Positions 1 to 36,405 of a stretch of 36,405 bases of DNA are shown here, piece by piece (within the stretch, counting starts at the first letter, position 1; each line of letters begins with the position of its first letter). The notes under the pieces were generated by a model. The model ran no database searches and was not told the origin of the DNA. It was given only the letters and a program-made list of their open reading frames with translations. Source of the DNA: Marinobacter sp. (lineage in GTDB: Bacteria > Pseudomonadota > Gammaproteobacteria > Pseudomonadales > Oleiphilaceae); assembly GCA_022014155.1 (NCBI GenBank), contig JAKLLS010000023.1, positions 1 through 36,405 of the forward strand. The letters run 5' to 3'. The translations under genes and the position numbers were made by a program.

Positions 1-92
1 CTCAGTTTAGACCAAAAATCGAATAACGCCGCATCCCTAATGCCGTTTTTGCAGCTAGTGTCCCGTCTGGTTAATTTGTTGACCTACTGCGT

Positions 93-182
93 GACGCTGG
101 CGACTCTGGCCAAGGCGCAAGTCCGCCGATGTGGTGGTTCCACATCAAGGGCTGGCAACACAGGTCCAGAGTCGCCAGCGTC
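93..182. repeat. Internal hairpin 1 of the MITE-like element
   Basis: A perfect 17-bp stem pairs 93-109 with 166-182. A nested 7-bp stem pairs 128-134 with 140-146 around a 5-base loop. The reverse complement of its central part resembles the central part of hairpin 2 (about 36 of 56 positions in an ungapped comparison made by eye), while the outer stems differ. The two hairpins may therefore be old inverted copies. Confidence 0.7.
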
Positions 183-193
183 GCGCCCTGCGG

Positions 194-290
194 GAGCCCC
201 TGAAAGCCTTGAGAGCGGTGTTGCGGCGACTCGATTTGGAACTACCAAACCTTCGCCACCGCGCCTTGCTCTCAAGGCTTTCAGGGGCTC
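194..290. repeat. Internal hairpin 2 of the MITE-like element
   Basis: A perfect 23-bp stem pairs 194-216 with 268-290. A nested 5-bp stem pairs 235-239 with 245-249 around a 5-base loop. The right arm abuts the right terminal inverted repeat with no gap. The stem is long enough to extrude as a cruciform or to form a stable RNA hairpin if transcribed. Confidence 0.72.
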
Positions 291-326
291 AGTAGATCAA
301 CAAATTAACCAGACGGAACACTACCC

Positions 327-354
327 TTGACTTCAGTCTGACAAAGCACACAAT
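327..354 (+). promoter_or_regulatory. Possible sigma-70 promoter of the LuxR regulator gene
   Basis: TTGACT (327-332) and CACAAT (349-354) are separated by 16 bases, 35 bases upstream of the ATG at 390. The -35 is good and the -10 is weak. The -35 lies just outside the right end of the MITE-like element, so the element could influence this promoter by read-through or topology. Assigned by eye only. Confidence 0.35.
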
Positions 355-389
355 CCGAGATCGATACACCGAGTGCATTCAGGGATACG

Positions 390-3113
390 ATGCTGCTGAC
401 CACGAAGTTCCTCAGACCAACCTCCGACCCCCGCGCCGTCTGGCGGGAGCGGTTGTGCCGTCTGCTGCAACCCGGCTCCCCCAAACGGCTTAACCTGGTT
501 GTTGCACCAGCGGGCTTTGGCAAAACAACCCTGGTCAGCCAGTGGTGCACACAGCAGGGCACCTCAACCGCCTGGCTCTCCCTTGATGACCATGACGATG
601 AGCCCCGGCGTTTCTGGCAATACATAGTGGGCGCGTTCGAGCACAGCGGAATGGCGGGTCTGGTGACCTGTCGCCAGCAACTCAGCCACTGTTCAGTTCA
701 GGAACTGGAAGGCCCCATTACCAGCCTTATTAACGCCCTTGCCGAGGACGGTTCCCAATGGTCTCTGGTACTGGATGATTTCCATCTGATCCGGGATATA
801 GACATCCAGCGCCAGCTCTCCTACTTTGTGGATTACCTGCCGCCGGGGGTTATCCTGACCCTCGCGTCACGGACAGAGCCTCCCCTGCCCCTGGCACGTT
901 GGCGGGTTCGCCAATGGATTGAAGACATTCACCCCAGCCTGCTGGCGTTCTCCGAAGAAGAGTGCCGCCGCTTTTTCCGGGAAACCATGGAACTGGAGGT
1001 CTCCGAACAGGAGATCCACAAAATCTGCCGGAAGACCGAAGGCTGGGTGGCGGCAATGCAACTATCGGCGCTTTCCGGCGTCAGCCGCTCCACCAGCGAT
1101 TCGGCTCTGCCTATTACGGTCGATGTCGACGAGCGCCGCATCAACGATTATGTGCTCAGTGAAGTTCTGGATCAGCAACCCGAAGCTATCCGCGATTTCC
1201 TTCTCAGTACCGCTTGCTGCCCAAAGCTTTGCGCCCCCCTGTGTGATGCCGTAAGGGGCACATCGAACAGCCAGGCCATGCTTGAGCAATTACTGAAGCA
1301 GAACCTGTTCCTGATTCCCCTGGACACCCGCAACCACTGGTTCCGGTATCACGACCTGTTTCGGGATGCGCTGCTACAACGGGCCTGGGCTGACAGTCCG
1401 GACATGGCTGAACAACACTGGCAGCGGGCGGTTTCATGGCTGCTGAGTCATAATCACGTTCAGGAAGGTATTGCCCAGATTGTCCGCCAACGGGACTGGA
1501 CCTGGCTGGCGCAGGTACTCGCTGAACACGGCAACAATCTGATTCACGGGGGCTATCATCTTCCTGTCCTCAACTGGCTGGATTCCCTCCCTACGAACGT
1601 CGTGGAGCATAACCCCCAGCTTCAGATGCTGCGGATCTGGTCCCTGTTCTTTGCCAATCGTGTCGATATGCTGGAGCCGTTACTCTCGACCCTCGAAGAC
1701 GTTCTTGATCGACAGGTCGCTGACTCCCACCCGGACGCGGAAGGTGCGCTGGGCCTGCAAAGCGAGATCTCACTGATCCGCTCCTACCTTGCCCGCACCC
1801 GAAGCGATGCCAAGAGCGCCAGTGACCTGACACGCCAGGTGCTCAAAGATATCGACCATACCCGCATCCCACTTAAATCAGTGACCTACTATGGTATTGG
1901 CCTGGATTATTACGGCAAAGGGGATCTTCCGTCTGCCAGAGAAGCCCTGCGTTCTGCAATCCGTTATGGCGAGCTGGAGCGGAAACCCAACACAGTGCTA
2001 TCCAGCGGCGGCTTACTGGCATGGATCCAATACAACCGGGGCGATATCGACGATGCGCTGGAAACCTGCACCTCGGTTCGGCGCTGGGTGGACCAACATT
2101 ATGCCGATCCGGCACAACCCAGACTGATTTCCTGCTGGCAGAACAGTGCGCTGACAGAGATCTACCGGGAACGTAACGAGCCCGAACTGGCGACCTCACA
2201 CCTTGCGCCACTGCTGGAACATGTGACCAACGGCACCGAGCCCGGTCAGCACGTCATCATCCAGTACGTGCGGGGCCACCTCGCCTTCAGTGACGGTCGC
2301 TTCGAGGAAGCCATCGAAGCTCTGGAGGACGCCGCCACCGTCGCCCGGAGAAGGCACGATCATATTCTGTTCGAGCCTCCGGCCTGTTCCGCATTGCTGG
2401 TCCGATGTTACTTGGCAGACGGTCGACTTCAACAGGCAGAGCGGTGGGCTCAGTCAGTCACCGATGAGCATTTTTCCAATCCCCTCAACCGGGAACAGAA
2501 TCAGATCAGTATTGCCAGGGTCATGGTTGCGGCTGGCCGCCCGGCGGACGCCATCGCGATACTCGCACCTCTCAGGCTCAGTGCAGAAGAGGATCAGCAT
2601 TTCCGTCATCTGGTGGAAATCCTCACAGTCTACTCCGAAGCCCTGTACGTCGAGGGGAAAATCCCGGAGGCCAATCAGATGCTTTCCCAGGCAGTGCATA
2701 AAGCATCAGACGCAGGGTTTATGAGGTTGTTCGCAGAAGAGAGCCCGAATGTACATCAGCGCTTGATGGAGCTACCGGCCCTGCGCGCGCCCTCACGCTG
2801 GAACAGCAGCCTGCTGGCCATGCTCCGCGCCATCGGCGATGGGTCGAAGAGCCCGGAGCCAGCCAAAGTCAGAGCCAACAACGAAGGCAGGGCTGCCGGC
2901 ACCAGCGAAGCCCTCACCGAGCCGCTAAGCCAGCGGGAGAAAGAAGTTCTGTCCCTGATCAACGAGGGCCTGGCGAACAAAGACATTGCCAGCCGTATGA
3001 AGGTCGCGCCAGCCACCGTCAAGGCGCACATCCGCAATCTTTATGGAAAGATGGGCGTCAGCCGCCGCACCGAAGCCCTGGCAAAAGCGCGGGAGTTGGC
3101 GCTTCTGGAATGA
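390..3113 (+). CDS. MalT/AlkS-type LuxR-family ATP-dependent transcriptional regulator (LAL)
   Basis: This 907-residue protein has the architecture of the large ATP-binding LuxR (LAL) regulators such as MalT and AlkS. An N-terminal STAND-type NTPase carries a Walker A APAGFGKTT at residues 39-47 and a Walker B LVLDDFH at 126-132. A long helical, TPR-like sensor region follows (about 350-830). A C-terminal LuxR helix-turn-helix (about 844-907) contains LSQREKEVLSLINEG and the recognition helix region PATVKAHIRNLY. The family is activated by binding a small inducer plus ATP and then activates nearby or distant operons. Start ATG 390 has AGGGA at 381-385. It stands alone on its strand and no catabolic target lies beside it, so the inducer cannot be named. 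An alkane or fatty-acid role is only suggested by AlkS similarity and the host type. Confidence 0.9.
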   Translation: MLLTTKFLRPTSDPRAVWRERLCRLLQPGSPKRLNLVVAPAGFGKTTLVSQWCTQQGTSTAWLSLDDHDDEPRRFWQYIVGAFEHSGMAGLVTCRQQLSHCSVQELEGPITSLINALAEDGSQWSLVLDDFHLIRDIDIQRQLSYFVDYLPPGVILTLASRTEPPLPLARWRVRQWIEDIHPSLLAFSEEECRRFFRETMELEVSEQEIHKICRKTEGWVAAMQLSALSGVSRSTSDSALPITVDVDERRINDYVLSEVLDQQPEAIRDFLLSTACCPKLCAPLCDAVRGTSNSQAMLEQLLKQNLFLIPLDTRNHWFRYHDLFRDALLQRAWADSPDMAEQHWQRAVSWLLSHNHVQEGIAQIVRQRDWTWLAQVLAEHGNNLIHGGYHLPVLNWLDSLPTNVVEHNPQLQMLRIWSLFFANRVDMLEPLLSTLEDVLDRQVADSHPDAEGALGLQSEISLIRSYLARTRSDAKSASDLTRQVLKDIDHTRIPLKSVTYYGIGLDYYGKGDLPSAREALRSAIRYGELERKPNTVLSSGGLLAWIQYNRGDIDDALETCTSVRRWVDQHYADPAQPRLISCWQNSALTEIYRERNEPELATSHLAPLLEHVTNGTEPGQHVIIQYVRGHLAFSDGRFEEAIEALEDAATVARRRHDHILFEPPACSALLVRCYLADGRLQQAERWAQSVTDEHFSNPLNREQNQISIARVMVAAGRPADAIAILAPLRLSAEEDQHFRHLVEILTVYSEALYVEGKIPEANQMLSQAVHKASDAGFMRLFAEESPNVHQRLMELPALRAPSRWNSSLLAMLRAIGDGSKSPEPAKVRANNEGRAAGTSEALTEPLSQREKEVLSLINEGLANKDIASRMKVAPATVKAHIRNLYGKMGVSRRTEALAKARELALLE

Positions 3114-3137
3114 ACCTGAACCGGATGCCTCAAATTA

Positions 3138-3153
3138 TGTGACAAGCGTCACG
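3138..3153. promoter_or_regulatory. CRP/Vfr-type operator
   Basis: TGTGACAAGCGTCACG matches the CRP/Vfr consensus TGTGA-N6-TCACA at 9 of 10 informative positions. It lies 25 bases after the LuxR regulator stop and about 84 bases upstream of the start site predicted for the downstream small RNA, close to a class I activator position. Binding is inferred. Confidence 0.5.
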
Positions 3154-3228
3154 TTGTGCGCCCACTAATCCGCCCCACTACGCCCTTTGGACGATCCCTT
3201 TAAGCCCCCGCTCCTCTATTATTCTTTC

Positions 3229-3361
3229 CGAGGTGAGGCAAGCCCTCATCAGGACTTCTGAAACTTCAGGCCTTCAGAATCCTTGTTCCGCGTTTCGACG
3301 CCCGGGTTCAACAGAACCCCTTTTGACAAGAGCCATACCCTACCGGGATGGCTCTTTTTTT
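3229..3361 (+). ncRNA. Candidate small RNA between the LuxR regulator and dinG
   Basis: No gene occupies 3114-3366. A -10-like TATTAT (3217-3222) lacks a convincing -35 but has a CRP/Vfr-like site at 3138-3153. Downstream are four hairpins: 3232-3250; 3252-3282 (10 bp with one bulge); 3304-3309 with 3314-3319 (6 bp, loop AACA); and a terminator at 3328-3356 followed by seven T. Transcription would give an RNA of about 130 nt. The alternative is that this is a long 3' untranslated region and terminator of the regulator mRNA, from which a 3'UTR-derived small RNA could still be processed. No known RNA family is recognised. Confidence 0.45.
3328..3361 (+). terminator. Rho-independent terminator, plus strand
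   Basis: AAGAGCCAT (3328-3336) pairs with ATGGCTCTT (3348-3356), with an inner CCC/GGG pairing, and is followed by T3355-3361. The U-tract is on the plus strand only. It therefore ends the regulator transcript or the candidate small RNA rather than dinG, whose stop is at 3367. Confidence 0.85.
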
Positions 3362-3366
3362 ATGGC

Positions 3367-5562
3367 CTACTGCTCAATGATACGTCGAAATGGTGGCAGG
3401 GCATCCAACAGCAACTGACCGTAGCGTCGGGTAATGATGCGCCGGTCAAGGATAGTCACCCGACCGGTATCCTGCTCCGTCCTCAGCAACCGACCGACCG
3501 CCTGTACCAGTTTGATGGACGCATCCGGCACGGTGATCTCCATAAACGGGTTGCCGCCCCTCTGGGAAACCCATTCCGCCAGGCTGGCTTCTATCGGGTC
3601 ATCCGGCACGGAAAATGGCAAGCGGGTGATAACCACGTGCCCCAGGTATTTGCCCGGGAGATCAATACCTTCGGCGAAACTGGCCACGCCGAACAATACG
3701 CTGGGGCGACCCTCATCCACACGAGTACAGTGCTGGCGCAGCACCTCCCCCTTGGCCATATCGTCCTGGGTAATGATCAGGTCGGGATACTCCGGCGCCA
3801 GGGCATCACGCACCAGTTGCATCTGACGACGGGCAGTAAACAGCACCAGGGTTGCCTTCTCGCCAACCCAAAGATCGGGCAGCCGTGACACCAGGGCATC
3901 TGTGAACGCGTCATCACTCGGCATCGCCGTCATGGCGGGCACCTCAACGGTTGCCATCTCGGCGTAGCGGAAAGAACTGGGAACCACCAGGAAGCGACTG
4001 GCCTCCGGCAACCCCGCTCGTGCCTGCAACCGGTCAAAACGGCCCAGTGCAGTCAACGTCGCACTGGTCAGAACCGCGCCATAGGCCCGGGACCAGAGCC
4101 TGGAATACAGCAGGTTGTCCGCCAATACCGGGCTGCTGTACAGGGTAATGTCCTCGGCGTGATCCCATCTCTGGCGAACCGCCCAGCGAGCCGGCGGCGG
4201 ACTTTTGAGTTTTGGTTTTACGGTGATTTCTTCACCCTGGGCATCTTCTTCACCTTCAGCGGGTTTGGGGCCCGTGGTTTCACACCACGCCGCCCAGAGA
4301 CGAAGCTGGTCTTCCGAACGAGCATGGAATGAGCCGATCACCGGGTACCAGGATTCCGCGGTCTCCCGGTCCACATCATGCTCCTTGCGCTCATCGAACG
4401 CCTTTTGGAGCTCATCTACCAGAACACCCAGTTGTCGAACCAGGTTGGCAGTTGCCAGTCGCGCATTAGCGGCGAGTTCCGCCAGGGCTTCCGGCAACTC
4501 CCCTTCCGGATATCGCCACTGTGCCGAACGGCGCTCTTCGCTGAACTCCCAGCCGGTATTCTGCTCCGCTTCGCTATAAACCTCGGTCAGGGCCACATCG
4601 ACACCCCTGGACGCTTCGCTGACGCGATCAATGGTTTTTGCGGCCTGCGTGGCCGGTGCCAGGAACGGCTGCATTTTTCCCAGGGCCTGGGACAGCTGTT
4701 TAAGCCACTGTCGCGTCGCGTTCAGCGGAACCGATGCTGCGAAGTGGTTCAACGCCTTGTCCGGGAGGTGATGGGCCTCATCAAAGATAAACAGAGCGTT
4801 CTCTGGCTCGGGCAAAATCGCTCCCCCGCCGAGGGCCAGATCGGCCAGGACCAGGTCGTGGTTCGCCACCACAATGTCGGCGTCGTCCAGATCTTTACGG
4901 GCGTCAAAGAACGCACAACTGTCGAAGTAGCTGCAATGGCGGTTGGTGCACTGACGGTGGTCGGTGGTGACCTGCCGCCAGATGTCGTCGGGAATCTGAT
5001 CCGGCCAGTGGTCCCTGTCACCGTCCCACGTTCGGGATCCGTAGCTGGCGAGCATATCCTCGAAAAAGGCACGGGTTCCCGGTTCCTCGTTACCAGGACC
5101 GTCCAACAGGAACAGCGGCATGGTATCGCTGTCGCCGTTGCCTTCGTCATGAAGACGGGCTTCCAGACGGGACATACAGAGATAGCGCCCCCTCCCCTTG
5201 GCCAGGGTCCAGGTGAAGTCCATCTTGCTGTGCTTCTTGAGATCCGGCAGGTCCTTGTGAACAATCTGGTCCTGCAAGGCCACCGTCGCGGTAGAGATCA
5301 CCAGGGTCTTGCCCAGGGCCTTGGCCACAGGGATGGCGGCGATCAGGTACGCCAGGGTTTTGCCGGTACCGGTTCCCGCCTCCACAACACAGGCCGATGG
5401 CGGCGATGTTCGCTGGCCGTCATTATCGGTGATGTCGCCCATGTAACGGGCGATTTCCGCAATCATCAGCCGCTGACCATAACGGGCACGGACATCCTTC
5501 CCCGCCAATACATCGCGGTAGGCCTGTTGAATCTTCTGTTTGGTATCGTCTGTCAGAGCCAT
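3367..5562 (-). CDS. dinG: ATP-dependent DNA helicase DinG (XPD-like, Fe-S)
   Basis: This 731-residue superfamily 2 helicase unwinds DNA 5'-3' and helps resolve D-loops, R-loops and replication-transcription conflicts. Walker A AGTGTGKT is at residues 62-69 and the DEAH box at 261-264. Four cysteines suited to the Fe-S cluster are C129, C205, C210 and C216. C-terminal helicase motifs include the stretch with FAEGIDLPGK and the QAVGRLLR motif VI. The length is typical of the longer gammaproteobacterial DinG. Its ATG (5562-5560) overlaps the stop of the preceding gspB gene as TGATG, so it is probably translated by coupling within a gspA-gspB-dinG operon. No LexA-type operator is seen directly before it, as expected for an internal operon gene. 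Confidence 0.95.
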   Translation of the reverse strand: MALTDDTKQKIQQAYRDVLAGKDVRARYGQRLMIAEIARYMGDITDNDGQRTSPPSACVVEAGTGTGKTLAYLIAAIPVAKALGKTLVISTATVALQDQIVHKDLPDLKKHSKMDFTWTLAKGRGRYLCMSRLEARLHDEGNGDSDTMPLFLLDGPGNEEPGTRAFFEDMLASYGSRTWDGDRDHWPDQIPDDIWRQVTTDHRQCTNRHCSYFDSCAFFDARKDLDDADIVVANHDLVLADLALGGGAILPEPENALFIFDEAHHLPDKALNHFAASVPLNATRQWLKQLSQALGKMQPFLAPATQAAKTIDRVSEASRGVDVALTEVYSEAEQNTGWEFSEERRSAQWRYPEGELPEALAELAANARLATANLVRQLGVLVDELQKAFDERKEHDVDRETAESWYPVIGSFHARSEDQLRLWAAWCETTGPKPAEGEEDAQGEEITVKPKLKSPPPARWAVRQRWDHAEDITLYSSPVLADNLLYSRLWSRAYGAVLTSATLTALGRFDRLQARAGLPEASRFLVVPSSFRYAEMATVEVPAMTAMPSDDAFTDALVSRLPDLWVGEKATLVLFTARRQMQLVRDALAPEYPDLIITQDDMAKGEVLRQHCTRVDEGRPSVLFGVASFAEGIDLPGKYLGHVVITRLPFSVPDDPIEASLAEWVSQRGGNPFMEITVPDASIKLVQAVGRLLRTEQDTGRVTILDRRIITRRYGQLLLDALPPFRRIIEQ

Positions 5563-6290
5563 CAGCGGGGGCTCATCCAGTCACGAACCACACCTACCCG
5601 GAACTGGCGACCGCTCTTGCTAAGGACCACCCCTTCTTCAGTGATGCGCTCAACACGGATACCGGAGAAGCTGTCGCCCGCCCGCATGTACTGATTATTA
5701 ATCATCACTCGTCGGGCGGTCGGTTCTGACGAGTAGATATGGCTGTTAAAAATCAAATCGGGAATACTCTTCTGGAATGGCAGGGGTAATTCAACCAGGT
5801 GGGGCACACGGCCCGCCGTTTCCTGGTCGGGCTGCACCGGCACAGAATCAACTACCGTCCGGTTTGGCACGATCACCGTCGGACGAAGGCGGGGCTCGGC
5901 TTCACCACTCTCGGCGATGGCAGCCACTGGCTCATCAACGGCCGGCACAGGTAAAGTCTCCGCCGTTTCTGTATCTGGGGCGTGATCGGGAGTTTGAGCT
6001 TCACTCCCGGATTGCATGGACTCAGCCGATGTTTCAGGTTCAATGGCTAGCACATTTCGGTCAGCGACGGGAACTTCCGTCTCATTGCCCACAATGGTCA
6101 TATTACCCGGCCAGAAAATCACCACCAGAACCGCGGCATTGATGATCAACGCAATCGCCACCCAGACAGCCGCCGATACCGACTTCTTACGGGGCTTATG
6201 AATAAGCTGAACCTGCTGGCCGAGATCCGGTACTTTACCCTGACGTCGTTCCGCCTCGGATTTCCGCAGGGCATCCAGGATATAGGACAT
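5562..6290 (-). CDS. gspB: General secretion pathway protein GspB (ExeB/PulB-like)
   Basis: The protein starts with the family signature MSYILDALRKSE. I chose ATG 6290 because the family begins there and because it overlaps the gspA stop as TGATG; an in-frame GTG lies five codons upstream. A basic cytoplasmic N-terminus is followed by one membrane segment (about residues 38-54). A Pro/Glu-rich periplasmic stretch leads to a C-terminal GspB domain (about 175-242) with FNSHIYSSEP and VMINNQYMRAGDS. In the ExeAB system GspB works with the GspA ATPase to assemble the type II secretin through peptidoglycan. No other gsp genes are in the window, so the partner secretion system, if present, lies elsewhere. 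Confidence 0.9.
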   Translation of the reverse strand: MSYILDALRKSEAERRQGKVPDLGQQVQLIHKPRKKSVSAAVWVAIALIINAAVLVVIFWPGNMTIVGNETEVPVADRNVLAIEPETSAESMQSGSEAQTPDHAPDTETAETLPVPAVDEPVAAIAESGEAEPRLRPTVIVPNRTVVDSVPVQPDQETAGRVPHLVELPLPFQKSIPDLIFNSHIYSSEPTARRVMINNQYMRAGDSFSGIRVERITEEGVVLSKSGRQFRVGVVRDWMSPR

Positions 6291-8023
6291 CAGTGATCCC
6301 CCCACAAGGCATCGGTCGACACCAGCCTCGGCACATCATCATCAAGATCGTTGTTAATCTGGATGAGTGTCATTGCACCGGCAATACCGTCCACTTCAAG
6401 CCCTTTTTGCTGCTGGTACCAGCGTACCTGCTCGCGGGTTTCCATACGTTTAACCTGATCACTTTGCCGGCGTTCGCTCGACAGCAAGTCCGCCAATTCC
6501 ATCATCCGGGAGCTCAGCCAAAGCTGTTCGGAGCTGGCGCCGGTGTTGTCGACACTATCATCCATAAAGGGGGGCAACTGCCACAATACGGTAAAATCAC
6601 CGAACCAGAAGGCTTCGAGGGAATCGAACGGGAAAGTCTTCGAGCCATCGGGTGTCTCCACAACGGCCCGTTTTCCGTCGAGATGTCGGACGGTTACATA
6701 CCGGCGCTGACCCTCAGGGTTGCGAAGCTCGAGAATCGCCGGTCGATTCAGTCGCTCAAGACTCCGGCGGGTCCCTTGTTGAGCAAGACAGGCAAGACCT
6801 TTAATCCGGGCAAAAATACAGGCGTCAGGGTTGTCGGAAGGCAAATAGTCCGTCCCCCAAAGTCCAAACAGACTGCGGAAAGCGCTGGATTGGGACTGAC
6901 CGTGGGCATTGAATTCGAAAGACCGGATCGACTCCGCTACGGGTAGCGGTACTGGCTCCGGTGCCGGCCCCGAAGTCTCGGGTTCGCTCAAGGGCTCGGG
7001 CTCGGGCTCGGGCTCGGGGGCAGTCTCGACGCGCTCAATGGTACCGGTAACGGTTGAGCCTTGCTCCCTGGTCAATGCCGTGAAGGCCTCTGCATCCACT
7101 TGCCAGCGCTCCAACAACCACGCAGTCCCAATAACCGCGACCAGCACCGACGCAACCAAAGCAAGATATCGGGGTTGGTTGTTACGGGCTCCTGTGACGT
7201 TTTGCGCCGCCACGGACCGGCCACCGTTGACTTCTTTTGCCGCCGTTCGGATATGATTTGCGGTAATTACATGCTCACCCTCAGCATAAGCACCGAGTAG
7301 AGCGCGATCACTGATCAGGTTGATTAACCGGGGAATACCGTTACTGACTTTAAACAGCCTTTTGATGGCACCGCCTGTGAATATATCCGCCCTGAGACCC
7401 GCCACGCCAAGACGGTACCTCAAGTAACCTGGCAGCTCATCCCTGCTCAGGGCATCCAGGTGATAGCGTGCGGTTACACGCTGGTTGAGCTGACGAAGCT
7501 CCGGTCGCGCCAGCAGTTCCTGGAGCTCTGGCTGCCCCAGTAAAACGATCTGAAGCAGTTTCTTCTCGGCTGTCTCCAGATTGGTTAACAGCCGCAGCTG
7601 TTCGAGCACGTCGGCGGACAGGTTCTGGGCTTCGTCAATCATCAGCACCTTGTGTCGCCCGGCCCCATGGGCCTTGAGTAAGTCGGCGTTGATCAGGTCC
7701 ACCAACTGTTTGATGCTGGCCCCTACCGGATGGGGGATCTCGAGCTCATCACAAACGGATGACAACAGCTCCCTGGCTGAAAGCCGGGGGTTGAGGATCA
7801 AAGCGATATCGACATGATCCGGGACGTTCTCAATAAAACAGCGGCTCACGGTGGTCTTACCGGTACCCACCTCACCGGTAATCACAATAAAGCCCCCCTG
7901 CCCCTGAACGCCGTACATCAGGTGCGCGAGCGCCTCTTTATGACGTTCGCTCAGAAACAGATAACGGGGGTCCGGAGCAATCGAAAACGGGGGTTCCCGA
8001 AAACCGAAAAAATCGTAGTACAT
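6290..8023 (-). CDS. gspA: General secretion pathway ATPase GspA (ExeA-like) with peptidoglycan-binding domain
   Basis: A 577-residue inner-membrane AAA-type ATPase. The N-terminus MYYDFFGFREPPFSIAPDP is the ExeA family start, followed by Walker A GEVGTGKTT (50-58) and Walker B VLMIDEAQNL. One membrane segment (about 285-306) crosses to the periplasm, then a (PE)n linker encoded by a GGGCTC-type repeat near 6993-7020. A C39-peptidase-like fold follows (segment with NPDACIFARIKGLACL), and last a PG_binding_1 domain with WYQQQKGLEVDGIAG. Family knowledge: ExeA multimerises on peptidoglycan and with ExeB guides secretin assembly. It is the first gene of the gspA-gspB-dinG run. The C39-like segment may be only structural, and I did not identify a full catalytic triad. 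Confidence 0.93.
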   Translation of the reverse strand: MYYDFFGFREPPFSIAPDPRYLFLSERHKEALAHLMYGVQGQGGFIVITGEVGTGKTTVSRCFIENVPDHVDIALILNPRLSARELLSSVCDELEIPHPVGASIKQLVDLINADLLKAHGAGRHKVLMIDEAQNLSADVLEQLRLLTNLETAEKKLLQIVLLGQPELQELLARPELRQLNQRVTARYHLDALSRDELPGYLRYRLGVAGLRADIFTGGAIKRLFKVSNGIPRLINLISDRALLGAYAEGEHVITANHIRTAAKEVNGGRSVAAQNVTGARNNQPRYLALVASVLVAVIGTAWLLERWQVDAEAFTALTREQGSTVTGTIERVETAPEPEPEPEPLSEPETSGPAPEPVPLPVAESIRSFEFNAHGQSQSSAFRSLFGLWGTDYLPSDNPDACIFARIKGLACLAQQGTRRSLERLNRPAILELRNPEGQRRYVTVRHLDGKRAVVETPDGSKTFPFDSLEAFWFGDFTVLWQLPPFMDDSVDNTGASSEQLWLSSRMMELADLLSSERRQSDQVKRMETREQVRWYQQQKGLEVDGIAGAMTLIQINNDLDDDVPRLVSTDALWGDH

Positions 8024-8065
8024 GAGAGTCCAGTCAGGTGCTCAAACGGAGCTTGCGGAAGTCAG

Positions 8066-8113
8066 TGGGGGCGATCCCCCAGAAGGCTTCCCGGCCATCG
8101 CGGTATCATACCG
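8066..8113. other. Inverted repeats between the patatin gene and gspA
   Basis: In the 112-bp gap between gspA and the patatin gene, TGGGGG/CCCCCA pairs 8066-8071 with 8076-8081 around a CGAT loop. A second dyad CGGTATcATACCG spans 8101-8113. Neither is followed by a T tract in either direction, so they are not clear terminators. They could be an operator or 5' leader structure for gspA. Confidence 0.4.
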
Positions 8114-8135
8114 CCCGGCTCCGGGAAATGTCATC

Positions 8136-9623
8136 TCAGGAGGACCCGGAATCGGCATTGCTTACCAGTCTGAGCTCGGCGTTTGCCCTTTTTTGCTGAT
8201 GCTTGAGCCGCCGGACACAACGCTCCAGGGTTTTGGAGATACGGGCATGGGAACGGATCATCGAAATCTTTGGCCAGGTTGCACGCTCACCCGCCAGGAT
8301 CATTTCCCGGACATACTCAGGCTCCGGGTTCGCCAGCATACGCCGAAAATCCCGTAGTCGGTATGACGGTGCGATGGTGACATCACCGGAATAACGCTGG
8401 GCCATGATGGTATACAACTGCCCCGACACCTGACGCATAATTTCAGGGCGAACCCGCTTGCGGAGATAATCAAACAGTCCCTGTCCGTGGAACTGGATCT
8501 CAGACTTCAACAAATGCATCGGAAGGTTTGCGAGACTTAGCTTTTCGTCCCGGCCACGGCGATTCAGGAACGGCACAACGTGGGGGTTAGTCTGACTGAC
8601 AATGGTGAAGTTCACATCATACAGATGCATCAGACGCTCAATAGGCAAGTCACTGACGACCGATCCATCCACGAATTTCAATCGGGACGTGTACGGCAGC
8701 GAGTTACCGTGCATGTCCTTCTTCATCAAGGTCACCGGTGGATAAATGCCCGGTACCGCTGCACTGGCAAGGGCGGCACTCCATACCAGAAGGTAAGGCG
8801 AGGTATACCCGCACAGCAGACGCGCCTTCTGATGCGCCTGTACCGGTGATACGCTGATGTTGATGGAACGACCGGTGCGCTGAAATGCCTCTTCGAACGT
8901 GTACTCGCCGATATTTGCTCTCAGGCAGGCCTTCAACTGGTCTTGGTCCATCAGCCCATCCCCCTGCATCGCACTGATCAGCCCACGCCACTTCCAGGCT
9001 TTCAGGTGATGGTTTTCCGGTACCAGCATTTCAGGAATTTCCGCATCGGTATGAACGCCCAGTATTCCGGCAATAATCGCCCCGATACTGGATCCCGCTA
9101 CCACCTGAGGTAACAGGCCCTTTTCCCACAAGGCCTTGATCACACCGAAATGGAACATACCCAACGTCGCCCCACCGCTGAGCAGCAGCGTCGGGCGACC
9201 GTAACTGGTCAGTGTATCTCGGAAGAACTGTAGCTTTTCGGCAACGGGGAATCCGGGTACCGGGTGATCACAGAGGAAATCCAGCGCTTCGCAGACCTGG
9301 GTAATGTACTCTTCCACCAGGTGTTTGGTACCCACGCGGGAACGGCTGTAGAGGGCTGCGTTCCCCATGTTACCAAGGTCGTGATGAAGACCTTCCCGCA
9401 ACGCTCGCTTCAAGCGTTCAAAATCATTCTGTTGTCGATACTGGCGAAGGTTGCTGAGCCGATCATAGATCAGCTCATAGTGATAGAGGTCGGAAACAAA
9501 GTCCTCCTTCCACTCCACATTCCCCTCAAGGAAGTCGAGCTCCAGGGCGGCGGCTTTCCATACCTCGTAATTGGGTGCCTCCGCCAACATTTTCCGAAAC
9601 TTGCGAATGCGGCCATCAGTCAT
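8136..9623 (-). CDS. DUF3336 + patatin-like serine lipase (TGL3/4/5-type)
   Basis: A 495-residue protein. An N-terminal DUF3336-like helical region (about 1-135, with WKAAALELDFLEGNVEWK) precedes a patatin domain. The oxyanion loop is SGGATLG (149-155), the nucleophile motif is GSSIG with Ser179, and the second dyad residue is Asp319 in DGS. This two-domain arrangement is that of yeast triacylglycerol lipases Tgl3/4/5 and their bacterial homologues. A lipase or phospholipase acting on neutral lipid or phospholipid is therefore likely; the substrate is not shown by sequence. There is no signal peptide, so it is probably cytoplasmic or membrane-peripheral. Its start is 5 bp from the mlaA stop, implying co-transcription with that outer-membrane lipid transporter gene. 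Confidence 0.88.
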   Translation of the reverse strand: MTDGRIRKFRKMLAEAPNYEVWKAAALELDFLEGNVEWKEDFVSDLYHYELIYDRLSNLRQYRQQNDFERLKRALREGLHHDLGNMGNAALYSRSRVGTKHLVEEYITQVCEALDFLCDHPVPGFPVAEKLQFFRDTLTSYGRPTLLLSGGATLGMFHFGVIKALWEKGLLPQVVAGSSIGAIIAGILGVHTDAEIPEMLVPENHHLKAWKWRGLISAMQGDGLMDQDQLKACLRANIGEYTFEEAFQRTGRSINISVSPVQAHQKARLLCGYTSPYLLVWSAALASAAVPGIYPPVTLMKKDMHGNSLPYTSRLKFVDGSVVSDLPIERLMHLYDVNFTIVSQTNPHVVPFLNRRGRDEKLSLANLPMHLLKSEIQFHGQGLFDYLRKRVRPEIMRQVSGQLYTIMAQRYSGDVTIAPSYRLRDFRRMLANPEPEYVREMILAGERATWPKISMIRSHARISKTLERCVRRLKHQQKRANAELRLVSNADSGSS

Positions 9624-9628
9624 TGCAA

Positions 9629-10414
9629 TCAGAAATCTTCCAGCATCAGATCATCATCTTCATCTGCGAACGGGTCCGACATCGTCTTGCCATCGTTAAT
9701 CAGGTATTCCCTGCGCTGCAGATACGCGTTCCTCACGAAAGTATAGCCGTCCCCGGACATAAAGCCTTCCGCAGGGATAAGATCGGCCCGTTTATCCACG
9801 ATCTGCAGGGCTCTGGCGAAGTAAACATCCGGTTCCTCGACGGCATCCCAGGCGGACGGAAGAACCAGAATGTCAGTGCCGAGTCCGACAAAATCCCTGG
9901 GGTTGGAAGGCCCCAGGAATGGCAGCATCAGGTAGGGACCGGAATCAACCCCCCAATAGCCCAAGGTCTGGCCGAAATCCTCCGGACGCTCTGGCAAATC
10001 AAAAGCAGTAGCGACGTCAATCAATCCGCCAAGTCCGAATACGGTGTTGTAGGTGAAACGGCCCGCGGCCACAACAGCGGACTCGCCTTTGAGCTGGAAC
10101 AGACTGTTTGCGAAATTTCGAATTTCTGTGAGGTTATTGAAAAAATTGGTCACAGCACGGTCGGCGAACCCCGGCATCACCGTACGGTACGTCTGGGCTA
10201 CTGGCCTCAGGAACCAGTTGTCGATAGTCTCATTGAAGCTATAGACCTTGCGATTCCAGCTTTCATAAGGATCGCTTTCATTAACCGGCCCGGACATCTC
10301 GGGGGCTGGTTCCTGCACGTTCTGGGCGGCCACATGCGCAGCACCACCCACGAACCCAATGAGAGCAGCCAGAACTATTCCAAACGTCCGGCACCGGGAA
10401 AAATAATCTGTCAT
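9629..10414 (-). CDS. mlaA: MlaA/VacJ-family outer-membrane lipid-asymmetry protein
   Basis: A 261-residue VacJ/MlaA protein. The conserved core is clear: DPYESWNRKVYSFNE, FLRPVAQTYRTVMP, FFNNLTEIRNFANSLFQ, and GYWGVDSGPYLMLPFLGPS. MlaA removes mislocalised phospholipids from the outer leaflet of the outer membrane and passes them to the Mla pathway. The N-terminus is a classic cleavable signal peptide (probable cut after Ala30, HVAA/Q). No lipobox cysteine is present (the only nearby Cys is residue 8, in the n-region), whereas E. coli MlaA is a lipoprotein. The C-terminus is strongly acidic (DPFADEDDDLMLEDF). It is co-oriented with and 5 bp from a patatin-type lipase. The MlaBCDEF genes are not in this window. 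Confidence 0.92.
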   Translation of the reverse strand: MTDYFSRCRTFGIVLAALIGFVGGAAHVAAQNVQEPAPEMSGPVNESDPYESWNRKVYSFNETIDNWFLRPVAQTYRTVMPGFADRAVTNFFNNLTEIRNFANSLFQLKGESAVVAAGRFTYNTVFGLGGLIDVATAFDLPERPEDFGQTLGYWGVDSGPYLMLPFLGPSNPRDFVGLGTDILVLPSAWDAVEEPDVYFARALQIVDKRADLIPAEGFMSGDGYTFVRNAYLQRREYLINDGKTMSDPFADEDDDLMLEDF

Positions 10415-10490
10415 TTTTGAGCCTGAGGTTGTTAAATCCGTTTCAGTTCGTCGAAAATACCGGCTCTGCTTTTCTTTTTATTCGCTCTCA

Positions 10491-10504
10491 GGTTCGGAGG
10501 AACC
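10491..10504 (+). promoter_or_regulatory. Hairpin presenting the thioesterase Shine-Dalgarno in its loop
   Basis: GGTTC (10491-10495) pairs with GAACC (10500-10504), leaving GGAG in the loop; GGAGG is the ribosome binding site for ATG 10507. A GGA exposed in a short hairpin loop over the Shine-Dalgarno is the typical shape of a CsrA/RsmA target. The structure is read from the sequence and the regulator is inferred. Confidence 0.4.
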
Positions 10505-10506
10505 CG

Positions 10507-10914
10507 ATGTCAGTACCGGGAAATCTAGTCAACACCTTGTCCGTCCCCCTACGCTGGGGAGATATGGATGCTTACGGCCACGCCAACAATACGGTTTATT
10601 TCCGATTCTTCGAGGAAGCCCGGATCGTTTGGCTGAGATCCCTTGAATTAGGTGGTCCCGAGGCAGCCGACGGGCCGATCATTATAAAGACCAGCGCCAC
10701 CTTTCTGAAGGAACTGAATCACCCGGCCACCGTTGTGGTGAAAACATACGCCGACAAGGCCGGCAATACCAGCCTGGATACTTACCATACCCTGACGGAT
10801 GCCGACACCGGTGACCTGTATGCCGAGGGTTACGCCAAGATTGTCTGGTTTGACCGGGTTAACCGCTCATCCACCCGGCTGCCAGACACCCTCAGAGCCC
10901 TGGCAGCGGAATAG
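10507..10914 (+). CDS. Hot-dog acyl-CoA thioesterase (YbgC/4HBT-like)
   Basis: A 135-residue hot-dog fold enzyme. The N-terminal motif RWGDMDAYGHANNTVYFRFF includes the catalytic-type Asp21 of the 4-hydroxybenzoyl-CoA thioesterase group, followed by the usual pattern through KTSATFLKEL and AEGYAKIVWFD. It should hydrolyse acyl-CoA thioesters; chain-length preference is unknown. I chose ATG 10507 because GGAGG lies at 10496-10500. Upstream in-frame TTG starts have no ribosome site and would run into the mlaA promoter region. It is divergent from mlaA, with 92 bp between the starts, and convergent with the KAS III-like gene, 13 bp away. Confidence 0.9.
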   Translation: MSVPGNLVNTLSVPLRWGDMDAYGHANNTVYFRFFEEARIVWLRSLELGGPEAADGPIIIKTSATFLKELNHPATVVVKTYADKAGNTSLDTYHTLTDADTGDLYAEGYAKIVWFDRVNRSSTRLPDTLRALAAE

Positions 10915-10927
10915 ATGTCAGCTGGGG

Positions 10928-12049
10928 TTATCGGCGGCGCACCACCACGCTGCCGATAGAGTAACCCGCCCCGAAGGAACAGATCACGCCCAGGTCACCG
11001 GACTTCAGGTCATCCTTGTGTTTATGGAAAGCAATGATGGAACCTGCGGAACTGGTATTGGCGTACTCATCGAGAATTACCGGGGCCTCATCGGTATCCG
11101 CGTCACGGCCCAGCACCTTGCGGGCGATCAACTGATTCATGTTCAGGTTTGCCTGGTGCAACCACATGCGACGCAGATCGTCAGGCGCCAGCGACAGCCC
11201 ATTGAGCTGATTCAGGATTGTTTCCGCAACCAGCGGGGACACTTCCTTGAAGACCTTCCGCCCCTGCTGCACAAACAACTTGTCCGGCTTGCCGATTCCT
11301 GACTCGTCTCCCCGGTTCAGGAAGCCGAAGTTATTGCGAATGTTGTTGGAAAACTTGGTCTTGAGGCTGGTTCCCAGAATTTCGAACCCCGGCCCCGAAA
11401 CCGCATCCTCCTCACGCTCCACCAGGATGGCGGTGCAGGCATCGCCGAAAATGAAGTGGCTGTCGCGATCCCGGAAATTCAGGTGACCGGAACAGATTTC
11501 GGGGCTGACCACCAGCACCGCACGGGCACTGCCGTTTTCCACGGAATTGACCGCCGCCTGCAGGCCAAACGTGGCTGAACTGCATGCCACATTCATATCA
11601 TAGGCAAAGCCATCAATCCCCAGAGCGTTCTGGACTTCAATGGAAATGGCCGGGTAAGGACGCTGCATATTGGAACAGGCAACGATCACCGCATCCACAT
11701 CCGACGCGGTCTTCCCTGCTTGCTCCAGGGCCTCCTTGCACGCAGCAACCGACATATCACACTGCACGGACGGTTGATCATTCCCCCGCTCGGGAATATG
11801 CGGTGCCATTCGCTCCGGATCAAGAATGCCGCTCTTGTCGATCACGTGACGACGTTTAATGCCGGATGCCTTTTCAATGAAACTTGAGGAGGAAGGCTGC
11901 AGAGCTTCCAGTTCGCCCCGGGCGATTTCGTCGGCATGTTTGCCATTATGAATCTCAACGAAGGCATTGAATGCCTCCACCAGTTCGTCGTTGTCGATGG
12001 TTGCAGGCGGTGTATACAGACCGGTTCCGCTGATGACGGCTTTAATCAC
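10928..12049 (-). CDS. Beta-ketoacyl-ACP synthase III-like condensing enzyme
   Basis: A 373-residue thiolase-fold enzyme of the FabH type. The Cys-His-Asn triad is visible: C156 in NVACSSATFG, H298 in LHQANLNMNQ and N331 in YANTSSAGS. Loops are longer than in canonical FabH (about 320 residues), as in the Pseudomonas PA3286-type enzymes, which take acyl-CoA primers (recalled family knowledge, moderate certainty). The likely reaction is decarboxylative condensation of an acyl-CoA with malonyl-ACP, linking fatty-acid degradation products to synthesis. The start codon is GTG (12049-12047) with only a weak GGGG ribosome site. It is a single gene followed convergently by a thioesterase. Which primer it uses cannot be told from sequence. 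Confidence 0.88.
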   Translation of the reverse strand: MIKAVISGTGLYTPPATIDNDELVEAFNAFVEIHNGKHADEIARGELEALQPSSSSFIEKASGIKRRHVIDKSGILDPERMAPHIPERGNDQPSVQCDMSVAACKEALEQAGKTASDVDAVIVACSNMQRPYPAISIEVQNALGIDGFAYDMNVACSSATFGLQAAVNSVENGSARAVLVVSPEICSGHLNFRDRDSHFIFGDACTAILVEREEDAVSGPGFEILGTSLKTKFSNNIRNNFGFLNRGDESGIGKPDKLFVQQGRKVFKEVSPLVAETILNQLNGLSLAPDDLRRMWLHQANLNMNQLIARKVLGRDADTDEAPVILDEYANTSSAGSIIAFHKHKDDLKSGDLGVICSFGAGYSIGSVVVRRR

Positions 12050-12150
12050 GCTAACCCCACGTCATGGTAGTGAAAACAAATGAAAGAACGTTCCGCTTAT
12101 GCACCAAATAGTAACACAGTCCTGACAATTTGCTCGCGCCTATGGAGGCC
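12050..12150. other. Short intergenic region before the KAS III-like gene
   Basis: About 100 bp between the hrpA stop and the KAS III-like gene start. It must hold either a promoter for the latter or read-through from hrpA. I see no convincing -35/-10 pair and no hairpin followed by a T tract. Confidence 0.3.
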
Positions 12151-15100
12151 TCAGACTCGGGTCTTTGCCCACTGGCGATCAAGCCGTTTGACAGACACCG
12201 GCATAACTGTGCCCAATTGCTGGGCAAAGAAGGACACCCGAAACTCCTCCAGCATCCATCGATACAGCACCAGTTCCGGATCCCGTACTCCCTGACGCTG
12301 CTGTTCCTCCAGTTTGCTGGCATAGCGCGACCAGAGAGGCTCAATCGTGTGGAGAAATTCTCGCTCACGCCCCATTTCACGCGGCATTTTCTCGAACCGG
12401 ATAGCGGCGGCCTCAAAGTAGCGGCCAAACTGTTCCAGCCACTGGGTCGGCGTGGCGACAAGGAAACCCGGGTAGACGAGATGCTGAAGCTGGAATTTCA
12501 AGTCGGCCATACTGTTCGCCTGTGCCAGGCTGATTTTGCCTTTCAGCTGTTTGGCCACGGCATGGTAGCCCTTCATTGCCTGGTGCAGTCGCTCGTCCGC
12601 CTGTTCCAGCGCCGGAATGAAATCACCCCGCCCGCCGTCGAAAATGGCCTCGAACTGTTGCCGGTCACGGGGCAAACCGTCCGACAGAAAGTGCTCCATG
12701 GCAGTCGCCACCAGCAGGTCATCCAGCAGCACCCTGGCCTGCCCGACGGGGGCGAACATCAGGGCTGAAGCCTTGAAATGTGGTAGCTTGCGCTCGAGAT
12801 CATCCAGGGTGTTGCCAAACCGGTTGAGCATCAGCCTCGCCACCGCCTTGCGGGTGGCGTCCTCTGCCGTTAATTGGTCCAGATATCGGGTCTGCTTTAC
12901 GGCTTTACCAACGTCTTCCAGCGCTGGATAGACCGTTACTTGCATACCGCCTTTTTCAGTCTGTACCGACTCCGGAAGCGACCCGAAATCCCAGTCGACA
13001 TACTCTTGCTCCAGCCGGGAGTCATCAGGTGTCTGGGCGGCGGAGGCCAGGGCTGCCTCGGCCTTGCCTTCAAGCTGGTCCTGCAGCGCCGAGGTTTCCC
13101 GCCCCTCGGCCATCACCTTGCCGCCGTCCCCCATCACGCGGACGTTCATCCGCAGGTGTCGGGGCAGCTCGTCCTCCGGCCAGACGTCGGGATCAATCCG
13201 TACCCCGGTCATTCGCCGCAGCTGCTCTCCGAGCTGAATCGCCAGGGGTTGATTGGACGGCTGCATATTCTCCAGGGCGGCGTCTACAAAATCCGGTACC
13301 GGCACAAAATTTCGGCGCAAGGCTTTAGGAAGCCCTTTCACCAGGGCGATGCATTTCTCCCTCAGCAGCCCTGGCACCAACCATTCCAGCCTGCGCGCCG
13401 GAATCTGCTTGAGAGCCATCAGGGGCACCTGAAGAGTGACCCCGTCCCGTTCGCTCGTGGGCTCGAATTCGTAACTCAGTGGATACTGTACGCCTTCCCA
13501 CTCGAGATAATCCGGGTACAAGGAGTCCGCCTGCTCATCCACAGGCCGCTGCAGAATGTCCTGTTCGGTCAGCTCCATGTTTTTCAGGCCTTCGGCACTG
13601 AGACTCTTCCACCAGGTTTCGAAATGGCGACCACTGACAATGTCTTCCGGCAAACGCTGGTCGTAGAACGCCACCAGGGCTTCATCATCCACCAACAGGT
13701 CACGACGCCGGGTTTTCTTTTCCAGATTCTCGACGGTATCCAGCAACTCGCGATTGCGCTCAATGAATGGCGCGCGGGATCGGTAGTCACCCTCCACCAA
13801 TGCGCGCCGGATAAACAGCTCCCGACATTCTTTTGGGTCTACCTTGCTGTAAGGGATCCGCCGGCGCGGCACCACATCCAGGCCATACAGAGTGACTTTT
13901 TCGTAGCCCATGACCTGAGCCCGCTTTTGCTCCCAGTGGGGCTCAAAATAATGGTGCTTCACCACATGACCGGCCAGGGGCTCGATCCATTCCGGTTGAA
14001 TTGCCGCCACCATCCGCGCGAAGACACGGCTGGTTTCGACGATTTCTGCCGCAACGATCCATTTGGGGGCGCTTTTTGACACCTTGGAACCGGGGAACAG
14101 CGTGACCTTGCGGTTACGGGTGGCGAGGTACTCCCGCTTCTCCACCTTAACCGCCACCTGCCCCAAAAGGCCTGCCAGTATGGCCTTGTGGAGAGAATCG
14201 TATGACGCGGGCTCCGTATTGAAAGCCAGCTTCTGTTCGCGACAGATCAGGGTGAGCTGACGGTGAATATCCCGCCATTCCCGCATGCGCATCCAGGACA
14301 GGAAGGTTTTCTGGCACACCTTCTTGAGCTGATTCTGGGACAATTCCTGCCGCTGCTCTTCATAGAAGTTCCACAGATTCAGCAGGCTGGCAAAGTCTGA
14401 TTCCTTATCGTTGAACGGCGCGTGGGCCTGGTCTGCTGCCTGCTGCTTTTCCTGCGGGCGTTCCCGGGGATCCTGAATGCTGAGGCCCGCGATGATCACC
14501 AGGGTTTCCGAAAGACTGCCCTGCTCGGCGGCGGTAACCAGCATCCGCGCCAGTCGCGGATCCAGCGGCAAACGCGACATGGTGCGGCCCAGGGAGGTCA
14601 CCCGTCGCTTTTCATCGACAGCGCCTAGCTCTTCGAGCAGCTTGTAGCCGTCATTGATCAACCGCCGGTCCGGCGCCTCCAGAAACGGGAAATGGCGAAT
14701 TTCCCCGAGTCCGGACGTTGCCATTTGAAGTATGACGGAGGCCAGGTTGGTGCGAAGGATCTCGGGATCGGTGTATTCCGGACGGTTGATAAAATCCGCC
14801 TCGTCATACAGCCGGAAACAGATGCCCGGCGCCACCCGACCACAGCGCCCTGCCCGCTGATTGGCGCTGGCCTGGGAGACGGGCTCAATCGGCAGGCGCT
14901 GAATTTTTGAGCGCACACTGTAACGGCTGATGCGGGCCACGCCGGTGTCGATGACGTAACGAATCCCGGGCACTGTCAGCGACGTTTCCGCCACGTTGGT
15001 GGACAACACAATGCGCCGGCCCCGATGGCTCTGGAAGACCCGATTCTGCTCCTGGTTGCTCAGACGGGAATACAGGGGCAACACCTCAGTATGCTTGAGA

Positions 15101-16113
15101 TCCACATGGCGCAAGACCTTGCTCAGGTTGCGAATTTCCCGCTCACCGGGCAGGAATACCAGAACATCCCCCGGCGGTTTTTTGTCCTGGCGTTCATGCT
15201 GCTCTATTTCCTCAAGGGCACTGATCACTCCATCTGTCCAGCTCTGGTCGCGATCATCCTCATCACCGACCAGGGACCGATAACGAACATCCACCGGATA
15301 AGTACGGCCGCTGACCTCAATGACGGGCGCATCGCCAAAGAAATGGCTGAAACGTTCCACTTCAATGGTTGCCGAAGTAATGATGACCTTCAGGTCGAGA
15401 CGCTTAGGCAGCAGCTGACGTAAGTACCCCAATAGAAAGTCGATGTTGAGGCTGCGCTCATGGGCCTCGTCGATGATCAGGGTGTCATAGCGATCCAGGA
15501 AGCGGTCGTGCTGGACTTCCGCCAGCAGGATGCCATCGGTCATCACCTTTACGCGGGATTGCTCGGAGGTGTTATCGGTGAACCGAACCTGATACCCCAC
15601 CTGTTGGCCGGCCTGCTCCCCCAATTCCTCGGCAATTCGTCCGGCCACACTGCGGGCCGCGATTCGCCGCGGCTGGGTATGACCAATCAGCCCACGGATG
15701 CCACGGCCGCTGTTCAGGCAAATCTTGGGAATTTGGGTGGTTTTGCCGGAGCCGGTTTCGCCGGCAATGATCACGACCTGGTGTTTTTCAATCGCTTCAC
15801 GAATGTCATCCACCCGGTCCGACACCGGCAGATCCGGGGGAAAGGTCGCGGGCTTGTGTAGCGCCTGGCGCTGTTGCACTCTCGCCAGCCCACGATCAAG
15901 CCAACCCGCCATTTTCTCCAGGTCTTTATGCCCTGGCTTCCCCTTCTTTCGCGCCAACAGTTTGTGGATACGAGCTGCTTCCTGCTGGTTGCACGCATCC
16001 AGCTGCTCCATGATGGCTTTGACGGCGGCCTTGTTGTCCGGTGCAGAAGAGATGTCCGGCGTGGAAGCGTTATCCGGTGCGGCAGATGATGATTGCGACG
16101 GGGTCCGGGGCAT
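12151..16113 (-). CDS. hrpA: ATP-dependent RNA helicase HrpA (DEAH-box)
   Basis: A 1320-residue DEAH-box helicase, close to the usual 1300 residues of bacterial HrpA. Walker A GETGSGKTT is at 118-126, DEAH at 215-218, and SAT at 247-249. Further motifs are LSTNVAETSLT, the QRAGRCGR motif VI, an HA2/OB region, and a long C-terminal DUF3418-type region (roughly 700-1320). HrpA helps rescue stalled ribosomes and process some mRNAs (known of the E. coli family). The first 30 residues are a low-complexity Ser/Ala/Pro stretch and may be dispensable. It is alone between a bidirectional terminator (16193-16216) and the KAS III-like gene. No clear promoter was found in the 80 bp upstream. Confidence 0.95.
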   Translation of the reverse strand: MPRTPSQSSSAAPDNASTPDISSAPDNKAAVKAIMEQLDACNQQEAARIHKLLARKKGKPGHKDLEKMAGWLDRGLARVQQRQALHKPATFPPDLPVSDRVDDIREAIEKHQVVIIAGETGSGKTTQIPKICLNSGRGIRGLIGHTQPRRIAARSVAGRIAEELGEQAGQQVGYQVRFTDNTSEQSRVKVMTDGILLAEVQHDRFLDRYDTLIIDEAHERSLNIDFLLGYLRQLLPKRLDLKVIITSATIEVERFSHFFGDAPVIEVSGRTYPVDVRYRSLVGDEDDRDQSWTDGVISALEEIEQHERQDKKPPGDVLVFLPGEREIRNLSKVLRHVDLKHTEVLPLYSRLSNQEQNRVFQSHRGRRIVLSTNVAETSLTVPGIRYVIDTGVARISRYSVRSKIQRLPIEPVSQASANQRAGRCGRVAPGICFRLYDEADFINRPEYTDPEILRTNLASVILQMATSGLGEIRHFPFLEAPDRRLINDGYKLLEELGAVDEKRRVTSLGRTMSRLPLDPRLARMLVTAAEQGSLSETLVIIAGLSIQDPRERPQEKQQAADQAHAPFNDKESDFASLLNLWNFYEEQRQELSQNQLKKVCQKTFLSWMRMREWRDIHRQLTLICREQKLAFNTEPASYDSLHKAILAGLLGQVAVKVEKREYLATRNRKVTLFPGSKVSKSAPKWIVAAEIVETSRVFARMVAAIQPEWIEPLAGHVVKHHYFEPHWEQKRAQVMGYEKVTLYGLDVVPRRRIPYSKVDPKECRELFIRRALVEGDYRSRAPFIERNRELLDTVENLEKKTRRRDLLVDDEALVAFYDQRLPEDIVSGRHFETWWKSLSAEGLKNMELTEQDILQRPVDEQADSLYPDYLEWEGVQYPLSYEFEPTSERDGVTLQVPLMALKQIPARRLEWLVPGLLREKCIALVKGLPKALRRNFVPVPDFVDAALENMQPSNQPLAIQLGEQLRRMTGVRIDPDVWPEDELPRHLRMNVRVMGDGGKVMAEGRETSALQDQLEGKAEAALASAAQTPDDSRLEQEYVDWDFGSLPESVQTEKGGMQVTVYPALEDVGKAVKQTRYLDQLTAEDATRKAVARLMLNRFGNTLDDLERKLPHFKASALMFAPVGQARVLLDDLLVATAMEHFLSDGLPRDRQQFEAIFDGGRGDFIPALEQADERLHQAMKGYHAVAKQLKGKISLAQANSMADLKFQLQHLVYPGFLVATPTQWLEQFGRYFEAAAIRFEKMPREMGREREFLHTIEPLWSRYASKLEEQQRQGVRDPELVLYRWMLEEFRVSFFAQQLGTVMPVSVKRLDRQWAKTRV

Positions 16114-16192
16114 GAACAGGATTCACCAGTTTCGATATAGATCAAAGGAAATTGGCGTCAGTCTAACGGGAACTGCCTGCCTGTTAAACGGA

Positions 16193-16216
16193 AAAACCCC
16201 GCCAAAGCGGGGTTTT
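16193..16216. terminator. Bidirectional Rho-independent terminator downstream of fadD
   Basis: AAAACCCCGC (16193-16202) and GCGGGGTTTT (16207-16216) form a perfect 10-bp stem with a CAAA loop. On the minus strand it ends in TTTTT and terminates fadD before hrpA. A second 7-bp hairpin (16227-16233 with 16240-16246) lies between the fadD stop and this terminator. Confidence 0.9.
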
Positions 16217-16272
16217 CTGATCCGTAAAGCCAGCAAACTCTGGCTTAGTGCGGTTCTACTCTCGACTTATAC

Positions 16273-17946
16273 TTAGGCGTTCGCTTCGTCACGCAGCTCA
16301 CGACGCAGGATCTTACCCACGTTTGTCTTGGGCAGCTCATCCCGGAACTCGAAGTTCTTCGGTACCTTGTAGGCGGTCAGGCGCTCACGACAGAACTCTT
16401 TCAGTTCGTTCTCGGAAACACCTTCGGCTGTCGCCACCAGGTATACCTTAACTGCCTCGCCACTCTTGGCATCAGGGACACCGACGGCGGCACACTCAAC
16501 CACCTTCGGGTGGCTGCTTACCACGTCCTCAATCTCGTTCGGGAAGACGTTGAAGCCAGACACAATAATCATGTCCTTTTTACGGTCCACGATGCGGATA
16601 TAGCCGTCTTCCTGGATCAGGGCCACGTCACCGGTCTTGAGGTAGCCGTCCTCGGTGAAGGATTTCTGGGTATCTTCCGGACGCTGCCAGTACCCACGCA
16701 TAACCTGCGGGCCCTTGACGCAAAGTTCACCGGGCTCACCCAGCGCGGTTTCGTTTCCTTCCTCGTCGATGGTTTTGATCATCGTTGAGGGAATCGGAAG
16801 ACCAATCGTGCCCAGCTGAATGGCGCTATGAGGGTTAAAAGTCACAACCGGTGATGTCTCGGTCATGCCATAGCCTTCGCTGATTTCACAACCGGTCACG
16901 CGCTGCCACATCTTGGCAGTATCACTGGTCAGCGCCATGCCACCGGAGGACGTCAGTTTCAGTCCACTGAAATCCAGGGCTTTGAACTCTTCGTTGTTGC
17001 ACAGTGCCACAAACAGGGTGTTCAGACCCAGGAAGGCTGTGAACTTGTGGTTTTTCAATTCCTTCACGAAGCCCGGAATATCGCGGGGGTTCGGAATCAG
17101 CACGTTGTGCGCACCCGCTTCCAGCATGATTCCGCAGTTCAGGGTAAAGGAATAAATGTGGTACAGGGGCAGCGGTGCAATCACCACTTCCTGACCTTCC
17201 ACCACGATGTCTTCCATCATCGGGCGGGTCTGCAGCAGGTTGGCCACCAGGTTGCCGTGGGTCAGCATGGCACCCTTGGCTACGCCTGTGGTGCCGCCGG
17301 TGTACTGCAACACCGCGATGTCATCCTGCTTGCATTCAACCGGGGTGAACTTTTCCCTGGCACCGGCACTCAGTACCGCTGGCAGCTTGTGAGCCTGGGG
17401 AAGATTGAACGGTGGCACCATCTTCTTGACATGCTTGATCACCGCATTCATCAGCGTCCGCTTGATCGGCGAGTGCATGTCGGCAATTTCAGTCACGATC
17501 ACGTGTTCAATGCCGGTCTGTGGCAGCACCTTTTCTGCGTTTTCCGCCATGTTGGCAAGAACCACCAGGGCTTTGGCACCGGAATCGTTGAACTGGTGTT
17601 CCATTTCCCGCGTGGTGTACAACGGGTTGGTGTTCACTACAATCAGTCCGGCGCGCATGGCACCGAATACCACAACAGGGTACTGACTGACGTTGGGCAT
17701 CTGCACAGCGATACGGTCGCCAGGCTTGAGATCGGTCTTGTTCTGCAACCAGGCTGCAAAGTTGCGGCTCTGGGTGTCGAGATCACGATAGGTCAGAGTG
17801 GCGCCAACAGCACTGAATGCGGGCCGATCCGCGTATTTCTTCACGGCCTGCTCAAATACATCAACCATGCTTTTGTATTTGCTCAGATCAACCTCGCGGG
17901 GTACACCAGCGGGGTATTTGTCCTGATAGAACTGCTCGAAATCCAT
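16273..17946 (-). CDS. fadD: Long-chain fatty acid-CoA ligase FadD
   Basis: A 557-residue adenylate-forming enzyme that activates fatty acids to acyl-CoA for beta-oxidation and lipid synthesis. It has the AMP-binding motif YTGGTTGVAKG (TGG at 216-218), GYGMTETSP (358-366), and the FadD signature around DGYIRIVDRKKDMIIVSGF with the catalytic-Lys C-terminal domain. Length and start agree with E. coli-type FadD. I chose ATG 17946 because AGGAG (17957-17953) is then 6 bases away; an ATG two codons upstream touches the AGGAG. It is likely associated with the inner membrane on the cytoplasmic side. It ends at a strong terminator and diverges from the MaoC-type hydratase. Confidence 0.94.
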   Translation of the reverse strand: MDFEQFYQDKYPAGVPREVDLSKYKSMVDVFEQAVKKYADRPAFSAVGATLTYRDLDTQSRNFAAWLQNKTDLKPGDRIAVQMPNVSQYPVVVFGAMRAGLIVVNTNPLYTTREMEHQFNDSGAKALVVLANMAENAEKVLPQTGIEHVIVTEIADMHSPIKRTLMNAVIKHVKKMVPPFNLPQAHKLPAVLSAGAREKFTPVECKQDDIAVLQYTGGTTGVAKGAMLTHGNLVANLLQTRPMMEDIVVEGQEVVIAPLPLYHIYSFTLNCGIMLEAGAHNVLIPNPRDIPGFVKELKNHKFTAFLGLNTLFVALCNNEEFKALDFSGLKLTSSGGMALTSDTAKMWQRVTGCEISEGYGMTETSPVVTFNPHSAIQLGTIGLPIPSTMIKTIDEEGNETALGEPGELCVKGPQVMRGYWQRPEDTQKSFTEDGYLKTGDVALIQEDGYIRIVDRKKDMIIVSGFNVFPNEIEDVVSSHPKVVECAAVGVPDAKSGEAVKVYLVATAEGVSENELKEFCRERLTAYKVPKNFEFRDELPKTNVGKILRRELRDEANA

Positions 17947-17971
17947 CACCATCTCCTGTTTGGCGCTTGTG

Positions 17972-17995
17972 TTTATAATGATTTACCAGTGTCAA
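17972..17995 (-). promoter_or_regulatory. Weak possible fadD promoter
   Basis: On the minus strand a perfect TTGACA (17995-17990) is followed by TATAAA (17977-17972), but the spacer is only 12 bases. Either this is fortuitous or expression needs an activator. No clear FadR/PsrA operator was recognised. Confidence 0.22.
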
Positions 17996-18083
17996 TGTGA
18001 TTAAAAAATCAACCCGACAAAAGTATCAGCCGAAAAATAAGGGTGAGAGAATAGCAGTTTTGTGAACGATGAGGTAGTTTTCA

Positions 18084-18099
18084 GAGCACACGTGTTCTC
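18084..18099. promoter_or_regulatory. Palindromic operator candidate upstream of the MaoC-type hydratase
   Basis: The 16-base sequence GAGCACACGTGTTCTC is an inverted repeat with one mismatched pair, centred about 42 bases before the ATG at 18134. A smaller dyad GTTGAaTCAAC follows at 18105-18115. Such symmetry fits a dimeric regulator; none is identified. Confidence 0.35.
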
Positions 18100-18133
18100 A
18101 CCCCGTTGAATCAACAAATCCGTGGAGCAAATC

Positions 18134-18619
18134 ATGAGTGAAACGCCGGATACCCTTGAAAATTTCACCTACGACGAACTCAAGGAAGGCGACTCCGCCA
18201 CCTTCAGCCGCACACTGACCGAAGACGAGTTGGTCCTGTTCGCGGCGGTATCCGGTGACGTGAACCCGGTACACCTGGACTCCGAGTTTGCTGCCAACTC
18301 GATGTTCAAGGAACGCATTGCCCACGGTATGTGGAGCGGTTCCCTGATTTCCGCCGCATTGGCGACCGTGATGCCCGGGCCGGGCACGATTTATCTGGAA
18401 CAAAGCTTGTCCTTTAAACGACCAGTCAAACTGGACGATACCCTGACGGTTAAACTGACTGTACTGCGAAAAGAGCCTAAAAACCGGGTCGTGTTTGATT
18501 GTGACGTTCGCAACCAGAGGGATGAAAAAGTGGTCAGTGGCGAGGCAAAGGTGATCGCCCCAACCCAGAAACTGTCACTTAAGAAACCCCGCATGCCGAA
18601 AATCACCATCGAGCACTGA
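18134..18619 (+). CDS. MaoC-like (R)-specific enoyl-CoA hydratase
   Basis: A 161-residue single hot-dog MaoC protein of the PhaJ type. The hydratase-2 motif is clear: AAVSGDVNPVHLD with Asp42 and His47 as the catalytic pair, followed by RIAHGMWSGSLIS. The family converts trans-2-enoyl-CoA to (R)-3-hydroxyacyl-CoA, connecting beta-oxidation to polyhydroxyalkanoate or other lipid synthesis. I chose ATG 18134 with GGAG at 18124-18127 (6-base spacing) over a GTG four codons upstream. It is divergent from fadD, which supports a fatty-acid role. Its stop is immediately next to the stop of the convergent TonB-like gene with no terminator between them. Confidence 0.9.
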   Translation: MSETPDTLENFTYDELKEGDSATFSRTLTEDELVLFAAVSGDVNPVHLDSEFAANSMFKERIAHGMWSGSLISAALATVMPGPGTIYLEQSLSFKRPVKLDDTLTVKLTVLRKEPKNRVVFDCDVRNQRDEKVVSGEAKVIAPTQKLSLKKPRMPKITIEH

Positions 18620-19570
18620 TCACCCTGGCAGAAAATCGATTGGAAATTTCACCTTTCGGGCCGCGACATTGTCGGCCCCGAAGTTGAACAGCTGCACCCG
18701 CGTGGCTATGCGACGTTCAAGTTCCGGGTTATCCAGCTCGGAACTGACCACTTCGCAACGGGAAACCGAGCCATCCGGCTCAATCACCAGTTCCAGCAAC
18801 ACCTTGCCCTCAAGAGTAGGGTCCTGCCTCAGTTCTCGACGGTACAGGGAATAAAGCGCGGTTTTCTGGGCATCAAACACTTTTCGGATATTGCTCATCC
18901 CTCGTTCCGCCGGCCCCGGATCGGGTTTGCCGACCGCTTCCGGTGCAAGCTCACGGGCCGCCGTCACCTCGCGTACCTGGTGGCCTTCAACATTAACCTG
19001 CCTTTTCGGACCACGCTCGCTCGTAACCCCGCCACTGCCTTGCAGGATCGCAGCAGAATCCTCAATCCCGGATTGTCGCTCCGCAACGCTGTCGGAGACA
19101 TTGGCAATCAACCGCCGGTCCCGTACCGGGTCGTCTGACCGGAGTGCCGTCAACTGGCCTTTCATGGCCAGCAACCCGGATCGGGACGCCTTTTCCCTGG
19201 CCTTTTCCCTGGCCTGGTCCACGGTTTGTTGGGCGGGTTCCGGCATTGGATCTGGCGCAGACTGCTGGTGGACCGGTTCCTGTGGTTCCGGTGCGGGGGC
19301 GTCGGCCATAGAGTCCTGTTCAGTTTCAGATATCGGATCCGGGACGATGACGGGCTTCGGGGGCTTCCGCTGCTCAATCAGTTTTGCCAGCCGCGGGGGC
19401 ACATCCACGTTGTCACTGTGCTCTGGCTCCGGCAAAGCCAGACCAGGAATCCAGATCGCCGGCGGAAGAAACAGTGCAACGGTGCATAGCAGAATCAAAC
19501 CGAAGCGACCGTCTTCCCCCCTTGCAGGCGACCACGGCAACCCCGTCCGGTAGCCTGAAGGTTCAGCCAT
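18620..19570 (-). CDS. TonB-like energy transducer with AgmX/PglI-type C-terminal domain
   Basis: A 316-residue protein. A short cytoplasmic N-terminus leads to one membrane segment (about 23-44), a long Pro/Glu/Gln-rich periplasmic region (about 46-140), and a compact C-terminal domain (about 222-316). The latter has VLLELVIEPDGSVSRCEVVSSELDNPELERRIA, the pattern of TonB/AgmX_PglI C-termini. It is probably the force-transmitting subunit of the ExbB/ExbD complex encoded just upstream. Start ATG 19570 has GGGAGG with 6-base spacing and overlaps the preceding exbD gene by 8 bases; longer in-frame starts read through exbD and are discarded. It is the last gene of the nine-gene operon. The outer-membrane target is unknown. 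Confidence 0.85.
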   Translation of the reverse strand: MAEPSGYRTGLPWSPARGEDGRFGLILLCTVALFLPPAIWIPGLALPEPEHSDNVDVPPRLAKLIEQRKPPKPVIVPDPISETEQDSMADAPAPEPQEPVHQQSAPDPMPEPAQQTVDQAREKAREKASRSGLLAMKGQLTALRSDDPVRDRRLIANVSDSVAERQSGIEDSAAILQGSGGVTSERGPKRQVNVEGHQVREVTAARELAPEAVGKPDPGPAERGMSNIRKVFDAQKTALYSLYRRELRQDPTLEGKVLLELVIEPDGSVSRCEVVSSELDNPELERRIATRVQLFNFGADNVAARKVKFPIDFLPG

Positions 19571-20057
19571 TACGAACCTCCCCAATGGACTCAACCGCAA
19601 GCCTGACCCGGCGGTACTGCTGGTCAACGCAGGTCTGCATGATCTTACGCAGTAACCGATAACTGACGTCGCGGCCGGCCATGATGGTGACTTCGAAGCC
19701 TTCCTCGGGAACAGCCCCCCGACGCTCGCTGCGCCAGGCCAACTCATCAGCCAGCCCCGACACCGTGGCGTCTTCTGCCGCAATACCGTCCAGGCGGGCG
19801 ACCTCCCGGCCCTGGACCAATACGGACTGACCGCTGATCTGGACCGTGAGGGTTTCTTCTGCTTCCTGCTGTGCAGAAGAAAGCGGCAGTGGCACGTCAG
19901 CGGTGTTCTGCATCACTTTTACATCAGAGGAATTAACCATCAGGAAAAACACCAGGATGGTAAAGATATCCATCAACGACACCAGGTTCAGCCCTCCGGC
20001 GCGATGCATTCGCCGGTAATGCCGCTGCATGCGGCGGGCTCGACGGGAGGTTTTCAT
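19563..20057 (-). CDS. ExbD/TolR-family protein (second copy, with the conserved Asp)
   Basis: A 164-residue single-span membrane protein. A basic N-terminus precedes the membrane segment LVSLMDIFTILVFFLMV, which holds Asp30 at the position of the proton-carrying Asp of ExbD/TolR/MotB-type stators. The periplasmic domain follows (about 45-164). The ATG overlaps the stop of the upstream exbD by four bases (ATGA), so the two ExbD proteins are translationally coupled. It is expected to assemble with the neighbouring ExbB-like channel and convert proton-motive force into movement of the TonB-like subunit. It differs strongly from the first ExbD, suggesting a hetero-dimer. Confidence 0.9.
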   Translation of the reverse strand: MKTSRRARRMQRHYRRMHRAGGLNLVSLMDIFTILVFFLMVNSSDVKVMQNTADVPLPLSSAQQEAEETLTVQISGQSVLVQGREVARLDGIAAEDATVSGLADELAWRSERRGAVPEEGFEVTIMAGRDVSYRLLRKIMQTCVDQQYRRVRLAVESIGEVRNG

Positions 20058-20542
20058 GTGCCCTCCACCGCGTCCGCCAGGGCCACATCGGGAAACAGTT
20101 CCGCTTCTACCTTACTGGCAACAACAACCGCCGGATAAGAACGCACGGTATCCATCGCGGTTACCAGGGTCTGGTAGTCAATCTCCGGCCCGACTTCGAG
20201 CACCACATCTGTCTTGTCCGGCACTCGGGCCTTGATACGTTTAAGGGTTTCAAGCAAGCCGGCAAAGTCCTGCTCGCCTTCCAGCAACGGTAAGGTGCGA
20301 ATAACGCCACGCTCACTGTCGGAGACCTCGATGCCCTCCGGGATAATGGTTACCACCAGCCGCAACTGGTCGGCGGATGGCACGTCACCGGATTCCATAC
20401 CCGGGAAATGCAGCTCAATGGTCCGGATCTGACTGAACACCATGCCCAGCAACAAGACCGGCACCAGCACAATCATCAGGTTGAGAAAGGCGGTAATGTC
20501 CAGTTCCGGGCTACTCGCGGCCCGGCGATGTCTGCGTCTCAT
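20054..20542 (-). CDS. ExbD/TolR-family protein (first copy, Asn in place of the usual Asp)
   Basis: A 162-residue protein: a short Arg-rich cytoplasmic start, the segment ELDITAFLNLMIVLVPVLL (13-31), then a periplasmic ExbD-type domain. At the position normally occupied by the essential membrane Asp it has Asn21; an Asp15 lies six residues earlier, before the membrane. If Asp15 cannot substitute, this subunit would be non-protonating and the second ExbD would supply the proton site. It begins 15 bp after the ExbB-like gene. The ExbD assignment rests on topology, length, context and the VVLEVGPEIDYQTLVTAMD-type C-terminal pattern. Confidence 0.88.
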   Translation of the reverse strand: MRRRHRRAASSPELDITAFLNLMIVLVPVLLLGMVFSQIRTIELHFPGMESGDVPSADQLRLVVTIIPEGIEVSDSERGVIRTLPLLEGEQDFAGLLETLKRIKARVPDKTDVVLEVGPEIDYQTLVTAMDTVRSYPAVVVASKVEAELFPDVALADAVEGT

Positions 20543-20557
20543 ACTGCGAATCCCGGC

Positions 20558-21205
20558 TCAGGCGGCGGACTGACCGGCGCCCTGATCTGAAATGATGTTG
20601 AGTAACTTCACGCCCGCCATCTCGAAACTGTCGACGATTTCGTTGGTCCGGGTCTGCAACAGCGCATGAAACATGAGCAGGGGGATGGCCGACATCAGGC
20701 CGAAGGCGGTGGTATTCATGGCCACAGAGATACTTTCAGACAACAGTGTCGCCTTCTGGGCCGGATCCGCGGCGGCAACGGCGGTGAAAGCGGAAATCAA
20801 ACCAATGATGGTTCCGAGCAGGCCCATCAGAGTGGCGATATTGGCTAACGTCGCCAGGTACTGGGTACGTTTCTCCAGTCTCGGAAGCACCTCCATCAAG
20901 CCCTCTTCCATGGCGTATTCGATCTCTTCCCGCCGATGGTTGTTGAGCAGCCGCCCTATTCCCGCCCCCATGATGGACGCAATAGCGCTGTCGGAACTGT
21001 TGGCGGCTTTCATGGCTCGTTGATAATCCCGTTTCTGCAGTAACGGCAATATCCCTCGCTCAAACGCCAGCCGATTACGACGGCGCACGGCCCCCAGGTA
21101 GACAAAACGTTCCAGGGTAATCGCCAGACCTATCGCCAGTACCATGGCGATGGGATACATAAACGGACCACCTTCCTGAAAGAATCGAATGACGGTTTCC
21201 AGCAT
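20558..21205 (-). CDS. MotA/TolQ/ExbB proton channel family protein
   Basis: A 215-residue inner-membrane protein with three membrane segments (about 14-37, 119-143 and 161-182) and a cytoplasmic loop between the first two. Family motifs include the GLLGTIIGLISAF region in segment 2 and ISVAMNTTAFGL at the start of segment 3. It would form the pentameric channel around the ExbD pair. It sits directly upstream of two exbD genes and one tonB-like gene and downstream of the exported TPR genes. This is not the classic exbB-exbD-tonB iron-uptake order; it is closer to the Agl/AglR-type loci of Myxococcus and many marine gammaproteobacteria. Confidence 0.92.
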   Translation of the reverse strand: MLETVIRFFQEGGPFMYPIAMVLAIGLAITLERFVYLGAVRRRNRLAFERGILPLLQKRDYQRAMKAANSSDSAIASIMGAGIGRLLNNHRREEIEYAMEEGLMEVLPRLEKRTQYLATLANIATLMGLLGTIIGLISAFTAVAAADPAQKATLLSESISVAMNTTAFGLMSAIPLLMFHALLQTRTNEIVDSFEMAGVKLLNIISDQGAGQSAA

Positions 21206-21221
21206 GATCAGACTCCTGCAG

Positions 21222-21563
21222 TTACTGCACAGACAGGTAAGAATCCGGTGACGGATTCAGGGTTTCACGAAATATCCGATGGCGCTCAAGCGCCAAGGGA
21301 TCCAGGGGTTCAAGCAAATCGGGCGCGCGGTCTTCCAGCCTCGCGCGAGGCCGGCGTGGCAGGGTCGGTGGCTGCCACGGCAAGATGTAAAGCACCCCGG
21401 GGTCATCATCAACCGAAGGGGCCGAGATGCCTTCCACACTCAAGACCATGGAAGAAGAGCTCCCTGAAGCGTTTCCGGGGTGTTCATCTGCCCCGGCATG
21501 TCCTCCGGCCACAGCGACAATGACCAGTCCTCCCAACGTAACCAATGAGATACGGCTGAACAT
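21222..21563 (-). CDS. Small exported protein of unknown function in the Ton-like operon
   Basis: 113 residues with a clear signal peptide (probable cleavage near residue 25, GHAGA/DE). The mature part is short and rich in Pro, Arg and Leu, with ILPWQPPTLPRRPRARLED and a C-terminal helix with ALERHRIFRETL. No known domain is recognised. Its ATG follows the TAA of the upstream lipoprotein gene with no gap (TAAATG), and the ExbB-like gene starts 16 bp after it, so it is firmly part of the operon. It could be a small periplasmic adaptor; this is inference from position. Confidence 0.75.
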   Translation of the reverse strand: MFSRISLVTLGGLVIVAVAGGHAGADEHPGNASGSSSSMVLSVEGISAPSVDDDPGVLYILPWQPPTLPRRPRARLEDRAPDLLEPLDPLALERHRIFRETLNPSPDSYLSVQ

Positions 21564-21947
21564 TTATTGCAGCCTCCGTTCCAGGTCCGCCATCCATCCG
21601 ATCACTTGTTTGTCCTCGCTATCGGCAAGGTCCCGATACCGGCGGTAGTGCACCAGGGCGGATTTCAGATCTAACAGGTAGAGCTCGGAAATAACGGCGA
21701 GGTTGTAATGCAGTTCGGGTGTCTCCGGGGACGATTCAATACCGGAGCGCAGCAATCCCGCGGCTTCCCGGAACCTTCCCTGCTCTTTCAGGGATAGCGC
21801 GCGATTGTTAATCGCCACCACGTCCTGAATGGTGACGGACTCTATACTGGCTTGCTCGCGGCCCCGGTCAGGGGCCTGAAAACCGGCGCAACCGGCCAGA
21901 CTGGCCATGAGAACCAGCATTACCAGCACTCGGTATTCAGGCATCAT
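21564..21947 (-). CDS. TPR lipoprotein of the Ton-like operon
   Basis: About 127 residues. The N-terminus is a lipoprotein signal with lipobox LAGC (Cys at residue 20 from ATG 21947). The mature part contains one to two TPR-like units (IQDVVAINNRALSLKEQG, AAGLLRSGIESSPETPELHYNLA and ALVHYRRYRDLADS). After the Cys the sequence begins AGF, not Asp, so outer-membrane sorting is plausible. Start choice is open: AGGAGG (21962-21957) serves a GTG at 21950 or the ATG one codon later. It overlaps the end of the upstream 924-residue TPR gene. It may anchor the periplasmic TPR partners to the outer membrane. Confidence 0.82.
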   Translation of the reverse strand: MMPEYRVLVMLVLMASLAGCAGFQAPDRGREQASIESVTIQDVVAINNRALSLKEQGRFREAAGLLRSGIESSPETPELHYNLAVISELYLLDLKSALVHYRRYRDLADSEDKQVIGWMADLERRLQ

Positions 21948-24711
21948 CACTGGGTTCCTCCTTCCATGTCATCCAACGCACATCCCGGGCGTAGCGCCCT
22001 GGGAAAAGTTCAGCGAGAACCTCCAGGCTCTTCCCAACCCATTCGGTGTACTCACCCTCCGCCAGCAGTTGATGGTTCCGTGCATGAAGCTGGATGGCTT
22101 TCTCTTCGAAGGGATAAGCCTCCTCCTCAAGGAGCATTTCGTACTGTGCACGCTCGAGATCGTTCAGTTCATCCGGCACCTCGGACGCCATCAGGTCTGT
22201 TGCCAGAACCCGATAAAGCTCCGCCCGCCGGTACAATGCTTCGGACTGCAAGGATTGCGGACCCAGCTGGACCACCTCCGCAAACCTCTGCCTGGCCTGC
22301 TCAAGTGCTGCCTGCTTGCGTGCCAGGGACTCTGCCAGGGGATGTTGAAGCGCTATCGCTTCAAATTTTCTGGCACTCATGCGGCCCAAAGCCATAGCTG
22401 CACGGGCGGACCATGTCAGGGTGTCAGACGAATGCCATTGACTGGCGAGTTCGGTGCTCACCAGCTGTTCCCGATAGTGATCAGGGGACACCTCCGATTC
22501 CACAAGTCGTTGACGCATGGTTTGGGCCTGGATGTGCTCAGCGGCGCTGACGGGTTCATGGGGTTCGGCAAGGAATTGCTGGTAAATACCATTACGACGA
22601 TCAAGGGCACCGCCCTGATGAAACAGTTCCGCGGCGCGCAGTTTTCGAGGCCAGTGAGGCTCTGTTCTTGCGGAGTTCCCGATCAGTTCCGACGCGGCCC
22701 GAACAGGATGATCAGAACGGGTGTAGGCCAGAACCAGTTTGTCACTGATGTCAGCCGTCAGGTTGTGTTCAGGATAATCAGAGCGGAATCGGTTCAATTC
22801 ACCAATGGCCGCCAGCCAACGCTCTGCCAGCAGCAGACTGTTCGCGGCATCGTAGCGCCCTTTGATGGCAATCTCCGAACCAGGAAGCACCGAGCCCACC
22901 CGCTGAAAATGCCCCACGGCGACATGGGTGTCGCCCGACTGCTGAGCGACCTCCCCTTGACGGTACACCGCACGGGCCAGTTGCAGCCGGACCTCATGGG
23001 CTTCGGCTGCGTCAACCCCGGCAAGACTGTGCTCGCTTATCAGCGCAGCTGCGTTGCGCCACGCATGCTCAGCCAGGACATGGTCACCGGTTGCCGTATG
23101 AACCTCACCAAGCGCCAGCCAGGCACTGTAGCGCTCATCCGGACTTGCGGAAGTATGGGCATGAACACGCTCGGCAAATCGACGAGCCTCTGCATAGTCC
23201 TGATGCTCCAACCAGCGATTGGCGATATCGGCATCCAGCCCGGATTGGCGGGGGGCGTCCGGAAAACGCTTGGCAAACCGGTCTGCTTCCGATGACAGAT
23301 CCTGTAAACGGGTTTCGAACGCTATTCGGTTGTCCAGACCATTCCGGTGAATGCTGATTGCGGCCCATGCCGCATCGACTGCATCGCCGTAACCCTGGGT
23401 GCGGTAGGCTGCCTGTCGGAAGTTCTCAAGTGCAACCCGGAAATGCCCGGCCTGTAACCTGGCGTCGCCTGCCAATCTCAGAATTTCGCCCGGTTCGCGG
23501 GTTCGCTTGCTGAGCCCCTCGTAAAAAGCGGCGGCTCTGGAGAACCATTCACCGGACGCTCGCTCCCCCTGATCGTAATAGTAGTCCGCCAGCTGACGAC
23601 TCAGGGTCCGCCACAGATCCTGATGCGTTCCAGCCAGCGTTTCGTACCGATGATCACTCCCATACGCAAACACATAATCGGCCCGCGCTTCGCGAACCCG
23701 GTCGCTTTTCCCGGCCAATGTCCATACGTCGATAACCTGGGCGAGAAATGCAGCCGCAGCCGGATGGTCCGGGCAGGCTTCAATGTAGGCCTGGTTCACC
23801 GAAACACTTTCTTCAAACCTGCCCGCGCTGGCGTAATGATCCGCCAGTCGATCAAACAACAGATAATCGTAGTGCTTCTCAGCGCGGCCGCCCATCCAGG
23901 CAGTCAGGGCGCCGCCCCCCCCTGAATCAGCGGCCATCAAAGCCAACACCCTCAGGGTGTCATCGACCAGTTCGACATCACTTGCGGAAACCCGCTTTAT
24001 ACTCTCAGGATCCGGCAATTGTTGATCAAGCACATGGACAAAGCTGGCAGCGGCACGAGGCCATGCATCCCTTCCCTGTTTGTACTGACTCCACCCCTGC
24101 ATATAGTGGGCTTTGAGCTTCAGGCGATTTCCACCCCTGCTGGATATCAGTCGACCGTATTCCAGTTCTGCGTCCGTGTAATTCCCACCTGAGAATGCCG
24201 CTTCTGCTATTCGGAAGCGTGCCTCGGGAACCAGGGGTGATTTTGGATATAGCCCGGTGAGTTGCCTTAACCGCTTAATAGACTGATCACTTTGGCCTAC
24301 ATAGGCGTGGGCCTTGGCCATCTGGTACAGCAGTTCATCCAGTTTTCCGTGGAAGGAGCCACTCTGGATAATCGACTCGTAGCTGCCAAGGGCTTCCCGA
24401 TATCGCCTTATCTCTTGCGTATCTTCAAAATGGACGAGGTGTCCGGACACCTGCTGAATGTTGGCAAGGCGATTCAGGGCATCAATCCGCACCTCCGGTT
24501 CCTCGGATGTGTCAAAAAGCCGCTGATATCGGCGTACTACTTCAGCCGGAGAGATCGCAGGCATCGGACGGGACTCAAACGTCATGAACACCGGGCGCAT
24601 ATCCGCGATAGTTTCACCGTCGCGACCCAGTTCAACGCGAAAAGATTCCTGACCGTAGGCCAAGGGAGCAGTGCAAGCTACCAGCAGCAGACCAATCGCC
24701 GACATTCTCAT
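21937..24711 (-). CDS. Large exported TPR-repeat protein of the Ton-like operon
   Basis: 924 residues, almost entirely helical TPR-like repeats after an N-terminal export signal. The signal may be SPase I-type (AYG/Q near residue 20) or a short lipoprotein type (LVAC at 10-13). Recognisable repeat pieces include YGRLISSRGGNRLKLKAHYM, ADHYASAGRFEESVSVNQAY and ALENFRQAAYRTQGYGDAV. It resembles the exported TPR proteins next to AglR/ExbB-type channels (AglT-like), a similarity judged by context and repeat type rather than a domain search. The start ATG (24711) overlaps the previous stop as TAATG and has GGGGAGG six bases away. It probably acts as a periplasmic or outer-membrane scaffold moved or gated by the ExbB/ExbD/TonB complex. 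Confidence 0.88.
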   Translation of the reverse strand: MRMSAIGLLLVACTAPLAYGQESFRVELGRDGETIADMRPVFMTFESRPMPAISPAEVVRRYQRLFDTSEEPEVRIDALNRLANIQQVSGHLVHFEDTQEIRRYREALGSYESIIQSGSFHGKLDELLYQMAKAHAYVGQSDQSIKRLRQLTGLYPKSPLVPEARFRIAEAAFSGGNYTDAELEYGRLISSRGGNRLKLKAHYMQGWSQYKQGRDAWPRAAASFVHVLDQQLPDPESIKRVSASDVELVDDTLRVLALMAADSGGGGALTAWMGGRAEKHYDYLLFDRLADHYASAGRFEESVSVNQAYIEACPDHPAAAAFLAQVIDVWTLAGKSDRVREARADYVFAYGSDHRYETLAGTHQDLWRTLSRQLADYYYDQGERASGEWFSRAAAFYEGLSKRTREPGEILRLAGDARLQAGHFRVALENFRQAAYRTQGYGDAVDAAWAAISIHRNGLDNRIAFETRLQDLSSEADRFAKRFPDAPRQSGLDADIANRWLEHQDYAEARRFAERVHAHTSASPDERYSAWLALGEVHTATGDHVLAEHAWRNAAALISEHSLAGVDAAEAHEVRLQLARAVYRQGEVAQQSGDTHVAVGHFQRVGSVLPGSEIAIKGRYDAANSLLLAERWLAAIGELNRFRSDYPEHNLTADISDKLVLAYTRSDHPVRAASELIGNSARTEPHWPRKLRAAELFHQGGALDRRNGIYQQFLAEPHEPVSAAEHIQAQTMRQRLVESEVSPDHYREQLVSTELASQWHSSDTLTWSARAAMALGRMSARKFEAIALQHPLAESLARKQAALEQARQRFAEVVQLGPQSLQSEALYRRAELYRVLATDLMASEVPDELNDLERAQYEMLLEEEAYPFEEKAIQLHARNHQLLAEGEYTEWVGKSLEVLAELFPGRYARDVRWMTWKEEPSDDA

Positions 24712-26378
24712 TACGGGCCTCCCCTTTCCAGGGATTCAAGGGCGAGGTATTCGTATAGATGAGCAATCTGCTGTTCGGTTTTGTCCAGCGCATGCGCCAT
24801 TCGATCATCGTGCTTGTTCACGAACGCCAGCGCCAGGTCATCAAGCTTGCTTTCCGCCCGCGCCCGCAGCGAAGCTGCTCGTGACCGGAGTACCTGAATC
24901 CTGGCCAGGAAGGCATCTGTCTTCTGCAGAAGATGTTCAAGTCTGGCATCCCGGTTTGCCAGTCTATCCCCCAACAACGTCAGGGATGCCTCAATATCCT
25001 GTAAGATCCTGGCAAAACGGTTGAGGGTCTCCAGGTGAACCGGACGGCCTGTTTTGTCTCTCAAGCCTTCTATCCGGCCACGAAGAATCGCCAGTCTGGC
25101 AAGAAACGATTCGCTATAACTACTTGCCAGCTTGGCTCGCGTTGCGAGCCTGTTTTTCAGCGAACTCCGGAAGACCTGCAGATTATTCGCCTTTTCTTCC
25201 AGCAGGGCCTCCACTCTCGCCAGGTCCGATACCTTGCCCACAGCATCCTGGGCCGCGGGATCCTCCATAAATCTCAACAGATAAGCCATCCGGGGTTGTG
25301 TGAGAGTGCGGCTATCCGCAAGGAACCATTGCGCCTCGAAATCCCGCGCATCCTGCACTAACGTTTTCCACGCCCCGTCCCGCTGAATCTGCGAGGCCAG
25401 ATTCCGTAACGTGACGCGCTCACCTTCATAGGACGCGTTAGCAGCAAGATACGCTTCCCCTGCCTGTCCAAGGTAACCGGACAGATCATAGCCCCGGCCC
25501 ATGCCCAACCAGGTATCCTGAACGCCGGGATAAGCGAGCGGGTATTTCTTCGCGCGATGCCAGGATTGCATTGCCGCCCGATGTTTATCCCGGGCAGTCA
25601 ACGCTAAACCGTGAAAATACAGAGCGCGCGGGGTGTGGTAGCTCTCGAGGGGAACCTGTTCAAGAAAACCGATGGCCTTCTCATACTCTTCATTCTGGTA
25701 GGACAGGTAACCAGCCCGCACCAATAGTTGGCTACGTAGATTACTGCTGCGTTCACTGATGGTGTCATGCTCGGACATTGCCAGGGCAACACGAAGGGCG
25801 ACTAATGCCCGAGCCGGATTAAGATCCCGCTTGCTGTAGTCTGCCGCCAGATTCATATAGCCAAGGGCGGCCCAGTAACCGGCCTCCATAGCTGATAAAA
25901 TCCGCCCTGCCCTGTCCCGGTGACCAGCCCGGCGCTCCAGCTCCGCCAACTCATAGAGCGCCTGCTGACGTACCTCACCGTAGCCAGCGTCGGCGGCGAT
26001 TTGGAAACGCTGTTGAGCCTCCGTTTCTTCACCTTCGTCCAACGCGATCCGGGCCAGAGCCAATGCTGCGGCCCCGCGTTGGTGTTCGCCCTCAATCAGG
26101 CGCTGCAGGAGTATTCTCGCCTCATTGGTCTGCCCCAGCGCCATCAGCGCCTGCGCCTTAAGCCAGGCCCCCGGATATCCACTCAGATTGCGGGCATAAA
26201 CCAGGGACTGCTCTGGTGATCCCGAGGCCAATGCGAACCTGGTCAGGCCTGTTGCCAGGTTTTCTTCCGTACGGGCGCTGGCCGTTCCGGACGATAGCAG
26301 CGTTATCGCAAGCAGCATCGCTACGCTGACCCGCTGAGCAAACACCCGTAAACAACGGTCTACAGAGCTGACAACCAT
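24711..26378 (-). CDS. Exported TPR and helical-bundle protein of the Ton-like operon
   Basis: About 555 residues from ATG 26378. A signal peptide ends near GTASA/R, TPR-like helices span about 40-330 (for example ALARIALDEGEETEAQQRF and AGYLSYQNEEYEKAIGFLEQ), and a long predicted helical or coiled-coil C-terminal half covers about 360-550 with many Arg/Leu heptads. ATG 26378 has GGAAG eight bases upstream; an in-frame ATG at 26393 overlaps the previous gene but has its AGGG only one base away. The final codon overlaps the ATG of the 924-residue TPR gene. Function is unknown; it is probably a periplasmic partner in the same complex. Confidence 0.85.
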   Translation of the reverse strand: MVVSSVDRCLRVFAQRVSVAMLLAITLLSSGTASARTEENLATGLTRFALASGSPEQSLVYARNLSGYPGAWLKAQALMALGQTNEARILLQRLIEGEHQRGAAALALARIALDEGEETEAQQRFQIAADAGYGEVRQQALYELAELERRAGHRDRAGRILSAMEAGYWAALGYMNLAADYSKRDLNPARALVALRVALAMSEHDTISERSSNLRSQLLVRAGYLSYQNEEYEKAIGFLEQVPLESYHTPRALYFHGLALTARDKHRAAMQSWHRAKKYPLAYPGVQDTWLGMGRGYDLSGYLGQAGEAYLAANASYEGERVTLRNLASQIQRDGAWKTLVQDARDFEAQWFLADSRTLTQPRMAYLLRFMEDPAAQDAVGKVSDLARVEALLEEKANNLQVFRSSLKNRLATRAKLASSYSESFLARLAILRGRIEGLRDKTGRPVHLETLNRFARILQDIEASLTLLGDRLANRDARLEHLLQKTDAFLARIQVLRSRAASLRARAESKLDDLALAFVNKHDDRMAHALDKTEQQIAHLYEYLALESLERGGP

Positions 26379-26383
26379 GGCCC

Positions 26384-26944
26384 TTACTTCCATTCCCTGA
26401 AAGATATCTGTGGTTCGTAATCCGGAGCCCTGGCTTCCAGGGACATCTGGATACGGAACTCCCCTGGCCGCTTGCGGAATTGATGGCTCGATTCGCGCCT
26501 GACGTAACGATTATTCGCGGCGCGGGCTGTCAACACCGCTCTAAGGACATGGTCACCATGGGGAAGGTTTCCGGTATACAGTTGCTGCACACCGCCCTGC
26601 TGGAGCGCTGCGAACTCCCTGCCAGTGTACAGGTGGGACGCAACGGGGGTGTCATCGACATATAGCTCGACGGAGTGCAGCGTCAGGGCATCTTTGCGAG
26701 CAAGTGTCAAAAATACTGTCACCTGGCTGTCGGCGGGATGGAGAATGTCTTCTTCAAGCGCGAAAACCTCACCTGCCAGGCTGGCAACGTCCGCCCTCAA
26801 CTGGCTGATATCTTCATCAAGCTCATCGGCCGCCGCAGGGGTAGAAGCAAGCAGGGTATAGCTTAAAACGACCAGAAAGATGGTGGTGAGCTCGTATCGC
26901 CTCCTGATCGGAGCCGGGCCTGTTACCTGTTCTGCCGCGAACAT
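26384..26944 (-). CDS. Exported coiled-coil protein of unknown function, first gene of the Ton-like operon
   Basis: 186 residues. A basic n-region and hydrophobic stretch end in a likely cleavage site at TPAAA/DE (39/40). A short coiled coil (about 40-65) follows, with ELDEDISQLRADVASLAGEV. The remainder is beta-rich with VTVFLTLARKDALTLHSVELYVDD and LPHGDHVLRAVLTARAA, which looks like an immunoglobulin- or PEGA-like sandwich. No catalytic motif is seen. It has AGGAA four bases before the ATG and is followed within a few bases by the TPR genes, so it is the promoter-proximal gene. It may sense or bind an envelope ligand (speculation). Confidence 0.78.
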   Translation of the reverse strand: MFAAEQVTGPAPIRRRYELTTIFLVVLSYTLLASTPAAADELDEDISQLRADVASLAGEVFALEEDILHPADSQVTVFLTLARKDALTLHSVELYVDDTPVASHLYTGREFAALQQGGVQQLYTGNLPHGDHVLRAVLTARAANNRYVRRESSHQFRKRPGEFRIQMSLEARAPDYEPQISFREWK

Positions 26945-26968
26945 ACGCTTCCTGCCTCTTGTTATGCA

Positions 26969-27005
26969 CGGTTACAAACTGACAAGAAGCGTAACACCCG
27001 GTTAC
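26969..27005. repeat. GGTTAC repeats upstream of the Ton-like operon
   Basis: CGGTTAC occurs at 26969-26975 and again at 26999-27005, exactly 30 bp apart, with an inverted GTAAC at 26991-26995. The copies lie 25-60 bases before the first operon ATG, where an operator would be expected. No regulator is known and chance cannot be excluded. I found no good -35/-10 pair for the operon; TTGTCA/TAACAA with a 15-base spacer is the best and is weak. Confidence 0.3.
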
Positions 27006-27032
27006 TTTCTAGAACGGTATCCAGATCACCAA

Positions 27033-27061
27033 TTGGAAAACTCGAAGTGTCGACTTATTAA
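27033..27061 (+). promoter_or_regulatory. Sigma-70-like promoter of the candidate small RNA
   Basis: TTGGAA (27033-27038) and TATTAA (27056-27061) are separated by 17 bases, each matching 4 of 6 consensus bases. Transcription would begin near 27068 on the plus strand and run to the terminator at 27221-27251, with no protein gene between. Confidence 0.35.
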
Positions 27062-27067
27062 ACGGAT

Positions 27068-27251
27068 ATTCAAAGTAGATTGGCGAATGTGACCCGTGGG
27101 AACGGTCAAAGGCAGGCTATTTCACTGAAATATCAAAAAATAATTCAAGTGGCCCCGAAATTGCTCCAGGCGACATGGCGGGGATGCCGTAATGGCAACC
27201 CCGTTGATATGCCGAGCTTTGCCGATGCTCTCAACCGCATCGGCTTTTTTT
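27068..27251 (+). ncRNA. Candidate small RNA between the Ton-like operon and the VWA gene
   Basis: The 305-bp gap 26945-27249 has no plausible gene, yet a strong plus-strand terminator lies at its right end and no plus-strand gene is upstream of it. The proposed RNA of about 180 nt has a hairpin at 27090-27108 with GGGA in its loop, a hairpin at 27179-27203 (CGGGG/CCCCG around an inner GCC/GGC), and the terminator hairpin. The GGGA loop could bind a CsrA/RsmA protein. No known RNA family is recognised. Both flanking genes are on the minus strand, so this would be an independent transcript. Confidence 0.45.
27221..27251 (+). terminator. Orphan Rho-independent terminator, plus strand
   Basis: GCCGATGC (27221-27228) and GCATCGGC (27237-27244) form a perfect 8-bp stem followed by seven T (27245-27251). 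The U-tract is only on the plus strand. It overlaps the last two bases of the minus-strand VWA gene's stop codon, so it is not that gene's terminator. Confidence 0.85.
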
Positions 27252-28428
27252 ATTTGCTCAACTGCTTCATGGCCGACTCCAGACCATCAATGGTTAACGG
27301 ATACATATGATCGTTAACCAGTTGCCTGGTCATACCCAGCGAACCACCAGTTCCCCAATAGCTCTCGGGTAGCGGGTTTAGCCACACCACCTTGCGGAAA
27401 TGATCGGAGATGCGCTGAAACCAGGTGGCGCCGGCCTCCTCGTTCCAGTGCTCGATCGAACCACCAGGATGGGAGATTTCATAGGGGGCCATGGTGGCAT
27501 CCCCCACGAAGATCACTTTGTAGTCCGGGGTATACTTGTTGAGGATGTCCCAGGTGCTGGTGGTTTCGTTCATGCGACGGATATTGTTCTTCCACACGCT
27601 CTCGTACACAAAGTTATGGAAGTAGAAGTACTCCATATGCTTGAACTCCATACGCGCGGCGGAGAACAGCTCTTCGCAGACGCGCACATGGGGATCCATG
27701 GAGCCACCAACATCGAAGAAAATCAGAACCTTGACCGCGTTATGCCGCTCGGGAACCATTTTCAAGTCGAGATAACCGGCATTGCGGGCTGTGGAGCGAA
27801 TGGTATCGTCCATGTCCAGCTGGTCCGCAGCGCCCTGGCGAGCAAACTTGCGGAGCCGGCGCATCGCGACCTTGATGTTGCGGATACCCAGCGTGATGCT
27901 GTCATCCAGGTCCTTGAATTCGCGCTTTTCCCAGACCTTCACTGCCCGGCCATGACGACCGTTCTTCTGGCCAATACGGAAGCCTTCCGGGTTGTAGCCG
28001 TCGGCGCCAAATGGCGAGGTACCACCGGTACCGATCCACTTGTTGCCGCCGGCATGGCGTTCCTGCTGCTCTTCCATGCGTTTCTTGAAGGTTTCGATCA
28101 ACTCTTCAAGACCGCCAAGGGAATCGATTTTGGCCTTGTCTTCCTCACTGAGATGCTTCTCGAATTCGGCCCGCAGCCAGTCATCGGGAATCAGCATCTC
28201 CATCAGGTCCTCGAGGTTTTCGATACCCTCGAAGTAGGCTTTAAACGCACGGTCGAACTTGTCGAAGTGGCGCTCGTCCTTTACCAGGCACAACCGTGAC
28301 AGGTAATAGAACTCTTCCATATCCGCGAAGGCCAGCCGGTTTTGCAGAGCCTCCAGCAGGTCCAGGAATTCGCGCAGGCTGGCGGGCACTTTTGCCCGCC
28401 GCACTTCGAGAAAAAAATCAATCAACAT
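27250..28428 (-). CDS. VWA-domain protein, COG3825-like partner of MoxR
   Basis: 392 residues. A helical N-terminal region (1-125) is followed by a Gly-rich linker (127-155) and a C-terminal von Willebrand factor A domain. The metal site reads DVGGS (Asp239-Ser243), with Gly in place of the first Ser of the DxSxS motif, then FVGDATM further on. I believe this Gly form is usual in this family (COG3825, CoxE-related), but state it from memory. No signal peptide is present, so it should be cytoplasmic. The start follows the MoxR gene stop by 22 bp. MoxR-VWA pairs act as chaperone-like modules that mature or remodel specific protein complexes; the client is unknown here. Confidence 0.9.
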   Translation of the reverse strand: MLIDFFLEVRRAKVPASLREFLDLLEALQNRLAFADMEEFYYLSRLCLVKDERHFDKFDRAFKAYFEGIENLEDLMEMLIPDDWLRAEFEKHLSEEDKAKIDSLGGLEELIETFKKRMEEQQERHAGGNKWIGTGGTSPFGADGYNPEGFRIGQKNGRHGRAVKVWEKREFKDLDDSITLGIRNIKVAMRRLRKFARQGAADQLDMDDTIRSTARNAGYLDLKMVPERHNAVKVLIFFDVGGSMDPHVRVCEELFSAARMEFKHMEYFYFHNFVYESVWKNNIRRMNETTSTWDILNKYTPDYKVIFVGDATMAPYEISHPGGSIEHWNEEAGATWFQRISDHFRKVVWLNPLPESYWGTGGSLGMTRQLVNDHMYPLTIDGLESAMKQLSK

Positions 28429-28450
28429 AAGGTGTAGCTCTTGCTGAATG

Positions 28451-29293
28451 TCAGCTGCGACGACGAGCCATGAAGGCCAGTTTCTGCAGCAGGTGAACGT
28501 CCTGCTCGTTCTTCACCAGGGCCCCGTACAACGGCGGCAAGGCAGAGCTGGTATCCTTCTCCTGTAGCATTTTGGCAGATAATTGATCGGCCATCAGCAG
28601 CTTGAGCCAGTCGATCAACTCGGAAGTGGATGGCTTTTTCTTCAACCCGGGCACCTTGCGCACGTCAAAGAACACCTCCAGGGCATCCCGTACGATGGCC
28701 TGCTGCAGCCCGGGGAAATGCACGTCCACAATGTCTTGCATGGTGTCGTGATCCGGGAAGCTGATGTAGTGGAAGAAGCAGCGACGCAGGAAGGCATCCG
28801 GCAGTTCCTTCTCGTTGTTACTGGTGATCACGATGATCGGACGCTGTTTTGCCTTCACAAACTGCTGGGTTTCGTACACAAAGAATTCCATGCGATCGAG
28901 TTCCAACAGGAGATCGTTCGGGAACTCGATGTCAGCTTTGTCGATCTCGTCGATCAGCAGCACCACCTGCTCATCCGCCTCGAACGCTTCCCAGAGCTTG
29001 CCCTTGACGATGTAATTGCTGATGTCCTTCACCTTCTCATCCCCCAGCTGGGAATCACGGAGGCGGGACACCGCATCGTACTCATAGAGGCCTTGCTGGG
29101 CCTTGGTGGTGGACTTGATGTGCCAGGGGATCAGTCTCATGCCCAGGGCAGAGGCCATTTCTTCCGCCAGCAGGGTTTTGCCGGTCCCGGGCTCGCCTTT
29201 AATCAGCAACGGGCGTTGCAGCGAGATAGCCGCATTCACCGCCATCTGCAGGTCATCAGTAGCTACGTAATTCTCGGTACCGGTAAACTTCAT
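28451..29293 (-). CDS. MoxR-family AAA+ ATPase
   Basis: 280 residues, a compact AAA+ ATPase. Walker A GEPGTGKT is at 33-40, Walker B LLIDEID at 112-118, sensor 1 is ITSNNEKELPDAFLRR with the arginine finger region, and the lid domain follows. It is the normal length for the smaller MoxR class. It is first in a two-gene operon with the VWA gene and has its own promoter (29334-29362). It should power remodelling by the VWA partner. Confidence 0.93.
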   Translation of the reverse strand: MKFTGTENYVATDDLQMAVNAAISLQRPLLIKGEPGTGKTLLAEEMASALGMRLIPWHIKSTTKAQQGLYEYDAVSRLRDSQLGDEKVKDISNYIVKGKLWEAFEADEQVVLLIDEIDKADIEFPNDLLLELDRMEFFVYETQQFVKAKQRPIIVITSNNEKELPDAFLRRCFFHYISFPDHDTMQDIVDVHFPGLQQAIVRDALEVFFDVRKVPGLKKKPSTSELIDWLKLLMADQLSAKMLQEKDTSSALPPLYGALVKNEQDVHLLQKLAFMARRRS

Positions 29294-29333
29294 TCTGTTG
29301 GTTCCTGTTCGATTATCTGTTTGTCCGCTGCGG

Positions 29334-29362
29334 AGTATAAGGCCTTGCCCAGCTGGTGATAA
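29334..29362 (-). promoter_or_regulatory. Sigma-70 promoter of the moxR-VWA operon
   Basis: On the minus strand TTATCA (29362-29357) and TATACT (29339-29334) are separated by exactly 17 bases, 40 bases before the moxR ATG. The -10 matches 5 of 6 and the -35 4 of 6 consensus bases. It is the best promoter match I found in the window. Confidence 0.55.
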
Positions 29363-29377
29363 GGGCTACGGCTGCCT

Positions 29378-29387
29378 CCCCCCCCCC
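29378..29387. repeat. Ten-base C homopolymer abutting a stop codon
   Basis: Ten consecutive C (G on the coding strand) immediately follow the TGA (29390-29388) of the VWA protein gene. It is outside the coding region, so slippage would not change the protein. It could alter the leader spacing or upstream region of the moxR promoter 16 bases away. Confidence 0.85.
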
Positions 29388-31259
29388 TCAGGGCTTCCGT
29401 TTGTCCCGGCCGCCCGGCTTGTCACCGTCGGCGGGCCTGGTTTTATGTTCTTCATCATCCGAGTCCGGAAGATCATCAAACTCGGATAGGTCGAAATCCT
29501 CCAGGCCAAATTCTTCATCGCTGTCCTCTACCTCAGCATCGGCCACCGGGATGCCCTCTTCCGGATCAGCTTCAGGCTCGGTTACAGGTTCCGCCCCCGG
29601 TTCTTGAGTGACCTTTTCTTCCTCGCCTTGTTCAGGCTCAATCACCGGCACTTCGTCATCGTTCGGGGTTTCCTGAGATTCCTGGACCGCCTTCTTCTTA
29701 CGACGAACAGCGGCGAACAGGCCACCGGCGATAAGTGCAATCAGAACGATGCCTCCCGCAGCCATGGCCCATAACGGCAGTGCCGTGTCCACTTCCTCTG
29801 GTTCTACGGAGACGGCCGAGGTTTCCTCGACGGCATTGATGTCAATCGGGCTGGTGCTGATGTTGTCTTCCGCCGGATTGGGCTGATGATCGGGTTCAGG
29901 CACACTTCCTGAATCAGAATCAGAAGCGTCCATCTGAACGGGAACGGCGGGTTCTGCGGGCTCCAGCTCTTCAGAGGGTGCGGGAGCCAATCCTTCCGGG
30001 ACAGTGAAACGGCTGGAACCAGTGAACTTGCGAGAGAACGTCTTCCCATCTGCCACCACATCAATTACATATTCCCCGGCAGACGGGAGTCGCTCTACAG
30101 CGTCCTGGTAGATGCCGTTTTCTGGCGGCTGATCCCCGGATAGCACCTTGGTTCCACTGCGACCATCCTCGGAGGTAATCGTGACTCGTACCTCCATGAC
30201 ATCAAGGAAACTCGGATCGGTCAGCCGGTCCTGAGCTTCGAAAAACGCGACCTGGAGCTGTAAAGGCTCATCCCCGGAAAAGACCGATGGCAATGGGCTT
30301 ACCACCATACGCAAATCACTGACCACAGTGACCCGGCTGCCCTCCCCCAGTTCGCCGTCCAACCGCCACTCCCCCTTTTTTGGTTCAGTCACGGTAATCA
30401 AGTCATAGCCGGATTCCCGGGCCCAACGCATGCCATCGCCCGGACGGTCTACCCTGGCCGTATTGCCATCCGGGTCCGTCAGCCTGAGCTCACGGGTGTC
30501 GCTGGTTTCGTCCTCTCCCCAGAAGATCAGTGCGGTAAACTCGCGCACCGCGCTGTCCACGCTGAAACGGTTGCCCTCAATCGGCACCTGCTCTTGCGGT
30601 ACAGCCGCGTTCAGGGCTTTCAGGAAAACCCGATTGAGGGCATCCGCGGAGGGGGCCACGCTGTAACTGCCCCCAGTTTCCTGCGCCAGAGTCTGGAGAA
30701 ATCCGACATCCGCCTCCCCGGACAAGGCAACGGTATGGAACGTGGCCCCTTTACTCACCAGTTCATCCAGTAGCGGACCGAGAATCCGTTCACGTTCGGC
30801 CTGATTCACTCGTTCATCGTCGGAAATATCGACTTTGCCATCCGTCAGCAGGATGAAATCGGTGTGGCTCAGGTCGCCAGCGGTAAAGTAGTCGTCACTC
30901 GCAACTTCAATGGCTTTACCAAGATTGGTGCGAAGGGCAACGGAATTGATCTCTGAGGAGAGGCTGATCATCTGTTCCCGCCAGCGTTCATCCACGCGGT
31001 TACGGGGCACCAGCATGTTGACGTATTGGCCGAAGGTCCAGAGACCGGCGTAGGCATTTTCGGGCAGCATTCTGGCAAGCAACCGTACGGCGGGTTGTCG
31101 GAGATTGTCAGGATCGTTGTCTTTCATGGATCCGGAAATATCCACAATGATCCGGACATCGGCCCCCTCGGGGAGCTCCGGATTGGCCGTGGTCTGCGCA
31201 CTTGCCCAGATAGGTAGGTTGACGATAACCAGAAATAGGACGCTCTGTATCCAGCGCAT
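29388..31259 (-). CDS. Exported, membrane-anchored VWA-domain protein with acidic cytoplasmic tail
   Basis: About 623 residues. A signal peptide (cleavage near ASA/Q, residue 22) precedes a VWA domain with an intact metal site DISGS (Asp41, Ser43, Ser45 counted from ATG 31262) and LLTDGKVD. Two or more beta-sandwich regions follow (about 230-430), then a Pro/Glu linker, one membrane segment (about 497-519) with RRKKK after it, and a highly acidic C-terminal tail of about 100 residues. It resembles the TIGR03503-type VWA proteins of marine gammaproteobacteria, from memory. The periplasmic domain would bind a protein ligand by a metal site. I chose ATG 31259, with GGAG five bases away, over the adjacent ATG 31262. 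It is last in the dnaX-to-VWA run; its function is not known. Confidence 0.85.
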   Translation of the reverse strand: MRWIQSVLFLVIVNLPIWASAQTTANPELPEGADVRIIVDISGSMKDNDPDNLRQPAVRLLARMLPENAYAGLWTFGQYVNMLVPRNRVDERWREQMISLSSEINSVALRTNLGKAIEVASDDYFTAGDLSHTDFILLTDGKVDISDDERVNQAERERILGPLLDELVSKGATFHTVALSGEADVGFLQTLAQETGGSYSVAPSADALNRVFLKALNAAVPQEQVPIEGNRFSVDSAVREFTALIFWGEDETSDTRELRLTDPDGNTARVDRPGDGMRWARESGYDLITVTEPKKGEWRLDGELGEGSRVTVVSDLRMVVSPLPSVFSGDEPLQLQVAFFEAQDRLTDPSFLDVMEVRVTITSEDGRSGTKVLSGDQPPENGIYQDAVERLPSAGEYVIDVVADGKTFSRKFTGSSRFTVPEGLAPAPSEELEPAEPAVPVQMDASDSDSGSVPEPDHQPNPAEDNISTSPIDINAVEETSAVSVEPEEVDTALPLWAMAAGGIVLIALIAGGLFAAVRRKKKAVQESQETPNDDEVPVIEPEQGEEEKVTQEPGAEPVTEPEADPEEGIPVADAEVEDSDEEFGLEDFDLSEFDDLPDSDDEEHKTRPADGDKPGGRDKRKP

Positions 31260-31290
31260 CATGACTCCGCTTTATTATTGTTTTATTGGT

Positions 31291-31635
31291 TCAGCGCCTT
31301 ACCAACCGGTACCGTACCAGGTCCAGTAACCACACCAGCAGCATCACCAACGTCGCAATACCCAGATTCATGATCGCCTTGCCTGATGCATCGGCATCGC
31401 CAAGGATCAGCTCATAACCACCGTACAGCCAGGCCGGAACCCACCAACCGCTGACATCGACCGACTCCACCGGCGTTAGCAACACCACGACAAGGGCCGC
31501 CTGAAGCAAAGTCCGCAGTCCATAAATTGGTAAAATCCGGAACAGCCGGGACATCATGTAAAAGAAAACCACGAAGGAAACGGCGTAGAGCGCCCAGAAT
31601 ATGCCGTATGCAAGTTGTGCGTCGTTATCGATCAT
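31291..31635 (-). CDS. Small inner-membrane protein of unknown function
   Basis: 114 residues with three predicted membrane segments (about 10-30, 40-56 and 88-108) and a basic C-terminus (RYRLVRR). Its ATG overlaps the ycgN stop as TAATG, and the exported VWA gene starts 31 bp after its stop, so it is an operon member. It may be a membrane partner of the VWA protein, judged only by adjacency. Confidence 0.8.
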   Translation of the reverse strand: MIDNDAQLAYGIFWALYAVSFVVFFYMMSRLFRILPIYGLRTLLQAALVVVLLTPVESVDVSGWWVPAWLYGGYELILGDADASGKAIMNLGIATLVMLLVWLLDLVRYRLVRR

Positions 31636-32081
31636 TACAGGATCCAGTGAATTATGTGTTCTTCCCAGTCTTCTTCTGGCACGCCAGCTTCGGATACAAC
31701 CCGATGACGAACCGAAACCCCGGCTTCATGGACTGTTTGCGGATCACCCGATCTTAGCGGGTGCCAATCCGCCAGCGGACGATTTTCCGCCAGGGTACGG
31801 TAAGCACAGGTGAACGGCAGCCAATGGTAATCCGCCAGCGTATCGGGTGTCAGCACTGTACAGGCCGGCACTTTTTCCAGCCGCTGAGGATAGACCGTGC
31901 AGCGACAATTGTCCGTATCCATGTAGCGACAAACGAGGTCGGTGTAATACACCTCCCCAGTATCTTCATCTTCCAGTTTGGCCAGGCAACATTTGCCGCA
32001 ACCATCACACAGGGATTCCCATTCCGCAGGCGTCATCTCATCAAGATGTTTGCGCTGCCAGAATGGAATTTCGGCAATCAT
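31635..32081 (-). CDS. ycgN: YcgN-family cysteine-cluster protein (UPF0260)
   Basis: 148 residues with the CxxCxxCC signature (C25, C28, C31 and C32) and further cysteines at 51, 59, 61 and 74, suggesting a metal cluster of the YkgJ type. Its length is the same as E. coli YcgN. It lies 2 bp after ycgL, matching the common rnd-ycgL-ycgN association in gammaproteobacteria. The biochemical role is not established. Confidence 0.92.
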   Translation of the reverse strand: MIAEIPFWQRKHLDEMTPAEWESLCDGCGKCCLAKLEDEDTGEVYYTDLVCRYMDTDNCRCTVYPQRLEKVPACTVLTPDTLADYHWLPFTCAYRTLAENRPLADWHPLRSGDPQTVHEAGVSVRHRVVSEAGVPEEDWEEHIIHWIL

Positions 32082-32083
32082 GA

Positions 32084-32371
32084 CTACCTGTGCTCCGGCT
32101 TCTTGCGGAAATCGACCACGTAACCGGCTTTTTCCTCGGGCATTTGCAGGTAAAAATCCTTGTCTGCAATGGAATCAAGCACCTGCCTGCCATCGGTGCG
32201 GGCCAGCTTGCGATCGGGTGTCAGAACCAGGTCCATCGCATGAACGGGAGCACCAAAGATGCCGCGCAGGCTCTCTGGCAGGTCGTCCCATACCTGCCCC
32301 CGCCGTACATAAAGGTAGGTGTCCGCCTTTTTGCTACTGCGAAACACCGAAACAAACTGTTTATTCGTCAT
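32084..32371 (-). CDS. ycgL: YcgL-domain protein
   Basis: 95 residues, full length for the YcgL (DUF709) family, with VFRSSKKADTYLYVRRG near the start and KDFYLQMPEE near the end. Its ATG overlaps the rnd stop by four bases (ATGA), so translation is coupled to RNase D. The function is unknown, but conserved linkage to rnd suggests a role near RNA metabolism. Confidence 0.92.
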   Translation of the reverse strand: MTNKQFVSVFRSSKKADTYLYVRRGQVWDDLPESLRGIFGAPVHAMDLVLTPDRKLARTDGRQVLDSIADKDFYLQMPEEKAGYVVDFRKKPEHR

Positions 32372-33516
32372 GATGTCAATAATTCCTCAAGCTGTTCACG
32401 AACCGGGGCAATTATCTCGCTACGCCAGCCGCTGGTAAAAAGACCAGCCGACAGGTCACGCTGATGGACCACTGCTTCCAGTCTTTTCCGGGGAGCCAGT
32501 AGCTCCACGGGTACATCTGCTTTATCCGCTGCCGTCACAATCACACGCTTGATCTGCTTATAAAAGGCCTGTTCCTGCCGGGTCAATGGCGCAGCAATCA
32601 GCGGCATGTCCGAGACATCGGCCTCGCTGCCTGCGCTCACCAATTGCAGGATCATATCACCGTAGCGCCGGGTGACTGGCTGAGGCAGGCCCTGGATGTT
32701 CGACAACTCCCTGACAGAGCCTGGCAGTCGTTCGGCGATGGCAATCAGCAGTGGATCTGCCACCACCCGGCCACGGGGACGATCACGAAGACGGGCTTCC
32801 TCCTCACGCCAACAGGCCAGCTTCTGCAGGACCGCCTGCTGCTGTGGGCTCAACGTCCAGCCACCGCGCAGTTTCAGATAATGGTTCGTCGGGTCATTCT
32901 GTCCGGAGAGCTCAGCCGCAAAACGCTCGGACTCCTCGAACAGGCCGTGGTCCAGTTTCCTCTCCCGGAGGTTGGCCATCACCCATTGATACATCGGAGC
33001 CAGGAAACGGATGTCGTCCAGGGCGTAACGTTCCTGTGCTTCACTCAGGGGGCGTGAAACCCAATCCGAACGCGTCGCGGATTTATCCAGGCTTTCGCCG
33101 AACAGTGTTTCCACCAGACGAGCGTAACCGACGGAAAATCCGGCACCGGCCAGCGCGGCGCCAATCTGTAAGTCCACTACGCCAACAGGCGTCAGTTGTA
33201 GCCAATGCCGGAACAGTTCGAGATCCTCACTCATGGCATACAGCAGCTTCGGTGCCTCCGCATCGGCCAGAATCCGCCGGAACTCGCCTGACTGTTCTGC
33301 GACCCCCGGATCAACGAGACGGTAGTCACCGCCCAGCCCCAGTTGGACCAGCCCTGGAATCGGGAAAAAGGTACTGACTCGCTCAAATTCGGTATCCAGA
33401 GCCAGCGGCAAACCGTCGCGATTCGCCAGCCACTGGTCAAGCGCTGCGGGCTCACGTATCCAGTGAACAGTAGCAGGGGCCGCCGGAGCCGCTGCGGCAG
33501 GAAGGGTTGAAGCCAT
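32368..33516 (-). CDS. rnd: Ribonuclease D
   Basis: 382 residues. The DEDD exonuclease has Exo I DTE (Asp41, Glu43), Exo II around SEDLE (Asp98) and Exo III YxxxD (Tyr164 to Asp168). An HRDC region (about 210-290) follows, with LACWREEEARLRDRPRGRV, and a further helical C-terminal region. It trims tRNA 3' ends and other structured RNAs. The N-terminal Ala/Pro stretch (5-15) is unusual but short. It starts 19 bp after the recR stop with only a weak ribosome site. Confidence 0.94.
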   Translation of the reverse strand: MASTLPAAAAPAAPATVHWIREPAALDQWLANRDGLPLALDTEFERVSTFFPIPGLVQLGLGGDYRLVDPGVAEQSGEFRRILADAEAPKLLYAMSEDLELFRHWLQLTPVGVVDLQIGAALAGAGFSVGYARLVETLFGESLDKSATRSDWVSRPLSEAQERYALDDIRFLAPMYQWVMANLRERKLDHGLFEESERFAAELSGQNDPTNHYLKLRGGWTLSPQQQAVLQKLACWREEEARLRDRPRGRVVADPLLIAIAERLPGSVRELSNIQGLPQPVTRRYGDMILQLVSAGSEADVSDMPLIAAPLTRQEQAFYKQIKRVIVTAADKADVPVELLAPRKRLEAVVHQRDLSAGLFTSGWRSEIIAPVREQLEELLTS

Positions 33517-33535
33517 AGAGATGCTCGATCAGTCT

Positions 33536-34138
33536 TTAGTCAGCCAGGGGCTTGCGCCCGCGAAATGCGTGAGTCAGGGTGAATCCGTCGACATACCCGA
33601 GCTCTCCACCCACAGGAATGCCATGGGCCAGCCGGGTAATAAGAACGTCTTTACCGTCCAGGCGGTCCGCAATATAGTGCGCCGTGGCCTCGCCTTCGAC
33701 GGTCGGATTGGTTGCAAGGATCAGCTCCTTGACGCCTTCGGCCTCGATGCGCTGCAGTAGCCGTTCTATACCGATTTCTTCAGGACCAACACCGTCAATG
33801 GGAGACAAATGGCCCATCAGCACGAAGTAACTGCCCCGGTAATCGCCAGCCTGTTCAATCGCCAGCAGATCGGAAGGACTTTCGACCACACACAGCGTAC
33901 CGGTATGTCGAGCGGGGTTCTCACAGATACCGCAAACCGGCGTGTCTGCGAAATTCTGACAGCTATCGCACCGGCGAACACCTGACATGGCACTGTTCAA
34001 CGCCTCTGACAGCCGCACACCGCCGGAACGCCCCCGCTCCAATAGATGAAACGCCATACGTTGGGCGGTTTTCTGTCCCACCCCAGGAAGACACCGGAGT
34101 GATTCCACAAGCTCATCTACCAGCGGGCTAAATGCCAT
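33536..34138 (-). CDS. recR: Recombination protein RecR
   Basis: 200 residues, the normal RecR length. A helix-hairpin-helix ([17 protein letters not shown]) is followed by a C4 zinc finger (C57, C60, C69, C72), a Toprim domain beginning at [14 protein letters not shown] and the C-terminal Walker-B-like [12 protein letters not shown]. With RecO and RecF it loads RecA at gaps. It follows ybaB after 47 bp in the conserved dnaX-ybaB-recR order. Confidence 0.97.
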
Positions 34139-34185
34139 GAAATACCCTCATCCATATCATTAACAATGCACTTTAAGCCTATGGA

Positions 34186-34509
34186 TTAAAAAGGCATTTT
34201 GAACCCGGGAGGCATACCCATCCCGGACATCAATCCGGACATTTTATCTTTTTGGTTCGCTTCCACCCGACGCACGGCATCATTCACCGCCGCCGCGAGC
34301 AGGTCTTCGAGAATTTCCTTTTCCTCGCTCATCAAGGATGGATCTATCTCCACCTTGCGAACATCATGACGCCCATTCATGACCACCTTGACTAGCCCGG
34401 CACCAGATTCACCGGTGACCTCAGCCTTAGCAATCTCTTCCTGGGCCTTCTGCATTTCTTCCTGCATTTTCTGGGCTTTTTTCATCATATCGCCCATACC
34501 ATTCATCAT
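34186..34509 (-). CDS. ybaB: YbaB/EbfC nucleoid-associated protein
   Basis: 107 residues. A Met-rich start is followed by a heptad-rich helix ([19 protein letters not shown]), a beta region ([20 protein letters not shown]) and a helical C-terminus ending [10 protein letters not shown]. It forms DNA-binding dimers. AAGGAG overlaps the dnaX stop codon (TGAAGGAG) eight bases before the ATG, coupling it to dnaX. Confidence 0.96.
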
Positions 34510-34522
34510 CTGTTCATCTCCT

Positions 34523-36405
34523 TCAACGGGAACCTTGTGCGGGCCGGATACTGTCTTCGACTACCCTGGCCTCGAATCGTTCAACAATGGACTTCACCAA
34601 CGGGTCATTCCGGATGGCGGATTCCGCAGCCTTCTGACGCGCCAGGCGCTGTCGTTCCTCCCAGGCCGCCGGTGTTTTGCCCCCGGTCTCACCCTGTTCT
34701 ATACGCAGGTTGATGGTGTCGCCGAAGTGGTTTCTCAAGGCGGCGAGAATTTTTTCCTCATGCCGGGCGTTCAACAGGCGGGCATGTCCCTCTTCCATCG
34801 TTAACAGGATATTGTCTCCGTCACGGGTGAAAGCGGTGTGGCTGGCCAGGTTCCCTGGCATACCGACAATGCCGAGACTGCGAAAGTCCCGCTCCCAAAC
34901 AAACTCGCCCGAAAGTTCGGGCTCGGGTTCCCTCACCTGCTCCGCAATCTCGAGCTCTGGCCCCGTCATTTCCGTGGTTACCGACGGATGGGTTGGTTCC
35001 AGCCCTGATTCTGGTGGTTGCTGCCTGGGTGCCGGTTCCGGGTTCGATTCCGGCTCCTGGACAGGGTCGGCCTCAGCCAGATATTCAGGCACCGGGCCCG
35101 GATCGAACTCGGGCTCCGGCATTGGCGCTGCGGCGGGAGCGGACTCCGGCTCTGGCATGGTTTCGGGTTTCGGGTCTGGCTCCGGCTGCGATGGCTCAGC
35201 TACCGGTGGCGGCGCGGACTGCACTGGTTCCGCTGGCGGGCCCGCAGGTGCCGGCGCAGGGTCGGGCTCATCACGGGATTCCGCAGAGCCAGACTGACCA
35301 CCGGAACTGACGGTTGGTGGTTCCCGACGATCTGTGCCCGGGCGGAAGGCCAACATCCGCAGCAAGGTCATTTCAAACCCCATCCTGGCATCCGGTGTGA
35401 CCGCCAGATCCTTTCGGCCCATCAAGGCTGCCTGATAGAACAACTGGGCATCTTCCGCGCTCAGTTGACGCGCCAGTGTCTGTACCTGGGCGGCATCACC
35501 AAGTGCGTTATCCACGCTGCCCGGCACCACCTGCTCCATGGTGACGCGGTGAAACAGGGACAACAGGTCTGCAAGGATCACACTGTAATCCGGCGCGAAG
35601 TCGGAAATACGATGAATCTCGGAGAGCAGTGACGGCCCGTCATTGCTCACCAGGGCATTCACCAGCTTTTCAATATCCCGCTGGTCGATGGTGCCCAGCA
35701 TATTGCTGACATCGCTGGCTGCCAGCTTCTGATTGCCAAAGGCAATGGCCTGATCGGTAAGACTCAGGGCATCCCGCATGCTGCCATCCGCGGCGCGGGC
35801 CAGTAGCCACAGTGCCGGCTCCTCAAACGGGACCTGCTCTGCGGTCAGGACATGCTTCAGGTGGCCGGCAATGTGTTCCGGCGTCATGCGCTTCAGGTTG
35901 AACTGAAGGCAGCGGGACAGCACCGTGACTGGTAGTTTCTGGGGGTCGGTAGTAGCCAGCAGGAATTTCACATGCTCTGGCGGTTCTTCCAGCGTCTTCA
36001 GGAAAGCGTTGAAGGACTGGTTGGTGAGCATGTGCACCTCATCGATCAGGTACACCTTGAAGCGGCCGCGGGTAGGCGCGTACTGGACGTTGTCCGTCAA
36101 CTCCCGCATATCATCCACACCGGTACGGGAGGCTGCATCGATCTCGATCAGGTCGACAAACCGGCCTTCCTGGATTTCCTGGCAGCTGGAGCATTCACCG
36201 CAGGGTTTCGGCGTCACGCCGGTTTCGCAATTCAGACACCGGGCCAGCAGACGACCAATGGTGGTTTTACCCACGCCGCGGGTGCCGGTAAAGAGGTAGG
36301 CATGGTGAAGACGCTGATTTTCCAGGGCGTGGATCAATGCCTGAAGCACATGCTCCTGACCAACCATGTCCTCAAATGTACGGGGGCGCCATTTACGGGC
36401 AAGTA
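34523..36405 (-). CDS. dnaX: DNA polymerase III subunit tau/gamma DnaX (5' end outside window)
   Basis: The reading frame is open to the right edge: upstream of an internal Met at 36367 it still encodes [12 protein letters not shown], the conserved DnaX start region, so the true start lies beyond 36405. Features are Walker [10 protein letters not shown], the zinc cysteines of CLNC and CGECSSC, DEVHM, and the sensor stretch [12 protein letters not shown]. An unusually long Pro/Glu linker (about 35290-34950) with many PEP/EPxP units follows, then a C-terminal tau domain with [18 protein letters not shown]. It loads the sliding clamp and, as tau, ties the polymerases to the helicase. I saw no AAAAAAG slippery site of the E. 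coli type in the linker. Confidence 0.96.

What the first reader, a model, noticed from the sequence alone, without database searches (positions are those of the whole stretch)
18620..26944. Nine-gene Ton/Tol-like operon with its own exported TPR scaffold
Nine same-strand genes with gaps of 0-16 bp or overlaps encode an ExbB-like channel, two dissimilar ExbDs, a TonB-like protein with an AgmX/PglI-type C-terminus, two large exported TPR proteins, a TPR lipoprotein and two exported proteins with no recognised domain. Classic Ton loci lack the TPR set and the duplicated ExbD. The layout implies one complex spanning the inner membrane, periplasm and outer membrane, driven by proton-motive force. 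Related loci exist (Agl motility of Myxococcus, annotated AgmX/ExbD clusters), but the small exported proteins and the job of the machine look uncharacterised.
Basis: partly seen in the sequence, partly recalled or inferred. Interest (0 to 1): 0.72.

Follow-up and report, generated by a model that had tools for sequence, protein, structure and literature searches.

The report
Shareable proton motor spanning bacterial envelope
This is a block of nine genes, found in the same order in many Gammaproteobacteria, that likely builds a proton-powered machine reaching from the inner to the outer membrane, akin to the Myxococcus gliding engine; what it does in these bacteria is unknown.

Summary
In detail: nine co-directional genes (26944 to 18620, minus strand), gaps -14 to +16 bp. 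They are not a Ton or Tol-Pal locus. They match the stand-alone 'core complex' (aglRQS + gltC, D, E, G, plus an extra gene) that Luciano et al. 2011 reported in Gammaproteobacteria, Marinobacter included, function unknown. The kind is therefore known.

New here:
- The order N-C-D-E-F-R-Q-S-G, with both small exported proteins, recurs in distant families; strong GltD matches occur in 66 of 276 sampled genomes.
- The block is absent as a unit, flanks intact, in 4 of 25 same-genus genomes.
- The two ExbDs are split: in 112 of 117 distinct loci the first has Asn at the proton-binding Asp site and the second has Asp.
- Copies lacking the motor genes were found in 16 genomes; all 16 hold a core-type motor gene elsewhere.
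- A sister operon adds outer-membrane barrels, a c-heme lipoprotein and a redoxin.

Most likely mechanism (inferred): an ExbB channel around an ExbD heterodimer drives the TonB-like rod, which acts on TPR proteins and an outer-membrane lipoprotein. Cargo unknown. A new member of a known kind, with features that make the heterodimer and motor-sharing questions testable.

The parts
26384..26944 (-). P0001 'N': exported 186-aa protein, long helix plus beta-sandwich; no family
24711..26393 (-). P0002, GltC-like exported TPR protein (560 aa)
   Evidence: named by position and TPR architecture after gltC of the core complex (PMC3169522)
21937..24711 (-). P0003, GltD-like exported TPR protein (924 aa)
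   Evidence: orthologues at 49-87% in 20 of 24 other same-genus genomes; no lipobox by my regular expression here (Cys13 in LVAC comes close) nor in 20 of 20 window-type orthologues
21564..21950 (-). P0004, GltE-like TPR lipoprotein (128 aa, lipobox LAGC, GTG start)
   Evidence: lipobox in 19 of 20 window-type orthologues
21222..21563 (-). P0005 'F': exported 113-aa protein with a conserved I-x-P-W motif; no family
   Evidence: profile match in 40 of 40 class-level loci
20558..21205 (-). P0006, AglR/ExbB-type proton channel subunit
   Evidence: MotA_ExbB 102 bits; Thr132 and Thr166 conserved in 132 and 131 of 133 (rest gaps)
20054..20542 (-). P0007, ExbD1 (Q position) with Asn21 at the ExbD Asp25 site
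   Evidence: PF02472 44.6 bits; aligned to Asp25 of chain 7ajq_F; Asn/Asp pair in 112 of 117 distinct loci
19563..20057 (-). P0008, ExbD2 (S position) with Asp30
   Evidence: PF02472 56.3 bits; Asp in 126 of 126, 117 of 117 distinct
18620..19573 (-). P0009, GltG-like TonB-type rod: one TM helix, linker, AgmX/PglI C-terminal domain (GTG start; ATG at 19570 possible)
   Evidence: NF033768 61 bits, cut-off 40; GltG model NF033760 49.9 bits, partial, cut-off 650

Best explanation
The nine genes are one conserved block that likely encodes a stand-alone Agl/Glt-type envelope motor, in which proton flow is predicted to turn or tug a TonB-like rod that would act on TPR proteins and a lipoprotein at the outer membrane. 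Shown: gene content, order, absence as a block, Asn/Asp split of the two ExbDs, and motorless copies only in genomes that hold another core-type motor gene. Inferred: five P0006 subunits surround one P0007 and one P0008, with only P0008 carrying the proton; P0009 transmits force through the periplasm to the P0002/P0003 TPR array, held at the outer membrane by lipoprotein P0004; P0001 works as a part of P0002; P0005 is a short linker or plug peptide. By analogy with Agl-Glt and Agl-Nfs, the output would be movement or placement of material along or at the cell surface (adhesive polymer or outer-membrane patches), not nutrient import.
For: Domain calls. Same nine-gene order in distant families: 104 of 144 distinct loci complete; the others end at a contig edge, are fused or motorless, or had a gene below threshold. 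Empty sites with intact flanks in 4 of 4 same-genus genomes lacking the operon. One-ORF fusions: N with C in 4 of 20 window-type loci and in L157; C with D in L066, L101, L106, L107, L116 and L207; D with E in L111, L123, L197 and L211. Asn/Asp pair in 112 of 117 distinct loci, against Asp in 28 of 29 non-core ExbD loci from 9 genomes, the one Asn being again one member of an ExbD pair. Motorless copies in 16 genomes, all with a core-type AglR (best match 59-67% to P0006) elsewhere; the 7 genomes with only a window-type copy all keep R, Q and S (28, 34). In M. xanthus, one AglRQS motor serves both Glt and Nfs through AglR-GltG/NfsG (PMC3858216, passages).
Against: No M. xanthus Glt sequence could be reached, so homology to GltC/D/E rests on architecture and on Luciano 2011. 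NCBIfam GltG and GltE models are hit only partially and far below cut-off (14, 37). In M. xanthus both AglQ and AglS are said to carry the Asp (PMC9389320), and 4 of 117 distinct loci here are Asp/Asp (81, 82, 104). A different two-ExbD system also shows Asp/Asn (24, 100), so the split is not a mark of this family alone. The window operon has no outer-membrane barrel, so a link across the outer membrane is not shown. I found no phenotype, transcript or interaction data for any gammaproteobacterial copy (searches listed under Tried and rejected).
Confidence: 0.72

Rival explanations
1. A specialised Ton system: the motor and TonB-like rod energise one or more TonB-dependent receptors, with TPR proteins as accessory factors.
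For: ExbB/ExbD families; TonB_C at 23.3 bits, just under the 24.6 cut-off, and TIGR01352 at 25.0 of 27.1.
Against: AgmX/PglI C-terminus scores above cut-off, TonB families do not; TM His in 6 of 139; no receptor among the 10 flanking window proteins scanned; of 12 neighbour groups recurring in 4 or more of 57 loci, 9 were scanned with Pfam: 7 matched other families, 2 matched none.
Confidence: 0.08
2. A Tol-Pal analogue: it stabilises or constricts the outer membrane, the TPR proteins standing in for CpoB and a propeller lipoprotein of the sister operon for TolB.
For: P0003 is hit by the YbgF/CpoB and BamD models, below cut-off (56 of 90, 60 of 81 bits); the sister-operon lipoprotein hits PD40 (21.7 of 20.9) and, very weakly, TolB (15 of 343).
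Against: TolQ 66 of 221 bits, TolR 29 of 127; no Pal or TolB among the nine; the block is dispensable within the genus (4 of 25 lack it).
Confidence: 0.12
3. It is a true surface motility engine (gliding or sliding) in Marinobacter.
For: Homology class of the motor and rod.
Against: No Group A gliding gene was recognised in the operon; [quoted passage not shown]
Confidence: 0.06

Closest known systems
'Core complex' (aglR, Q, S + gltC, D, E, G) of Gammaproteobacteria, Luciano et al. 2011 (PMC3169522)
   Same: Single-operon set of one ExbB, two ExbDs, TonB-like rod and TPR proteins; reported in Gammaproteobacteria, with duplicates in two Marinobacter; function unknown.
   Different: That paper counts seven genes plus one additional gene; here two further exported proteins (N and F) recur. 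Its text confines gltA/gltB to Myxococcales and Bdellovibrionales; the sister operon here carries two outer-membrane barrels near gltC (homology to GltA/GltB not tested). The ExbD Asn/Asp split and motorless copies do not appear in the sections and passages I read.
Agl-Glt gliding machine and Agl-Nfs spore-coat machine of Myxococcus xanthus
   Same: Motor, rod and TPR part types; one motor serving two rod complexes (PMC3858216).
   Different: Genes in one operon instead of three clusters; no FHA domain on the rod and no Group A part recognised; both M. xanthus ExbDs are said to keep the Asp (PMC9389320).
vWA force transducers with TPR, TolQ-like and paired TolR-like genes (PMC12204202, passages)
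   Same: TPR gene plus one TolQ-like and two different TolR-like genes.
   Different: There the rod ends in a vWA domain and has the SHLS motif; here an AgmX/PglI C-terminus and almost no TM His.
Ton (ExbB-ExbD-TonB) and Tol-Pal
   Same: 5:2-type motor families and periplasmic rod.
   Different: Equivalog cut-offs not met; no receptor, TolB or Pal among the nine; two ExbDs.

Membership tests
Gammaproteobacterial Agl/Glt core complex | One ExbB-type, two ExbD-type, a TonB/GltG-type and TPR proteins clustered in one genomic region | tested here: met
Gammaproteobacterial Agl/Glt core complex | Rod with AgmX/PglI C-terminal domain | tested here: met
   NF033768 61 bits, cut-off 40; full GltG model only 49.9 of 650
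Gammaproteobacterial Agl/Glt core complex | Phylogenetic grouping with M. xanthus GltC/D/E/G and AglRQS | not testable with these tools
Gammaproteobacterial Agl/Glt core complex | One additional gene without homologue in Myxococcales | tested here: inconclusive
   two candidates (P0001, P0005) recur here; the paper's Figure S1 is not held
M. xanthus gliding machine | Group A genes gltA, B, F, H, I, J, K with the core | tested here: inconclusive
   none recognised among the nine in Pfam or NCBIfam; GltJ model 26.7 of 450; models for the other Group A genes may not exist in these libraries
Ton system | SHLS/His motor-binding motif in the rod TM helix (definition from PMC12204202) | tested here: not met
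   P0009 TM segment has no His; His in 6 of 139
Ton system | TonB, ExbB and ExbD family cut-offs | tested here: not met
   TIGR01352 25.0 of 27.1, exbB 39 of 206, ExbD_2 15.6 of 123
Tol-Pal | TolQ/TolR cut-offs and linked tolB, pal | tested here: not met
   tolQ 66 of 221, tolR 29 of 127; no TolB or Pal among the nine
Known or candidate defence systems (e.g. Zorya-type motors) | PADLOC model match | tested here: not met
   0 families at E 0.001 for 9 of 9 proteins

The most novel reading that the evidence does not exclude
Gammaproteobacterial core motors run on an obligate ExbD heterodimer with a single working proton site: ExbD1 is locked by Asn in a protonated-like state and only ExbD2 cycles, giving a half-site 5:2 motor. 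This motor is a shared power unit that docks several paralogous rod-and-scaffold complexes in the same cell, so that rods whose own motor genes were deleted still run.
Probability: 0.35. Interest if true: 0.78.

Novelty: new member of a known kind. Interest (0 to 1): 0.55.

Why it matters
A machine predicted to span the envelope, with strong GltD matches in about a quarter of the gammaproteobacterial genomes sampled (66 of 276), has no known job. A 2022 review (PMC9389320) states that it is not known whether the two ExbD-like subunits of this motor class form homo- or heterodimers; the conserved Asn/Asp split makes that testable with one or two point mutants. The natural motorless copies make motor sharing, known from Myxococcus gliding and sporulation, testable in other bacteria.

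Tried and rejected
MoxR-VWA link (left open, not counted as a part). A MoxR ATPase and a CoxE-like VWA protein lie just upstream in 20 of 20 window-type loci. Against a part: the 4 same-genus genomes without the operon retain them next to the downstream flank, the VWA gene is present in 10 of 10 genomes tested (those 4 and 6 of other families), with MoxR beside it, whether or not an operon is near, and 0 of 40 class-level loci show the pair. For a link: four loci whose records are not named Marinobacter (L184, L186, L191, L200; of 28 such loci) also have VWA, or MoxR and VWA, directly upstream of N, and in G030 the pair lies about 2 kb before the sister operon. The neighbourhood is thus older than the genus.

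Results against the reading: 4 Asp/Asp loci; one locus (L170, Marinobacter similis) with R and Q split over frames; L133 looks motorless but has only 2,971 bp to the contig end, so it was not counted; the GltD tree is FastTree with 15 open branches and a long-branch warning, and loci cut by a contig end were scored as motor-bearing on it.

Full report
Observation. Nine minus-strand genes fill 26944-18620 with gaps of -14 to +16 bp. They encode two exported proteins with no family (P0001, P0005), two exported TPR proteins (P0002, P0003), a small TPR lipoprotein (P0004), an ExbB (P0006), two ExbDs (P0007, P0008) and a TonB-like protein with an AgmX/PglI C-terminal domain (P0009). The window lies in a draft genome of 249 contigs, 82% complete. 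Its named relatives are Marinobacter.

The published frame. Luciano et al. 2011 (PMC3169522; sections 6 and 7 read in full, other passages) split the Myxococcus gliding genes into a Group A confined to Myxococcales and Bdellovibrionales and a Group B (aglR, Q, S, gltC, D, E, G). [quoted passage not shown] Gammaproteobacteria have it, two Marinobacter with duplicates, function unknown. The window operon fits this description.

A nine-gene unit. Window-type GltD is present in 21 of 25 same-genus genomes, own genome included. The 20 other loci show the same genes in the same order, except that two lack R, Q and S. In the 4 genomes without it, the upstream u624-MoxR-VWA genes lie next to the downstream flank: VWA is followed after 330 bp by MaoC and then the acyl-CoA synthetase in L085, and after 178-695 bp by the acyl-CoA synthetase in L086-L088, where MaoC was not detected. 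So the block is absent as a whole. A second, divergent copy with the same order lies on contig 64 of the same genome.

At class level a GltD profile found matches of at least 400 bits (counted from the listing; 91 matches, a few of them partial) in 66 of 276 genomes, in 40 family groups. I took 40 of those 91 with flanks, from 38 genomes in 31 family groups. Across 78 loci (20 window-type, 18 sister-type, 40 class-level) no core gene was out of order and 62 hold all nine. Of 78 named loci, 49 hold all nine; three (L188, L197, L200) were flagged out of order because of extra E or R/S matches outside the block, and S was not found in L200. Twelve loci occur in both sets; 104 of 144 distinct loci are complete.

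Fusions. P0001-like and GltC-like sequences form one ORF in 4 of 20 window-type loci (L050, L053, L054, L055) and in L157. GltC and GltD domains share an ORF in 5 of 78 and 1 of 78 loci, GltD and GltE domains in L111, L123, L197 and L211. This supports contact between N, C, D and E, though fusions can also arise from errors in draft sequence.

Split ExbDs. P0007 Asn21 aligns with Asp25 of a solved ExbD (7ajq_F; a weak hit, E 0.019, but ungapped over this stretch). Among loci where both ExbDs were read, the pair is Asn/Asp in 121 of 126, Asp/Asp in 4 (L123, L198, L203, L209) and unread in one (L170, split frame); after removal of duplicates 112, 4 and 1 of 117, window included. Control: 30 of 41 ExbD matches in 9 other genomes came with DNA; 29 of these loci are not core, and the residue is Asp in 28. 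The one Asn (L237) is a member of another ExbD pair. The third ExbD pair of the window's own genome (contig 165) is also Asp/Asn, while the pair at L241 is Asp/Asp. So the split is typical of the core motor but not unique to it. A review (PMC9389320, passages) says AglQ and AglS both carry the Asp and that hetero- versus homodimers are unknown. The ExbB threonines are kept. That P0007 and P0008 form one heterodimer is inference.

Motor sharing. Window-type copies that lack R, Q and S but keep GltG occur in L052 and L053 and in ten named loci, with 84-108 bp between the F and G matches in the four measured. Two of the ten (L155, L183) are duplicates of L053 and L052. Copies lacking R, Q, S and G, with over 7 kb of further sequence, occur in L105, L110 (both also without E), L124, L126 and L128 and L208. 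That makes 16 genomes; all 16 hold a core-type AglR elsewhere, best match 59-67% to P0006 (7 of 7, 9 of 9), while the next full-length ExbB/TolQ homologues are at 35% or less. The Q, S and G genes beside such an AglR were read only in G008 (L066), G022 (L065) and G302 (L113); in the other 13 genomes only the AglR match was seen. The seven same-genus genomes with only a window-type GltD all keep R, Q and S. On the GltD tree the state changes at least 6 times (FastTree). This matches the Myxococcus case, where one AglRQS motor drives Glt and Nfs (PMC3858216, passages).

The sister operon. In 28 of 78 loci two outer-membrane barrel genes lie just before the block, on the same strand in 22 and divergent in 6: one with an SH3 domain, the other of the TIGR04565 OMP_myx_plus family (160 bits in the own genome). 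A lipoprotein with PD40 (21.7 of 20.9 bits), HZS_alpha (26.0 of 26.6) and CxxCH motifs is matched in 26 of 78, before the barrels or, in the contig-64 type, after GltG. In 57 of these loci a redoxin group occurs in 24, a DUF3570 group in 23 and an ApbE group in 6 (family names from one representative each). In M. xanthus the barrel genes gltB and gltA are in one operon with gltC and the three proteins bind each other (PMC4488436, abstract and passages). In the genus, TIGR04565 matches above 100 bits occur in 14 of 14 genomes with the sister operon and 0 of 11 without. The window operon has no barrel. GltD lacks a lipobox in 20 of 20 window-type orthologues but has one in 13 of 18 sister-type loci, so the outer-membrane anchor of the window type is probably the lipoprotein P0004.

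P0001 is predicted as a long helix plus a beta-sandwich (pLDDT 88). P0005 relatives share a short motif whose I, P and W are each kept in at least 80% of 153 aligned sequences.

Mechanism and verdict. Shown: content, order, block absence, residue split, motorless copies. Inferred: assembly, force transfer, heterodimer, sharing, surface transport. Cargo and phenotype remain unknown. New member of a known kind, with newly described features that make two open questions testable.

Noticed in passing
L004/L007 (own genome contig 64) and L057-L072, L095-L128: Extended sister operon: c-heme PD40/HZS_alpha-like lipoprotein, SH3 barrel, OMP_myx_plus barrel, redoxin, DUF3570, sometimes ApbE, with the nine core genes. 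It hints at an envelope redox module tied to the motor and at outer-membrane barrels, possibly GltA/GltB-like, in Gammaproteobacteria.
   Followed up: partly
window 27250-29293; L184, L186, L191, L200; L089: MoxR ATPase plus CoxE-like VWA gene directly upstream of the core operon also in four loci outside Marinobacter, yet retained without it elsewhere: an old neighbourhood of unclear meaning.
   Followed up: partly
window 29388-31262: Exported VWA protein with a C-terminal TM helix and a long, variable acidic tail, upstream of MoxR; seen in 19 of 20 window-type loci and also in the four genomes without the operon.
   Followed up: partly
L005:7336-8351 and L237/L242: A different two-ExbD system also pairs an Asp ExbD with an Asn ExbD (LLPL[IV]N motif).
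   Followed up: partly
L170:13666-14859: Marinobacter similis copy with AglR and ExbD1 each split over two frames: pseudogene or sequencing error.
   Followed up: no
L066, L101, L106, L107, L116, L207: GltC and GltD domains in one long ORF of about 1,400-1,600 aa.
   Followed up: partly
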